The notes under the pieces were generated by a model. It had not been told where the DNA came from and did not search any database. It was given only the letters and a program-made list of their open reading frames with translations. From Sorangium aterium (lineage in GTDB: Bacteria > Myxococcota_A > Polyangia > Polyangiales > Polyangiaceae), in NCBI RefSeq assembly GCF_028368935.1, contig NZ_JAQNDK010000006.1, forward strand, positions 215,001 to 279,000: a stretch of 64,000 bases of DNA, written 5' to 3'. A program made the position numbers and the translations under genes. This document shows, in pieces, positions 1 to 64,000 of this stretch (within the stretch, counting starts at the first letter, position 1; the number at the start of each line of letters is the position of its first letter).

Positions 1-1
1 G

Positions 2-934
2 AACCTCTACGGATCAGGGATCCTCCGCGCCTACCGCGGCCGGCCGACCATCGATCTCCTCGACTGGCTCGACTTCTTCTGGCCGCTCTTCAGCGTCATC
101 GCGCTCGACGTGCTCGTGGGCCTCGGCGCGCGGCAGGCGGGCGCCGGCGCGCCGGCAGGTGAGGGGCGGAGGAGCGGCCCCCGGGCCTTCTGGGCGGCGT
201 CCTCGGCGTTCGACAAAGGGGTCCTCGCCGCGACGCTCCTGTGCCTCGCCTACTCGTGGTTGTTCGTCGTGCCGATCATGGGGTTCTCGCAGAGGTTCTA
301 TTTCGCGCCGCTGCCAGGCCTCATCTACCTCGCTGGCCGGAGCGCTGCCCGGCTCGCGCAGACGCTTGCCGACTCGGTCGGCCAGCACGCGCCGGCCGCC
401 CTGCCCCTGGCCGGCGTCGCTGCGGCGGCGATCCTCTGGCTCCAGCTGTCCACGCCGCTCGCCACGGCAGGGAAGGACCTCGCCGGCGCCATCGCGGCGA
501 ACCGGCTCGGGCATTTCAACATCGTCAAGCACGGCAACACCTCGGGACCGCAGAAATACTGGTTCGCGATCGATCGCGTCTCGAAGCTCCCGGACGACCT
601 CGTCATTGCCACGACCGAGGTCGGGATGCTCGGCGCGATGAACCTCGAGAAGACGATCATCGACATGGCCGGCCTCAACGACACGCGCTTCGCGCTGGAG
701 CCGTTCTCCGCGGACAGGTTCTTCGAGGCCTACAAGCCCGATCTCATCTACATGCCGCACCCTCACTACGTGCAGATGACCGAGGATCTGACGGCCCACC
801 GCGAGATGTCCCGTTATATCGTCTACTCGAAGTCCAAGCTCGGGACATCCCAGTTCGGCATCGCCGTCCGGCGCGACAGCCCGTACTTCGAGCGGTTGCA
901 GCAGATCGTGAAAGAGAAGATGGGCTCGAAATGA
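2..934 (+). CDS. C-terminal part of a polytopic membrane protein, probable GT-C glycosyltransferase
   Basis: The frame is open from the left edge, so only the last 310 residues are present and the start lies outside. Hydrophobic segments lie at about residues 24-43, 74-112 (with a RFYFAPLPGL motif) and 131-148, followed by a soluble tail of about 160 residues. A charged-aromatic R-Y-x-P-LP motif next to a membrane helix is common in lipid-linked-sugar GT-C transferases (ArnT/PMT-like), where the helices bind a polyprenyl-phosphate sugar and the tail faces the periplasm. The tail carries a DMAGLNDTR stretch that I associate with uncharacterised members of such families. The catalytic N-terminal loop is missing, so the class is inference. 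The next gene in the same direction starts about 160 bp later. Confidence 0.6.
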   Translation, partial: NLYGSGILRAYRGRPTIDLLDWLDFFWPLFSVIALDVLVGLGARQAGAGAPAGEGRRSGPRAFWAASSAFDKGVLAATLLCLAYSWLFVVPIMGFSQRFYFAPLPGLIYLAGRSAARLAQTLADSVGQHAPAALPLAGVAAAAILWLQLSTPLATAGKDLAGAIAANRLGHFNIVKHGNTSGPQKYWFAIDRVSKLPDDLVIATTEVGMLGAMNLEKTIIDMAGLNDTRFALEPFSADRFFEAYKPDLIYMPHPHYVQMTEDLTAHREMSRYIVYSKSKLGTSQFGIAVRRDSPYFERLQQIVKEKMGSK

Positions 935-1097
935 CGCCCTACGGCGCGCCGTCAGCGGCAGCCCGCCCGATGGCCGGCGACCGTGCGCGGCGCCGGCTCT
1001 CTCCAGCGTGGCGCGTGGCGATCGACGCTCTTCCAGCGATCCGGGTCGTCTGATACCATCGCTCCCGACCGCGGCGCCTGCCGCACTGGAGCATGAC

Positions 1098-1472
1098 GTG
1101 AACTGCCCGAAATGCACCGCCTCGATGGATGTCGTCACCTTCGGCGGGATCGATGTCGACCGGTGTACTGCGTGCGGCGGGATCTGGTTCGATAGCCGGG
1201 AGAAAGAGTCCCTCAAGGCCATGGCGGGCTCCCAGCAGATCGACACCGGCGACCCGTCGGTCGGGCGGAAGAACAACCAGATCCGGCGGGTGCCGTGCCC
1301 CCGCTGCACGACGCCGATGGTGCGCATGGTCGACCCGGAGCAGTCGCACATCTGGTACGAGAACTGCAGCGTCTGCGGCGGCGTCTACTTCGATGCCGGC
1401 GAGTTCCGCGATTACAAGGAGCACACGCTGAGCGACTTCTTTCGGGACCTGTTCGCGCGCCCGCGCAGCTGA
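1098..1472 (+). CDS. TFIIB-type zinc-ribbon protein
   Basis: A 124-residue soluble protein with two zinc ribbons: CPKC paired with CTACGG near the N-terminus, and CPRC paired with CSVCGG in the second half. Each ribbon is followed by an aromatic-rich stretch (GGIWFD, GGVYFD). This is the zf-TFIIB / COG3809 family of small zinc proteins of unknown function. The frame is open about 90 nt further upstream, but I chose GTG 1098 because TGGAG sits 6 nt before it and the first ribbon starts immediately after. Function beyond zinc binding cannot be read from the sequence. Confidence 0.8.
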   Translation: MNCPKCTASMDVVTFGGIDVDRCTACGGIWFDSREKESLKAMAGSQQIDTGDPSVGRKNNQIRRVPCPRCTTPMVRMVDPEQSHIWYENCSVCGGVYFDAGEFRDYKEHTLSDFFRDLFARPRS

Positions 1473-1567
1473 CGGCGTGCCGCGCCCGGAGCCGCGGACA
1501 CGGGCTCTCCTCTGCCGTGCAGCTCAGCCTCGAGGAGCCCGCCCGGCGGCCCCCGGCGCGCTCTCGA

Positions 1568-2401
1568 TCAGGGGGCCTCGCGGCCGGACTCCTCGGCGCT
1601 TGAGCCCTCGCGGGCCTCGGGGAACGTCGCCAGGAGCTCGCCGGCGCGGAAGACCCACAGGGTGCCGGGCGTCGCCTTGCGCCAGAGCTCGTCGCGCGTG
1701 AGCGGCTCGGTGGCCACGACCGCCATGCGCGCGTCGGGGCCCACGCCGTGGAGATCGTTGAAATTCACCTTGAGATCCGCGTCCACGAGCGTGGCCTCGC
1801 CGAACGGGGCCTGGCGCAGGATGCAGGAGAGGTGGTCGCCGCAGCGGGCGAAGAGGTGCTCGCCGTCCGCGAACAGGAAGTTGAAGACGCCATCTGCGCC
1901 GAGCTCGTTCCCGAGCTCGTAAAGCGTGCGCCCGAGCTCCCGCCCGTCGGCCGGGTAGCTCGCGCCGTACGCGCTCCGGATCGCCTCGAGGAGGACGCAG
2001 AAGGCGTGCTCGCTGTCGGTGTCGCCGACAGGCGTCTCGACGTGGAGCTTCCGATCCCTGACCGTGGGCAAGGTGCCGTTGTGCGCGAACACGACGTGCC
2101 GGCGGTGGAGGACCCTCATGAAAGGGTGCGTGTTCTTCAGCGCCGCTCCCCCGCGCGTCATCTTGCGCACGTGCGCGATGGCGAGGGCCGTGTGGATCGG
2201 GTTCTCGCGGATGAACCGCGCGAGCGGGCTCGAGAAGGCCGGGTGAGGCTCGAGGAACGTCCGCGCGAACAGCCCATCGTACAGCGAGACACCCCAGCCG
2301 TCCGCGTGTGGCCCCGTCTGCCCGCCGCGGAGCGCGAGCCCCGTGAACGAGAACACGATGTCCGTCGGCACGTTCGACACCATACCAAGGAGCTCACACA
2401 T
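1568..2401 (-). CDS. Class II glutamine amidotransferase (YafJ/EgtC-like NTN hydrolase)
   Basis: 277 residues. The ATG at 2401 gives MCELLG, placing the N-terminal nucleophile Cys2 directly after the initiator Met, as this family requires. Family landmarks are visible: HADGWG (32-37), AHVRK (76-80, Gln-binding region), NTHPF (90-94), HNG (107-109, oxyanion Asn-Gly) and GDTDSEHAF. Members hydrolyse glutamine or gamma-glutamyl amides; EgtC removes a gamma-glutamyl group in ergothioneine synthesis. It is the last gene of a three-gene minus-strand operon and overlaps the ATP-grasp gene by 8 bp, implying translational coupling. With its partners a trimming or amide-hydrolysis role on an amidoligase product is plausible. 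The substrate is unknown. Confidence 0.88.
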   Translation of the reverse strand: MCELLGMVSNVPTDIVFSFTGLALRGGQTGPHADGWGVSLYDGLFARTFLEPHPAFSSPLARFIRENPIHTALAIAHVRKMTRGGAALKNTHPFMRVLHRRHVVFAHNGTLPTVRDRKLHVETPVGDTDSEHAFCVLLEAIRSAYGASYPADGRELGRTLYELGNELGADGVFNFLFADGEHLFARCGDHLSCILRQAPFGEATLVDADLKVNFNDLHGVGPDARMAVVATEPLTRDELWRKATPGTLWVFRAGELLATFPEAREGSSAEESGREAP

Positions 2402-3812
2402 CGCGGGCACCCTCCCGTGGCGCGCGCGCGCCATCGACGATCACGAGCCCCGTGACCCCGCCTCCGGCGGAGACGTTGCTGACCTCCGAGGCGGAGAGCC
2501 GCACCATGGCGCCCTCCATGCGCGAGATGAAGGTGGGGAGCGGGCCCTCCGCGCCGCGGGCGAAGACGAAGGGGCAAAGGTCGAAATAGACCTGCTCTTC
2601 CTCCACGGCGCCGCCGCGGAACGTCGGCATGCGCGCCGTGCGCGGGCGGCGCCGCTCCTGCGCGATCCAGGGCTGATCCGCGGCGGCCCGGACTGCCTCC
2701 CTCCACGCCGCCGGCGTCGCCGTCCACCCGAGCAGCACGCCTCTGCCGCCGTACTCGTCGTTGGGCTTCAGCACGAAGCTCTCCTGCTCTCCGAGGAGGA
2801 GCTCGACGAGATCCACCTCACGGCCCCGCCACGCGGCGCGGCTGGCGGTCACCCTGCGCGTCCAGGGGATGTGCTCCGCGATGGCCGCGCGTTGCTCGGG
2901 CGAGAACATGCCCGAGAACATGGGGTTGCTCAGCACGGCGAACGCCGCCTTCTTGTTGAGGGGCCTGATCCGGAACGAGTTCGCCACGTACGCGGCGCGG
3001 TCGCGGTAGGCGCGGATGAGGGGGTGATCGATGCCGCGCCGCTCGATGAGCTCCTGCGTAATCACGCGCCGGTAGACGAGATCGATCCGCTCCCCGCGCG
3101 CTTCGAGGCGGCGGCCGTCGTACGTGAGCTCGTCCGGATCGACGATCCTTGTCCGGTGCCCCTCGGCCGAGAACAGGTCGGCGAGCACCCTGAGCTCGGC
3201 CGAGGTGTCGACCGCGGCCCAGTCGACGATGGCTATCGCGGGCCGCGCCTCGCGCCCGCCCCACGCGGCGTAGCCCTCGCGCAGGGCGCCGAGGAGCGCC
3301 CGGTGCGGCGCCGGCGTGCGCAGGCCATGCCCGTCCCGGAGCGGCGCGAGGTGGGGGAGCGCCATCAGCGTCCGCTCGACGAGGAGCTGGTCGGTGAGGC
3401 CTGCGGGGGAGTCGGCGTTGTACTCGATGAAGGAGAAGCCGCCGTCGGTGATCAGCATGTCGAGGCGCCCGACCGTGTGGAGCGGCCCCGCGCCCGGCAC
3501 GATGGCCGCGAGGGCGCGCTCGTCCGCGGAGAGCCCGATCTCCTCGGCCAGGAAGTCGTCCCAGATCGCGCGCTGCGCGACCCTCTCCAGCGCGGAGGCG
3601 ATCTGCTCGGCCGCGCGGGCGATCGCGGCGAGGTCGTGCTCGGCGATGAGGTAGGGCCGCAGGTGGCGGCACAGCGGGCGCGCGCCGTGGACCAGCCCGA
3701 GCCTCCGCTGGGCATCGAGGAACGCCTCGAACCGCGCCGCATCCATCGCCCCCGGCGCGGCGAGCCGGGCGTCGAGCTGCTCGGCGAGGGATCTCGTGGC
3801 GTCCTGGCTCAT
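2394..3812 (-). CDS. Circularly permuted ATP-grasp amidoligase (glutathionylspermidine-synthase-like)
   Basis: 472 residues. FIEYNADSPAG (128-138) and SFVLKPNDEYGGRGVLLG (345-362) are hallmarks of the circularly permuted ATP-grasp fold, in which the Lys and Gly-rich ATP loop lies near the C-terminus instead of the N-terminus. An RVxxxELxxRRG region (249-260) and an acidic metal-binding tail (EEEQVYFDL, 404-412) also fit. Such enzymes activate a carboxylate as acyl phosphate and join it to an amine. The ATG at 3812 lies 7 bp after the stop of the GCS2-like gene, so the two are co-transcribed. Neither the carboxylate nor the amine can be deduced. A true glutathionylspermidine synthase is unlikely because the CHAP amidase domain is absent. 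Confidence 0.82.
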   Translation of the reverse strand: MSQDATRSLAEQLDARLAAPGAMDAARFEAFLDAQRRLGLVHGARPLCRHLRPYLIAEHDLAAIARAAEQIASALERVAQRAIWDDFLAEEIGLSADERALAAIVPGAGPLHTVGRLDMLITDGGFSFIEYNADSPAGLTDQLLVERTLMALPHLAPLRDGHGLRTPAPHRALLGALREGYAAWGGREARPAIAIVDWAAVDTSAELRVLADLFSAEGHRTRIVDPDELTYDGRRLEARGERIDLVYRRVITQELIERRGIDHPLIRAYRDRAAYVANSFRIRPLNKKAAFAVLSNPMFSGMFSPEQRAAIAEHIPWTRRVTASRAAWRGREVDLVELLLGEQESFVLKPNDEYGGRGVLLGWTATPAAWREAVRAAADQPWIAQERRRPRTARMPTFRGGAVEEEQVYFDLCPFVFARGAEGPLPTFISRMEGAMVRLSASEVSNVSAGGGVTGLVIVDGARAPREGARDV

Positions 3813-3819
3813 GGCGACC

Positions 3820-5325
3820 TCATGTCGCGCCCGCGCGCGGGGTCCCCCAGGCGTGCACGGGCGCGCCGGAGTCGACCTCGGCCATGTACCGCTCCAGCAT
3901 CTTCCTCAGCGCCTCCTCGCGCGACGCGGAGCCCATCTCCAGCGCCGAGAGCGCGCGGAGCTGCCATGTGGCGCCCGTGATGCCTTTGGCGACCCGCGCC
4001 TCGAAGAGCCCGAGATAATGGCGGGCCTCGTCCCCGTCGACCCCCGCGGTCACGAGTCCCTCCTCGACCCGCGGCAAGAGCGAGAGGAGGAGATCGCGCG
4101 CCCGGACGCACCTCGGCGCGGCCCCCGGTACGGCCGGCCAGATGAGCTCGGCGTCGAGGCCGTAGTGCGCCGCATGGTAAAAGTTCCTCACGGCGAGCTC
4201 GAACGGGAACGACGGCAGGAGCTCTCCGATGGAGGGCGCGAGGGCGAGGATGCCCCCGAGCAGGAAGCTCCCGTTCGCGAGCATGTCATCGAGCGTGGGC
4301 CCGGACGGCAAGGCGCGCAGCTCGATCCGCAGGTGGCCGTCGCCGTCCGGATCGTACACCGGTCGATTCCAGTTCCAGACCGTGCCGTGGTGCAGGCGGA
4401 GCTCGTGGAGCTGCGGAATCCCCCCGTCCCGCGCGCAGCCCACGACGTCCTCGTCGCCGCACACGGGGAGGATGGGCTCGTGCAGCGCGACGCTCTCCAT
4501 GAAGAGCTCCGCCGCGCCGTCGCGCACCCAGCCGGTCCCGAAGCCGATGCGGGCCGGCATCTTCCAGTCCGCGCCGGGCGCCGGCGGGCGATCGTCGCCG
4601 GCCTGCTTGAACACCGCCACGCGCGTCTCGTGCCACAGCCGGTGGCCGAGGAAGGTGGGCGAGTTGCACGCGGCCGCGAGCGCGGGCGCGGTCATCATCA
4701 TGGCGGCGTTGAACAGCCGCGCGAAGGCGTCGGGCGTGGCCCGGAGGTGGATCTGAAAGGCGGTGTTCGCCGCCTCCATCGCGGGGTCGTCCGACGTGAG
4801 CTCGAGCGGCTCGGCGCCGTCGATCCGGATATGGAAGGGCGCCTTGCGCAGCCGGCTGAGCCCCGCGGCGAGCGCGCGATACCGGGGCAGGTTGGTGATG
4901 GTCGCAGGGCTGAAGTCGCGCCGCTGGAAGGTCGGCAGGATGCTGACCGGGACCACGCGCGCGCCCCGCGCGGCCGCGCGCTCGCGGATCGCCTCGACGG
5001 TCGCGCGCATCTGCTCGCGGAGCGCCGAGAGCGGCCTGCCGGCGAGCGGCACCGGCTGCGTGCTGAGCTCGATGTCGAACGCGCCCATCTCCGGCGTGAT
5101 CATCGGGCTCGCCGCGGCGCGCGCGATCTCCGCCCCGATCGGCACGGGGCGCGCCTCGCGATCGACGAGGAACATCTCGAGCTCGGTGCCGATCGTCGCT
5201 TCCCCGTGGCCGAACCCCGGCCGCGCGAGCACCATCTCCAGCGCCGCGAGGTTCTGCTGGAGCCGGGTCTTGAAGAGCCGATAATCCACGGTCTTGAAAT
5301 GGTCTTGCTGGATCTCGATGCCCAA
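3820..5325 (-). CDS. Glutamate-cysteine-ligase-like (GCS2 family) amidoligase
   Basis: 501 residues. The GCS2 fold is marked by IGTELEMFLVD (45-55, the G-x-E-x-E metal site), GAFDIELSTQP (81-91), NSPTFLGHRLWHETR (221-235) and RIELRALPSGPT (333-344). Family enzymes use ATP to join a glutamate-like carboxylate to an amine in the cytoplasm. It resembles COG2170-type members rather than canonical glutathione GshA. The start is TTG at 5325, preceded by GGGGAGGT only 3 nt away; no ATG fits. It is the first gene of the operon with the ATP-grasp (7 bp gap) and the class II amidotransferase. Divergent or external promoter signals were not identified. Confidence 0.85.
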   Translation of the reverse strand: MGIEIQQDHFKTVDYRLFKTRLQQNLAALEMVLARPGFGHGEATIGTELEMFLVDREARPVPIGAEIARAAASPMITPEMGAFDIELSTQPVPLAGRPLSALREQMRATVEAIRERAAARGARVVPVSILPTFQRRDFSPATITNLPRYRALAAGLSRLRKAPFHIRIDGAEPLELTSDDPAMEAANTAFQIHLRATPDAFARLFNAAMMMTAPALAAACNSPTFLGHRLWHETRVAVFKQAGDDRPPAPGADWKMPARIGFGTGWVRDGAAELFMESVALHEPILPVCGDEDVVGCARDGGIPQLHELRLHHGTVWNWNRPVYDPDGDGHLRIELRALPSGPTLDDMLANGSFLLGGILALAPSIGELLPSFPFELAVRNFYHAAHYGLDAELIWPAVPGAAPRCVRARDLLLSLLPRVEEGLVTAGVDGDEARHYLGLFEARVAKGITGATWQLRALSALEMGSASREEALRKMLERYMAEVDSGAPVHAWGTPRAGAT

Positions 5326-5624
5326 GGGACCTCCCCTGCGATCCCGGCGAGGGCCCGTCCGCCAGCACGGCGAGCGCCGTGGGCTTCAGGAGAGCTCGCA
5401 GCCGGGAGCGCGATGTTCCCGCGCCCTACGCGCCGCGCAATGCAAGCGCAGGGCCACGGACGGCGGTCTCGGCATGAAGGAAGGCGGAGACGGCCGCCCG
5501 CCGGCGTCGAGCTCGATCGGTGTGGCGTCGATGCAGCCTGTGGCAAAACGCGCCGTGGGCGCTGTGCGAGGGGGTTCCCTGCGTTTCGCGCAGGTGTCGG
5601 GCAGGTTTCACCCTGGGCGCCGGC

Positions 5625-6110
5625 TCATCGGTCGACGTGCGGGACGCGCTCGACCACGCATGCGCCCGCCTTGCAGCGGGCGACCGAGTCTTCCTTCGGC
5701 GCCATGCACTTGGCGACCGGGCAGCTCGCGGCGGCGCAGCTCGCGGCGCGCCACTTCTGGAGCTCCGCGAGCGCATCGCGGTGGAACGCCTGGTTGCACG
5801 GCGGGCACAGCTGGTCGCAGCACTGCCCGGCCTGCGCGCAGGACACCACGCAGTCGGCGTCGGCCTCGCACCGAGCCTCGGACGCCGCGGCGCGCGGTTC
5901 GCCGGCCGCCGGCGGGGGCTCCGCCGCCGGCGAGGTCTCGGCCGCCGGCGGGGCCTGCGACGCGGGTGAGGCCTCGGCCCCCGACGGGGCCTGGGCCCCC
6001 GACGGGGCCTGCGGCGCGGGTTCCTTGGTACAGCCGGCGAGACAGGCGAGGCCGGCGAGGCCGGCGAGCACGAGCGAGCGAGAGGGCAGCGAGATCTTCA
6101 TGCCGGCCAT
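5625..6110 (-). CDS. Cys-rich secreted lipoprotein
   Basis: 161 residues (or 158 from ATG 6101). A signal peptide ends in the lipobox LAGC, giving lipidated Cys27. A Pro/Ala/Glu-rich linker (about 28-76) with imperfect APSGAQ/APSGAE repeats follows. The C-terminal domain has about ten cysteines, including DADCVVSC and QCCDQLCPPC, suggesting several disulfides. This layout (lipobox, low-complexity tether, small Cys-rich head) is common among myxobacterial surface lipoproteins. No enzymatic motif is visible and no ribosome site is strong before either ATG. Confidence 0.72.
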   Translation of the reverse strand: MAGMKISLPSRSLVLAGLAGLACLAGCTKEPAPQAPSGAQAPSGAEASPASQAPPAAETSPAAEPPPAAGEPRAAASEARCEADADCVVSCAQAGQCCDQLCPPCNQAFHRDALAELQKWRAASCAAASCPVAKCMAPKEDSVARCKAGACVVERVPHVDR

Positions 6111-6162
6111 GATGGCACGGAGCGAGCCCGCGGCGCGCGGGGCGATGGCCGATCCAATCGTT

Positions 6163-6230
6163 CTTTTGCGACTTTGCGGCTTTGCGACTTTGTGTTGAAA
6201 TCTCTCTCCGGATCCCTGGCCGGACCCCTG
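6163..6230. repeat. Dispersed 68-bp repeat, half copy (TTTGCG-rich plus TTGAAATCTCTCTCC)
   Basis: Three to four TTTGCG-type units run into TTGAAATCTCTCTCC, GGATCCCTGG and GGACCCCTG. The same sequence, about 90% identical by eye over 68 bp, recurs at 61446-61516. Both copies lie within 10-20 bp of the stop codon of a minus-strand gene and in the same orientation. This copy lacks the left inverted arm present at 61398. Confidence 0.8.
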
Positions 6231-6237
6231 CTAGCAG

Positions 6238-7557
6238 TTAGTAGAATGAGAGCGGCTGCCCCGTGGCCTCCACGACGGCCATCCACAGGTCGTCCGTCGG
6301 GTTCACCTGCTTGCGCATGCGGACGGCCAGGGGCATCGGCACGTGCACGAAGCGGCCGTGCCACCGGCCGATCAGCATCTCGGTGTTGCCCGCCATGGCC
6401 GCGTGGACCGCGTTCCGGGCCATGTTCCAGCAATACACGCTGTCCGACGGGGACGCGGGGACGCTGCGGATATGATAGCTCGGGTCCAGGTACTTCAGCG
6501 TCGCCTCGACGCCGCGCGCCCGGAAGTGGGCGTTGATGCGGTCGCGCAGGAAGAGGCCGATGTCCTTCAGCTTGAGGTTGCCGCTGAGGTCCGTCGCCAT
6601 GGGCTCCGCGCTGGAGGTGCAGTGTTCTTGCATGGCGCCCTCGGCGACGACGATCACGGCGTTGCCGTGGCGGGCGAGCCGGCGCTCGAGGTGCGCGAGC
6701 AGCCCGCAGGGGCCGTCGAGCTCCGCGTGGACCTCGGGGATGAGGACCACGTCCACGTCCGCCGACGCGAGCGCCGCCGCGCACGCAATGAAGCCCGAGT
6801 GCCGGCCCATCAGCTTGACGAGGCCGATGCCGTTCTTCGCCCCCGAGGCCTCCACGTGCGCGCTGCGGATGACGTCCACGGCGGCGGCGAAGGCGCTCTC
6901 GAAGCCGAAGCTGCGGTCGATGAACTTGATGTCGTTGTCGATGGTCTTCGGCACGCCGACGACCCCGATCGACAGGCGGCGCTCCTCGATGGCCCGGACG
7001 AGCGACATCGCGCCGCGGATGGTGCCGTCGCCGCCGACGACGAAGAGGACGTTGATGCCGAGGGCCTCGAGGGTGTCCACCATCTGGTGCGGGTCCTGGT
7101 TGCCGCGGGAGGTGCCGAGCACGGTGCCGCCCATGCGGTGGATCTCCTCGACGCTCCGGGGATCCAGGCGCATCGGGGCGTGCCCGAAGCGGGCGACGAG
7201 CCCCTCGTAGCCGTAGCGGAAGCCGAAGATCTCCGGCACGCCATAGCTCTGCGCCATCGTGAGCACGAGGCCGCGGATGACGTTGTTGACGCCGGGGCAG
7301 AGCCCGCCGCACGTCACGATGCCGGCGCGCACCTCCTTCGGATCCCAGAAGACGCGGTTGCGCGGCCCGGCCAGCTCGAACGCAGGCGGCCGCTCGCCGG
7401 AGGCGTCCGCGAGGACGGCGGACAGGCGATCGTTGAACAGCACCTTGTCGGCCTCGCCGACGTACACCGTGGCCTTCTCGCCGAGCTTCTCGGCGACGGG
7501 CGAGGGGTGCCGGCAAGGGCCGAGATCCTTGATGGCGAGGTCGGCAGGGGTCACCAC
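6238..7557 (-). CDS. ATP-dependent 6-phosphofructokinase (plant/actinobacterial-type group)
   Basis: 439 residues from GTG 7557. Motifs: GIVTCGGLCPGVN (Gly-rich nucleotide site), VVGGDGTIRGA (GGDGT, ATP/PPi loop), GVPKTIDND (PKTIDND catalytic motif with the Asp base), LMGRHSGF and IPE (fructose-6-phosphate site). The Gly of GGDGT favours ATP over PPi in classic rules. The enzyme converts fructose-6-phosphate to fructose-1,6-bisphosphate in glycolysis. The frame is open further upstream with an ATG at 7623, but the extra 22 residues look non-conserved, and a strong GGAGG sits 8 nt before GTG 7557. It stands alone, with the 68-bp repeat just past its stop. Confidence 0.88.
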   Translation of the reverse strand: MVTPADLAIKDLGPCRHPSPVAEKLGEKATVYVGEADKVLFNDRLSAVLADASGERPPAFELAGPRNRVFWDPKEVRAGIVTCGGLCPGVNNVIRGLVLTMAQSYGVPEIFGFRYGYEGLVARFGHAPMRLDPRSVEEIHRMGGTVLGTSRGNQDPHQMVDTLEALGINVLFVVGGDGTIRGAMSLVRAIEERRLSIGVVGVPKTIDNDIKFIDRSFGFESAFAAAVDVIRSAHVEASGAKNGIGLVKLMGRHSGFIACAAALASADVDVVLIPEVHAELDGPCGLLAHLERRLARHGNAVIVVAEGAMQEHCTSSAEPMATDLSGNLKLKDIGLFLRDRINAHFRARGVEATLKYLDPSYHIRSVPASPSDSVYCWNMARNAVHAAMAGNTEMLIGRWHGRFVHVPMPLAVRMRKQVNPTDDLWMAVVEATGQPLSFY

Positions 7558-7722
7558 GCGCAATGCCTCCAGGTGGGGAGAACAGCGCCCCTCCGGCGAG
7601 CACCGCCGCGGGGACGCTTCCATCGTCCGACGGCGCCTGTTTCGACCGCTTTTCAGGAGCGATAAGCTATCGTAACGCCGCGCGGTTCCGTTCCCACGCA
7701 AGGCGCCACGAGGGGCAGCGCG

Positions 7723-8637
7723 TTATGCGCAGCTCCCGTTCCTCGTGAACCAGGCCGCTAGCATGTCGAGAAAGACGCGGGTCTTCGGGACGAGCGTGCC
7801 GCCGGGCGGGAAGACGGCGTGGACGTCGAACCCCTGAGGCGTCCACTCCTTCAGGACCTGGACGAGCCGCTTCTTCGAGAGGAACGGGCGGACGAAGTAG
7901 AGGGGCGCTCGAACGATGCCGGCGCCGGCCGCGGCGGCCTGCGCGGCCAGCTCGAAGCTGCCGACGGAGAGGCGCGGGCGCACGGCGATGGATCGCGTCC
8001 TCGAGCCAGCGACGAAGGGCCAATCTTTGGGCCCCTCCTCGCGCGCGACGACGATCGTCTCGTGGTGGCCGAGCTCCTCGGGGCGCGCCGGGACGCCGCG
8101 GCGGTCGAGGTAGCGGGGGCTCGCGTAATAGCCGCCCGTCGCCGTGCCGAGCCGCCGGGCGACCAGCGAGGAGTCGTCGAGCGGGCCGACGCGGATGGCG
8201 AGATCGAAGCCCTCTCGCGCCAGATCGACCCTCCGCGCCGAGGTGTCCAGCTCGACGACGACATCGGGGTAACGGGCCAGGTACGGCGTGATGACGCTCT
8301 CCAGCAGCGCCCCCGCGAGCGCGGACGACGTCGTGATCCGCAGCAGCCCGCTCGGCTTCGACCTGGCCAGCGCGACCACGGCCTCGGCGTCGCGCGCGGC
8401 GGCGAGCGACCTTCGCGCGTGCTCGAAGTACGCGCGCCCTTCGTCGGTCAGGCGCAGGGAGCGCGTCGTCCGGACGAGGAGCGAGACGCCGAGCCGCTGC
8501 TCGAGCTCCTGCACCCGCGCGCTGAGCGTCGCCTTGCGCGCCCGCATCGCGCGGGCAGCCGCGGTGAATCCATTGGCCTCGACGACGGCGACGAAGGCGG
8601 CGAGCTCCTCGAGCGAGCGGCCGGATTGGTACTCCAC
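7723..8637 (-). CDS. LysR-family transcriptional regulator
   Basis: 304 residues from GTG 8637. The N-terminal winged helix-turn-helix (about residues 5-65; FVAVVEANGFTAAARAM, then SARVQELEQRLGVSLLVR) and the effector-binding LysR substrate domain (about 90-300) match the family in order and length. A TTG 36 nt upstream could extend the protein, but that TTGACA is better read as the -35 box. It is divergent from the NmrA-like gene 145 bp away, the standard arrangement for a LysR regulator and its target, so control of that gene is likely. The inducer is unknown. Confidence 0.9.
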   Translation of the reverse strand: MEYQSGRSLEELAAFVAVVEANGFTAAARAMRARKATLSARVQELEQRLGVSLLVRTTRSLRLTDEGRAYFEHARRSLAAARDAEAVVALARSKPSGLLRITTSSALAGALLESVITPYLARYPDVVVELDTSARRVDLAREGFDLAIRVGPLDDSSLVARRLGTATGGYYASPRYLDRRGVPARPEELGHHETIVVAREEGPKDWPFVAGSRTRSIAVRPRLSVGSFELAAQAAAAGAGIVRAPLYFVRPFLSKKRLVQVLKEWTPQGFDVHAVFPPGGTLVPKTRVFLDMLAAWFTRNGSCA

Positions 8638-8644
8638 GCGTTCC

Positions 8645-8679
8645 AGTCTGGCGCCGATGTGGCCTATTGTCAAAAAGGC
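8645..8679 (-). promoter_or_regulatory. Candidate lysR promoter with overlapping inverted-repeat operator
   Basis: Read on the minus strand, TTGACA (8673-8668) is followed after 17 nt by CAGACT (8650-8645), a possible -35/-10 pair placing transcription start close to GTG 8637. GCCT (8662-8665) and AGGC (8676-8679) form an inverted repeat with a 10-nt AT-rich core covering the -35 box. That is close to, but not exactly, the LysR T-N11-A site, and is consistent with autoregulation. Confidence 0.4.
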
Positions 8680-8781
8680 TGCCTGCCCGCATCGTGAGGT
8701 TGCACGGGCGCTCGGGCGCCGCGTGACGCTGCGAGGCGCGCCTCGAGCGCGCCGAGACTAGCTATCAGGAAGGAACCACCC

Positions 8782-9636
8782 ATGATTCTCGTGACGGGAG
8801 CCGGAGGGACTGTCGGAGGCGCCCTCCTCGATGAGCTGAAGTCGATGGGCGTGAAGCCCCGCGTCGCCCACCGCTCCAGCGACAAGGCCGAGAGGGCGAA
8901 GGCCGCGGGGCACGACGCCGTCCTCCTCGACTTCGCGAAGCCGGAGACGCTGCGGCCGGCGCTCGATGGTGTCGATGCCGTGTTTCTGCTGGGGTCCGGC
9001 GGCGCCGGGCAGATCGAAGCGGAGATCCGGGTCGTCGAAGAGGCCAGGGTCGCCGGGGTGAAGAGGCTCGTGAAGCTGTCGGTCTGGGGCGCCGCGGGCG
9101 AGGCGTACTCGTTCGCGAAGATCCATCGCCCGATCGAGCGCGCGGTGGAGGCGTCGGGTCTCGCCTGGACGTTCCTCAGGCCGAACGGCTTCATGCAGAA
9201 TTTCGTGACCTACATGGCGGATTCGATCAGGGCGCAGGGCGCCTTCTACCTGCCCGCGGCGGACGCGAAGATCAGCCATATCGACGTGCGCGACATCGCG
9301 CGGGTCGCGGCGCTGGCGCTGACGACCTCGGGCCATGAAGGCAAGGCATACGAGCTCTCGGGTCCGCGGGCGTTCTCTTACAGCGAGGCGGCGGACATCC
9401 TCTCTCGCGTGCTCGGCAAGGAGGTGCATTATGTGGCGGTGTCCGACGAGGCGGCGAAGGCCGGTATGGTCGCCGGCGGTATTCCCGATCTCTATGCCGA
9501 TGCGATGATCGACCTCAACCGGCTCTACCGGAGCGGCGCCGGCGCCGGCGTGACCTCGGCGGTGAAGGACGTCACCGGGCGCGAGCCGATCGACTTCGAG
9601 CGGTTCGCCGTGGATCACGCGGCGGCGCTCCGCTGA
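8782..9636 (+). CDS. NmrA-like atypical short-chain NAD(P)-binding protein
   Basis: 284 residues. The N-terminal Rossmann motif VTGAGGTVGG fits the G-x-x-G-x-x-G of atypical SDR/NmrA proteins. VFLLGSGG, KLSVWG and LRPNGFMQN (substrate-pocket region) follow the pattern of NAD(P)H:quinone-oxidoreductase-2-like or redox-sensing NmrA members. The Tyr-x-x-x-Lys pair of classical SDRs is not obvious, so it may be a reductase or a nucleotide sensor. ATG 8782 has AGGAAGGA about 8 nt before it. The divergent LysR gene is the likely regulator. It converges with the lipoprotein gene that ends at 9670. Confidence 0.85.
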   Translation: MILVTGAGGTVGGALLDELKSMGVKPRVAHRSSDKAERAKAAGHDAVLLDFAKPETLRPALDGVDAVFLLGSGGAGQIEAEIRVVEEARVAGVKRLVKLSVWGAAGEAYSFAKIHRPIERAVEASGLAWTFLRPNGFMQNFVTYMADSIRAQGAFYLPAADAKISHIDVRDIARVAALALTTSGHEGKAYELSGPRAFSYSEAADILSRVLGKEVHYVAVSDEAAKAGMVAGGIPDLYADAMIDLNRLYRSGAGAGVTSAVKDVTGREPIDFERFAVDHAAALR

Positions 9637-9669
9637 GGTGGCGCGCTTCGAGCGTCCGGTGCTCTGGAT

Positions 9670-10506
9670 CTAGAATTCAGCCATCAGCCCTATCGACGGG
9701 TAGACGATGAAGCTGTCGAGATCGAGCGCGACCGTCCGCTGACCGAGCACCGTGAGCTCACCGCTCGAGAAGATCTCCGCCATCGTCAGCTCGAAGCCGA
9801 AGAATACGTGTTTATAGCCGAGCGCGACGCCGGCCTGGCCGCCCACGTAGAAGCCGGTGCCGGAGAACGACGCGAGCTCCCGCTCGCCCGGATAGCCGGT
9901 GAAGGCGGGCAGGTCCAGGACGAGCGACGTGCCGAAGGTCGTGAACATCAGGCGCGGGCCGCCCCAGACCCGGTACCATGTGCCCGCCTTCCCGATCTGG
10001 ATGGGCAGGTCGACCTGCCATCGCGTGAAGTCCTCCAGCTCGACGATGCCAAGGATGCTCCCGACAGGGAACTCCATCACGTAGCGCCCGATGCCTGCGC
10101 CGGCCGTCAGATCGACGCCGTGCTCGTCGCTCTTCAGGAGCTGGTAGCGGGTGCCCAGGCGGAACGCGCTGCCAGTATACCGGAGGTTGAGCTCCCAGCG
10201 GTCGAGCGCGGTGTAGCCGATGCCGATGTGCGGCGTGACCGAGGGCGGGTTCAACGCGAGCGCGCCGCCCGCCTCGAAGAGCGCCTGCCGCTCGGCCTCG
10301 GACAGCTCCCGTGACTCCGCGACGTCCGCCAGCACGACGCCGGCGTCCACCATCGACGCGAGCGCGCCGGTCGGGATCGAGACGTCGAGCCCGAGCTCGG
10401 CCTGGACATGGCCTTTCTTGGCCACATGGGCAGGCTGGAACGTGGAGAGCGCCGGCGCGCAGCCGCAGGTCCACAGGGCGAGCACGGCGAGGGTGCGAGG
10501 AAGCAT
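9670..10506 (-). CDS. Outer-membrane beta-barrel-like lipoprotein, unknown function
   Basis: 278 residues. An N-terminal hydrophobic stretch ends at CGC (Cys14/Cys16), a plausible lipobox. The rest alternates polar and hydrophobic residues in strand-like segments (GIGYTALDRWELNLRYTG, GFYVGGQAGVALGYKH) and ends in Phe, the usual last residue of an outer-membrane barrel. No named family is recognised. It is monocistronic and convergent with the NmrA-like gene. Confidence 0.65.
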   Translation of the reverse strand: MLPRTLAVLALWTCGCAPALSTFQPAHVAKKGHVQAELGLDVSIPTGALASMVDAGVVLADVAESRELSEAERQALFEAGGALALNPPSVTPHIGIGYTALDRWELNLRYTGSAFRLGTRYQLLKSDEHGVDLTAGAGIGRYVMEFPVGSILGIVELEDFTRWQVDLPIQIGKAGTWYRVWGGPRLMFTTFGTSLVLDLPAFTGYPGERELASFSGTGFYVGGQAGVALGYKHVFFGFELTMAEIFSSGELTVLGQRTVALDLDSFIVYPSIGLMAEF

Positions 10507-10663
10507 CGGCCGATCACGGTATCATGACCGTTCTCTCGAGGCGCGCGTCGACGAGGGCGCGCCGTCCCGTTGCCGTCGGCGTCGGCCTGACGCACGTGAA
10601 GGTAGCGACACCCGACTGAGCCTCGCGTCCGGGCCCTCGATCCCGAGGTGTCCGCTGTCCGGC

Positions 10664-10885
10664 TTACCGGTCGTCGCGCGGCATGCCGGCTCTCGCAGGC
10701 GTCCAGGCGGGTGGGTCGCTCGCAGGAAAGGATTGCTGACAGGCCTCTTCCACGACGTCAGCCACGGGCACGGCCGGCGCGACCCGCGCCGCAGCTCGCC
10801 TCGCGCGCTGCTCCTTGGCCGGGCGCGCTTCGTCGCCTGGCTCTCCCGAGCCACTCCAGGTCGTCCGCGCCTGCGCGTGCCCCAT
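10664..10885 (-). CDS. Small SFPASDPP-motif protein
   Basis: 73 residues from ATG 10885, preceded by GGAGGAGG with 4-5 nt spacing, one of the best ribosome sites in the window. The C-terminal half holds EEACQQSFPASDPPAWTP. This is the signature of a small family widespread in proteobacteria (D/E-x3-SFPASDPP-x-W) with no assigned function. The N-terminal half is basic and disordered-looking. It is divergent from the pyruvyl-transferase-like gene (168 bp between starts). The signature plus the ribosome site make it a real gene despite its size. Confidence 0.75.
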   Translation of the reverse strand: MGHAQARTTWSGSGEPGDEARPAKEQRARRAAARVAPAVPVADVVEEACQQSFPASDPPAWTPARAGMPRDDR

Positions 10886-11053
10886 GGTGCCTCCTCCGCC
10901 CACGGACATTGCGCCTCGCTGCCGCGGTGGCAAGCTCCCGCACCGCGCTGTCGATCTCGGACGACCGGGCAGGCTGCTGCTGCCGGAGCGCAGCGCTCGA
11001 GCCGACATGACGGCGTGGCGATCGAGCGGAGGCGCTCGCGGGAGGAGCCCACG

Positions 11054-12202
11054 ATGGACAAGGCGAACCAACCGTTCCGAGTCGGGATTTCAGGGTCCTA
11101 CGGCGGCATGAACCTCGGCGACGAGGCCATCCTCGATGGCATCGTCACGCAGCTCCGGGCGTCGATACCAGCGGAGATCACCGTGTTCTCGCTGTGCCCG
11201 GAGGACACGAAGGCGCGCCACCAGGTCGAGCGCGTCGTCCCGGTCCGTGAGCTCACACGAATGGAATCGACCGCCGAGATCGAGCGCCTCGATCTCTTCG
11301 TCCTCGGCGGGGGAGGCATCCTGTACGATCGGGACGCGCCGGTCTATCTGAGAGAGGCGCTCATCGCGGAGGAGCGCGGCGTCCCCGTCGTGATCTACGC
11401 CGTGAGCGCCGGGCCGCTGTCGGACCCGAGCGCGAAGCAAGCCGTGCGGGCGGCGCTGAACGCCGCGGACATCGTCACCGTGCGAGACAAGCAGGGGCGT
11501 CGCCTCCTCGAGGAGGTGGGGGTGAACCGCGAGATCCGCCTCACGGCCGATCCGGCCCTGCTGCTGCGCGAGGAGGCGCTGCCGATCGAGGCCATCCGGG
11601 CCGAGGGGGTCGAGTTCGAGCGGCACCTCGTCGGCTTCTCCGTCAGGGAGCCGGGCCCGGCGGCGCCCGACATCGACCCTGACGAGTACTATGGCCTGCT
11701 CGCCAACGCCGCCGACTTCGTCGTCGAGCGCCTCGACGCGGACGTCGTGTTCGTGTCCATGGAACGGACGGACGTGCAGCACAGCCACGCGGTCGTCGCC
11801 CACATGAAGAACGCCGAGCGGGCAGAGGTCTTGAGGCGCCGGTACACGCCGCAGCAGATCCTCAGCCTCGTCGGGCACCTCGAGTTCGTGGTGGGCATGC
11901 GCCTCCACTTCCTGATCTTCTCGGCGCTCCGCGAGACCCCGTTCGTGGCGCTGCCCTACGCGTCCAAGGTCGCGGGGTTCATCGAGGACCTCGAGATGGA
12001 GACCCCGCCCCTCGGGAGCATCAGCTCCGGGCAGCTCATCGCCAGGCTCGATCGCTCGTGGGACACGCGTCACGAGATCCGCGCGAAGATCCGCCGGCTG
12101 CTCCCTGGCCTGAAGGCCAGGGCGAGGGAGACCAACCAGCTTGTCACCGAGCTCCTCGCGCGGCGAGCTCCGGCGGCGCAGCCCGTGCGGAAGAGCGCGT
12201 GA
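11054..12202 (+). CDS. Polysaccharide pyruvyl transferase family protein (CsaB-like)
   Basis: 382 residues. The N-terminus GISGSYGGMNLGDEAIL is the family nucleotide-loop region, followed by LFVLGGGGILYD, TADPALLL and the C-terminal VGMRLHFLIFSA motif with the catalytic-region Arg-His. Members move a pyruvyl ketal onto cell-surface or capsular sugars; many relatives are uncharacterised. ATG 11054 was chosen because GGAGGAG lies 7 nt before it, although the frame stays open far upstream. Sixteen bp separate it from the FAD oxidoreductase, so the two probably share a transcript. Confidence 0.85.
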   Translation: MDKANQPFRVGISGSYGGMNLGDEAILDGIVTQLRASIPAEITVFSLCPEDTKARHQVERVVPVRELTRMESTAEIERLDLFVLGGGGILYDRDAPVYLREALIAEERGVPVVIYAVSAGPLSDPSAKQAVRAALNAADIVTVRDKQGRRLLEEVGVNREIRLTADPALLLREEALPIEAIRAEGVEFERHLVGFSVREPGPAAPDIDPDEYYGLLANAADFVVERLDADVVFVSMERTDVQHSHAVVAHMKNAERAEVLRRRYTPQQILSLVGHLEFVVGMRLHFLIFSALRETPFVALPYASKVAGFIEDLEMETPPLGSISSGQLIARLDRSWDTRHEIRAKIRRLLPGLKARARETNQLVTELLARRAPAAQPVRKSA

Positions 12203-12218
12203 GCGCGGGGAGCTGGCG

Positions 12219-13787
12219 ATGGACGTGATCCGGACCGACGTCGCCGTCATCGGCGGAGAGCTCGGCGGCTGCGCGGCTGCGCTCGCGGCGGCGCGGACGG
12301 GCCGCCGCGTCGTCCTGACGGAGGCGACTCACTGGCTCGGGGGCCAGCTGACGAACCAGGCGGTCCCTCCGGACGAGCACCCGTGGATCGAGGACATCGG
12401 GGCGACCCGGAGCTACCGCGCGCTGCGCCAGGGGATCCGCGAGTATTACCGCAGGCATCTGCCGCTCACCGCGTCGGCCAGGGCGCTCCGCGAGCTCAAC
12501 CCCGGCAACGGCTGGGTCAGCCGCCTTTGCCACGATCCGCGGGTCGCGGTGGCGGTCCTGCACGAGATGACCGCGCCGTATCGGCTCAACGGGCGCCTCC
12601 TCGCGCTCCCTGCTCACCGGCCCATCTCGGCGTCGACGCACGGCGATCGGGTGACCGGCGTCGTGGTCCGAGGGCTCGAATCGGGGCGCGATGTCCTCCT
12701 CGTGGCCGACCTCTTCATCGATGCCACGCCTCATGGCGAGCTCCTCTCGCTCGCGGGCGTGGAGCACGCGCTCGGGGCGGAGTCGCGCGCGGAGACCGGA
12801 GAGCCGCACGCCCCCGACCGCGCCGATCCGGGGGCCCAGCAGGCGATCACCGTGTGCTTTGCGATCGAGCACCACCCGGGAGAGGACCATACCATCGACA
12901 GGCCCTCTCAGTACGAGCGCTGGCGCTCCCTCGAGCCGCCCGGCTGGCCGGGACGGCTGCTGGACTGGACGGCGGTTCGACCCGATACACTCGAGCCGCT
13001 GACTCGAGGTCTGTTCGCCGCGGAAGACCGGCATCCCTGGTGGAGCTTCCGGCGGATCCTCGACAGGACGGTCTTCGAAGCGGGGTTCGCGCCGAGCGAC
13101 ATCACCATCGTGAACTGGCCGCAGAACGACTATTGGTTCGGGCCCGTCTGCGGCGTCGACGAGGCGGAGGCCGCGCGGCACCTGGACGCGGCGCGGCAGC
13201 TCAGCCTGAGCCTTCTGTACTGGATGCAGACCGAGGCGCTTCGTCCAGACGGCGGGGTCGGTTATCCAGGCTTGCGCCTCCGCGGGGACGTGGTCGGCGG
13301 CACGGTCGACGGCCTCGCGCCGGCGCCCTACATCCGCGAGTCCCGCCGGATCCGGGCCGAGCTCACGGTGCTTGAGCAGCACATCGCGTATCCGCTCCGG
13401 CCCGACGGCCCTGCGACGTTCGAGGACAGCGTCGGGATCGGGTGTTATCGCATCGATCTGCACCCGCGCGTCGGGGGCGCCGGGTACCTCGATCTCGGCT
13501 GCTGGCCGTTCCAGATACCGCTGGGGTCGCTCATCCCGGTGCGGGTGGAGAACCTGTTGCCGGGCGGGAAGAACCTCGGCGTCACGCATATCACGAACGG
13601 CGCCTACCGGGTCCACCCCGTGGAGTGGAGCGTCGGCGAGGCGGCGGGGCTGCTCGCGACGTTCTGCCTGGAGCGCGGCGTGCTGCCGCGGCAGGTGCGC
13701 GCCCGGCGCTCGCTCCGGGAAGAGCTCCAGGCGCTCCTGGTCCGCGAGGGCATCGAGCTGGCCTGGCCGGCGCTGAGGCCGGTATGA
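12219..13787 (+). CDS. FAD-dependent oxidoreductase (FAD_oxidored family)
   Basis: 522 residues. The Rossmann start is DVAVIGGELGGCAAALAAA, then VVLTEATHWLGGQLT, which is typical of pfam12831 proteins. The middle (NWPQNDYWFGP, YWMQTEAL) and the C-terminus (GYLDLGCWPFQIPLGSLIP, LLPGGKNLGVTHITNGAYR) agree with the family's FAD-capping regions. The second Gly of GxGxxG is Glu (E14), an unusual change. ATG 12219 follows GGGGAG by 6 nt. It is probably co-transcribed with the pyruvyl-transferase-like gene. Substrate unknown; family members are often linked to sugar or exopolysaccharide loci. Confidence 0.85.
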   Translation: MDVIRTDVAVIGGELGGCAAALAAARTGRRVVLTEATHWLGGQLTNQAVPPDEHPWIEDIGATRSYRALRQGIREYYRRHLPLTASARALRELNPGNGWVSRLCHDPRVAVAVLHEMTAPYRLNGRLLALPAHRPISASTHGDRVTGVVVRGLESGRDVLLVADLFIDATPHGELLSLAGVEHALGAESRAETGEPHAPDRADPGAQQAITVCFAIEHHPGEDHTIDRPSQYERWRSLEPPGWPGRLLDWTAVRPDTLEPLTRGLFAAEDRHPWWSFRRILDRTVFEAGFAPSDITIVNWPQNDYWFGPVCGVDEAEAARHLDAARQLSLSLLYWMQTEALRPDGGVGYPGLRLRGDVVGGTVDGLAPAPYIRESRRIRAELTVLEQHIAYPLRPDGPATFEDSVGIGCYRIDLHPRVGGAGYLDLGCWPFQIPLGSLIPVRVENLLPGGKNLGVTHITNGAYRVHPVEWSVGEAAGLLATFCLERGVLPRQVRARRSLREELQALLVREGIELAWPALRPV

Positions 13788-13835
13788 GCCAGCGCCGCGC
13801 CACGGCGTGTGTCGGCGAAACGACCGCGCACCGCG

Positions 13836-13955
13836 CTACGACGAACGGGGGAGCTTGACGCGGAACGCGGTGCCCTCCTCCAGCGTGCTCGTGACCTGGA
13901 TGGAGCCTCGGTGCGCGTCGACGATCGATTTGACGATGAAGAGCCCGAGCCGTGG
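13836..13955 (-). pseudogene. Remnant of a histidine-kinase ATPase domain (C-terminal end)
   Basis: The minus strand reads LGLFIVKSIVDAHRGSI, then STLEEGTAFRVKLPR and a stop at 13836. This matches the G2 box and final strands of a HATPase_c domain. Upstream of LGLF the similarity stops at once: no G1 box, N box or H box is found, and the frame runs into the kinase promoter. It is a truncated fragment of about 38 codons left after deletion. Confidence 0.7.
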
Positions 13956-14062
13956 TGGTGTGCTCGTGCTGTGCGCGTCCCCGAGCCAGTTGCTCCAAGG
14001 CAGGAAGATTTCAGGCAAGTAGCCAGAGGGCGCTGCGTCGGTCCTGCCCGCGCGCGCCGCCC

Positions 14063-14091
14063 TGGCACGCGCCGCGCGCTTGCCCGATACT
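14063..14091 (+). promoter_or_regulatory. Candidate leaderless promoter of the 14098 kinase
   Basis: TGGCAC (14063-14068) and GATACT (14086-14091) are 17 nt apart. The ATG at 14098 follows 6 nt after the -10-like hexamer, and there is no Shine-Dalgarno sequence, so transcription may begin at or beside the start codon. The -35 match is weak. Confidence 0.3.
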
Positions 14092-14097
14092 CCGCGC

Positions 14098-18084
<3,987 letters not shown>

Positions 18085-18110
18085 GCGCCGCGTCACCCAG
18101 GTGCCCTGTG

Positions 18111-18133
18111 GATCCGCCTCGCTCGAGCGGATC
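18111..18133. terminator. Bidirectional terminator-like hairpin between convergent genes
   Basis: GATCCGC (18111-18117) and GCGGATC (18127-18133) form a perfect 7-bp stem with a 9-nt loop, extendable by imperfect pairs. It lies in the 53 bp between the stops of the kinase and moaA. No U-tract follows on either strand, so efficiency is uncertain. Confidence 0.5.
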
Positions 18134-18137
18134 ACAC

Positions 18138-19217
18138 CTACCCGCCGCGGGTGTGCATCTCCAGGTGCGCGTCGCGCTTCAGCTGGATGGCCGGGAGCAG
18201 CGCGCCGCGTGATCGGTCGGCGAGGCGGGCCTCGGCGCCGCGGTCGGAGCGAGCGCCCCACACGCGGGCGACGATGGCCTTCATCTCCTCCAGCGAAGCG
18301 CCCTGCCGGAGCGGCTCGCGCAGGTTGGTGCCGCGCGGGGCGTAGAGGCACAGATACCACATCCCGTCGGCCGTCAGCCGGCAGCGATTGCAAGCGCTGC
18401 AGAACGGCTGTGTCGTCGAGGAGATGATGCCGAACGTCGTCCCGCCGGGGAGCGCATACTGGGCGGCCGGCGCCGTGCCCTCGCCCGAGATCGCCTCCAC
18501 CCGGCCGTAGCGGCGCGAGAGCGATCTGAGGATCTCGGCGCGCGAGACGACCTTGTCGTGCGACCACTGGGTCGCGCCCCCGACGTCCATGTACTCGATG
18601 AAGCGGACCTCGGCGGGGATGGTCTTGCCGAGCTCGATGAGATCCGCGAGCTCGTCGTCGTTCACGCCGCGGATCACCACGGCGTCGATCTTGGTGTCGG
18701 TGAACCCGGCGGCGGGCACGGAGCGCAGGCCCTCGAGGACCTGGGCGTGGGTCGTGCGGCGGGTGAGCGCCTTGAAGCGCTCGGGGCGCAGGGTGTCGAG
18801 GCTGACGGTGAGGCGGCGCAGGCCGGCCGCCCGGAGCCCGTGGACGTGCTCGGCGAGGAGCACGCCGTTCGTGGTCATCGCGATGTCTCGTATCCTGGGC
18901 TTGTCGGCGATGAACCGCACGAGCGTCCTCAGATCGCGGCGCAGCAGCGGCTCGCCGCCCGTCAGGCGCACCTTGGCGGCGCCCAGCTCCGCGAAGACGT
19001 CGACGAGGAAGCTGATCTCCTCGAACCGGAGGATGTCATCGTGGGGGAGCCAGGCGTACTGTTCCTCCGGCATGCAATAGGAGCAGCGGAGGTTGCACCG
19101 ATCCGTGACCGAGATTCGCAGATCGCCGATCGGCCGGCCGTGCACGTCGACCGTCGACGTCTGGCCCTCCGATCGCCGGGCACCGGCGGCACCTGGGAGC
19201 GGCATTGTCGCGAGCAT
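18138..19217 (-). CDS. moaA: GTP 3',8-cyclase, molybdenum cofactor synthesis
   Basis: 359 residues. The radical-SAM cluster motif CNLRCSYC has Cys41, Cys45 and Cys48. The C-terminal second cluster is CSACNRC plus a later Cys in MWYLCLY, and the protein ends in Gly-Gly as MoaA does for its catalytic tail. TGGEPLLR and the SLDTL motif are also standard. It turns GTP into 3',8-cyclo-GTP, the first step of molybdopterin synthesis. ATG 19217 has AGGAGG 8 nt upstream, which decides it against longer frames. moaD is divergent 341 bp away; no moaC, moaE or moeA lies in the window. Confidence 0.95.
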
Positions 19218-19558
19218 GCCACCTTCCTCCTGCGTCCACCTGGCCGATTTCACACATCGATGGCAGCGCCGAGCATGCAACGCTGATGGTGTTCCAGGCG
19301 CGGCCCCGCAAGGGAGGGCGGCCGCGTTTCCAGCTCGCGGAAGGCGAGACTCGATGGAAATCAGTCTCCTCCTGATCATGTTCGACTCGACGGCACTGCG
19401 ATCCACTCGGCCCCCGACGTCGGCTGGTCGCTCGCGATGACCTCCGCAGAGCTCAGCCGCTCCGCGTTCGAGCTCGAGCGTGTGCGATGCCTCAGCGGAG
19501 CGGGGATGATCGATCGGGCGTCGCGGCGTCGAGCTTCATGGGATGGTACGTTTCAGCC
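19218..19558. other. Intergenic region between divergent moaA and moaD
   Basis: 341 bp containing both ribosome sites and presumably both promoters. I see no gene. A Moco-sensing RNA often precedes moaA in other bacteria, but I could not recognise its conserved core here by eye. Confidence 0.5.
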
Positions 19559-19810
19559 ATGGGAAACACCGTCAACTTGCTCGCCTTCGGAGGCGCGCGC
19601 GACATCGTCGGGGCCTCGGAGGTACGCTTCGAGCTGAGCGGCCCCTGCACGGTGGAGGAGTTCATGGGCGAGGTGTGCCGGCGCTATCCGGCGCTCACGC
19701 CGCATCGGCGCTCGATCCGCCTTGCTGTCAATGGGACCTACGCCCATGCGGACGAGAAGATCCGCTGCGGTGACGATGTCGCGCTGATCCCGCCGGTCGC
19801 CGGCGGCTAG
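19559..19810 (+). CDS. moaD: MoaD/ThiS-family sulfur carrier, small subunit of molybdopterin synthase
   Basis: 83 residues with a beta-grasp pattern: NLLAFGGARDIVGASEV, TVEEFMGEVCRRYP, IRLAVNGTYAHADEKIRCGDDVALIPPVAGG. It ends in the Gly-Gly that is adenylated and thiocarboxylated by MoeB-type enzymes, and D-D-V-A-L-I-P-P-V-A-G-G is the MoaD signature. It donates sulfur to precursor Z with MoaE, which is not in the window. An in-frame ATG at 19538 could add 7 residues; neither start has a strong ribosome site. The neighbouring divergent moaA supports MoaD over ThiS. Confidence 0.88.
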   Translation: MGNTVNLLAFGGARDIVGASEVRFELSGPCTVEEFMGEVCRRYPALTPHRRSIRLAVNGTYAHADEKIRCGDDVALIPPVAGG

Positions 19811-19974
19811 GTCGGCTCACGGCGGCGCGGCGCGGAAGCGCAGCGGGAGCCGCGTCAGCCGTGCTGCTCGCCAGCGCCCGGCTGTTGACGACGGGCAGGA
19901 CCGATGCCGTCGCCGCGGCTCGTGTGCGCGCTCGCCGGAGGGAGCTGGGTCGCGGCGGGAGGTGGCGCCGCCGC

Positions 19975-20490
19975 TCACTTCACGCAGGTGCGCTTGTCCT
20001 GGAAATCACAGCTCGGCACGCCGGCATTCACCACCGTCTGGGTGAAGCCAGGGTAACAGATCGGGTCGCACGTCGCGTAAGCCCCGCTCGGGTACGGCAC
20101 CGCGCCGCACGAGATCCGATCGTAGATCCCGGCGCAGTAGCTCGGCCCGCTCTGCGAGCTGCTCACGTACCAGCCGGGCGGACAGGCGACGGAGGCGTCG
20201 CAATGCGCGAAGGACGCCCGCGTGGCCCAGGGGATGAGCTCGCAGCGGTACGCCTCGCCGTTCGCGCAGCCGAGCGCGCTGCCCTGGCTCAGCGACACGG
20301 AGTGCGTGTATTCGCCGCTGGCGCACGCCGCGCACTGCCACCCGGTCAGCGCTTGCGCCCCCGCCGCGCTCGGCTCGGCCAGCGCTGCGTCCTCCCCCTC
20401 GGCCGTGCCGAGGCAGCCGGCGGCTCCCGTCAGGGCCACGACCAGCCCGAGCCCAGACACCCCCATCGTCCACCGCAAGAAGCTCTCCAT
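19975..20490 (-). CDS. Cys-rich secreted lipoprotein
   Basis: 171 residues from ATG 20490, which has GGAGG 6 nt upstream. The signal peptide ends with GAAGC (lipobox). The mature part has about 12 cysteines in repeated blocks (WQCAACASGEYTHS, CPPGWYVSS, CDPICYPGFTQT), which suggests a small disulfide-stabilised extracellular domain. Aromatic-glycine blocks after Cys-Pro resemble short carbohydrate-surface modules, but no named family is recognised. It ends 164 bp from moaD, convergently. Confidence 0.7.
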   Translation of the reverse strand: MESFLRWTMGVSGLGLVVALTGAAGCLGTAEGEDAALAEPSAAGAQALTGWQCAACASGEYTHSVSLSQGSALGCANGEAYRCELIPWATRASFAHCDASVACPPGWYVSSSQSGPSYCAGIYDRISCGAVPYPSGAYATCDPICYPGFTQTVVNAGVPSCDFQDKRTCVK

Positions 20491-20679
20491 GCTCGTCCTC
20501 CGATGCGATCCCGCGCCACCAACGACGTGATCCATGGAGAGGACACCGCAAGAGCGTAAGGGACGCAAGGGAAAGCGATATCCACCTGCTGGAGGCGAGC
20601 TGGGGAGCTTGCGAGATTTCGCCGCGCGTGGTCCTTCGGCGACATCTTCCCTGACGTAGCGGGCGCCGGGGGGCGTCGT

Positions 20680-21753
20680 TCATGGCTTCTCTCCCGAGAC
20701 GAAGCCGCTCGCCGTTACAGGCGTCGCGCTCCCGAGGTTGAGCGTGCACAACTGGCCAGTGAGTGAATAGGAATAGCTTGAGCAGCTGGGGGCGTGTTCG
20801 CAATACAAGGCACACTTGCGGCTCTGATCGACCGACGGAGCGACAGTGAAGCTGCTTGACACGAGTCGGACGCCCACATTGCGGGTCATTCCTCCGGTAT
20901 AGCTGATCTTGTTGAGGACCCAGTTCAGCCGGTACGTGATGCTCGTGTACTTCGTCTTCCACGTACCCCACTCGTCGACGCTCGAGGCTGCCACGCCGTG
21001 AACGACGTATCGGCCCGGCGTGCTCGCCCAGACCAGGAAGGGGCCTCCGGAGTCGCCATGGCTGGCGTTCGGCCAATCTGTCAAAAGGCGCCCGTCATTG
21101 ACCAAGAAGTGCCCGTCATTCACGTTACTCGAATACGTGGCCTCAGAGAGCTTCCGCATATCCCAGTCGTCGTCGTTCGGCTGATTGTCGTGATATCCGA
21201 TGCCGACCATGTAACCGGAAACATCATTGCCGGGGTAGCCCAGGGGGAGCAACGCCGGGCGCGTATAGCTCGGGATATCCGAGTCGAGCGTGAGTACCGC
21301 GATGTCGGCGAACTTGCCGTTGGTGTCCCGGCGGCCGTCATCCGAATGCGAGCCCAGCTCGACCCCGCTCGGTGCCACGGTCGCGACCACCGTGGCGAAG
21401 TCCCCCGTTGGCAGCGGACCGTCATAGAACGTCACCGTGGTGTCGCCCGCTGGCGGAACGCAGTGCGACGCCGACAGCACGTGCCGAGGGCCGACGATGA
21501 CCCCCGTGCAGTCATCTACCCAGTCGATTCCGGGGGGGAACCACGATGGGTGCGTCTGAGTTGAGACTCGAACCGTCGATTTTGCCAGGGGGCTTTTGTC
21601 GGCAACGGGGGATTCGCCGTTCGTAAGTGCTCCAGCGTGCTCGTTCGTCAGCTCGGCGCCGAGGTGCGTGTCGGGGCCATTGGGGGCATCGAGGACGCAT
21701 CCGGCGATGGAATAGGAGGCGGCGACAATGATCACTGCGAGTGATTTGTTCAT
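20680..21753 (-). CDS. Trypsin-like serine protease lipoprotein with PAN-like C-terminal domain
   Basis: 357 residues. Lipobox IAGC places the lipid on Cys19. The S1 triad is clear: His97 in LSASHC, Asp150 in ADIAVLTLD, Ser235 in GDSGGPFL. The segment after about 295 (RKCALYCEHAPSCSSYSYS, then LCTLN) has the Cys spacing of a PAN/Apple-like module, which may bind protein or sugar. The Cys before the catalytic His has a partner (DDCTGVIVG), as in trypsin. ATG 21753 has GGAGAG 6 nt upstream. Probable surface-anchored secreted protease. Its GC content looks lower than the neighbours. Confidence 0.9.
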   Translation of the reverse strand: MNKSLAVIIVAASYSIAGCVLDAPNGPDTHLGAELTNEHAGALTNGESPVADKSPLAKSTVRVSTQTHPSWFPPGIDWVDDCTGVIVGPRHVLSASHCVPPAGDTTVTFYDGPLPTGDFATVVATVAPSGVELGSHSDDGRRDTNGKFADIAVLTLDSDIPSYTRPALLPLGYPGNDVSGYMVGIGYHDNQPNDDDWDMRKLSEATYSSNVNDGHFLVNDGRLLTDWPNASHGDSGGPFLVWASTPGRYVVHGVAASSVDEWGTWKTKYTSITYRLNWVLNKISYTGGMTRNVGVRLVSSSFTVAPSVDQSRKCALYCEHAPSCSSYSYSLTGQLCTLNLGSATPVTASGFVSGEKP

Positions 21754-22163
21754 GATGGCTCTCCGTCTTACGCATCGTGCTTCGGCAACAACCATGCCGG
21801 CGCGGGGCGACCGGTGATTGTCGCGTCGATCCACGTCGATTTCCGGGAAAATGTGGTCCTGGGGACGAGGGCGTGTGCGTCCGTCAAGCGTTGGATGGAG
21901 GCGACGGCCTCCAGCTGGTGGCTCCACCCATCAGCACAGTGGATATCCGTTCACGGGTCGGATCGGCAAGCGCATCAATTCGCGCGCTTGCAAGCCCGAG
22001 CGGGCCTGTGAGAACACGCTGGGTGGCCCTGCCCGATGCCGTGGACCGCGCGGACCAGCCTCAGCGCGAGCTGGCGTGGCGCCGCACCGCGCTTCTCGGC
22101 GCGCCCATGATCGACCTCGGCTCGACGCCGGCTGCCTGGCTCACGTGAGCACGGCCTGTCCGG
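21754..22163. other. Gene-free stretch upstream of the protease
   Basis: 410 bp with AT-richer patches that presumably contain the protease promoter. I see no gene, repeat or strong promoter hexamers. The downstream end adjoins the stop of the next minus-strand lipoprotein gene. Confidence 0.4.
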
Positions 22164-22583
22164 TCAGGGGTTGGGTCGCTTCGGCCCCTGGAAGCAAACC
22201 ACCCTGTCGGTCGCGACGCCATCGCCGTCCGCCGGGTGGCTGCAGGCGACGAGCTCGTCGTGCCCGCACCCGCGCACCTGGAACACGTCGAGATCGTCGA
22301 GCGTCTCCCTCGTCTCCGCGTCCTGCTCGGCGCGGTCTGCGTGCCACTTGGCGAGCCGTCCCGGGTCGTTCTTCACCTCGGCCGGCGGGGCCTCCCGCGG
22401 CGCGTCGCCGAGCACGACCGTGCTCCACTTGACGTCGTCACGCTCGCGCACCTCGACCCTGTCCTCCGGGCAGCTATACCTCTCCGCGAAGTCTTCGCGG
22501 GCGCCTGTCTTGAGGCGCTTGCAGCCGGCGCTGGAGAGCACGACCAAGACGGTCCAGAGGCAGATCGAGAGCACCGCTCGCAT
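22164..22583 (-). CDS. Small lipoprotein, unknown function
   Basis: 139 residues from ATG 22583. The signal peptide ends in the lipobox SSAGC. The mature region is charged (Asp/Glu/Arg-rich) with three further cysteines (SCPEDR, VRGCGH, LVACSH, VVCFQG). The frame could start at TTG 22589, but that TTG belongs to a TTGACA hexamer. No family is recognised. It borders the repeat- and transposon-rich stretch to its left in transcription. Confidence 0.62.
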   Translation of the reverse strand: MRAVLSICLWTVLVVLSSAGCKRLKTGAREDFAERYSCPEDRVEVRERDDVKWSTVVLGDAPREAPPAEVKNDPGRLAKWHADRAEQDAETRETLDDLDVFQVRGCGHDELVACSHPADGDGVATDRVVCFQGPKRPNP

Positions 22584-22728
22584 TGTCAAATGCTACACGC
22601 GCCAGTCTGCCGGCGGCAACTCGATCCACCAGCATGACAGGTGCTCCATCGGCCCCCGGCTGCGAAGAAGACGCTGTTCAACCACTCTCCATCGAGCAGG
22701 GGAGGTTCGCGAGCATACCGAGCTCGAG

Positions 22729-22886
22729 TTTCCGGCGACCGCTCGTCATCGCGCGGTGCTTCTGGCGGGACTGTTCCGCGGGGGCGAACCGGTGCGATCC
22801 GTCGCCCGCCCCGACTGAACGTCGAGCCCGCCGCTCGCGTCGACTCGCTGCCGAAGCCTTGCCGCTCGCCGGCTCCCGCAGGCTCT
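22729..22886 (+). repeat. Dispersed two-part repeat, copy B (segments 1 and 2 adjacent)
   Basis: 22729-22805 matches segment 1 of the full copy at 33512-33596 (TTCCGG, CTGGCGGGACT, TTCCGCGGGGG, GATCCGTCGC). 22817-22886 matches the first 70 bp of segment 2 at 33854-34038 (CGTCGAGCCCGCCGCTCGCG onward). The 250 bp that separate the segments in the 33-kb copy are absent here. Confidence 0.8.
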
Positions 22887-23008
22887 GCAGGCGCTCGTCC
22901 GGAGGCGTCGTGTCGAAAGGATGCGCTCCCGATGGCGCCTGGCTGTCCGGAGCGCTTGCGCGATCGCTGGTAGCCAGCGGCAGTCCTGGCCGACCGGCAT
23001 TGCTTTGA

Positions 23009-23505
23009 GGCATCATTCTCGTCCAGCAAGGCTTCCGAGGCACTCTGCGGACCGTCCAGCGCCACGTGACCTCGTGGAGGCGGGTCGACGATCCGCACGA
23101 GCCAGCTGGCCGCGCGCCCTCGCGCGCCACGACTTCGACAGAGATGCGCGCTCCATCGCCCCGAAACCTGCGCTGGTGGCTGCTGACGACTGCCGCCGCG
23201 CCGAACTCCGACCCGGCGAAGCCCGCGTTCGAGCTGAACCCCGACCAACGTCGCTACATCTACCACCTGCTCGAAGACTGCCCCACGATCGCTGCCGGAC
23301 AACGCCTTGCGCAGAAATTCACCCAGCTGGTCCGCGCCCGCGATACCGCTGCGCTGGTGCCCTGGCTGGAGCAAGCCAAGGCGAGTTCGCTGGTCGAGTT
23401 TCGCGACTTCGCCGCGGGGCTCTGCCGCGACGAGCGCGCAGTCAGGGCCGCGCTCACCGAGAGGTGGAGCAACGGACAAACCGAGGGACAGGTGACCAAG
23501 CCGAA
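23009..23505 (+). pseudogene. ISL3-family transposase remnant
   Basis: The frame beginning after a stop at 23006 reads GFRGTLRTVQRHVTSWRR, later DQRRYIYHLLEDCPTIAAG, LVPWLEQAKASSLVEFRDFA and WSNGQTEGQVTK. This is the C-terminal half of an ISL3-type transposase, including the WSNGQxEGQ motif. The N-terminal zinc finger and first catalytic Asp are missing. Similarity ends abruptly after GQVTK, where the true protein would continue for about 40 residues. It lies just beyond repeat copy B and is inactive. Confidence 0.75.
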
Positions 23506-23530
23506 CTCACGAAGCCGCTCGAGGCAACCG

Positions 23531-26500
23531 CTACGACGACAAATCCCCCGCGCGCTCGGTCGAGAGCGGCAGCTCGACGCAGAAGGTCGAGCCCCGGCCG
23601 ACCTCGCTCGACACGCGAATTCGGCCGCCGTGCGCCTCGACGATGGTGCGGGTGATGTAGAGGCCGAGCCCGAGCCCCCCGTAATGCTTAGACGAGACGC
23701 CGCGGCGAAATCGTTCGAAGAGCTGCGCCTGCACTTCGGCCGAGATCCCGATCCCACGGTCGGTCACCGAGAGCCGCGCGACCCGATCTTCCCGGGTGAT
23801 GGTGATGTCGATCGGCTGGCGTTCCCCGAATTTGATCGCATTGGTGAGGAGGTTGGTCACGACCTGCTCCAGGCGCTGCGGGTCCCACCGGCCGATGACC
23901 GGCTGCTCCGCGCGCACGGCGACCACGCTGCCTGACTGCGCGATCTGATCGCCGAGGTGGGCGACGACCTCGTCGACGAGCGCGCGCAGCTCGACGGGCG
24001 CCGTATACAGCTCGAGCCTCCCCGCCTGGATCCGGGAGACGTCGAGCAGCATATCGATGAGGTCGGTGAGGCGCTTGACCTGGCGGCCAGAGAGGGCGAC
24101 CGCGGATCGCACGCGCTCGACGTCCATGCCCCGCGCGAGCCTTTTCCCCAGCGATTGAATGGCGAGCTGCAGGCTGGTGAGCGGGGTGCGGAGCTCGTGC
24201 GAGGCGATAGAAAGGAACTCGTCCCGCAGGTGCACGGCCTCCTCCGCTGCCGTGCGCGCCCGCCGCTCGTCCAGGAGGAGCTGATCGCGCTGCTGCTCGG
24301 CGCGCACGCGCGCGGTGATGTCGCGGAAGCTCCAGACCCGCCCGACCACGCGCCCGCCGAGGCGCTGGGGCTGCGAATAACGCTCGAAGACGCGCCCGTC
24401 CGCGAACGGGATGGCATCGACGCTGGACTCCTCGGGCGAGGCATAGAGAGCGCGGATCCTTTGCAGAAACGCCTCGGGATCGAGGACCTGGTCGCAGACG
24501 AACGTACGGAACGTGTCGTCCGACCCGGTGGAGAGGATCTCGTCCGGGATGCGCCACATCGCCGTGAACCTGTGATTCTGACACAGGACGCGCTGCTCGT
24601 CGTCGACGACCAGGATGCCGTCCGCCGTCGATTCGAGCGTGGCCTCGAGGAGCGAGAGGGAATGGCGGAGCACCTCCTCGGCGCGCCGTCGCTCCGCGTT
24701 CTCCTGCTGCAGATCCGCATAGAGGCGCGCATTTTCGATGGAGTTGGCCGCCTGGGCGGAGAGCAGCCGGATCACCTCGACGCGATCGGGGGTGAAGGCA
24801 GAGCGGGTGAGGTCGTTTTCGAGATAGATCACGCCGGCGAGGCGGCCCTTGTAGACGATGGGCGCGGCGAGCGAGGAGCGCGGCGCACCGCCGGCGAAGC
24901 ACGGATCGCGCCCGAACGGCCCGTCGATCGCGAGGTCGTCGAGCAGGACGGTCTCGCGCGTCCGCGCCACGTACGTGACGACGCTGGCCGGCAGGTCCTT
25001 GCGGCCCTCGAGGGGCGCCGCGCCGAGCACGTGGACCGACGCATCCCGGATGTGGTGCTCGGCCACGACGACGAGCCGTCCGTCACGCAGGAGCAGGAGG
25101 ACGCCGCGCCGCGCGCCGACGTTCTCGACCATGATGCGCATGAGCGCGTCGAGCAGGCGGTCGAGGACGATCTCGCCCGAGATGGCCTGAGAGGCCTTGA
25201 GCACCGAGCCGACGTCGAGCGCGGCGCCGGCCTGCGGGCTCCTCTCGCCGCGGAGGCTCTCGCCCGGGACGAGGTCGGGGTACGCGTTCTCGAGGCGCCG
25301 CATCGCCTCCGTCGCGCCCCAGCGGCCATACGCCTTGTGCGCCTTGGTCAGGTAGGCGCCGGCGATGGTTTCCTTGCCGAGCGCGCGGAAGCAGAGGCCC
25401 GCGAGCTCGTTGCCGAGCGCCTCGTCGTGGAGATAGCCGCCGCGCTGCGCGAGAGCGATCGCCTCGTCGTAGCGGTCCCCGGCGGCGCGCGCGTCGCCGC
25501 GGACGCGCTCGAGCTCGGCGCGGAGGAGGGCGCGGCGGTGCGCCAGGTTCTCCGGGCAGAGGTCCGCCCAGCGCGAGAGTTTTTCGGCGGAGACCTCGGC
25601 GCGGGCGAGGAAGAGCGCGCGCTCCGCTGGGGAGACGACGTCCGCCGCCTGCGTGAACGCGATGCCTGCGTAGCAATGGAACGCGGGGTTGCCATGCCAG
25701 GCCGCCACGGCCGGGATCTCGATGTTCGGCAAGAGCGCAGCGCGCGCCGCTTGCTCGAACAGGCCCTGGAAGACGCAGAGGATGACGATGTAGAAGTGGG
25801 CGAAGAAGAACGAGGCCTGGTTGTCGATGCGGCGGGACTCCTCGATCACCTCGTCGATATCGACCCACGCCCCCTTGAGCGCGGCGGGGCGCTCGGTCTC
25901 GACCGAGAGCTGGTGCGCGATCTGTCCGACCGCGCCGACCGCCCAGGTGATGGCATTGAACTCGTCGAGCTTGCGCATCGGCTGGTAGCTCCGCGCCTCG
26001 GCGAGGAGGTCGGAGAGCGGGAGGCCGCGCAGGAGGCTGTTCGTGATGCCATTGGCCGTGTTGTAGAACGACCAGATGTACTGGCCCGTTTCGAGCCCGG
26101 TGTGCATCCCGGCGACCAGCGACGCCTTGCAGGCGGCGTAGCCCTCTCGCCAATGCTGCACGAAGGCGCCCCACATATTGCGGAGCATCGCCTCGGACTT
26201 CTTGTCCGTGTAGCGGTCCGCGAGGTCGATGGCGGCGCGGCCGAAGCGGTAGCCGAGCGCGATGTCGCCGCGGGCGCAGAGGAGCATCCCGAAGTTCATG
26301 CAGCCGAAGATCGAGTTCTTCGAGAGCCCGTGGCGCAGCGTGTTCTCGAGGATCTTCGCGACCGTGATGCCGAGGTCGTTCGTGGCCAGGAAGTAGCAGG
26401 GGAGAAAGAGCTCCTGGAGCACGTCCTGCATGGCGAGGATCTCCGGGTCCGCGAGCGGCGGCAGGCCTGGCAGCGCCTCGATCGTCCTTTCCCGGACGAG

Positions 26501-29083
26501 ATCCATCGTCGCCCGCACCTGGGCGTCGAGCATGGCGTCGTCCGGGAAGAGAGGCAGGTCGATCCCGAACGGGCGCAGGGCCTCGAGCCCCTCCGCGAGC
26601 GCGGCTGGCAGGTCGTTCTTGAGCACCTGCACGTTCATCTTGAGCCGCAGCACCTCGGTACGATCGAGCCGGCTCGCGGCCCGCTCCAGGCCTTCGGAGA
26701 GGATCGCGAGGGCGTCGTCATGCTGGCCGCAGAGCGAGAGCATCAGGGCGGCTCTCTTCGCGTATTCGAGGCGGAGCGGGTACTGTGACGCCCAGGCGTC
26801 CTCCGGAAGGTGCAGGAGGCCGAACTGCAGGTAGCGCAGCGCGGCGCCGAAGGCGGCCGAGTCCTCGGCGCGGCATGCGGCCTCGAGGCTCATGCGGGCG
26901 AGGTGCAGGCGCTCCGCGGGGTCCGACACGAGGTCGCCTGCGCTGTTCAGGTGGCCGACGACGTCGAAGAGGCTCTGGCTCTCCGAGAGGTCTAGCTTGC
27001 CCGCGAGCAGCCGGCCGATCCGGAGGTGGAAGGCGGGTCGGTCCGCCTCCGGGATCATCGCGTAGGCGCCCTCCTGGACCTTGTCATGGGCGAAGCGGTA
27101 GCCGCCGCGCCCGGCGATCACGAGCCCCTCGCTCACGGCGGGATCGAGGCGGGCATACGCGTCTTCCGGCGAGCACTCGTTCACCGCGGCGAGCACGTCG
27201 AGGTCGAACCGGTTGCCGATCGCCGCGGCGAGGTTGAGCGCCTTTACCGTCGCCGGCGGCAGGCGCGCGATGGTGCGCACCATGAGGTCTGCGACGTTGT
27301 CCGTGTACCCGAGTGCGTCGATCGCGGCGAGGTCCCAGCGCCAGCCTGATCCGGCTGCGTACGCGAGGACGCCGTGGTCGTGCAGCGGCCGGATGAACTC
27401 CTTGACGAAGAACGGGTTGCCGCCGGTCTTCTTCTGCACCGCATCGGCGAGCGGCCCACAGTCGCTGCGCTTGAGGCTATCCGAGAGCATCTCGATCAGG
27501 TGCGGGCGCGCGAGCGGGGTGAGTACGATGTTGCGCACGACGAGCCCGGCTTGCTTGAGCTCCTCGATCGCCAGGACGAACGGGTGCCCGGGCGATACCT
27601 CGTTGTCACGGTAAGCGCCGCAGAAAAAGAGGGCATCGAGCGAGTCGTCGGCGAGGAGCGCGCGGAGCAGCCCGACGCTCGCGGGGTCGATCCACTGAAG
27701 ATCGTCGAGGAACAGGACGAACGGGTGCGTGCGCCGCGCGAACACCGAGACGAACAGCAAGAAGCACCGGTTCAGGCGGTTTTGCGCCTCGATCGGGCCG
27801 AGCGCCGGGACGGGCGGCTGCGGGCCGATCACGTGGGAGAGCGACGGGATGACGTCGCAGACGACCTGCGCGTTCGGCCCGAGCGCCTCGAGGAGCGCGC
27901 TCCGAAAGCGGAGGATGCGCGCATCGCTCTCGGTGAGGATCTGCCGCACGAGGCCGTCGAACGCCTGGATCACCGCGCTGTAGGGCGCGCCGCGGTTGTA
28001 TTGGTCGTATTTGCCGCTCGTGAAATAGCCCTTCTGCCGCGCGAGTGGCTTCAAGATCTCGTGTACGAGCGAGGACTTCCCGATCCCCGAGTAGCCGGAG
28101 ACGAGGACGATCTCACGGCCCCCCTCAAGCGCGCGCTCGAACGCGGCGGTGAGCGCCTCGATGTCATGCTCGCGGCCGTAGAGCTTCTGGTGGATCCGGA
28201 AGAGGTCCTGACGATCGCGCTGGCCCGCGACGAAGGGCTCGATCGTCCCCGTGCCGCGCAGGGCCTCGCGGCAGTGCTCGAGGTCGGCGAGCAGGCCCTC
28301 GGCGCTCTGGTAACGCTCCTCGGCGTTCTTCGCGAGCAGCTTGAGCACGATGTCGGAAACGGCCTCGGGGATGGTCGGATCGACGCAGGACGGCGGCGTG
28401 GGCGCGAGGGCGAGGTGCGCGTGAATGAGCTCCATCGGGTCCAGGGCCTCGAAGGGGCGCCGACCCGTGAGCATCTGGTACAGAATGACGCCGAGCGCGT
28501 AGAGGTCGGTCCGGTAGTCGACGCCGCGGTTCATGCGGCCTGTCTGCTCGGGGGAGACGTAGGGCAGCACGTCGGCGATGACCGCCGGCGCGTAGAGCCG
28601 TTCGTGCGCGTGGGTGATCTCGGCGTCGACGCCGAAGCCATTGATCTTGACCGCGCCGCGCGCGCCGACGAGCACGTTCTGCGGGCGCAGATCGCGGTGG
28701 ACGAGCCCGGCCACGTGCACCGCGGCGAGACCTTCGGCGAGCGCGGCCGCGAGATCGAGCGCCTCGCCGACCGGCATCCTGCGTGACGGGCGCGCGGCGA
28801 GGATCCGCGCGAGATCGCGGCCCGGGAAGTCCTCGAGGACGACGATCAAGGAGCCGGCGAGCGCCTCGACGCCGCGCAGGGCGACGAGGCGGGGCGAGGC
28901 GAGGCGCGCGATGCGCTCGTACTGGTGCTTGAAGCGCACGACCTCGGCGCTGGTCGATCTTTCCGCGCACAGGATTTTCAGTAAAACCGGGACGCCGTCG
29001 CCCTCGTGGTATGCGCGGTACAGGGCGAAATCGGCAGTTTCCTCGATTTTCTCGCGGAGCGCGTAGCCTCTCTCGACGATCAT
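23531..29083 (-). CDS. Hybrid kinase-like / AAA ATPase / GAF-PAS sensor histidine kinase
   Basis: 1850 residues from ATG 29083 (AAGG 7 nt upstream). In order: a Ser/Thr-kinase-like domain (1-270; Lys36, HRD 129-131, N136), a STAND ATPase with Walker A GYSGIGKS near 326, a long helical/TPR-like middle (about 650-1230), a GAF domain (about 1290-1445), a coiled linker, a PAS domain (about 1470-1580), HisKA with SHELRTPL near 1629, and HATPase_c with NLLTNAIKFG, DRGIGI and GLGLGLYI. This is the trifunctional myxobacterial/cyanobacterial architecture. The DFG motif reads GFG (149-151), so the first domain is probably not catalytic while the histidine kinase looks intact. No response regulator is adjacent. 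Confidence 0.93.
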   Translation of the reverse strand: MIVERGYALREKIEETADFALYRAYHEGDGVPVLLKILCAERSTSAEVVRFKHQYERIARLASPRLVALRGVEALAGSLIVVLEDFPGRDLARILAARPSRRMPVGEALDLAAALAEGLAAVHVAGLVHRDLRPQNVLVGARGAVKINGFGVDAEITHAHERLYAPAVIADVLPYVSPEQTGRMNRGVDYRTDLYALGVILYQMLTGRRPFEALDPMELIHAHLALAPTPPSCVDPTIPEAVSDIVLKLLAKNAEERYQSAEGLLADLEHCREALRGTGTIEPFVAGQRDRQDLFRIHQKLYGREHDIEALTAAFERALEGGREIVLVSGYSGIGKSSLVHEILKPLARQKGYFTSGKYDQYNRGAPYSAVIQAFDGLVRQILTESDARILRFRSALLEALGPNAQVVCDVIPSLSHVIGPQPPVPALGPIEAQNRLNRCFLLFVSVFARRTHPFVLFLDDLQWIDPASVGLLRALLADDSLDALFFCGAYRDNEVSPGHPFVLAIEELKQAGLVVRNIVLTPLARPHLIEMLSDSLKRSDCGPLADAVQKKTGGNPFFVKEFIRPLHDHGVLAYAAGSGWRWDLAAIDALGYTDNVADLMVRTIARLPPATVKALNLAAAIGNRFDLDVLAAVNECSPEDAYARLDPAVSEGLVIAGRGGYRFAHDKVQEGAYAMIPEADRPAFHLRIGRLLAGKLDLSESQSLFDVVGHLNSAGDLVSDPAERLHLARMSLEAACRAEDSAAFGAALRYLQFGLLHLPEDAWASQYPLRLEYAKRAALMLSLCGQHDDALAILSEGLERAASRLDRTEVLRLKMNVQVLKNDLPAALAEGLEALRPFGIDLPLFPDDAMLDAQVRATMDLVRERTIEALPGLPPLADPEILAMQDVLQELFLPCYFLATNDLGITVAKILENTLRHGLSKNSIFGCMNFGMLLCARGDIALGYRFGRAAIDLADRYTDKKSEAMLRNMWGAFVQHWREGYAACKASLVAGMHTGLETGQYIWSFYNTANGITNSLLRGLPLSDLLAEARSYQPMRKLDEFNAITWAVGAVGQIAHQLSVETERPAALKGAWVDIDEVIEESRRIDNQASFFFAHFYIVILCVFQGLFEQAARAALLPNIEIPAVAAWHGNPAFHCYAGIAFTQAADVVSPAERALFLARAEVSAEKLSRWADLCPENLAHRRALLRAELERVRGDARAAGDRYDEAIALAQRGGYLHDEALGNELAGLCFRALGKETIAGAYLTKAHKAYGRWGATEAMRRLENAYPDLVPGESLRGERSPQAGAALDVGSVLKASQAISGEIVLDRLLDALMRIMVENVGARRGVLLLLRDGRLVVVAEHHIRDASVHVLGAAPLEGRKDLPASVVTYVARTRETVLLDDLAIDGPFGRDPCFAGGAPRSSLAAPIVYKGRLAGVIYLENDLTRSAFTPDRVEVIRLLSAQAANSIENARLYADLQQENAERRRAEEVLRHSLSLLEATLESTADGILVVDDEQRVLCQNHRFTAMWRIPDEILSTGSDDTFRTFVCDQVLDPEAFLQRIRALYASPEESSVDAIPFADGRVFERYSQPQRLGGRVVGRVWSFRDITARVRAEQQRDQLLLDERRARTAAEEAVHLRDEFLSIASHELRTPLTSLQLAIQSLGKRLARGMDVERVRSAVALSGRQVKRLTDLIDMLLDVSRIQAGRLELYTAPVELRALVDEVVAHLGDQIAQSGSVVAVRAEQPVIGRWDPQRLEQVVTNLLTNAIKFGERQPIDITITREDRVARLSVTDRGIGISAEVQAQLFERFRRGVSSKHYGGLGLGLYITRTIVEAHGGRIRVSSEVGRGSTFCVELPLSTERAGDLSS

Positions 29084-29746
29084 CGAAAACCTTGCTCGCT
29101 CGCTCGTCAACGCGACGCACTACGACCAGCTACTTATATATTCCAAAGGGTGTGACTTGGCACCGGCGGAGTTTGGCCCACGCCCAGCTCGTGCGGCTCT
29201 TGGGTGTGCAGGCGCGTGAGGTCGTCAGGAAACTCCGAACGCCCCCTGGAGTCCGGACGCTTGGCGCACCCCTTGGCGGCCAGGGGTCTCACGGGAGGGG
29301 CGCTATGGGCAGCGTGGACGTGGTGCGTCCGAGCTGCGGAACAGGAGCGGCGTCGAAGTCGTTCCAAGAAGGGTTGATCGCGCCCCGGAGAATCCGCATC
29401 GCCGGCTTGAAGTCCGAGTGGACCGCGCCGACAGGCGTAGGACATCGCGCCACTCGCAGGAGAACCCAATCTCCGTCGTTCACGATTGCCACGGCTTCAC
29501 CGCGACCCGCCCCCCGCACCCGCAGGCACACACGTGCTCCTTTGCATTTTCAGCTATCCTCCCCTTCTTCGCGCAGGTGGCGGCCGAGGGCCGGCTCCTG
29601 CCTGGCGTGATCAGCCGGGATCTCGACGGATACACCCTCTGTCACCGTCAGGCCCGCCCCCAGTGCAAGACCGAGATCAGGGTCGGCTCAACTCGCACCG
29701 TGGGCTCGGCATGCGCGAGCGACCTCGCTGAGAGCGCACGGCGCGG

Positions 29747-29793
<47 letters not shown>

Positions 29794-29858
29794 GGCGCGT
29801 GCCCCGCGCACGGCTCAGACTCGGGCGATCTCCTCCGCGAAGATGCGCTCCATCGCCG

Positions 29859-30043
29859 GCTTGGGCCGATCCTCCGAGCCCGGCGCTCGCGTCGACTCGC
29901 TGCCGGAGCCTTGCCGCTCGTCGGTGCCCGCAGGTTCTACTGAGATCACCCGCGCGCGGTGGTTGCGTGCCGAAGCGCCCAAGAGGCCTCCGGAAAGTGC
30001 TGCCGGCAAGCAGCAGGCCTGTGCCGGGAGGCAAGCGCGGCGG
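29859..30043 (+). repeat. Dispersed repeat, copy D (segment 2 only)
   Basis: 185 bp about 90% identical by eye to 33854-34038, beginning GCTTGGGCCGA and ending GCAAGCGCGGCGG. Segment 1 is not present in front of it. An open frame is kept across both copies, but substitutions are spread over all codon positions. Confidence 0.82.
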
Positions 30044-30465
30044 CGTGCGCAGACGACGACGACGCGAAGCCGTGACCCCGGCGCCGCCGGGGCTCGGTCG
30101 CAGCGCCTGAACGCGCCGCTGCCCGCCGAACTAGCACAGGAGGGCACGCTGGCCTGATAGGTCGGCCGGACCAGCCCCATCGCGGGAAGCAGAAGGCCCA
30201 CCATCCGCCCTGCGTGCCACCGCGCAACACCACACCGTCGGAGCATGCCTACCTCGCATCATGGGGACGAGCAGACAGTCGCGCCCCTCGGCGCAAGAGC
30301 GATATCGGCCCGAACGGCGCGCTCTGGATCGTCACTCCGCGCTCGGTTGCCCGCGTGGCTGAGGGAGGGTGGCGGGTCTATCAGCGGCCCGCGCGACCGC
30401 CGAAGCCCGCGCTGCGCAGGTGCAGCACGGGCAGCGCGGCCGGCTGCCTGGTAAACTCGCAGGCG

Positions 30466-31194
30466 ATGGAACTCACGCCCGCCTTCACTTATCCCGCGCA
30501 GGTGCCCGTGCTGCTGCGCCAGCAGGGCTATGCGGTGCTCAGCCCGCAGGGCGTCGCCGAGCTCACGGGCTGCGACCTGGGCGAGCTGCATGCGCTGCGG
30601 CCCTCCTGGGACGACCTGCCGCCGGACCGCTACCTCAAGGACGGCGGGCGCTACCGCAGCCGGCGGCACTCGTGCTTCGTGGTCGAAGGCGGCGCGGTGC
30701 GCCAGGCGCCGCGTCGCGCGCACTGGCAGCCCGTCGAATACAACGCGCTGCACGGCGGCATGCAGCGGTGGTTCGAGCCGATGCAGCCGCAGGTGGTGGA
30801 TCCGCCCGCCTGGGCGCGCCTGCTGCGTGCGCTCGGGCAGGTCGCTTCCGGCCGCAAGGGCGAGCAGCCCTGGTTCGTCGAGGCGCACCAGTTCCGCATC
30901 GATACGCAAGGGGGGATCGGCCGCCCCACGCCGGAAGGCGCGCACCGCGACGGCGTGGATCTCGTGGCGGTGTTCCTCGTCGGGCGTGAGGGCATCAAGG
31001 GTGGCGAGACGCGTGTCTTCCAGGCGGACGGGCCCGCAGGCCAGCGATTCACGCTCACCGAGCCGTGGAGCCTGCTGTTGCTGGACGACGAGCGCGTGAT
31101 CCACGAGACGACGCCCATCCAGCCCGCCGGCGAGCTCGGCCATCGCGACACGCTGGTGCTGACGTACCGCGCGGGCGGCTTCCAGGGCGCCTGA
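30466..31194 (+). CDS. 2OG-Fe(II) dioxygenase family protein (DUF2257 / amino-acid hydroxylase-like)
   Basis: 242 residues. The facial triad is visible as His160-x-Asp162 (AHRDGVDLVAVFLV) and His213 (VIHETTPI), with Arg235 in TLVLTYR as the likely 2-oxoglutarate carboxylate ligand. The size and the motif spacing match the 2OG-Fe_dioxy family that includes L-isoleucine 4-hydroxylase. It likely hydroxylates a free amino acid or similar small molecule. ATG 30466 has only a weak purine stretch upstream. Leucine codons favour CTG, and the gene sits alone between repeat DNA and a gene fragment, so horizontal arrival is plausible though unproven. Confidence 0.85.
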   Translation: MELTPAFTYPAQVPVLLRQQGYAVLSPQGVAELTGCDLGELHALRPSWDDLPPDRYLKDGGRYRSRRHSCFVVEGGAVRQAPRRAHWQPVEYNALHGGMQRWFEPMQPQVVDPPAWARLLRALGQVASGRKGEQPWFVEAHQFRIDTQGGIGRPTPEGAHRDGVDLVAVFLVGREGIKGGETRVFQADGPAGQRFTLTEPWSLLLLDDERVIHETTPIQPAGELGHRDTLVLTYRAGGFQGA

Positions 31195-31207
31195 AGCGGC
31201 GGAGAGC

Positions 31208-31399
31208 GGCGCGCTGCTCTGGTACCGCGAGCGTGGTGAAGTCTCGTCCAGGCAATGGCGCGACGTCGTCGAGGTGCTTCGAGTCAGCGGAGCCGAGATC
31301 AACGACCGCCATCTCAGCACGCGGGCTGAGCAGCCTCGCGTCGATGACCTCCTCACGCGCGCGCAAGCGGAGGCCGCTTTGAAGCTCGGCTCGCAATAA
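31208..31399 (+). pseudogene. C-terminal fragment of a decapitated gene
   Basis: The frame ending at TAA 31397 reads LLWYRERGEVSSRQWRDVVE, then VLRVSGAEIND and DLLTRAQAEAAL. It resembles the C-terminus of small uncharacterised proteins with a W-F/Y-R-x-G-G-E-V-S-x-R-Q-W pattern. There is no start codon or N-terminal domain upstream; the frame runs into the 3' end of the dioxygenase gene. Probably the tail of a gene truncated by insertion of the dioxygenase segment. Confidence 0.5.
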
Positions 31400-31645
31400 C
31401 CTGCTTGAGAGATGGACCTCGCACCCGGATCGCGCTGTCCGACGCGACCCGGCTCGCCGCCGCCTTCGAGCTCGGCCGCCATTGCCACGCCGCCTGCGCG
31501 TGCGCGCGTGCCGACGAGCGCTGCTGACCGACATCGCCCGCCCCGCTCCGTCACGATCGCTGTATCCTGCCGATCTTCTCCGCCGATCCACACGGCCAGC
31601 CCTCGCGCAGCCCAAGGCGGTCGTCTCCCTGCGTGTCGCCGAATC

Positions 31646-33037
31646 ATGCCCTCCCGACGCACCTGCGCTGCCGTCCTCGCCTCGCTCGCCGCGGCCCGCT
31701 GCGTCCCCGCCCCGACGCTCGCCCCGGCTCCGGCTCCGGCGGCCGCGAGCGGACCTCCTCCCGCCGCCCCTCACCGCCCTCTGCCCGAGGCGACCACCGC
31801 CAACGCCGGCGCGGTGCGCTGCCAGCTCCGCGGCCCCTCCGAGCTTGGCGCCCTGGCCGCCGGAGGCGCCTTCGCCCTGGGCTTCGGCGACCGCGGCGGG
31901 CTCGCGGTGTGGGCCGGCCCTGGAGGCGCACGCGCGAGGCCGCTCACGGCATTCGCGGAGACGGTGGGCGCCGAGGTCGCGCTCGCCTTGCCGAAGGACG
32001 CGGCGCCGCGGGAGGTGGTGCCCGTCGCCGGCGGCTTCGTCGTGCTCGCCCAGCGCCTCGTCGTGCGCCCGCTCGCCTGCGCGTCGCGCTGCGTCGACGC
32101 GACCTGCTCCTCGTGGCCGGCGGGCACGCCGCAACCGCACGTCTGTTCCCGGCCCTGCTGGCGCCCGTGCCCCAGGCTCGAGCCGGTTGGCCTCGTCGCC
32201 CAGCGCACCGACTCCGCAGGATGTGCTCTCGGCGCGTGGGTGCCTCTCCAGGGCGGCCCCTTTGACATCGAAGCCGTGATCCCCGGGATGGACCGCGCCT
32301 TCGCGCTCGTCACGGGCAAGGACTTCATCTCAATCCACGTGCCGGCCGCACGCGCGCCGGCCGTGCGCTCGTGCGCCGCACGCGCGCCGGCCAGCGACGC
32401 TCTCGAGGTGACAAGGAGCGAGCTGCCGGCCGCCGACTACGCGCTTCCCGTGCGAGGCTCCGGCCCGCCGACCCTCCTGCTCCTCGACGAGGGCGGCGCG
32501 CTGCGCGTCGTCGGCCCCGGCGGCGTGCGCTCGGTACAAGGCAACTTCACCGACGCGCTCTCCGGGCGGCTCCTCGACGCCCGCCTCCAGGCCCGCTGGG
32601 GGCCCGACGGCAGGATCCACGTCGCGCGGCAGGTCTGGCTGAGCTCCATGGATACCGTCCAGTACGCCGTCCTCGACGCTCCCGGCGCGGCCAGCGCCGG
32701 CGGCGCCCTCGACCACCTCGCGCTGCGCCCCGACGGCGCCGCCGAGCGCGGCGCGCTCCGGATGCCCTTCGCCGAGTACATCGAGCCACACGGCGAGCGC
32801 GGGCGCTTCCGGCGGCGAACGTGGCTCCATCGCACCGTCGGCGAGGATATCGATCTGCGCGCGGCCGATCCGGACGCGAGCGACGCGCGCGCGCGGGTCG
32901 CCTGGTCCGGCGAGGCCTTTGCGATCACCTACGCCGTTCCGCGTGGAGGCGTCGCGGCGCTCCGGGCGGTTGCCGCCGACTGCTCCGGCGCCAGCGCAGG
33001 CGGCAATACCGCGGAGACGCAGGCTACGCAGGACTGA
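31646..33037 (+). CDS. Secreted Ala/Pro-leader protein, unknown function
   Basis: 463 residues from ATG 31646. A hydrophobic leader (CAAVLASLAAARC) precedes an Ala/Pro-rich linker. The rest is a beta-rich domain with repeated short strands (VVPVAGGFVVLAQRLVV, PPTLLLLDEGGALRVVGPGGV, RIHVARQVWLSSM) suggestive of a propeller-like fold, plus a Cys cluster (CASRCVDATCSSW, CSRPCWRPC). The residue before the leader Cys is Arg, so lipidation is doubtful. No family is recognised. The upstream open frame to 31412 is low-complexity and not used. Confidence 0.65.
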   Translation: MPSRRTCAAVLASLAAARCVPAPTLAPAPAPAAASGPPPAAPHRPLPEATTANAGAVRCQLRGPSELGALAAGGAFALGFGDRGGLAVWAGPGGARARPLTAFAETVGAEVALALPKDAAPREVVPVAGGFVVLAQRLVVRPLACASRCVDATCSSWPAGTPQPHVCSRPCWRPCPRLEPVGLVAQRTDSAGCALGAWVPLQGGPFDIEAVIPGMDRAFALVTGKDFISIHVPAARAPAVRSCAARAPASDALEVTRSELPAADYALPVRGSGPPTLLLLDEGGALRVVGPGGVRSVQGNFTDALSGRLLDARLQARWGPDGRIHVARQVWLSSMDTVQYAVLDAPGAASAGGALDHLALRPDGAAERGALRMPFAEYIEPHGERGRFRRRTWLHRTVGEDIDLRAADPDASDARARVAWSGEAFAITYAVPRGGVAALRAVAADCSGASAGGNTAETQATQD

Positions 33038-33147
33038 CCAGGACCCGAATCGACGGCGCCCTCCGCCCGCTCCGCCCGGGTCCGAAGTCCGGCGTGGGCT
33101 CGATCAGGCGGACGTGGACCGTCGCCTCGACGTGCGCGCCGAGATCG

Positions 33148-33378
33148 TCACCCTCGCTCCCGGAACGCTTGCAGCGCGCCCTGCGAGAACGCGGACGTGG
33201 CCGCACCCAGGCAGCCGAGCACCCTCTGCCAGCGCAGGCCGACGACGGACAGCTCCACGGCCTCGGCATTCAATGCGCCGACGTAGCCCTGCAGCAGGGT
33301 GACCATGCACATCAGCGCCGGCGGATACGGCGGCTCCCCTGCGCCCGTCGTCGGGTACATGCTCTCCAGCTGTTGCGT
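33148..33378 (-). pseudogene. IS1182/IS5-type transposase N-terminal remnant (DUF772)
   Basis: The minus strand reads YPPALMCMVTLLQGYVGALN, AEAVELSVVGLRWQRVLGCL, FSQGALQAFRERG and a stop. This is the conserved N-terminal InsH/DUF772 region of IS1182-like transposases (P-x-L-x-x-M-V-T-L-L-Q, D-L-R-W-x-x-x-L, FSQ-x-T-L). The DDE catalytic part is absent. It is an inactive fragment 130 bp from segment 1 of the full repeat copy. Confidence 0.7.
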
Positions 33379-33511
33379 CACCGGGCCAGGCGCCGCCCCC
33401 GATCGGTGATGCCGTGGGCCCCTAACCGCCGGCGACTCGGCGGCGGAGGGCGCCCCGTTGGGCCACACCGGAGCCGCCCTCGGCGGTAAAGTTGGCGGAA
33501 ACTATGGAATT

Positions 33512-33596
33512 CGTTGCTGTTTCCGGAGGCCGCTATTCATCGATCTGTTTCTCTGGCGGGACTCTTCCGCGGGGGTGAACCGTCGCGATCCGTCGC
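33512..33596 (+). repeat. Dispersed two-part repeat, full copy A, segment 1
   Basis: 85 bp (GCTGTTTCCGG, CTGGCGGGACT, TTCCGCGGGGGTGAACC, GATCCGTCGC) matching 22729-22805 and, in its first 50 bp, 39618-39669. Segment 2 of the same copy follows at 33854 with a small ORF between. Confidence 0.8.
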
Positions 33597-33699
33597 TTCC
33601 GCGGGATTTCGGGAGAGCGTGGCGACGGATCGCACCCGTTCGGAGGGCGTGGACCCAACCCGGGCCCAGCGGCCAAGCCCCGGGCTTGGGGAGCTCGCC

Positions 33700-33849
33700 G
33701 TGACCGATCCGTCGCGTAGGGCTGCGGTGGTCGCCTCGCTCGCCAGCACCCTATACCGCGCCGTCGCCCTCGGGGATGAGGTGGCGGCCCGGATCGTTCA
33801 CGAGGCGCTCGGTCGGCTGCTCGGGCTGCCGGTGGCACCGGAGGGGTGA
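33700..33849 (+). CDS. 49-residue ORF inside the two-part repeat
   Basis: GTG 33700 has GGGGAG 6 nt upstream. The product TDPSRRAAVVASLASTLYRA, then DEVAARIVHEALGRLLG, is predicted mostly helical. It lies exactly between segments 1 and 2 of repeat copy A and is missing from copy B, so it may be cargo of the element. No family recognised; could be fortuitous. Confidence 0.4.
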   Translation: MTDPSRRAAVVASLASTLYRAVALGDEVAARIVHEALGRLLGLPVAPEG

Positions 33850-33853
33850 GCAA

Positions 33854-34038
33854 GCTTGGGCCGAACGTCGAGCCCGCCGCTCGCGTCGACTCGCTGCCGG
33901 AGCCTTGCCGCTCGCCAGTGCCCGCAGGCTCTACTGGGATCGCCCGCGCGCGGCGGTTGCGTGCCGAAGCGCCCCGGAGGCATCCGGAAAGTGATGTCGG
34001 CAACCAGCAGGCCTGTGCCGGGAGGCAAGCGCGGCGGC
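33854..34038 (+). repeat. Dispersed two-part repeat, full copy A, segment 2
   Basis: 185 bp about 90% identical to 29859-30043. Its first 70 bp match 22817-22886. It ends 73 bp before the stop of the minus-strand SBBP lipoprotein gene. Confidence 0.82.
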
Positions 34039-34110
34039 CATGGGCGATAGCCCGGCGGGTTATGGAGAGGCCCGCCCGTCGAGGTTATTTCACGGCTATT
34101 TCAGGGAGCG

Positions 34111-37050
34111 TCAGCGCCCCTGGACCTCGAAGTTGGTCACGCCCCAGCCCTCATCGAAGAGGCCGGTCAGCCCAGCCGCGGACAGGTCGAGCGCGAGGTC
34201 GGGCGCGGAGTGCGGGAAGACCAGCTTCATGCGGTACACGGAGTCGCCGTACGGATAGGCGAGGGTGTTCACCTCGCGCGCTCCCGAGCCGGCCAGGCTC
34301 CCGTCCAGCGGATAGCTCTGGGAGCTCATGGTGTTGGAGAAGGTCCCGCTGAGCAGCTCGACGCCGTCCGCGGACGCGGTCCAGACGCTGGGGCCAAGGG
34401 GACCATCGCCATCCCAAGCGTTGACGAGGTAGAGGTCGAAGCTGACGGTCAGCTCGGTGTGGGGGGCGAGATCGTTGAGCGTCAGGTTCGCCGTCTCGTT
34501 GCCGAACTGCCCCAGGAAGGTGCGGTCTCCGAGCGGGATCACGCTGGTGACGATGGACTCCCACTCCGGGCCGATGGATCCGGTGAAGTTGTTGAAGTAG
34601 ACGCTGCGGGGGCTGTTGATGAGCGGCCCGCCCTGCCCGTGGTTCGCGAGATCCGTGGCGGTCTGCTGGGCCGAGGCGGCGAAGCTCGGGTCGCCGGTGA
34701 GGCCCACGTCGAGGATGCACGTCTGCTTGATGGCCTCGTCGGTGATGCCGGCGCAGGCCAGCTCGCCCGCGGCCCTCTGCGCGGGGGTCAGGTCGTTGAG
34801 CCACACCGGCTGCGCGGTGCCGGCCGGATTGCCGCACGGCGTGCCCTGATGGATGAGCGCGACGTCGCCCTGCGCGGCGTCCACCCGCCAGACGTCCGCG
34901 TAGCTGTTCGTGTCCTGGTACATCTCGAAGAACGTCAGCGCGCTGCTCAGCGCGCTGCCGTCCCGGGCCATCATGAACTCGTTGGTGGGGTCGTTATCGG
35001 CGTTCCCGAAGAGGCCGAGCATCCTGCCCACGCTGGCCTGCGGGACGAGGAAGAGCGTGTCCAGGTACAAGCCGAGGGCATAGCTCCTCGGATACATCGC
35101 CAGCCGCTCTCCCGTCGGCCAGGCCAGCACGGTCCTGCCGCTCGCGGACCGGTAGACGCTCCCGCCGCCGGCGAGCGCGAGCGCGCCGCTCGACGGCACC
35201 ACCGTCGGTTGCCCGTTCAGGTAGAACGCGCCGTTCACATGGAACTCCACGAGATCGCCCGCGATGCGCGCGCCCACGGCCCGGCCGGTCGAGATGCCCG
35301 GCGACACAGGGCACTGCCGGATCTGGATCTCCAGATCGGGAGTGGCCGCGCTGGTCGCCAACACGAAGTCGCCCTCCCCCTGGAAGTCGAAGGCGACACG
35401 ATCGAAGCTGACGTAATGGGGGTCTCCGTTGCAGCTGGCAGCCTTGCACGAATCCGAGGTGTCCACGCGGCACCCCTTCATGACCTTGACGAGGAGGGCG
35501 TCGCTACCACCGCCGCCGAAGGAGTGACCGCAGAACGGCGCGTCCGTCCTGCCCGTCAGGAAGACGTTGCCCCTCGGATCGACGGCGACGCCTTGCGCCG
35601 CCTCTGTCGCGTCCGTGCCGATGTACTCGGTGCGCAGGTGTGCCCCCGCCGCGCTGTACTCGCGCAGGTACATGTCCTCGCTCCCGAGGGACGCGTCGGA
35701 GTCGAGGTCGCGGGAGGTCTGGCCGGTCAACACGACAGATCCACCGACGACGGCCACCGACGTAGCGGAGACGTTCTCGCTCGCCGCTGTCTGCCGGATC
35801 CATTGCGTGGTGAGGCTCGCGTCCAGCTTGGCGAGGAAGGCGTCATACTTCGTCGAAGAGGCATAAGAGGGGAAGTTCCCGTTGGTCGTGCCGGAGACGT
35901 AGACGACGGTCTGACCCGACTCCACCGCAGTGGTCAGGCTGAACGCCTGGTCTTGGAGGTTCGTTCCGAGGAGCGCCACCCCGCCCAGAGCACCGCTGTC
36001 GCTGTAGCGGGCGACAAAGGCGTCAGCGCTGCCGCCCGCGTACGGCTGGCCTGCCAGCGCGCCGGTGGTGTAACCGGCGACGTAGACCTGCCCATCGGCT
36101 CCGACGGACACGCTGCGCGCGATGGTCGTCTTGTTGTTCACTCCGAGCTGCCTGGTCCAGACGAGATTGCCGCTCGCCGAATACTTCGCCACGAACAGCG
36201 ACGTGGTGCCGTTCGTCGGCGGCGGGTTCACCCCGGCGAGATTCCCGCCTGTGGAGCCCACCACGTAGACGCTGCCGTCTGGTGCGTGGGCCACAGACCA
36301 CGCTTGATCCACCGCAGCCGTACCGAGCTGGCGCCGCCACGCCTCGGTCCCGTTTGCGTTCAGCTTGACGAGGAAGGCGTCCGAAGATCCCTTGTGCTGG
36401 CCGCCCTCGATCGCGCCGCTCGTGTGGCCGACCACGTAGAGCGGCTCGTTGCCGCTCGCGGGGCACTGGGCCGAGGAGACGGCGACGCCCGTCGCCTGGT
36501 CGTTCGCCGACGTGCCGATCTGCGCGCCCCACACTAGTTTCCCGTCCTGCCCGACCTTGCGGATGAAGGCGTCACTCGCGCCGCTGTTCACCTCGCCCGA
36601 GATGGCCCCGGTGGTGGACCCGACCTCGTAGACGGCGTCGCAGGACGCGGCGACCGCGTTCCCGAGATCCGCGCCGGTCGTGGGCGTCTCGTCATGCCAC
36701 GTGAATCCCTCGAAGCTGGGGCAGGTCACGTTCTGCAAGGGGAGCGGGAGGCCCTTCAGGCGATCCCCCCCCATGGGGTCGAACGGGAGCGTGGACAGGG
36801 GGGAGTCGTCCTCCTTGGGCCTCAGCTCCTCCTCGGTCGCGCTGGTATCTTCGTTCAGCTCTCCGGCGGGCGCGAGATCATCCCCCTCCGCTCCGGAGCC
36901 GTCGTCCCCGGAGGAGATCGGCGCAGCCTGGTCGGGCTGGGGGCCTCTCGTCGAGCCCACCGGCAGAGGATCGCCGGTCGAGCCGCTGCAAGCGGCGACG
37001 CCTGCTGCCAGGATGCACACGGAAAGCGTCTCACAATGAAATCGTTTCAT
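34111..37050 (-). CDS. SBBP beta-propeller / von Willebrand type D lipoprotein
   Basis: 979 residues. Lipobox VAAC puts lipid on Cys21. After an acidic linker come about eight SBBP-type repeats of 50 residues (recurring YVVGxTxGxxxG, DAFxxKxxxxG and W-x-x-Q-x-G-T blocks; about 130-535), expected to form a beta-propeller. A vWF type D-like domain follows (CNGDPHYVSFDRVAFDFQGE near 544, GxFGNADNDPTNEF near 690). The C-terminal beta-sandwich (about 830-979) includes SVYFNNFTG. Probably a large surface-exposed adhesion or matrix protein. ATG 37050 has GAGG 9 nt upstream. Monocistronic. Confidence 0.85.
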   Translation of the reverse strand: MKRFHCETLSVCILAAGVAACSGSTGDPLPVGSTRGPQPDQAAPISSGDDGSGAEGDDLAPAGELNEDTSATEEELRPKEDDSPLSTLPFDPMGGDRLKGLPLPLQNVTCPSFEGFTWHDETPTTGADLGNAVAASCDAVYEVGSTTGAISGEVNSGASDAFIRKVGQDGKLVWGAQIGTSANDQATGVAVSSAQCPASGNEPLYVVGHTSGAIEGGQHKGSSDAFLVKLNANGTEAWRRQLGTAAVDQAWSVAHAPDGSVYVVGSTGGNLAGVNPPPTNGTTSLFVAKYSASGNLVWTRQLGVNNKTTIARSVSVGADGQVYVAGYTTGALAGQPYAGGSADAFVARYSDSGALGGVALLGTNLQDQAFSLTTAVESGQTVVYVSGTTNGNFPSYASSTKYDAFLAKLDASLTTQWIRQTAASENVSATSVAVVGGSVVLTGQTSRDLDSDASLGSEDMYLREYSAAGAHLRTEYIGTDATEAAQGVAVDPRGNVFLTGRTDAPFCGHSFGGGGSDALLVKVMKGCRVDTSDSCKAASCNGDPHYVSFDRVAFDFQGEGDFVLATSAATPDLEIQIRQCPVSPGISTGRAVGARIAGDLVEFHVNGAFYLNGQPTVVPSSGALALAGGGSVYRSASGRTVLAWPTGERLAMYPRSYALGLYLDTLFLVPQASVGRMLGLFGNADNDPTNEFMMARDGSALSSALTFFEMYQDTNSYADVWRVDAAQGDVALIHQGTPCGNPAGTAQPVWLNDLTPAQRAAGELACAGITDEAIKQTCILDVGLTGDPSFAASAQQTATDLANHGQGGPLINSPRSVYFNNFTGSIGPEWESIVTSVIPLGDRTFLGQFGNETANLTLNDLAPHTELTVSFDLYLVNAWDGDGPLGPSVWTASADGVELLSGTFSNTMSSQSYPLDGSLAGSGAREVNTLAYPYGDSVYRMKLVFPHSAPDLALDLSAAGLTGLFDEGWGVTNFEVQGR

Positions 37051-37774
37051 GCTTGAACCTCGCAGTAAATGATGTCAACTCGACATGGCCCTGAGGCTGG
37101 GGAAAACCGATGTTTCATTCTCTTTGTTGGTTGCCCCCGTACTATCCAGCCTGTGTGAGGCCGCGAGTCCGGCCTTGACGCCGCCTGCCCTCGACGAGCG
37201 CGTGTTCCTCGCCGCCGAAAGCTCAGAGCTTCCGGATAGCCCCTCATCGCGCTCCGATTCTCGCGGGGGTCGCTGGGGCCATGAGCAACGAGCGTGCCTG
37301 ACCTTTCAAGCTTCAGATCTGCACCACCTAGCCGCAGGCTAGCTCCTCGGCTGAGCCCGTACCGCGCGCAGGTGAGCGCCGCTCCAGGGACGGGATTGTT
37401 CCGCCTCCGTGCAGGGGGCACATGCGGCAGCGTGCTCGTCACCCAGGGACGCAGCGCTTCATCCAGGGACGCGGGCGCTATCGCCCCCAGTCCGGCCCGC
37501 GCCCGCCGGACTTCTTGCGAGGACCCGGTAGTGTCTTGCGCGGCGCCGCGGTCCGAGCGGTGGCCGGGGACGTGGGGCGCGCGGGCGCGGCGCTTCGCGC
37601 TGCTGCCCCGGAGGGGACGGGCGATGCCTGCGCCGGCGCCAGGGAGGCGGCGTTCGACGCGCCCGCGTCCGCGCTCGGGCCGAGCGGCAACGGGGCCGGC
37701 ACCACCGCAGGAGCCGCCGCGGTGCCCGCCTCGGGCGCGCTCGCGCTGGCGGGGGCCGTGTCGTGGCCAGCGTC
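37051..37774. other. Gene-free region upstream of the SBBP gene
   Basis: The first 300 bp are AT-richer and should contain the promoter. From 37478 to about 37740 the minus strand encodes an Ala/Pro-rich low-complexity stretch with no start or domain, perhaps the broken linker of a former surface protein. It ends at the IS91-like remnant. Confidence 0.4.
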
Positions 37775-38165
37775 CCGCCTCCGCGCTTTCACACCGTCAA
37801 CTACGCGGGGGTGCTCGTCCCGGCGAGTCCATGGCGCAAGCGCATCGGACCGCGCCCTGCGAAGCCAGAAGAGTCTACGAAGGCGGACGATGACGCCGCT
37901 CCGAAACGCAAGCGTGGCGGCTATCGGGCGGTCGACAAACAGCGCCGAGCTCTTCCGCCGCACATTTGCGATCGATGTCCTCGAGTGCCCAGCTTGCAAG
38001 GTGCGGATGAAGCTCGTCGCCATGGTCACTGAGCCCCGGAACATCGTCCGCTTCCTCTGCGCGCTCGGCGAGCCGACCGATGTTCCAGCACGCTCTCCCA
38101 ACCGGGGACCACCGTACTGGAAAAGCACCGTTGTGCGCCGCAAGGCGCCCGGTGACTCCGTATAG
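37775..38165 (+). pseudogene. IS91-family transposase C-terminal remnant with frameshift
   Basis: One frame reads PPPRFHTVNYAGVLVPASPW and ends near KRKRGGYR. About 37920-37930 the match moves to another frame: AELFRRTFAIDVLECPACKV, RMKLVAMVTEP, FLCALGEPTDVP and PPYWKST. Together these are the end of an IS91/Y2-type transposase, including the CPxC segment. The rolling-circle catalytic region is absent. One frameshift plus truncation make it inactive. Confidence 0.75.
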
Positions 38166-38721
38166 CGTCTCGCGACGCGCCTCCCGGGCCAGACCAACGC
38201 CCGGACGGACACGTGTGCCCACGGCACGCCGATGCGCCCCTTAGCGCGCGCGGCGCCGCCTGGACCACGCTCTTTCGACCCAGGACCGAGCCATCACGAC
38301 GCTCGCGGTCCCACCCTTTCGCTCTGCCGCGCTACACTTCCTCGCGCTGCGATCCGGCTTGATTTGCCTACGCGCTCCGGCTTGATTTGCCTACGCACTG
38401 GCACTGCAGCCGCAGGCACCCGGTTTGACGTTGCGCTGATGGTAGACAAGCTCACATCAACCTTGGCGACGCAGGAGACCCAAGTCTCCTCGAAGGTGAG
38501 CCGACTTGTCCCCTGGGCCGCTACCGAAAACGTCCCACCTAGTGTAGGGGGGACTCACGAATCCCTGCAGCTGCACATCTTGCCAGAACGTCAGATTGGG
38601 CCTGTACTTTGCGACTACACGGACTCGAGAGTCTTGCGAGATGACAAAGCCGAGAGCCTCGCGGTGCGCATTGCAATACCGGAACATTGACCGATGCCTC
38701 GTTCCGAAGGAGACTCGCCGC
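38166..38721. other. Non-coding region between the IS91-like remnant and the DHFR-like gene
   Basis: Contains the 23-bp tandem duplication and an AT-richer stretch (38440-38700) that probably carries the promoter of the next gene. An open frame across it has no start context or recognisable protein. Confidence 0.4.
38354..38399. repeat. 23-bp tandem duplication
   Basis: CCGGCTTGATTTGCCTACGC plus three bases, twice in direct succession (38354-38376 and 38377-38399) with one mismatch. Confidence 0.85.
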
Positions 38722-39279
38722 ATGGGACTGCTGACCTTCACCATCAACGTCACGCTGGACGGCTGCGTCGACCACCAGGAGGGGATCGCCGACGACGAGA
38801 CGCACGCCTTCTTCACCCGCCTCATGGACGAGAGCGGCGCGATGCTGTGGGGCCGCGTCACCTACGAGATGATGGAGAGCTACTGGCCGGCGGTCGCCCG
38901 CGGCGACGAGGAGGCGCCTCCGGCGATGCGCGAGTGGGCGGTCAAGCTGGAGACCAAGCCGAAGTACGTGGTGTCGTCCACGCGCAAGGACTTCCCGTGG
39001 ACCAACAGCCACCCCATCGCCGGCGATCTGCGCATGGGCGTGCAGAAGCTCAAGGACGCGACCCCGGCCGGCGTGCTCCTCGGCAGCGGCAAGCTCGCGA
39101 CCGAGCTGGATCGGCTGGATCTCATCGACGAGTACAAGTTCCTCGTCCACCCCAAGCTCGCCGGCCACGGCCCGACCCTGTACCAGAGCGGGCTGCCCGC
39201 CACGCGGCGGCTCGAGCTGGTCTCGGCCAAGCCGCTCCGCTGCGGCGCGGTGGCGATGCACTACCGGCGCGCGCGCTGA
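38722..39279 (+). CDS. Dihydrofolate-reductase-family protein (RibD C-terminal domain-like)
   Basis: 185 residues. The N-terminal strand LTFTINVTLDGCVDHQ, the LWGRVTYEMMESYWP segment, VVSSTRKDF and the GSGKLATELDRLDLIDEYKF block are characteristic of the stand-alone RibD_C / YyaP-like reductases. The GSGKL segment contacts NADPH. Physiological substrate unknown. ATG 38722 has AAGGAG 9 nt upstream. No partner gene lies nearby. Confidence 0.88.
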   Translation: MGLLTFTINVTLDGCVDHQEGIADDETHAFFTRLMDESGAMLWGRVTYEMMESYWPAVARGDEEAPPAMREWAVKLETKPKYVVSSTRKDFPWTNSHPIAGDLRMGVQKLKDATPAGVLLGSGKLATELDRLDLIDEYKFLVHPKLAGHGPTLYQSGLPATRRLELVSAKPLRCGAVAMHYRRAR

Positions 39280-39682
39280 CGCAGAGGAGCCCCATCGCGC
39301 CCAGCTCGCGGGCCAGCGCGTCGTCGGGAGCCTTCTCGCCGCGCAGCACCGCGGCGATGTTCGGGGTGATCGCGCCGCGGATGGCGCGGCCGGCGAGCGC
39401 GGCGTACAGGATCGGCGGGTCGCCGGCGAATGGCGAACTAGCCGCGCGGCGCGCGGCGCACCTCGGCGGGCACCACGAAGGCCGGCTCGGGACAGAGCGC
39501 GAGGGCGCGCAGCTGGGCGGTGAGCCACTCGTCCTGCCGCACCGCCGGGTTGCCCAGGCCGACGTGACGTACTCGCAGAAGCGGTAGAACGCCTCCTCGA
39601 GGCACAGCACGAAAATCGCTGCTGTTTCCAGCGACCACTCGTCATCGACCGGTGTCTCTGGCGGGATTTCTGACACGCGGAA
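39280..39682 (-). pseudogene. Degraded coding stretch of unknown origin with repeat copy C
   Basis: On the minus strand two frames alternate: LCLEEAFYRFCEYV, then GNPAVRQDEWLTAQLRALAL with a stop near 39438, then ILYAALAGRAIRGAITPNIA to KAPDDALARELG. High third-position GC suggests former coding DNA, but no family is recognised. 39618-39669 matches segment 1 of the two-part repeat. Confidence 0.4.
39618..39669 (+). repeat. Dispersed two-part repeat, copy C (start of segment 1 only)
   Basis: CGCTGCTGTTTCC, TCGTCATCGACCGG and TCTCTGGCGGGA align with 33515-33570 at roughly 80% identity. The copy breaks off 14 bp before the end of the P450 operon. Confidence 0.65.
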
Positions 39683-40900
39683 CTAGAAGCGGACGTGCAG
39701 CGCCGTCATCCCGCGGAGCTTGGTGTTGGGCCCCCATGTCGGCTCCGGGGTCGCGAGCTCGAGCCGCGGCAGCCGGCGCAGCAGCACCGAGAAGGCGATC
39801 TCGAGCTCGGTGATGGCAAACAAAGACCCGAGGCACGCATGCGTGCCCCGGGCGAACACCAGGTGCGGGTTGTGCTTCCGCGTGATGTCCAGCCGGTCCG
39901 GCTCCGGAAACACCTCGGGGTCGCGGTTGACGGCGCTCAGCACGACGGACAGCCGATCCCCCTTGCGGATCAGCTTGCCCCCGAGCTCGAGATCCGTGAG
40001 CGCCCAGCGCTCCACGCCCCGCTGTACAGGCGACGCGTAGCGAAGCAGCTCCTCGACGGCGCTCTGCATCAGCTCCGGGTGGGCTCGAAGCAGCGTCAGC
40101 TGATCGGGATGCGAGAGCAAGGTGTACACGCCAGCCGAGATCATCCGGGCCGTCGTTTCGAAGCCGGCGTAGAAGAGCAAGCTGAGGTTCGACAAGAGCT
40201 CCGGAAACGCGAGCCGATCGCCGTGGTCCTCGGCGGAGAGCAGCGCGCTGATCAGATCGGCGCCCGGGCGCACCTGCCGCTCGGCGATCCATCGGCTCAG
40301 GTACTCTCGCGCGGCGCCATCGGCGGCTTCGCCCTGCTGTCGCACCGCCGGCGGTTGAGCCTGATCGAACTGCAGATGAATTCCGGGCATCCACGCGCGA
40401 AGTAGCTCTCGCTCCGATGCCGGCAAGCCCATCAGCTCACAGAGCACGTTCGTCGGCAGGGGATACGCGTAGTCGGCCATGATGTCCATGTGCCCGTCCC
40501 CCTCGACGCGATCCACGAGCTCATGCGCGACCTGCTCGATCCTCGACCGGAGGCGCTGGATCGCCTCGCGCGTGAGCACCTTGCCGACGAGGGAACGCAC
40601 CCGGTCATGCTCGGGTGGATCCAGCTCTATCATGTTCTGGGCCCACGGGCATGATCCGGAGGTGTGGCGCGGGGGGAAGGCCATGAGCTTTTCACGTTGT
40701 GTGGTCAAGCGCCTGTCGGCCAGGACGAGCTTCGCGTAGGAATATTTCGTGATCCACCATTCCCCTACCGAAGCGACGAAATGGACCGGCGCTTCCGCCC
40801 GGAGGCGTGCATAGAGCGGGTAGGGGTCCGCCACGAAGGCAGGATCCAGCGCTTCGAAGCTGTCGACTGACCATTCCTTGTGCGTGACCGCGGATGTCAT
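39683..40900 (-). CDS. Cytochrome P450, second of a tandem pair
   Basis: 405 residues. Helix-I motif YAGFETT (244-250), E-x-x-R in AVEELLRY (281-288), and the heme loop VFARGTHACLG with Cys near 356 identify a bacterial class I P450 of CYP107-like length. The first Gly of the usual FGxG heme loop is Ala. ATG 40900 overlaps the stop of the first P450 in an ATGA, so translation is coupled; the GGAGGAAG in the upstream gene's end is its ribosome site. By eye the two P450s are well over 80% identical. Redox partners are not in the window. It ends the four-gene oxidative operon. Confidence 0.93.
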   Translation of the reverse strand: MTSAVTHKEWSVDSFEALDPAFVADPYPLYARLRAEAPVHFVASVGEWWITKYSYAKLVLADRRLTTQREKLMAFPPRHTSGSCPWAQNMIELDPPEHDRVRSLVGKVLTREAIQRLRSRIEQVAHELVDRVEGDGHMDIMADYAYPLPTNVLCELMGLPASERELLRAWMPGIHLQFDQAQPPAVRQQGEAADGAAREYLSRWIAERQVRPGADLISALLSAEDHGDRLAFPELLSNLSLLFYAGFETTARMISAGVYTLLSHPDQLTLLRAHPELMQSAVEELLRYASPVQRGVERWALTDLELGGKLIRKGDRLSVVLSAVNRDPEVFPEPDRLDITRKHNPHLVFARGTHACLGSLFAITELEIAFSVLLRRLPRLELATPEPTWGPNTKLRGMTALHVRF

Positions 40901-42132
40901 CTTCTTCCTCCGGCCTGGAAACGGACGTGCAGCGCCGCCATCCCGCGGAGCTTGGTGTTGGGCTCCCATGTCGGCGCCGGGGTCGCGAGCTCGAGCCGCG
41001 GCAGCCGGCGCAGCAGCACCGAGAAGGCGATCTCGAGCTCGGTGATGGCGAGGAAGGAGCCCAGGCACGCGTGCGTGCCCCGGGCGAACACCAGGTGCGG
41101 GTTGTGCTTCCGCGTGATGTCCAGCCGATCGGGCTCCGCAAACACCTCGGGGTCGCGGTTGGCGGCGCCCAGCACGATGGATAGCCGATCCCCCTTGTGG
41201 ATCAGCTTGCCCCCGAGCTCGAGATCCGTGAGCGCCCACCGCTCCATCCCTCGCTGCCCGGGCGACGTGTAGCGCAGCAGCTCCTCGACGGCCGTCTGCG
41301 TCAGCTCCGGGTGGCCTCGAAGCAGCGTCAGCTGATCGGGATGCGAGAGCAAGGTGTACACGCCAGCCGAGATCATCCGGGCCGTCGTCTCGAAGCCGGC
41401 GTAGAGGAAGAACGTGAGGTTCGACAAGAGCTCCGGGAGCGCGAGCCGATCGCCGTGGTCGTCGGCAGAGAGCAGCGCGCTGATCAGATCGGCGCCCGGG
41501 CGCACCTGCCGCTCGGAGATCACCCTGCTCAGGTACTCTCGCGCGGCGTCATAGGCCTCTTCACCCTGCTGCCGCACCTCCGGCGGTTGAGCCTGGTCGA
41601 ACTTCAGATGAATCCGGGTCGTCCACGCGCGAAATTGCTCTCGCTCCGATGCCGGCAAGCCCATCAGCTCGCAGAGCACGAACGTCGGCAAGGGATACGC
41701 GTAGTCGGCCACGACGTCCATCCGCCCGTCCCCCTCGACGAGGTCCACGAGCTCGTGCGCGATCTCCTCGATCCTCGACCGGAGGCGCTGGACCACCTCG
41801 CGCGTGAACGCCTTGCCGACGAGGGCGCGCACCCGGTCATGCTCCGGCGGATCCAGCTCCATCATGTTCGGGGTCCATGGGCAGGATCCGGAGCCGCGGC
41901 GCGGGACGACGGCCATGACCTTTTCACGTTGTGTCGTCAAGCGCCTGTCGGCCAGGGCGAGCTTCGCGTAGGAATACTTCGTGATCCACCATTCCCCTAC
42001 CGAGGCGACGAAATGGACCGGCGCTTCCGCCCGGAGGCGCGCGTAGAACGGGTAGGGGTCCGCCACGAAGGCGGGATCCAGCGCGTCGAAGCTGTCCACT
42101 GAGCATTCCTTGTGCGTGACCGCGGATGTCAT
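40897..42132 (-). CDS. Cytochrome P450, first of a tandem pair
   Basis: 411 residues from ATG 42132, with CAGGAG 8 nt upstream. AGFETT (245-250), ExxR (E283-R287) and FARGTHACLG with heme Cys356 mark a bacterial P450. It probably hydroxylates or desaturates the small-molecule product of the operon. The nearest relative is its own neighbour: differences are scattered substitutions, denser around 70-90 and 165-200 (B-C loop and F-G region, which line the substrate pocket), hinting at changed substrate position. It lies 75 bp after the Rieske gene, same strand. Confidence 0.93.
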   Translation of the reverse strand: MTSAVTHKECSVDSFDALDPAFVADPYPFYARLRAEAPVHFVASVGEWWITKYSYAKLALADRRLTTQREKVMAVVPRRGSGSCPWTPNMMELDPPEHDRVRALVGKAFTREVVQRLRSRIEEIAHELVDLVEGDGRMDVVADYAYPLPTFVLCELMGLPASEREQFRAWTTRIHLKFDQAQPPEVRQQGEEAYDAAREYLSRVISERQVRPGADLISALLSADDHGDRLALPELLSNLTFFLYAGFETTARMISAGVYTLLSHPDQLTLLRGHPELTQTAVEELLRYTSPGQRGMERWALTDLELGGKLIHKGDRLSIVLGAANRDPEVFAEPDRLDITRKHNPHLVFARGTHACLGSFLAITELEIAFSVLLRRLPRLELATPAPTWEPNTKLRGMAALHVRFQAGGRR

Positions 42133-42207
42133 CGTCTTGCTCCTGATTCCTCCTGATCCACCGGCGACCGAGCTCCGGAGCCGGTGCGTGCCGGTGGACA
42201 CGCGCGT

Positions 42208-43335
42208 TCACCTCGCGAGGAAGTCGTCGAGCGCGCGGTGAAACCGGATGGGCCCGAGCTCGAAGCGGCCGAACGTGACGACCTGGTTCGCGCCGGAGCG
42301 CAGCCCGCTCTGGATCGACGTCACCCTCCTGAAGTCTTCGTCCAGTGTCGTCTCGAAGCTCTCTCTGTCTGCTCTTGTATGGCGCACCTCGCGCTCCGTC
42401 TGCGGGACGCGGGCGGCGCTCGCCCACGTGCGCCAGAGCGTCCGATCCAGGCTGCTCGGAAACACCGTCTGGAGAATGGTCGGCCCTTCTCGTAGCATGA
42501 GGACGGTATTGGGAAATATCAGATAGACGACATTCGCGACGGAGAGGAGATCCCAGCTCGCTGGATCGCGGTCCAGGCACGCGTTGATCCTGTTTCTGGG
42601 GACGATCATGCGCTGGTGGGGATAGAAGTCGTCATGCAAGGCGATATTGTCGTGCAACCAGGGTGCGATCGTCTGCGCGTGCGTCTTCCGGAAGTGATAG
42701 ACCTCGAATGCCACTTCCATGAGGAGCTTCCAGTTCGCGTTGGGCGAGAAGGTGAGCTGATATGCCGGCTGGAGGCGCGAGAGGTTCCAGCCGGCGAGCT
42801 CTTGCGCGAGGGGACCCAGAAAAGCGTCCAGATCCGGCCCAGGATCGGTCCACACCATGCCGAACTTCACCCGCACAGGGAACGGGGTGAGCGCGGTGCG
42901 TTCGCAATGCCCCTCGGCAAAGCCGTAGGCGTGCGGGACGTGCAGCAGCTTGCCATCGAGCCCATAGGTCCATCCGTGGAAAGGGCACGTGAAGGAGCTC
43001 CGGGCGACGCCCGTCGGGCCGTCGAGGAGCCGGGCACCTCGGTGGCGACAGACGTTCAAGAACCCCCTGATCTGGCCCTCCTTGTCGACGCAAAGCAGGA
43101 TCGGCGCGCCCAGCCCGTCGTGGGTGACGTAATCGCCCGGCCTTTGCAGGAGCGCCGCGCTCGTCAGGACGATGGGGTAGCGCTGGAACAGCTGCCCTCG
43201 CTCCCTCTCGAGCCGCGTCGGTGACGTGTAGATGTCCACCGGCCTCTGCTCCGGCTCCGCGTCCATGTCCGTGGTCCGCCGCTGGATCAGATCGAGCGTG
43301 CGCCGTATCAGCGTCACCTGCTCCGCATGCTTCAT
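42208..43335 (-). CDS. Rieske non-heme iron oxygenase, alpha-type subunit
   Basis: 375 residues. The Rieske cluster is Cys96-x-His98 (CRHRG) and Cys117-x-x-His120 (CPFHGWTY). The catalytic iron site is the EVYHFRKTH segment (His214, His219) with an acidic residue expected near the C-terminus. Such enzymes do O2-dependent hydroxylation, N-oxygenation or demethylation and need a reductase, which is not in the window. ATG 43335 lacks a clear ribosome site. It sits 130 bp after the aminotransferase-like gene and 75 bp before the P450 pair, all minus strand. Confidence 0.92.
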   Translation of the reverse strand: MKHAEQVTLIRRTLDLIQRRTTDMDAEPEQRPVDIYTSPTRLERERGQLFQRYPIVLTSAALLQRPGDYVTHDGLGAPILLCVDKEGQIRGFLNVCRHRGARLLDGPTGVARSSFTCPFHGWTYGLDGKLLHVPHAYGFAEGHCERTALTPFPVRVKFGMVWTDPGPDLDAFLGPLAQELAGWNLSRLQPAYQLTFSPNANWKLLMEVAFEVYHFRKTHAQTIAPWLHDNIALHDDFYPHQRMIVPRNRINACLDRDPASWDLLSVANVVYLIFPNTVLMLREGPTILQTVFPSSLDRTLWRTWASAARVPQTEREVRHTRADRESFETTLDEDFRRVTSIQSGLRSGANQVVTFGRFELGPIRFHRALDDFLAR

Positions 43336-43465
43336 ACAGGCTGGAGAGCGGGCTCAGGCGCTGGTACCAGGGGTTCCAGGATCTCCCGCTGCGTGTCGAT
43401 CAGGCAGGCAGGGACGGGTCTCGGTCCTCGGGGCTCCATTCCCGGAACCTTGAGCAAACTCTCGG

Positions 43466-44674
43466 CTAAGCAAGCTCCGAGAGCTCGACCTGGCGCACCG
43501 CCGGCGCCGCCGTCATGGAGGGCTCCTCCCTGCGGCGCGGGCTCATCAGGGCGTCGAGCTGCTCGATGAAGCAGCTGTTCTCCGCCGGCAGGCCGACGGT
43601 CACGCGGAAGTATTCATCGTATCGCTCGTCGCCGAACGGCTCGAAGGCCTTCACCTTCACGCCTCGGGCGAGCAGCGCGTCGTGGATCTTCGCCCCGGAC
43701 CACGCCCCGCGCGCGCGGCACAGGATGAAGTTGGTCTGTGACGGATAGGCCTCCAGAGCGCGATGAGCTCCGATGGCTGCCATCAGCCTGGCTCGCTCCC
43801 TCGCTGTCTGATGCCGGACGAATCCGAGGTGTCCGCTGTCCTGGAGCGACGCCATCGCGAGCTCCGCGGCCAGCTGCCCGACGCGGTGCGGCGTCATCTT
43901 GGCCTCCATCTGCGCCACCACCTTCGCGTTCCCCATGGCGTACCCCACGCGCACCGACGCGAGCCCGTAGGCGAAGGAGAAGCTGCGCAGCACCATCAGG
44001 TTGGGATGGCGCAGCACCAGGTCCGCCATCCGGGTGTTCGGGCTCTCCTCGAGATAGTGCACGTAGGCTTCGTCGATGAAGAAGAGGGATTTCGGGAACC
44101 GGGTGAGCAGCGGACCGAGCTCCTGCCTCGTGATGAGGACGTTGCCCGTGGGGTTGTTGGGGTTGCAGAGGTAAACCAGGCCGTCCTGCCGCGAGAGGCG
44201 CGACTCGAGCATGTTCATGTCGAGCGCGAAGCCGTTCTCCGGGCAGAGCGGGAGCAGCTCGCATCGCAGCCCCACGCGGACACCGGAGGCAGGCACCTTG
44301 GAGTAGGTGAGCCGCGTGGTGATGATGGGATACGCCGTGCGCTTCAGCAAGAAGCGCAGCGTTCGCATCGCCGAACGCTTGATCTCGCGCTCGATCAGGA
44401 ACGGGATGCAGGTCTTGAGCAGCGGGCCGCTCCCGTTGGCGACCAGCACGTTCTCCGGCCTGACGCCCGCGTCCGCGGCGAGCGCGCGCCGGAGATCTCC
44501 GTTGTCTCCGGCCGGGTAGCTCCGCAGCGAGATGTTGCCGGCGTGGCGCCGCAGGACGTCCGCGCACCGCTCGGAACAGTACGTGCCGTGGTTCAGCGCC
44601 ATGTCGATGGGCGGCGCGCCGGACCGGCGAACCGGGGCGATGGGTGCGTTGCTCGCTGTCGTTCGAGGCTGCAT
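43466..44674 (-). CDS. Aminotransferase-fold (class I/II, HisC-like) protein lacking the PLP lysine
   Basis: 402 residues. The fold-type I pattern is clear: NGSGPLLK (80-87), NPNNPTGN (171-178, cofactor-ring Asn region), FIDEAYVHY (199-207, Asp201/Tyr204) and a C-terminal YFRVTVGLP with the substrate-carboxylate Arg. Where relatives have S-x-S-K-A-x-G-L-A-G-x-R, this protein has SFSFAYGLASVRVGYA, so the Schiff-base Lys is Phe234 (codon TTC). Histidinol-phosphate-type transamination is therefore not expected. It may bind a ligand, act as a partner or use a different mechanism. ATG 44674 has GGGAGGAG 8 nt upstream. First gene of the operon. Confidence 0.85.
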   Translation of the reverse strand: MQPRTTASNAPIAPVRRSGAPPIDMALNHGTYCSERCADVLRRHAGNISLRSYPAGDNGDLRRALAADAGVRPENVLVANGSGPLLKTCIPFLIEREIKRSAMRTLRFLLKRTAYPIITTRLTYSKVPASGVRVGLRCELLPLCPENGFALDMNMLESRLSRQDGLVYLCNPNNPTGNVLITRQELGPLLTRFPKSLFFIDEAYVHYLEESPNTRMADLVLRHPNLMVLRSFSFAYGLASVRVGYAMGNAKVVAQMEAKMTPHRVGQLAAELAMASLQDSGHLGFVRHQTARERARLMAAIGAHRALEAYPSQTNFILCRARGAWSGAKIHDALLARGVKVKAFEPFGDERYDEYFRVTVGLPAENSCFIEQLDALMSPRRREEPSMTAAPAVRQVELSELA

Positions 44675-44695
44675 GGAGCGCTCCTCCCGTGGTGT

Positions 44696-44712
44696 TCAAC
44701 CAGCATCAACCA
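44696..44712 (-). promoter_or_regulatory. Direct-repeat candidate operator before the oxidative operon
   Basis: On the minus strand TGGTTGA occurs twice with 10-bp periodicity (44712-44706 and 44702-44696), 20-40 bp before the first start codon. One helical turn between identical heptamers is typical of activator sites. No -10/-35 pair is obvious. Confidence 0.35.
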
Positions 44713-45095
44713 GGCTATTCGTCCCCAGGATTCAGGAGGCCACCTCCGCTGACCAGTTGCAAGAAGGAAGAGCGAGAGGCGCGGCCCAAGAACTTGTGTG
44801 CGGAGGCGTGCGACCAGGGTGAGGATGGGCCGCGGTGCGAGCTCGGCTTACGGAGCGGTCGTTGTCCCCCCCGCAGGCGCTCGTGGGGCACCCTGCTTGC
44901 GCCTTCGTCGTCCCGTGTGGAGCCCGCGCGCCTCCACGGCGCTCGGCTGGTCTCCTCGACAGGACGGGGCGGCGGTCGGATACGCTACCTTTTCGCGGTG
45001 GGCGGGGGCGGCACGGCGGGGTATCCCGATGGCGTGAATTCGACAGCATGCCGGTGGATAGCCCGCCTAGGCGAGCCCTGCCGCCGCGCGGGCGC
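44713..45095. other. Gene-free stretch upstream of the oxidative operon
   Basis: About 380 bp between the operon and the end of a minus-strand lipoprotein gene. Only shadow frames are open; I see no repeat or RNA. Confidence 0.4.
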
Positions 45096-45473
45096 TCACG
45101 GACTGATCGCTGTCCCGACTGTCGCGTTCCCGACTGTCCCCGTCGTCGCCTTGACGCCCGGGGTTTGTCGCACGGCCTTCCAGTGGCAATAGCACAGGTA
45201 CGGCGGGTTGATGCGACACTCGAACCTGTCGATGCAGTACGGAGAGAGCCCCCAGCAGTCTGACGACAGCGTTCCACCCTCGCACGTGCAGCTTCCGTCT
45301 TCGCTGCACCACCAGCTGAGCGAACCAGTGCCCCCACCGTTGTTCACGAGCGCCTCTGTCACGGCCGTCGTCTCCTCCGGAGTGGTCGCTTCTTCGGGGG
45401 CTACGACGCAGCCGGCCAGGAGGCCGGAGGCAAGAGACAAGACGGCGAGCGCGGCGCGAAGGGTATTCTTCAT
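45096..45473 (-). CDS. Small Cys-rich lipoprotein
   Basis: 125 residues. The signal peptide ends in LLAGC (Cys22). A Thr/Glu-rich linker leads to a compact Cys-rich region (WWCSEDGSCTCEGG, SSDCWGLSPYCIDRFECR, YLCYCHWK) with eight or more cysteines and many aromatics. It resembles small disulfide-rich secreted myxobacterial lipoproteins; function unknown. ATG 45473 has AAGGAG 8 nt upstream. Confidence 0.75.
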   Translation of the reverse strand: MKNTLRAALAVLSLASGLLAGCVVAPEEATTPEETTAVTEALVNNGGGTGSLSWWCSEDGSCTCEGGTLSSDCWGLSPYCIDRFECRINPPYLCYCHWKAVRQTPGVKATTGTVGNATVGTAISP

Positions 45474-45579
45474 GTGAGCAGCTCCTTGTGAGGGTTCGCT
45501 GTTCCCTCAGAGCAAGGCAGGTGCCCACGCATCAAACCCCCCGATTCTTCGGGCTATTCCTCGGAGGGGTGCGTGGCAT

Positions 45580-45673
45580 GTTGAGCGGAACCTCGCTCAC
45601 TTGCGCGCGTAGTTGAGCGGAACCTCGCTCACTTGCGCGTGGTTAAGCGGAACCTCGCTCACTTGCGCGCATA
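45580..45673. repeat. Three tandem units of about 31 bp
   Basis: GTTGAGCGGAACCTCGCTCA plus CTTGCGCGC and 2-3 variable bases, starting at 45580, 45612 and 45642 (the third has GTTAAG). There are no variable spacers, so it is a minisatellite. Each unit contains TGAGCG and CGCTCA, an imperfect hairpin. Confidence 0.88.
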
Positions 45674-45833
45674 GCCGCGCATCGCGAGCGGCATCCTGAG
45701 GATGCCGCCCGCGCCCTCGCCGGCGCTCCGCCGGTCCCGGGCTGCGGTCGCGAGCTCGGGCACCGGATGAACGAGAGCGTCGCGCAACGAAGCGGACCAT
45801 CGCGCCCATCGGGTCGTGGCCTTGCGCGACCGC

Positions 45834-47285
45834 TCAGCTCGCGCGGAGCGGCGGCGCCTGCAGCGGAGCGCTCTCTCGCTCGAGCGCGAGCGCGGCGCGC
45901 AGGACCAGCGCTTCCTCGAAGTGGCGCCCCACGATCTGCAGCCCGAGCGGCAGGCCGGCGCTGGTGAGTCCCATCGGCACGCTGATCGCCGGCTGGCGCG
46001 TCAGGCTGAAGGGCGCGGCGAAGGAGGGGGGGAGCGCGCCGCCGTCGATCAGGGGCGCGGCCCCGGCCGACGTCGGCGTCACCAGCAGATCGAAGCGGCG
46101 GTGGAACGCGGCCATGGTCAGCGCCAGCTCCGCGCGCTGCCGCTCCGCCTCTAGGTACGCCACCGCGCTCAGCGCCTCTCCCTGGGCTGCCGCGCTCTGG
46201 ACCGCCGGATCGAGCAGCGCGCGCTGCTCCGGTCCGAGCTCCCGCACCGTGTGCGCGGCGCGCGCCGCGAACAGCGTCCGCAGCACGCCCCCCGGGTCCG
46301 CGAACGGCGGCGCCACCTCGTCCACCTCGGCGCCAAGCCGTTGCAGGAGCGCGACCGCCGCGTCGAAGCGGGCCCGCGTCTCGCCCGGCAGATCGACGTA
46401 CCCGAGCGTGGCGCTCACGCCGACCCGCACGCGGCGCAGGAACCTTGCATTGAGCGCGTCAGACGCGTCGAGCGTGTTGGACGCGTCGGGGGCGTCGGAG
46501 GCGTCGACCGCGACGACCGCGCCCAGGTACAGCGCGTCCTCGCGCGGCGGCGGGGCCCGGAACGGATCGCGGTCGTCAGGACCGGAGAGGACCGAGAGGA
46601 GCAGCGCCGCGTCGCCGACGGTGCGCGCGATCGGCCCCACGTGCGGGGGCACCCCCACCACGCTCGCCGGGTGCGCGGGCACGCGACCGAAGGTCGGCTT
46701 GCACCCCACCACCCCGGAGAACGCGCTCGGCACGCGGATCGAGCCGCCGCCGTCCGTTCCGACGGCGAGCGGACCGAAGCCGGCCGCCACCGCCGTGACG
46801 GCGCCGGCGCTGCTGCCGCCCGGCGTGCGCCGCGGGTCCCACGCGTTGCGCGTGATCCCGGTCAGCGGGCTGTCGCCGAGGCCCTTCAGGCCGAACTCGG
46901 AGGTCGTCGTCTTCCCGAAGAGCACCGCCCCGTGCTCCCGCAGGCGGGCGACGGCGGGCGCGTCCTCCGTCCAGGGACCGGCCGCATCCACGGTGCGCGA
47001 GCCCCGCCGGGTCGGCCAGCCGCGCGTGAGCAGGAGGTCCTTCACCGAGACAGGCACCCCGTCCAGGCGCCCCACCGGCTCGCCTCGAGCCCAGCGCGCC
47101 TCGGACGCCCGCGCGGCCTCCAGGGCCCGCTCCTCGTCGAGGAGCGCGAACGCGTTGAGCGGCGCTCCGTGGCGCTCCACATGGGCGAGGACGGCGCGGA
47201 GCGCCTCGACGGGGGAGGCGCTGCGGGAGCGATAGAGCGCGAGGAGCTCGACGGCGGTGGCTTGCACGAGCGAGGCGGGCAGCAT
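45834..47285 (-). CDS. Amidase-signature family hydrolase
   Basis: 483 residues. The Ser-cisSer-Lys triad is readable: Lys82 in VSVKDL, cis-Ser in GGSSAGA (158-159), nucleophile Ser182 in TDGGGSIR. The sequence GTDGGGSIRVPSAFSGVVG is typical of GatA-like amidases acting on small amides. At about 265-285 there is an insertion with repeated DAS/DAP/DAL units encoded by near-perfect GACGCGTC-type repeats, probably a surface loop. ATG 47285 has no ribosome site. A -10-like TATAGT lies 6 nt upstream of it. Monocistronic; substrate unknown. Confidence 0.9.
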   Translation of the reverse strand: MLPASLVQATAVELLALYRSRSASPVEALRAVLAHVERHGAPLNAFALLDEERALEAARASEARWARGEPVGRLDGVPVSVKDLLLTRGWPTRRGSRTVDAAGPWTEDAPAVARLREHGAVLFGKTTTSEFGLKGLGDSPLTGITRNAWDPRRTPGGSSAGAVTAVAAGFGPLAVGTDGGGSIRVPSAFSGVVGCKPTFGRVPAHPASVVGVPPHVGPIARTVGDAALLLSVLSGPDDRDPFRAPPPREDALYLGAVVAVDASDAPDASNTLDASDALNARFLRRVRVGVSATLGYVDLPGETRARFDAAVALLQRLGAEVDEVAPPFADPGGVLRTLFAARAAHTVRELGPEQRALLDPAVQSAAAQGEALSAVAYLEAERQRAELALTMAAFHRRFDLLVTPTSAGAAPLIDGGALPPSFAAPFSLTRQPAISVPMGLTSAGLPLGLQIVGRHFEEALVLRAALALERESAPLQAPPLRAS

Positions 47286-47319
47286 GTGTCCACTATAACG
47301 GATGAACTGTCCTTCGCAA
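47286..47319 (-). promoter_or_regulatory. Leaderless amidase promoter
   Basis: On the minus strand TTGCGA (47319-47314), 16 nt, TATAGT (47297-47292), then GGACAC and ATG. This is the best -10 match in the window, and its position puts the transcription start at the initiation codon. Confidence 0.5.
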
Positions 47320-47802
47320 CGGATATGCGCGTTCGCCTCGGTGTTCCCGCCATGGTCCTTGTCGTGTAGATCTGTCGTGCATCACAGCCGACTGCGACGC
47401 CGGGCACAGGATGGCGTCTCCGGCGAGAGGGCGCGGCTGTCGCATTCGTAGCTCGGTGGACGGCCGGCGCCGTGCCCGGCTTGCGCCAGACCGGTCTTTG
47501 GCCGCCCCCGTCCAGACCCGGCGTGCACCTTTCGTCATGCACCGGGATCTCCATCCATGTTCGTGGCGAAGCAGGGTTCGCGCATCCACCCCAGCTTGTG
47601 CCGTTGCAGCGCGGCTGAGGCCGAATGCATGGCAGAGCTCGCGATGCTCATCGAGGCCTTCGGGACCGAGCGGGACCACGCGCTTGCCTCGCGTTTCGAG
47701 TTCCGCCACACGCCGAAGCACACGAGCTCGCCGAGCGCCGCCGAGATATGGGTCGACGCGGATGCGACGAGGTGGTACGCGTACGGACTTCAGGAGTGCA
47801 AC
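47320..47802. other. Gene-free region between the amidase and the MEDS gene
   Basis: About 480 bp. Open frames on both strands lack ribosome sites and recognisable motifs. It should contain the MEDS gene promoter. Confidence 0.4.
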
Positions 47803-48456
47803 ATGGCGCCATCACGCACGCGAAAAGTGAGTCTCTGCGGCAAGGAGCTTCATGGCCTGCAGCACATCTGCGCGTTCTTCGATTCGCGCAAGGAAATGTA
47901 CGACGTCCTCAATCCGTACTTCCAGGAAGGAATCGATATCGGCGACGAGGTGGTGACCATCCTCGAGTCGAGCGTACATGACGACCATGTAAATCGGATG
48001 CAAAAGGGCGGCGTGCCGGTGCAGGACGCGATTCAGCGTGGCCAGCTCAAGGTCGTGCCTTCCGAGCAGACGTACCTCCAGGACAACGTGTTCGTCGCGG
48101 ACCGCATGCTCTCGACGCTCGAGGGCGTGCTCCAGGGCGCAGCCGAAGGCGAGTTCAAGTCCGTTCGCACCTGCGGCGACATGGAATGGGCGCTGAAGAG
48201 CCTGCCGGGCACCGAGGACCTGATGGTCTACGAAGCAAAGGTGAACACGCTGGCGCCCAAGCACGACTGCACGCTCCTTTGCTGCTACGACGTCAATCGC
48301 TTCAGCGGCCGGGTGATCGCCGATGTGCTCGCCACGCACTCGCACGTGATCATCGGCGGCCACGTGCACGAAAATCCGTACTACCTCGACCCGGTGACGT
48401 TCCTGAAGAAGCTCGCGCTGCGGCGAGCGCCGGCGCCTCTCGCGAACGCGGGCTGA
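47803..48456 (+). CDS. MEDS-domain (DcmR-type sensory) protein
   Basis: 217 residues. HGLQHICAFFDSRKEMYDVL, FQEGIDIGDEVVTI, then a charged HVHENPYYLDP end match the MEDS (methanogen/methylotroph DcmR sensory) domain, a RecA-like fold thought to bind small ligands. Here it stands alone, without the helix-turn-helix of DcmR or an attached histidine kinase. It probably works in trans with a signalling partner. ATG 47803 has CAGGAG 7 nt upstream; longer in-frame starts lie in non-conserved sequence. Confidence 0.82.
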   Translation: MAPSRTRKVSLCGKELHGLQHICAFFDSRKEMYDVLNPYFQEGIDIGDEVVTILESSVHDDHVNRMQKGGVPVQDAIQRGQLKVVPSEQTYLQDNVFVADRMLSTLEGVLQGAAEGEFKSVRTCGDMEWALKSLPGTEDLMVYEAKVNTLAPKHDCTLLCCYDVNRFSGRVIADVLATHSHVIIGGHVHENPYYLDPVTFLKKLALRRAPAPLANAG

Positions 48457-48630
48457 CCCTCACGCCTTCGGCCGCGACATGGCCGCCAGAATGCGCGGGG
48501 CGCTCGCCCGTCAAGGCGGCATGTCCGACGTGCGACGGCCGTGCGTGACCTCATCCCCTACGGGCTCATCCACGCCACGATGAAGCGCGGTGGATGACCG
48601 GCGCGCGGGAGGGCTATCCTCTCGCGCCCG

Positions 48631-50277
48631 ATGGCCCGCGAAGCACCGCCCCAAGATGGGGCCGACGACGACGCCGCGCTGCTCCGTCGCATCCGGAGCC
48701 ACCCGCTCTGCCGCTTCCTCGGCCCTCCGCAGACATATCTCCTCACGCGCTTCGTCCTGCTCCGCCTCCTCGGCTTCGTGTACTTCATCGCTTTCTTCTC
48801 GCTCGCCCGGCAGCTCGGCCCGCTGCTCGGCCCGCAAGGCCTCCTGCCCGCCGACCGCTTCCTCGATCGCCTCGTCGCCGTGACCGGCTCCGAGGGCGCG
48901 GCCTTTCGCCGGCTCCCCACGCTGTTCCTGTGGCTCGGCGCCTCCGAGGGCGTCCTCCAGGCCGCCGCGTGGCTCGGCGTGGCGCTGTCGCTCGCGGTGT
49001 GCGCCGGCGTCACCAACGCGGTCGTGCAGCTCGCGCTCTGGGCGCTCTACCTCTCGTTCGTGCACATCGGGCAGGTCTTCTACGGTTACGGCTGGGAGCA
49101 CCAGCTCGCCGAGACCGGCTTTCTGGCCGTCTTCCTCTGCCCGGTTCGCGGATTCCGGCCCTTCCGGGCGCCGCCGCCGCCCGTGGTCGTGATCTGGCTC
49201 TTTCGCTGGCTCATCTTCCGGATCATGCTCGGCGCTGGCCTCATCAAGCTCCGCGGCGACCCGTGCTGGCGCGACCTGACCTGCCTTGTCTACCACTACG
49301 AGACGCAGCCGGTCCCGAACCCGCTGAGCTATTACCTCCACCAGCTCCCGGCGCCGGTGCACGCGGCCGGCGTGCTCTTCAATCACTTCGTGGAGCTCGT
49401 CGTCCCCTGGTTCGCGTTCGGCCCCCGGCGCGCTCGTCACGTCGCCGGCGTCTTCCTCGTGCTCTTCCAGGGGATCTTGATCGCGAGCGGCAACCTCTCC
49501 TTCCTCAACTGGCTCACCATCGTACCGGCGATCGCCTGCTTCGACGACGGCGCGCTCGGCCGGCTCTTCCCGTCGCGGCTCCGGGAGCGCGCCGCGGCGC
49601 TCGCGGCGCAGCTCTCCCCGTCGCGGGCGCACCGCGCCGCCGCCGTCGCGCTCGCGATCACCGTGCTCTGCCTGAGCGTGAACCCGGTCATGAACCTGCT
49701 CTCGCCGCGGCAGGCGATGAACGCGACGTTCGACAGCTTCGGCCTGGTGAACACCTACGGCGCGTTCGGCAGCGTCGGCCGGGAGCGTTACGAGGTGATC
49801 CTGGAGGGCACGAGCGACGAGGCGCTGGGCGAGGGGACGCGGTGGCTCGAGTACGACCTGCCGTGCAAGCCTGGCGACGTGCGCCGGCGCCCGTGCGTGA
49901 TCTCGCCGTACCACTACCGCCTCGACTGGCAGATATGGTTCGCGGCGTTCGGGAGCTACGAGCGCGAGCCGTGGCTCGTTCATTTCATCTACAAGCTCCT
50001 CTCGGGCGACGCGGGCGCGCAGCGCCTCCTCGCCGGCAACCCGTTCCCCGGCGCGCCGCCCCGGTACATCCGCGCCGAGCGCTACCGTTACAGCTTCACC
50101 CGCATCGGCGACGGGAGCGGCGCGTGGTGGCGCCGCGTCCGCGTCGAGGAGTACCTGCCGCCGCTGTCGGTCGACGACCCGGCGCTGCTCCGCTTCCTCT
50201 CCGCGTACGGGTGGCTGCCGTCCTCCCGCGCGCGCTCTCCGGCGGGCGAGCCGGGCGGAGCCAGGGTCGCCCCGTGA
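48631..50277 (+). CDS. Lipase maturation factor family membrane protein
   Basis: 548 residues with about eight membrane segments between 35 and 350 (FVLLRLLGFVYFIAFFSLA, ALWALYLSFVHIGQVFYGYG). The C-terminal soluble half (about 375-520) includes TYGAFGSVGRERYEVILEGT, RLDWQIWFAAF and WWRRVRVEEYLPP. These are the conserved motifs of LMF1-like proteins, which help fold secreted lipases in eukaryotes; the bacterial role is unknown. ATG 48631 has no ribosome site, with TATCCT 10 nt before it. The next gene in the same direction begins 111 bp later. Confidence 0.9.
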   Translation: MAREAPPQDGADDDAALLRRIRSHPLCRFLGPPQTYLLTRFVLLRLLGFVYFIAFFSLARQLGPLLGPQGLLPADRFLDRLVAVTGSEGAAFRRLPTLFLWLGASEGVLQAAAWLGVALSLAVCAGVTNAVVQLALWALYLSFVHIGQVFYGYGWEHQLAETGFLAVFLCPVRGFRPFRAPPPPVVVIWLFRWLIFRIMLGAGLIKLRGDPCWRDLTCLVYHYETQPVPNPLSYYLHQLPAPVHAAGVLFNHFVELVVPWFAFGPRRARHVAGVFLVLFQGILIASGNLSFLNWLTIVPAIACFDDGALGRLFPSRLRERAAALAAQLSPSRAHRAAAVALAITVLCLSVNPVMNLLSPRQAMNATFDSFGLVNTYGAFGSVGRERYEVILEGTSDEALGEGTRWLEYDLPCKPGDVRRRPCVISPYHYRLDWQIWFAAFGSYEREPWLVHFIYKLLSGDAGAQRLLAGNPFPGAPPRYIRAERYRYSFTRIGDGSGAWWRRVRVEEYLPPLSVDDPALLRFLSAYGWLPSSRARSPAGEPGGARVAP

Positions 50278-50387
50278 CGGGTCAGATCCTCCGGCGCCCT
50301 GGCGTCCTGGATGCGACGTGGGCGCGGGAGCGTGGTCATGGTCGGCGGGCTCATGGGCCGCTCGCCCCACGTGGTATACCGCCCTGC

Positions 50388-51341
50388 GTGGGACGCTTCG
50401 ATCATCTCGCCACCACGCCCGCGCGCGGCGCGGCCGACGTCCTCAAGTGGAAGCTCGGCGCCCGCGAGAAGGCCGTCGCTGACGGGTTCGTCACGCCGCA
50501 CCGCACGTACGACCGCTCGCTCGTCGAGAGCGGCCGCGCCTCGCTCACGTGGATCGGCCACGCGTCGTTCCTGCTCGTGCTGGGCGGCCTGCGCATCCTG
50601 ATCGATCCCATCCTCGCGATGGGCCTCGGCACCGCGAAGCGGCTCGCCCCGGCGGGCATCCCGCTCGAGGACCTCACCGAGATCGATCTGGTGCTGATCA
50701 CACACAACCACCGCGATCACCTGGACACGCCGACGCTCTCGCGCATCCTCGCGGCGCACGCCGTGCACCCGGGCAAGCTCGGCAAGAAGAGCTCGACGCT
50801 CCGGCCCCGCTTCGTGGTGCCGCAGGGCAACGGCGCGCTCCTCGCGAAGCTGGGCGCGGGCGCGATCGACGAGCTCGCGTGGTGGCAGTCTGTCCACGTC
50901 GGCCAGGTCGAGATCACGCTCGTGCCCGCGCGGCACTGGTCGATGCGCATGCCCTGGGACAGGAACGAGGCGCTCTGGGGCGGCTTCGTGATCCGCGGCC
51001 CCGAGGGCACCGCATACCACTCGGGCGACACCGGCTTCTTCGACGGCTTCGCCGAGATCGGCGAGCGCAACGGCGGATCCATCGACTGGGCCATGTTGCC
51101 CATCGGCGCCTACGCCCCGCGCTGGTTCATGGAGCCGCAGCACATGGGCCCGGAAGAGGCCGTGCAGGCGTCCAAGCTGCTCGGCGCGCGCACCTTCGTC
51201 GCGATGCACTGGGGCACGTACAAGCTCACCGACGAGCCGATCGGCGAGCCGCCGGTCCTCGCGCGCGAGGCCTTCCTGAAGGGCCGCGGCGACATGGAGC
51301 GCCTCTGGATCCTCGACGTCGGCGAGACCCGCAGGCTCTGA
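50388..51341 (+). CDS. Metallo-beta-lactamase-fold hydrolase (NAPE-PLD / UlaG-like)
   Basis: 317 residues. WIGHASFLL (His58), the metal motif THNHRDHLD (His106, His108, Asp110, His111), YHSGDTGFFDGF (metal Asp) and AMHWGTY (C-terminal His) define the NAPE-PLD/RomA group of MBL hydrolases that cleave phosphodiesters or lactones. GTG 50388 starts the conserved region; TATACC lies 7 nt upstream and no ribosome site is present, implying a leaderless message. It ends 2 bp from the convergent PNPOx-like gene. Confidence 0.88.
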   Translation: MGRFDHLATTPARGAADVLKWKLGAREKAVADGFVTPHRTYDRSLVESGRASLTWIGHASFLLVLGGLRILIDPILAMGLGTAKRLAPAGIPLEDLTEIDLVLITHNHRDHLDTPTLSRILAAHAVHPGKLGKKSSTLRPRFVVPQGNGALLAKLGAGAIDELAWWQSVHVGQVEITLVPARHWSMRMPWDRNEALWGGFVIRGPEGTAYHSGDTGFFDGFAEIGERNGGSIDWAMLPIGAYAPRWFMEPQHMGPEEAVQASKLLGARTFVAMHWGTYKLTDEPIGEPPVLAREAFLKGRGDMERLWILDVGETRRL

Positions 51342-51343
51342 GA

Positions 51344-51904
51344 TCACGCGTCCTCCGACGGCGGCGGCAGGCCCGGCAGGCCGTCGATGCTCGTCGTGTT
51401 CTTCTCCAGCCGATAGCGCGAGAGGCCCTCCGGCCCCTTGCGCTCCGCCCACTTCGACAGCGTCTCCCGCTCGCCCTCGTAGGCCATGCGCGGCACGGCG
51501 TAGCCGCACGACGTGGCGACGCGCTCGAGCTCGACGCGGATCACCGAGCGGACGCCCTGGAACGGCGGGAAGAGGTCCGCCAGCGCGCCGAAGCGCGGGT
51601 CGCCGGGGAAGACGGGCTCGCCGCGGCCCTGGAGGCGCAGGATGCGGGGCGGGCCGTCGAACGCGCAGAACATCAGCGTGATGCGGCCATTGTCGCGCAG
51701 GTGCGCGATGGTCTCGACGCCGCTGCCGGTCAGGTCGAGGTAGGCCACGGTCCGCGGGTCGAGCACGCGGAAGGTGTCGTGCCCCTTCGGCGACAGGTTG
51801 ACGTGCCCGCCGCTGCCCGAGGGGGCGGAGGCCACGAAGAAGAGGCGCTGCTCGGCGAGGAAGCCGATGAGGTCGTCGTCCAGCTCGGAGAAGGTTCGTC
51901 CCAT
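51344..51904 (-). CDS. Pyridoxamine 5'-phosphate-oxidase-family flavoprotein
   Basis: 186 residues with the split-barrel FMN-binding pattern: FFVASAPSGSGGHVNLSPKG, VAYLDLTGSGVETIAHL, RITLMFCAF and RILRLQGRG. Stand-alone members of this group reduce or bind small molecules with FMN or F420; it is not the vitamin B6 enzyme itself. ATG 51904 has GAGGA 5 nt upstream. Its 3' end abuts the MBL gene convergently, so the pair may form overlapping antisense transcripts. Confidence 0.85.
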   Translation of the reverse strand: MGRTFSELDDDLIGFLAEQRLFFVASAPSGSGGHVNLSPKGHDTFRVLDPRTVAYLDLTGSGVETIAHLRDNGRITLMFCAFDGPPRILRLQGRGEPVFPGDPRFGALADLFPPFQGVRSVIRVELERVATSCGYAVPRMAYEGERETLSKWAERKGPEGLSRYRLEKNTTSIDGLPGLPPPSEDA

Positions 51905-52194
51905 GGGTCCTCGTGGGCGGCGGGCACGCGCCGGGGCGCTGGAGGGCGCGGTTCTCTACGCGACGGCGCAGCGCCGCCGCGTGGTGCCGCGCCTCGCGGT
52001 GGTGTAGGGGCGGCGCGGCGGTGAGGGGAGGGGGAAAGCCGAGGGATCCAGCGCCTGCTGCGGCAGCTCCGTGCACAGGCAAATCTCGATCGGAGCCGAG
52101 CTCAGGCCTCGGCGATCTCCCCTGGCGACGCGCCAGAGGCGTCTTCCTGGCGGCGCGCGGATCCGGTAGTCCTCGCCCCGCCTCCGGGCCGCGC

Positions 52195-53436
52195 ATGCCT
52201 CCATCGACCACCCCTCCCTCCGTCGCCCAGCGCCTCGCGCGCGCCCTAGCGGTGCTCGTGCCGGCGCTCGACATCGTCGAAGCGCGGGTCGACGAGGGCG
52301 CGCCGCCGGCCTGGTGCGAGGCGCGGGGCTGGACGGGCTTCCTCCTGTCGCTCTCCGACGCCGAGCTCGCCCGCTGCGAGGCCGAGGGGCTCGCCGCGTG
52401 CATCGACGGCCTCGAGCGCCCGCCCCCGAGCCTCGTGGCCCTGGCGCGCGCCGCGGACGAGGCGGCCAGGCTGCCGCGGCGGCCTGTCCAGCCGCTCCCG
52501 CCGGCGTCGCTGGACGAGCTGCGGGCGGTGCCCGCGCGCAAGCGGCTCCAGCTGGAGGCCCTGCTCGGCGCCGTGGCCCCCATGGCTGCCCGCGCCCGCC
52601 GCCTCGTCGACGTGGGCGCGGGGCACGGCCACTTCACCCGCCTGGCCGCCGCGCGCTTCGACCGCGATGCGGTCGGCCTGGAGCGCGAGCCCGACCGCGT
52701 GGCCACCGCCTCCGCGCTGGCCGCCGGGGGCCGGGCGCGCTTCGTGGCGTTCGACGCCTTCGAGCAGGCGCTGGCGTTCGGTCCGGACGACCTGGCGGTG
52801 GGCCTGCACGCCTGCGGCGAGCTCGGGGACCGCACGGCGACGGCGGCGGCCGAGGCGCCCTGCGACCTGGCGCTCGTCTCGTGCTGCCTGCAGAAGATCG
52901 GCGCGCCGGCCCGCGCCCCGCTCTCGGCCGCGGCCAGGGCGGCGGGGCTCGTCCTGAAGCGCGAGGCGCTGGGGCTCACCAACCTGACGGCGCGCCCCGC
53001 GGGGGTCGAGGCCAGCCTCGACGAGGAGCTCCTGGCGCGCGAGCGGCGGCACGCGCTGCTCTCGCTGCTCCGCGGCCGCGGGCTCGACGTCGCCCTGGGC
53101 GAGGAGATGCGCGGGATCAACCGGCGGCGCGCGCACGGCGGGCTGCGCGAGCTCGCGGCCCGGGCGCTCGCCCTGCGGGGCCTCGGCCCGGCGACCGAGG
53201 CCGAGCTCCGCGAGCGCGAGGTCGCGGCGCGCGCGGCGTTCGGCCAGATGCGCCGGCTCACGCTGCCGCGCGCGCTCCTGGCCCGGCTCACGGAGGTCGC
53301 GGTCGCGCTGGATCGCGCGATGGCCCTCGGCGAGCGAGGGCACGAGGTCGAGGCGGCCCTCGTGTTCGAGACCGAGGTGACGCCGAGGAACGTCGCGATC
53401 TTCGCGAGCGCCCGGCCGGGAGGGCTCGGCGGCTGA
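52195..53436 (+). CDS. SAM-dependent methyltransferase (Methyltransf_32 / GSTCD-like)
   Basis: 413 residues. Motif I is LVDVGAGHGHFTRL (138-150). DLAVGLHACGELGD and LALVSCCLQKIG follow, the latter in the position of the post-motif catalytic segment in METTL25/GSTCD-type proteins (H-x-C-G, S-C-C-x-x-K). These families are linked to RNA or protein modification, but the bacterial substrate is not known. Residues 1-110 form an Ala/Leu-rich helical domain. ATG 52195 lacks a strong ribosome site. A large palindromic repeat lies just downstream. Confidence 0.82.
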   Translation: MPPSTTPPSVAQRLARALAVLVPALDIVEARVDEGAPPAWCEARGWTGFLLSLSDAELARCEAEGLAACIDGLERPPPSLVALARAADEAARLPRRPVQPLPPASLDELRAVPARKRLQLEALLGAVAPMAARARRLVDVGAGHGHFTRLAAARFDRDAVGLEREPDRVATASALAAGGRARFVAFDAFEQALAFGPDDLAVGLHACGELGDRTATAAAEAPCDLALVSCCLQKIGAPARAPLSAAARAAGLVLKREALGLTNLTARPAGVEASLDEELLARERRHALLSLLRGRGLDVALGEEMRGINRRRAHGGLRELAARALALRGLGPATEAELREREVAARAAFGQMRRLTLPRALLARLTEVAVALDRAMALGERGHEVEAALVFETEVTPRNVAIFASARPGGLGG

Positions 53437-53496
53437 AGCGGCCTCGCGGCTCACCCGTTGCGCGGGAGTGCCGTGGAGCCCCAAGCCCGCCCCCCC

Positions 53497-53738
53497 GGTC
53501 ACCAACGTGGTCGTGAACGTGGTCGTGGTCGTGGTCGTGGTCGTCAACGGCTTGTCGTGAACGTGAACGTCCCCGGAAGTCGCCGGGGGCAGCGACACTC
53601 GTCGACCAAGGTACCGGCGGAACGTTCACGTCTACGATCGTGTCGTCGACGACCACGACCACGGCCACGGCCACGACCACGGCCACGACCACGACCACGA
53701 CCACGTTCACGACCACGACCACGTTCACGGTGGTGACC
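53497..53738. repeat. Large imperfect palindrome of GTGGTC/GACCAC hexanucleotide repeats
   Basis: The left arm (53497-53578) begins GGTCACCAACGTGGTCGTGA and continues as GTGGTC units with GTGAAC variants. The right arm (53628-53738) carries GACCAC/GGCCAC units and ends CGTTCACGGTGGTGACC. The arms are inverted relative to each other around about 50 bp. The whole lies in the 414 bp between the methyltransferase and the binding protein and could fold into a long hairpin. Frames through it give only Val/Asn/Asp/His dipeptide runs. Confidence 0.88.
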
Positions 53739-53850
53739 GCTGGGCCAGCAGCCCTGCGGATCGGGTGCTTCCCTGGCAACAGTGCCGCGCGGCAGACCCT
53801 TGATTCCAAGCGTTTCATGGAATGGCACGCACGGTGCACATCACGGCGCC

Positions 53851-54918
53851 ATGCAAAGACGTCAGTTCTTGGGAGGCGCCGCAGCAGCGGTGTCGGTAGC
53901 GCTTCTCGCAGGCAGGGCCCGGGCCGCCGGGCCCAGCGTGATCCGCGTCGGGGTGCCCGGTGTCGGCGTGGGCAATCGCCCCGTCACCGGAGGAAGCTTC
54001 TTCTCCCTCTTGCACCTCCAGGGGACCCTGGCCGAGGAGTTCAAGAAGGACGGCATCGAGGTGAAGTGGAACTTCTTCCGCGGCGCCGGCCCGGCCGTGA
54101 ACGAGGCGGTCGCGAACAACCTGCTCGACATCTGGACTCACGGTCACCTGCCTTCCGTGGTCGGCCGGGCGAGCGGCCTCAAGACGCGGCTCCTGGCCAG
54201 CGCCAGCCGGCGCGGACACGCCTACCTGGTGGTGCCCGCCGATTCGCCGATCACCGGCGTCAAGGATCTGCGCGGCAAGAAGGTGGCCTTCCAGAAGGGC
54301 ACGGCCTCGCAGCTGTCCGCGAACCGGATCCTCGAGGGCCACGGGCTGACCGAGAAGGATATCCGGTCCATCAGCATGGATGCCTCCACCGCGAAGGCGG
54401 CGATCGCCACGAAGGACATCGACGCGGTGTTCGGCGGCACGGACTACCTCTCGCTGCGCGACCAGGGGATCGGGAAGATCGTCTACACGACCAAGGGGGA
54501 TTCCCCTACCTACCCGAGCAATTCAGGCATCATCGCGCGGGAGGACTTCATCAACGAGTACCCCGACGTCGTGCAGAAGATCATCACGCTCGCGGTGAAG
54601 TCGGCGGCGTGGGTCTCGGACGAGAAGAACCGCACGCAGGCCTTCCAGCTCTGGTCGAAGTCCGGCACGCCCTTCGCAAACTACAAGGAAGCGCAGCAGG
54701 GCGAGGACATGAAGCAGAACGCCAGCCCGCTGCTCGACGAGTACGCCATCGCCCGGTACAAGTCGGCGGTCGCCGACTCGAAGAAGTACGGCCTGATCAG
54801 GAGCACGTTCGAGGTCGAGCCCTGGACCGATCGGCGCTTCCTCAACCGGGCGCTGAAGGACACCGGGCTCGAGCGCTTCTGGGCGGAGTGGGACGCGAAC
54901 GGCAAGCCGAAGGGCTGA
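53851..54918 (+). CDS. ABC-transporter substrate-binding protein, sulfonate/taurine (SsuA/TauA) type
   Basis: 355 residues. The N-terminus MQRRQFLGGAAAAVSVALLA is a twin-arginine signal (RRQFLG), then RARAAG as the cleavage region. The mature part has two-lobe NMT1/SsuA features: VKDLRGKKVAFQKGTASQLS, a binding-loop segment DIDAVFGGTDYLSL, and KIVYTTKGDSPTYPSNSG. It would capture an aliphatic sulfonate, taurine or a related anion in the periplasm. No permease or ATPase gene lies next to it, so it is an orphan component. ATG 53851 has no clear ribosome site. Confidence 0.88.
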   Translation: MQRRQFLGGAAAAVSVALLAGRARAAGPSVIRVGVPGVGVGNRPVTGGSFFSLLHLQGTLAEEFKKDGIEVKWNFFRGAGPAVNEAVANNLLDIWTHGHLPSVVGRASGLKTRLLASASRRGHAYLVVPADSPITGVKDLRGKKVAFQKGTASQLSANRILEGHGLTEKDIRSISMDASTAKAAIATKDIDAVFGGTDYLSLRDQGIGKIVYTTKGDSPTYPSNSGIIAREDFINEYPDVVQKIITLAVKSAAWVSDEKNRTQAFQLWSKSGTPFANYKEAQQGEDMKQNASPLLDEYAIARYKSAVADSKKYGLIRSTFEVEPWTDRRFLNRALKDTGLERFWAEWDANGKPKG

Positions 54919-55006
54919 CGGCACGCGGGCGCGGGCCGCGACGCGCGGCCTGCGCCGCCAGCGCTGGCGACTCGCTCGAACCCAACTTGCTGCAAGGAAT
55001 GACCTG

Positions 55007-55945
55007 ATGGAGAAGAGGCGGATTGGCTCGCTCGACGTGTCGGTCGTGGGCCTGGGGTGCAACAACTTCGGCGGTCGAATCGACGAGCAAAGGACGGCGG
55101 CGGTCGTCGGCGCGGCGCTCGACGTCGGCATCAACTTCTTCGACACGGCGGACGTCTACGGCGGCACGAAGAGCGAGGAGCTGCTCGGCAAGGCACTCGG
55201 GAGCCGGCGGAGCTCGGTGATCATCGCGACCAAGTTCGGCGTCCCGCTCGACGACGAGCGCAGGGGCGGCGCGCGGCCGGCGTACATCCAGCGCGCCGTG
55301 GAGGACAGCTTGCGCCGGCTGGGCACCGACTGGATCGACCTGTACCAGCTGCACCGCCCCGATCCCGAGACGCCGATCGAGGACACGCTCGAGGCGCTCG
55401 ACGCGCTGGTCCGCGCCGGCAAGGTGCGCGAGATCGGCAGCTCCAACTTCTCGGCCGCGCAGATCCGCGTCGCCGAGGAGGCCGCCCGCCCGGGGCAAGC
55501 GCGCTTCGTGAGCGTCCAGAACGAGTACAGCCTGCTCCAGCGCGAGCCCGAGCGCGAGGTGCTCTCGGACAGCAAGCGCCTGGGGATCGCCTTTCTGCCC
55601 TATTTCCCGCTGGCGAGCGGGCTGCTCTCCGGCAAGTACCGGCCCGACGCCCCGGCGCCCGTCGGCGCGCGGCTCTCGTCGCAGGACACGGCGCTCTCCG
55701 CGCGCTTCCTGACCGAGCGGAACCGGCAGACCGCCGCGGCGCTCGGCGCTTACGCGGCGTCCCGGGGCCACACGCTGCTGGAGCTGGCCTTCTCGTGGCT
55801 CGCCAGCCGGCCTGCGGTGGCCTCCGTGATCGCCGGCGCGACGTCGCCGGAGCAGGTGCGCGCGAACGCCGCCGCCGTGGGCTTCCGGCTGACCGGGGCC
55901 GATCTGGAAGAGATCGATCGACTGGCGCCGCTCCCGGCCCGCTGA
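55007..55945 (+). CDS. Aldo/keto reductase
   Basis: 312 residues. The catalytic tetrad is visible: Asp46 (FFDTADVYG), Tyr51, Lys76 (ATKFG), His116 (YQLHRPD). GSSNFSAAQI and the C-terminal VIAGATSPEQVRANAAAV phosphate-binding loop for NADPH are typical. It reduces carbonyls of small molecules in the cytoplasm. ATG 55007 has AAGGA 9 nt upstream. It lies 88 bp after the binding-protein gene and 14 bp before the RibB-like gene, probably one transcript with the latter. Confidence 0.92.
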   Translation: MEKRRIGSLDVSVVGLGCNNFGGRIDEQRTAAVVGAALDVGINFFDTADVYGGTKSEELLGKALGSRRSSVIIATKFGVPLDDERRGGARPAYIQRAVEDSLRRLGTDWIDLYQLHRPDPETPIEDTLEALDALVRAGKVREIGSSNFSAAQIRVAEEAARPGQARFVSVQNEYSLLQREPEREVLSDSKRLGIAFLPYFPLASGLLSGKYRPDAPAPVGARLSSQDTALSARFLTERNRQTAAALGAYAASRGHTLLELAFSWLASRPAVASVIAGATSPEQVRANAAAVGFRLTGADLEEIDRLAPLPAR

Positions 55946-55959
55946 GCGAAGAGGAATCC

Positions 55960-57102
55960 ATGGCCGTTTCGACATCCACGTTGCGTGTTCAGGCTGCCGT
56001 CGAGCAGCTCCAGTCCGGCGGTATGGTGATCCTCGTCGACGACGAGGCGCGCGAGGACGAGGGAGATCTCGTCGTCCTGGCGGAGCACGCGACGCCGGCC
56101 ACCATCAATTTCATGGCGACCCACGGCCGGGGGCTGATCTGCCTCGCCCTCACCGAGGACCAGGTGGACCGCCTCGGGCTGCCGCTCATGGCGACCCGGC
56201 CCGGCGCCCGCCGGTCGACGGCGTTCACGGTGAGCATCGAGGCGCGCGAGGGCGTCACGACCGGCATCAGCGCCCGCGACCGGGCGCGCACGGTCGCGGC
56301 CGCGATCGCGCGGGACGCGTCGCCGCGAGACGTCGTGTCGCCAGGGCACGTGTTCCCGCTGCGGGCGCGCCGGGACGGGGTGTTCGAGCGCGAGGGGCAC
56401 ACCGAGGGCGCCGTCGACCTGGCGCGGCTCGCCGGGGCGCTGCCGGCCGCCGTGATCTGCGAGATCCTGAATGACGACGGGACGATGGCGCGCCGCCGGG
56501 ACCTCGCGCGCTTCGCGGCGCGACAGGGGCTGCCGCTCGTCTCCATCGATGACCTCATCCGCTGCCGGGTGCGGTCCGAGGACGTCGCCGCGCGCGTCCG
56601 GAGCGCCCCGTTCCGGCCTGCAGGAAGCCCGAGCGGCGAGTGGCGGGCGCACACGTACACGCTACGTCGCGAGAGGCAGCTGCTCCTCCTGACGCACGGC
56701 GCGCCGGCGCACGCCGGCGACCCCGCCCTCGTGTACACCCACCGCGCCGCGCTCGTCTCGGACCTCCTCGGCGACGCCCCTCTGTTCGACGCCCTGCGAG
56801 ACATCGAGGCGGCCGGCGCCGGCGCGGTAGTCTATGTGCCCCCGCCGGCCGAGCCGATAGCCGCGGGAGCGGACGTCACGATCGGGCTCGAGCTCGCCGT
56901 GGCTGCGCGCGAGCTCGTGGCGCTCGGATATCGCCGGGTGACGCTCCTCGACTCGAGGGCACCCCGGCCCGACGGGCCCAAGAAGGAGATCGACCTCGAG
57001 ACGGGCGAGCCCGTGGCGCAGGCGGCGGGCCACGGCGCGCCGCCGCCGCGGCGCGGGCGGGCAGGGGACGGCCTCTCGGGGTCTCCCGCCCTGCAGAGCT
57101 GA
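55960..57102 (+). CDS. ribB: 3,4-dihydroxy-2-butanone-4-phosphate synthase with degenerate GTP-cyclohydrolase II-like tail
   Basis: 380 residues from ATG 55960, with GAGGA close upstream. The first about 205 residues are a complete RibB domain: VDDEAREDEGDLV acidic loop (metal and substrate binding), ATHGRGLICLALT, TTGISARDRA and REGHTEGAVDLARLAG (catalytic His). It converts ribulose-5-phosphate to the four-carbon riboflavin precursor. The C-terminal about 165 residues sit where RibA lies in RibBA, but the zinc cysteines of GTP cyclohydrolase II (C-x-x-C type) are absent, so the second activity is not expected. No ribE/ribH/ribD nearby. Confidence 0.88.
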   Translation: MAVSTSTLRVQAAVEQLQSGGMVILVDDEAREDEGDLVVLAEHATPATINFMATHGRGLICLALTEDQVDRLGLPLMATRPGARRSTAFTVSIEAREGVTTGISARDRARTVAAAIARDASPRDVVSPGHVFPLRARRDGVFEREGHTEGAVDLARLAGALPAAVICEILNDDGTMARRRDLARFAARQGLPLVSIDDLIRCRVRSEDVAARVRSAPFRPAGSPSGEWRAHTYTLRRERQLLLLTHGAPAHAGDPALVYTHRAALVSDLLGDAPLFDALRDIEAAGAGAVVYVPPPAEPIAAGADVTIGLELAVAARELVALGYRRVTLLDSRAPRPDGPKKEIDLETGEPVAQAAGHGAPPPRRGRAGDGLSGSPALQS

Positions 57103-57185
57103 CCCGGGCCGGTGCGATGCGCTCGGCGTGGCTTGCGGATCGCCGTGCGGGGCTGGCGCGATGCGCTCGCGCCGGCCCCCGGGTC
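57101..57185. terminator. Inverted repeat between convergent ribB and PI-PLC-like genes
   Basis: GACCCGGGCCGG (57101-57112) pairs with CCGGCCCCCGGGTC (ending 57185) with a small bulge. Inside it GCGATGCGCTCG occurs twice as a direct repeat. The hairpin overlaps the ribB stop and stops just short of the opposing gene. Confidence 0.5.
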
Positions 57186-57187
57186 GC

Positions 57188-64000: not shown

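Follow-up and report, generated by a model that had tools for sequence, protein, structure and literature searches.

In textbooks, PLP enzymes are recognised by the lysine that holds PLP as a Schiff base. In the 3-dehydratases ColD and E1, which belong to the sugar-aminotransferase lineage, a histidine takes the place of this lysine, and the enzymes are PMP-dependent and form no internal aldimine. SPT1/LCB1 is the Lys-less subunit of serine palmitoyltransferase, in which other active-site residues are lost as well (PMC6148460), and Rv3778c of M. tuberculosis is a Lys-less relative of PLP enzymes that is retained and expressed (PMC12910592). In the open literature searched, we found neither a published Lys-less HisC family nor a known Sorangium cluster. 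Here, we show by sequence comparison that a Myxococcota clade of HisC/CobD-like proteins lost the Schiff-base lysine once, to phenylalanine, kept the rest of the predicted pocket for cofactor and substrate and gained a lysine, K126, together with a basic helical insertion.

The four-gene locus

The whole stretch analysed (the window) comprises 64,000 nucleotides of Sorangium aterium (contig NZ_JAQNDK010000006.1, positions 215,001 to 279,000 of the forward strand), and the positions given below are counted within it. Four minus-strand genes with uninterrupted frames lie between 39683 and 44674, in the order AT, Rieske, P450a and P450b, where AT stands for the aminotransferase-like gene and its product:

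43466–44674, minus strand: AT, aminotransferase-like protein of 402 aa, a fold-type I HisC/CobD relative in which Phe234 replaces the PLP lysine
44297–44299, minus strand: codon 126 of AT, AAG (Lys), in a TYxK motif, candidate migrated lysine
43973–43975, minus strand: codon 234 of AT, TTC (Phe), counted from the gene start at 44674, the Schiff-base lysine position of HisC/CobD relatives
42208–43335, minus strand: Rieske non-haem iron oxygenase alpha subunit, GbcA/CntA-like, 375 aa
40897–42132, minus strand: P450a, bacterial cytochrome P450, PikC/EryF/CYP107-like, 411 aa, with intact haem-Cys motif
39683–40900, minus strand: P450b, cytochrome P450 of 405 aa, whose ATG overlaps the end of P450a by 4 bp

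Pfam places AT in Aminotran_1_2 (3e-33), the Rieske gene in Rieske plus Ring_hydroxyl_A and both P450 genes in p450. The intergenic spacing is 130, 75 and -4 bp, as the earlier note on this DNA had it, and from this spacing we infer that AT, the Rieske gene and the two P450 genes are close enough for co-transcription. The cluster contains neither a ferredoxin nor a reductase gene.

A reading of the 130-bp gap between AT and the Rieske gene (43336–43465) gives LIDTQREILEPLVPAPEPALQP, visually reminiscent of the start of IS5-type transposases; a transposase remnant there was rejected, because Pfam gave no match and the genome contains no second copy. Just upstream of AT and on the same strand, a short ORF (45096–45473, 125 aa) encodes a Cys-rich lipoprotein-like product with a lipobox, WWCSEDGSCTCEGGT..., for which no Pfam family was found. 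A 33-nt repeat, GTTGAGCGGAACCTCGCTCACTTGCGCGCGTAG, stands upstream of the cluster in three head-to-tail copies (45580–45674), and a MEDS-domain sensory protein (PF14417) is encoded at 47557–48456, divergent from an amidase gene.

Replacement of the Schiff-base lysine by phenylalanine

Residues 228–247 of AT read VLRSFSFAYGLASVRVGYAM, with SF where the HisC relatives carry SK; the sequence RSFSFAYGLASVRVGY of AT stands against RTFSKxYGLAGLRVGY, typical of the Lys-type relatives, i.e., SFSF is found where relatives have SxSK. The Schiff-base lysine in SxSK that characterizes HisC is missing from the window AT and from 23 relatives, all of which have Phe234. Together these make 24 distinct sequences after copies of the same contig were dropped, with about 35% identity or more, and position 234 is Phe in 24/24 of them and Lys in all 80 of the more distant HisC/CobD-like relatives. 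Searching 379 Myxococcota genomes with a threshold of E <= 1e-60, a criterion independent of residue 234, recovered an AT relative in 18 further genomes, with Phe in 18/18. Further Phe-type relatives came from the family search (G383, 67% identity, and G395), and a scan of 84,980 species gave, among the matches listed, four Phe-type loci, L025 (62% identity) and L026–L028, all in Myxococcota. The Phe-type clade has thus far been found only in this phylum, among the matches listed. The presence of this Phe in 23 other distinct sequences excludes chance and sequencing error for the Lys-to-Phe change, and decay at codon 234 is excluded by these relatives together with the intact frame.

On a quick tree, the Phe-type ATs group together in one clade (support 100) on a stem 1.68 changes per site long. 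A single change in the Lys/Phe label at position 234 suffices, which points to a single origin, and a Bacteroidota group is among the nearest Lys-type sequences. The distribution is patchy: within the window's own family, 3 of 108 genomes have a Phe-type AT, in another class 12 of 71 do, and none was found in the five other members of the window's genus. Judged by the alignment and the tree, the loss of the lysine is fixed among the orthologues (24/24, one origin), which places AT among the Lys-less fold-type I proteins.

What the clade has kept and gained

Guided by what is known of HisC and AspAT, we took nine sites to be pocket sites: Y53, S82, Y124, N174, D201, Y204, S233, R242 and R357. 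Seven of the nine (Y53, Y124, N174, D201, Y204, S233 and R357) are fully invariant in the clade, against a background of 34 invariant sites among 357 aligned (enrichment p about 1e-6). Of the other two, R242 is retained in 23/24 members, and S82 is S or T. The same sites are conserved in the Lys-type proteins too; the point is therefore their retention after the lysine had been lost. The kept pocket speaks for predicted cofactor binding, with the caveat that folding or dimerisation could by itself preserve such residues.

Position 126 carries Lys in 24/24 Phe-type sequences vs 0/80 Lys-type sequences, and K126 is the sole invariant lysine of the clade. Other signature residues, not found in the Lys-type proteins, are G30, R51, N58, G83, R264 and F356. 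A basic helical insertion bearing S101 and R104 likewise distinguishes the clade, being missing from the Lys-type proteins. AT has dN/dS values of 0.35 and 0.26 against its two nearest orthologues, indicating purifying selection. The AlphaFold2 model of AT (pLDDT 85) aligns along its entire length with HisC (Z 39.8, 333 residues) and with CobD (Z 38.5); AT has the fold-type I fold and conserved PLP pocket residues. Because the pocket is kept, signature residues are present, dN/dS is low and the model matches along the whole chain, we consider that the AT protein, as read from its sequence relatives, was repurposed once and then retained, and that the clade likely retains a B6 pocket as a predicted cofactor site.

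The earlier note had claimed that SFSF replaces SxSK, that the rest of the active site is kept and that the lysine loss is a retained repurposing. Alignment with the HisC/CobD relatives bears out the first claim, the seven invariant pocket sites and the near-constant R242 agree with the second, and the third is supported by a single-origin clade of 24 sequences with its kept pocket and purifying selection. It had also named two findings that would speak against it, a Lys-bearing orthologue and a sequencing error; neither turned up, as every clade member has Phe at position 234 and the residue is common to 23 other distinct sequences. In the sequences compared here, the Lys-to-Phe change is older and more widespread than the earlier note could see.

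The oxygenase genes and the question of an operon

The Rieske protein has all of its ligands, CxH...CxxH at 96–120 and the iron-site HxxxxH at 214–219, as had been stated earlier. Its best NCBIfam match is GbcA (87 of 670 bits, far under the equivalog cut-off), and CntA is among its best PDB matches. Both P450s carry the haem-cysteine motif FARGTHACLG together with ELLR (ExxR) and AGFETT (AGxxTT), and in both the sequence is closest to the PikC/EryF group. They had been called nearly identical, which does not hold at 85.7% protein identity; with a dN/dS of about 0.5, the sequences indicate a tandem duplication of fairly recent date whose copies have begun to diverge. No close relatives of the window Rieske and P450 proteins were found in 284 Myxococcota genomes; Rieske relatives at 33–38% identity occur in some Polyangiaceae, in other gene settings. 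One of these, in another Polyangiaceae genome (L141:8162-10508, 36% identity), adjoins an acyl-CoA dehydrogenase-like gene.

The same four-gene order was sought in other myxobacteria and was found nowhere else: a conserved four-gene operon was not found in the 108 family genomes or in 284–379 genomes drawn from the phylum, the gene set being repeated in none of the genomes examined, and no Rieske or P450 gene neighbours any of the AT relatives. Because the gene order was found in no other genome examined and the AT relatives are without Rieske or P450 neighbours, we regard the "oxidative operon" as an arrangement local to this genome, with a tie to AT function that is only putative; since the set occurs nowhere else, co-function of AT with the oxygenases is unsupported by conservation. 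The earlier view of AT as a functional part of an oxidative operon is accordingly left unsupported, and it is weakened by the note's own proviso that the genes should not always be separate elsewhere. A small-molecule product of the cluster is putative, and so is any role of the Rieske and P450 genes. Of the earlier interpretation, the lysine loss as a retained repurposing is supported and the functional oxidative operon, as stated, is not. The unusual residue at position 234 is real and more significant than was claimed, and the operon is less so.

Gene neighbourhoods of AT in other genomes

A PlsC-type acyltransferase, a GlpD-like FAD enzyme or an SDR lies within 2 kb of AT at 13 of the 24 clade loci, several of which are close kin and some of which are on contigs too short to reveal neighbours, vs none of 76 Lys-type loci, a control taken from genomes of other phyla with neighbour queries drawn from the clade itself. 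The PlsC-type acyltransferase is found at six clade loci and the GlpD-like FAD enzyme at six, and at L117, L164 and L027 the genes run PlsC-AT-GlpD in order on a single strand. The neighbour genes differ from locus to locus. Because the neighbours vary, several loci are close kin, the queries are clade-derived and the control is imperfect, we treat the lipid link as a lead only; the linkage of the clade AT to acyl- or glycerolipid-type genes is suggestive only.

The closest orthologue, at L137, overlaps by 4 bp with the gene of a 142-aa membrane-type protein and is divergent from an OlsB/FeeM-like N-acyltransferase. At L025:6284-9721, a single frame of 1145 aa, with an NAD-binding domain, a class III aminotransferase and DUF6206, is divergent from the AT orthologue. 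Immediately upstream of the AT relative of L105, and in the same orientation, is a B12-binding radical SAM gene (BchE/HpnJ-like; L105:4516-6051).

Possible mechanisms

Four readings of the mechanism fit the sequence, i.e., PLP/PMP chemistry or the carrying of an aldimine without a lysine, migration of the lysine to K126, a scaffold, and PMP catalysis. We favor the first, in which AT would be a functional B6-binding protein, with PLP/PMP or a substrate-amine PLP-aldimine held non-covalently, and its chemistry or substrate hand-over would proceed without Lys234. The ancestral setting of the clade would be acyl- or glycerolipid metabolism. More weakly, AT may be co-transcribed here with the Rieske and the two P450 genes, an amine- or lipid-like substrate being handled by AT and oxidised by them. 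We hold this explanation as a whole, from the Lys-less clade and non-covalent B6 use to the lipid origin and the local oxidative partnership, only tentatively, at somewhat short of even chances. That the clade consists of active B6 enzymes, with the lysine moved to K126 or with lysine-free, non-covalent PLP/PMP, which serve an undescribed Myxococcota lipid pathway, is a bolder proposal that we regard as unlikely.

AT might instead work from PMP without an internal aldimine and pass electrons or an intermediate to neighbouring redox enzymes. There is fold-type I precedent for a replaced lysine in ColD and E1, and oxygenases do neighbour AT here; however, Phe cannot serve as a base as His can, AT is of the HisC and not of the sugar-aminotransferase lineage, and its redox neighbours are not conserved, which makes this a very improbable account. 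A migrated lysine, in which Lys126 (TYxK) would replace Lys234 as the internal aldimine former or catalytic base, draws on the strict partition of K126 between Phe-type and Lys-type sequences and on its position two residues past Y124, which aligns with the HisC tyrosine that we take to stack on PLP. However, K126 may sit behind the ring near D201; the aligned HisC position is Met or Gln, and we know of no listed cofactor contact of that residue. The kinases WNK1 and POMK give a precedent, their lysine having migrated with activity retained (PMC10211241); on balance we judge the migration to K126 to be improbable. Finally, AT could be a non-catalytic partner or scaffold, either a ligand carrier or a pseudo-subunit paired with an enzyme that still has its lysine; among Lys-less fold-type I proteins, SPT1/LCB1 (PMC6148460) and Rv3778c (PMC12910592) give precedents for such roles. 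Elsewhere in the genome there are five more HisC-like matches, of which at least four are Lys-type, and the L025 orthologue is divergent from the class III aminotransferase fusion. No linked Lys-type HisC partner for a heterodimer was seen in the clade loci read, though, and the pocket conservation of AT exceeds the needs of a scaffold, SPT1 having lost active-site residues beyond the lysine (PMC6148460); we consider the scaffold rather unlikely. Having fixed Phe once, long ago, with the rest of the pocket kept and one invariant lysine gained, the clade makes it directly testable whether a fold-type I enzyme can do without its lysine or move it, and it hints at a possible unrecorded lipid pathway of Myxococcota.

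Comparison with known systems

AT resembles HisC/HISN6 and CobD in its fold-type I architecture over the full chain (Z 38–40, 22–26% identity in structural alignment) and in N174, D201, Y204, S233, R242 and R357, which are kept in the clade; it differs from them in Phe for the Schiff-base lysine, the new invariant K126 and the inserted basic helix. It scores 197 bits with the HisC equivalog TIGR01141 (cut-off 276.6) and 153 bits with the CobD equivalog TIGR01140 (cut-off 290.6), and every NCBIfam equivalog score of AT is below its cut-off. The PMP dehydratases ColD and E1 share with AT the replacement of the lysine in a fold-type I protein, but by His and in a sugar-aminotransferase lineage. 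The window Rieske protein shares with CntA a Glu ahead of the YH motif, yet it stands at 87 of 670 bits and without an adjoining reductase gene, in contrast to the carnitine and glycine-betaine monooxygenases CntA and GbcA. SPT1/LCB1 is, like AT, a Lys-less fold-type I protein, and it is lipid-linked (PMC6148460), but it belongs to the AOS family, has lost other active-site residues and has a Lys-bearing partner, whereas the AT pocket is kept and no linked partner was seen. Rv3778c differs in its cysteine desulfurase lineage and is judged non-catalytic (PMC12910592). The AT clade joins an already known class, the Lys-less fold-type I proteins, as a variant not previously recorded in the literature searched.

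Follow-up and report, generated by a model that had tools for sequence, protein, structure and literature searches.

A Myxococcota clade of HisC/CobD-like proteins with phenylalanine at the Schiff-base lysine position

In the genome of the soil bacterium Sorangium aterium, we found a HisC/CobD-like fold-type-I protein that has lost the Schiff-base lysine and carries phenylalanine (Phe234) in its place. The same residue is found in 23 distinct relatives from Myxococcota (24 of 24 with the query), and Lys is found in all 91 other homologs aligned; among the 114 aligned rows, 23 have Phe, 91 have Lys, and none has any other residue at this position. We regard the existence of this Lys-less clade as almost certain, and it represents a distinct functional clade of HisC/CobD-like proteins in which the Schiff-base lysine has been permanently lost. 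Fold-type-I proteins without the lysine were already known, and what is new is a discrete clade of them within the HisC-like branch; phrase searches of the open-access literature returned no title or abstract on the clade, which is weak evidence of absence. The gene and its features are listed in Table 1, with positions counted in the 64,000-nucleotide stretch of DNA that was analyzed (hereafter, the window).

The only Pfam match of the protein is Aminotran_1_2 (PF00155; E-value 3.3e-33), with a profile score of 115.8 bits, above the gathering cut-off of 19.7. The best NCBIfam model is hisC (TIGR01141), at 197.1 bits and below its cut-off of 276.55, and the score for the CobD model (TIGR01140) is likewise below the curated cut-off (153.4 vs. 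290.55 bits). The AlphaFold2 model (pLDDT 90.7, pTM 0.88) matched best, among solved structures, the plant HisC HISN6 (8bj1; Z 40.4, 333 residues, rmsd 2.5, 26% identity), and CobD (1lkc) was matched with a Z of 38.5.

Table 1. Features of the Lys-less gene and of its downstream neighbors in the window.
Feature	Position	Strand	Evidence or conservation
HisC/CobD-like fold-type-I protein without Schiff-base lysine, 402 aa	43466..44674	−	PF00155, hisC model, AlphaFold2, 8bj1 match
F234 (codon TTC) at Schiff-base lysine position	43973..43975	−	Phe 24/24 in family, Lys 91/91 in other homologs
K126, sole strictly invariant lysine of the family	44297..44299	−	Lys in 23/23 family rows
Y124, ring-stacking aromatic	44303..44305	−	Tyr 23/23; equivalent to Tyr127/Phe110 in PMC4703992
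NPNNPTG (171-177), including cofactor-pocket N174 and P175	44144..44164	−	N174 and P175 invariant
DEAY (201-204), including cofactor-pocket D201 and Y204	44063..44074	−	both invariant
R242, expected cofactor-phosphate binder	43949..43951	−	22/23; equivalent to Arg240 of Mtb HisC
K342, at the Arg337/Arg322 substrate-anchor position	43649..43651	−	Lys in 20, Arg in 3 of 23 family rows
R357, expected substrate-phosphate/carboxylate anchor	43604..43606	−	23/23; equivalent to Arg346/Arg330
Family-specific insert, ~20 residues (about 96-115), extra helix 102-111	44330..44389	−	helix in model
Rieske non-haem oxygenase, probable operon partner in the Sorangium aterium genome only	42208..43335	−	PF00355, PF00848
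Cytochrome P450, downstream	40897..42201	−	PF00067
Second P450, tandem duplicate, 85% identical	39686..40912	−	PF00067; tblastn

The motif around the Schiff-base position in the open reading frame reads ...VLRSFSFAYGLASVRVGYA..., and the lysine that forms the internal aldimine with PLP in this fold type is replaced by Phe234. The original prediction had placed Phe at the Schiff-base position within 43971-43982; the codon falls inside this interval, and the reading holds for every family member. Because TTC differs from both AAA and AAG at all three bases, a single read error cannot explain Phe234. In addition, the frame stays open for all 402 codons and its coding periodicity is strong (GC3-GC2 of 0.43), and the family is under purifying selection, with dN/dS values (NG86) of 0.07-0.45 in nine pairs. 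Phe is encoded by TTC in 20 and by TTT in four of the 24 members, and the relatives come from separate assemblies. A sequencing error and a pseudogene were rejected on the basis of the three substitutions and the purifying selection, and a mutation private to the window was rejected since relatives carry Phe as well. We found no evidence in support of an artifact or a decaying gene, and the chance of either appears to be close to nil.

Family members were collected mainly through whole-protein searches. Among 377 genomes of the phylum, 19 had a match at E ≤ 1e-50, with the genome of S. aterium itself among them, and the 18 relatives obtained in this way (37-48% identity) all have Phe at the site. 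A first scan of genome contigs found no relative; a pattern scan of genome contigs added at least L025 (62% identity) and L027, although this route is biased by the inclusion of the Phe motif in one of its two patterns. Searches of relatives and of one family brought in L105 (67%), L106, and L152; L106 is the same locus as L028, and L026 lies on the same contig as L015. The family is sharply delimited, as members score 479-591 bits against the family profile, the next proteins score at most 179 bits, and the gap between them is empty. At E ≤ 1e-42, no family match was found in 247 genomes of the G403 phylum, reached via an Acidobacteriales locus, or in 349 genomes of the G405 phylum, reached via a Lysobacter locus, both searches being run without a positive control, and none of eight single genomes of other groups had a family-level match. 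The family is therefore likely confined to Myxococcota. Within Sorangium, the gene is absent from five other genomes of the genus at E ≤ 1e-50, which indicates that it is accessory in the genus.

In the phylogenetic tree, a single branch (SH-aLRT 100) sets the Phe proteins apart; their stem measures 1.71 changes per column, and the query clusters with L105 and L025. The clade persists after removal of the long rows L141, L006, and L004, of the insert, and of columns 126 and 234. The changes to F234 and K126 occurred on the same stem, and thus the pairing of the two residues counts as one event and not as independent proof.

Despite the loss of the lysine, the residues expected to hold the cofactor are retained. 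Residues were mapped using alignments and the Mtb HisC/ArAT paper (PMC4703992). The PF00155 cofactor-shell residues other than the lysine are all present (G81, Y124, N174, P175, D201, Y204, R242, and G244), and together with Y53 and R357 (substrate anchor) they make up a cofactor and substrate shell of ten named positions that is kept in the family. Nine of these are strictly invariant, compared with 41 of the 357 columns overall (hypergeometric p 1.4e-8), and the tenth, R242, is conserved in 22 of 23 rows. The shell in the Lys-less clade is thus undecayed, but it shows no special preservation relative to working Lys-type enzymes, which conserve it too. At the position equivalent to K342, 78 of the 91 Lys-type homologs have Arg. 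The NPNNPTG and DEAY motifs that the original prediction described as retained are indeed present in the translated open reading frame, and its suggestion that cofactor or ligand binding could persist fits with the conservation of the cofactor-holding residues.

It was also proposed that the site alone had changed, and this does not hold, as the clade also has an insert of ~20 residues, a remodeled substrate pocket, and a new invariant lysine, K126. Within the family the insert includes the conserved residues S101 (23/23) and R104 (22/23), and all 91 Lys-type homologs have a gap at these two positions. The phosphate loop of the clade contains G83-P84, two positions that most Lys-type proteins fill with a polar residue and then Glu or Asp, and R264 is found at a dimer-contact loop in 21 of 23 family rows. 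K126 stands two residues past the ring-stacking Tyr, and none of the 91 Lys-type homologs has Lys at the equivalent position. As described in PMC4703992, the equivalent residues Met129 of Mtb HisC and Leu112 of Mtb ArAT line the substrate pocket; as judged from the alignment, K126 occupies a substrate-pocket position. The search for a compensating pocket lysine suggested by the original prediction has thus yielded an invariant residue, placed in the pocket by alignment, that is a candidate for a lysine within bonding distance of C4′ of PLP.

The neighborhood of the gene varies among family members. In the window, the Rieske oxygenase gene and then the two tandem P450 genes lie downstream of the Lys-less gene, all in the same orientation as it. 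The Rieske gene is unmatched at E ≤ 1e-60 in five other Sorangium genomes and in G394, so an operon conserved in relatives was rejected; one 34% relative of the oxygenase is present in G389. It looks as if the Lys-less gene has been recruited into an accessory Rieske/P450 operon in the S. aterium genome. The tandem P450 pair (39686-42201, minus strand; 85% protein identity) likely reflects a recent duplication. Directly upstream of the Lys-less gene is an open reading frame for a 125-aa Cys-rich lipoprotein-like protein without a Pfam match (45096-45473, minus strand), and a PNPOx_N (pyridoxamine-5′-phosphate oxidase-like) protein is encoded about 6.7 kb away (51344-51904, minus strand). Other genes in the window encode a 2OG-Fe_Oxy_2 dioxygenase (30214-31194, plus strand), which we take to be a possible amino-acid hydroxylase, and a protein of 979 aa that combines beta-propeller (SBBP) repeats with a von Willebrand type D domain (34111-37050, minus strand).

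Among the 23 relatives' loci, some of which are short or ended by the contig and several of which come from related genomes, genes for a PlsC-like acyltransferase (7/23), a GlpD-like dehydrogenase (6/23), and an HpnA/OleD-like SDR (4/23) recur, with at least one of the three near 13 of the 23; the reference neighbors were picked for adjacency, and these counts stand without a chance baseline. The 67% ortholog adjoins a GNAT gene, for which the best NCBIfam match is OlsB (44 bits vs. a cut-off of 350). No neighbor is common to all of the relatives' loci, and assigning a function from conserved neighbors was rejected for this reason. The relatives' neighbors nonetheless hint at lipid or glycerol-phosphate metabolism as the setting, whereas the window copy's own neighbors are oxygenases and not lipid genes. 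At two of these loci, other genes were observed: in L107, a B12-binding radical SAM gene (4516-6051, minus strand), BchE/HpnJ-like but below the cut-offs, overlaps the Lys-less open frame by a few bases, and in L025, a gene beside the 62% ortholog encodes a protein of 1145 aa in which an NADP-binding domain is fused to a class-III aminotransferase and DUF6206 (6284-9721, minus strand).

Compared with known systems, the protein shares the fold, the cofactor shell, and the substrate-phosphate anchor with HisC (HISN6 8bj1; Mtb 4r8d), but differs in lacking the Schiff-base Lys, in the insert at 96-115, in K126, in having GSGP for GSxE/D, and in a hisC score below the cut-off. L-threonine-O-3-phosphate decarboxylase (CobD, 1lkc) has the same fold and is matched by its sequence model, below the cut-off, and unlike CobD the family has no Schiff-base Lys. 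The sugar 3-dehydratases ColD, E1, and SpnQ belong to the sugar aminotransferase branch. According to PMC8987622, they are natural fold-type-I enzymes that lack the Lys and use PMP, with an acid/base His at the Lys position; this His is not found in the Lys-less protein, which has Phe in a HisC-like context. Two further cases share a Lys-less PLP fold with the family, although they belong to other subfamilies. SPT1/LCB1, of the alpha-oxoamine synthases, is the subunit of eukaryotic serine palmitoyltransferase that lacks the lysine, and SPT activity is described as requiring SPT1 beside the Lys-bearing SPT2 (PMC6148460). The desulfurase-like Rv3778c is judged likely non-catalytic in PMC12910592.

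We consider it most likely, at about even confidence, that the family consists of enzymes that bind PLP or PMP but do not form the usual internal aldimine, K126 being the putative active-site amine. The cofactor would be held non-covalently, or via K126 instead of residue 234, and K126 would form a Schiff base with the cofactor or with a carbonyl substrate, or act in acid/base catalysis; alternatively, K126 could play a role in plain anion binding. The substrate would bear a phosphate or a similar anion, and, judging from the relatives' gene neighbors, lipid or glycerol-phosphate metabolism is the probable context. A more specific version, which we consider unlikely, is a relocated catalytic lysine: with Lys changed to Phe, the internal aldimine or acid/base role would have moved to K126, on the loop past the stacking Tyr, possibly for work on a keto substrate resembling glycerol phosphate, as part of a Myxococcota lipid pathway.

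The main rival, which we hold somewhat less likely, is a conserved pseudoenzyme: the family would bind a phosphorylated metabolite or a B6 vitamer without chemistry, and its role would be that of a sensor, a carrier, or a partner in regulation. The complete loss of the Lys across the clade and the retention of the shell, as needed for ligand binding, are consistent with such a role, and both SPT1 without its PLP lysine and Rv3778c, judged non-catalytic for the same reason, provide precedents (PMC6148460; PMC12910592). However, the entire substrate anchor and the new pocket Lys are invariant too, and no second HisC-type gene occurs in any examined locus, so that no neighboring heterodimer partner is seen there; a partner may be encoded at a distance, as paralogs are present elsewhere in the genome. 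An enzyme free of B6, in which the pocket would hold another phosphorylated ligand and a carbonyl substrate would itself be bound by K126 as a Schiff base, in the manner of class-I aldolases, would make use of the invariant pocket lysine and the phosphate anchors and would suit the GlpD neighbors at six of the 23 loci, but the pyridine-ring residues D201, Y204, Y124, and N174 are kept in 23 of 23 rows and would be unneeded without B6, which makes this reading rather improbable. The site itself has neither Lys nor His, but the family retains the pyridine-ring contacts, the phosphate cup, and the substrate anchor, and a new invariant lysine has appeared in the pocket. We rate the B6-binding enzyme somewhat above both of these alternatives.

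Overall, profile-based annotation would tend to label the proteins of this family as aminotransferases, and such labels call for caution. B6 enzymes are defined by the Schiff-base lysine, and a clade with a fixed Phe, with the other named cofactor contacts kept, and with a new invariant lysine in the substrate pocket provides a direct test, set up by nature, of whether such proteins can do without the internal aldimine or can shift it to another residue.
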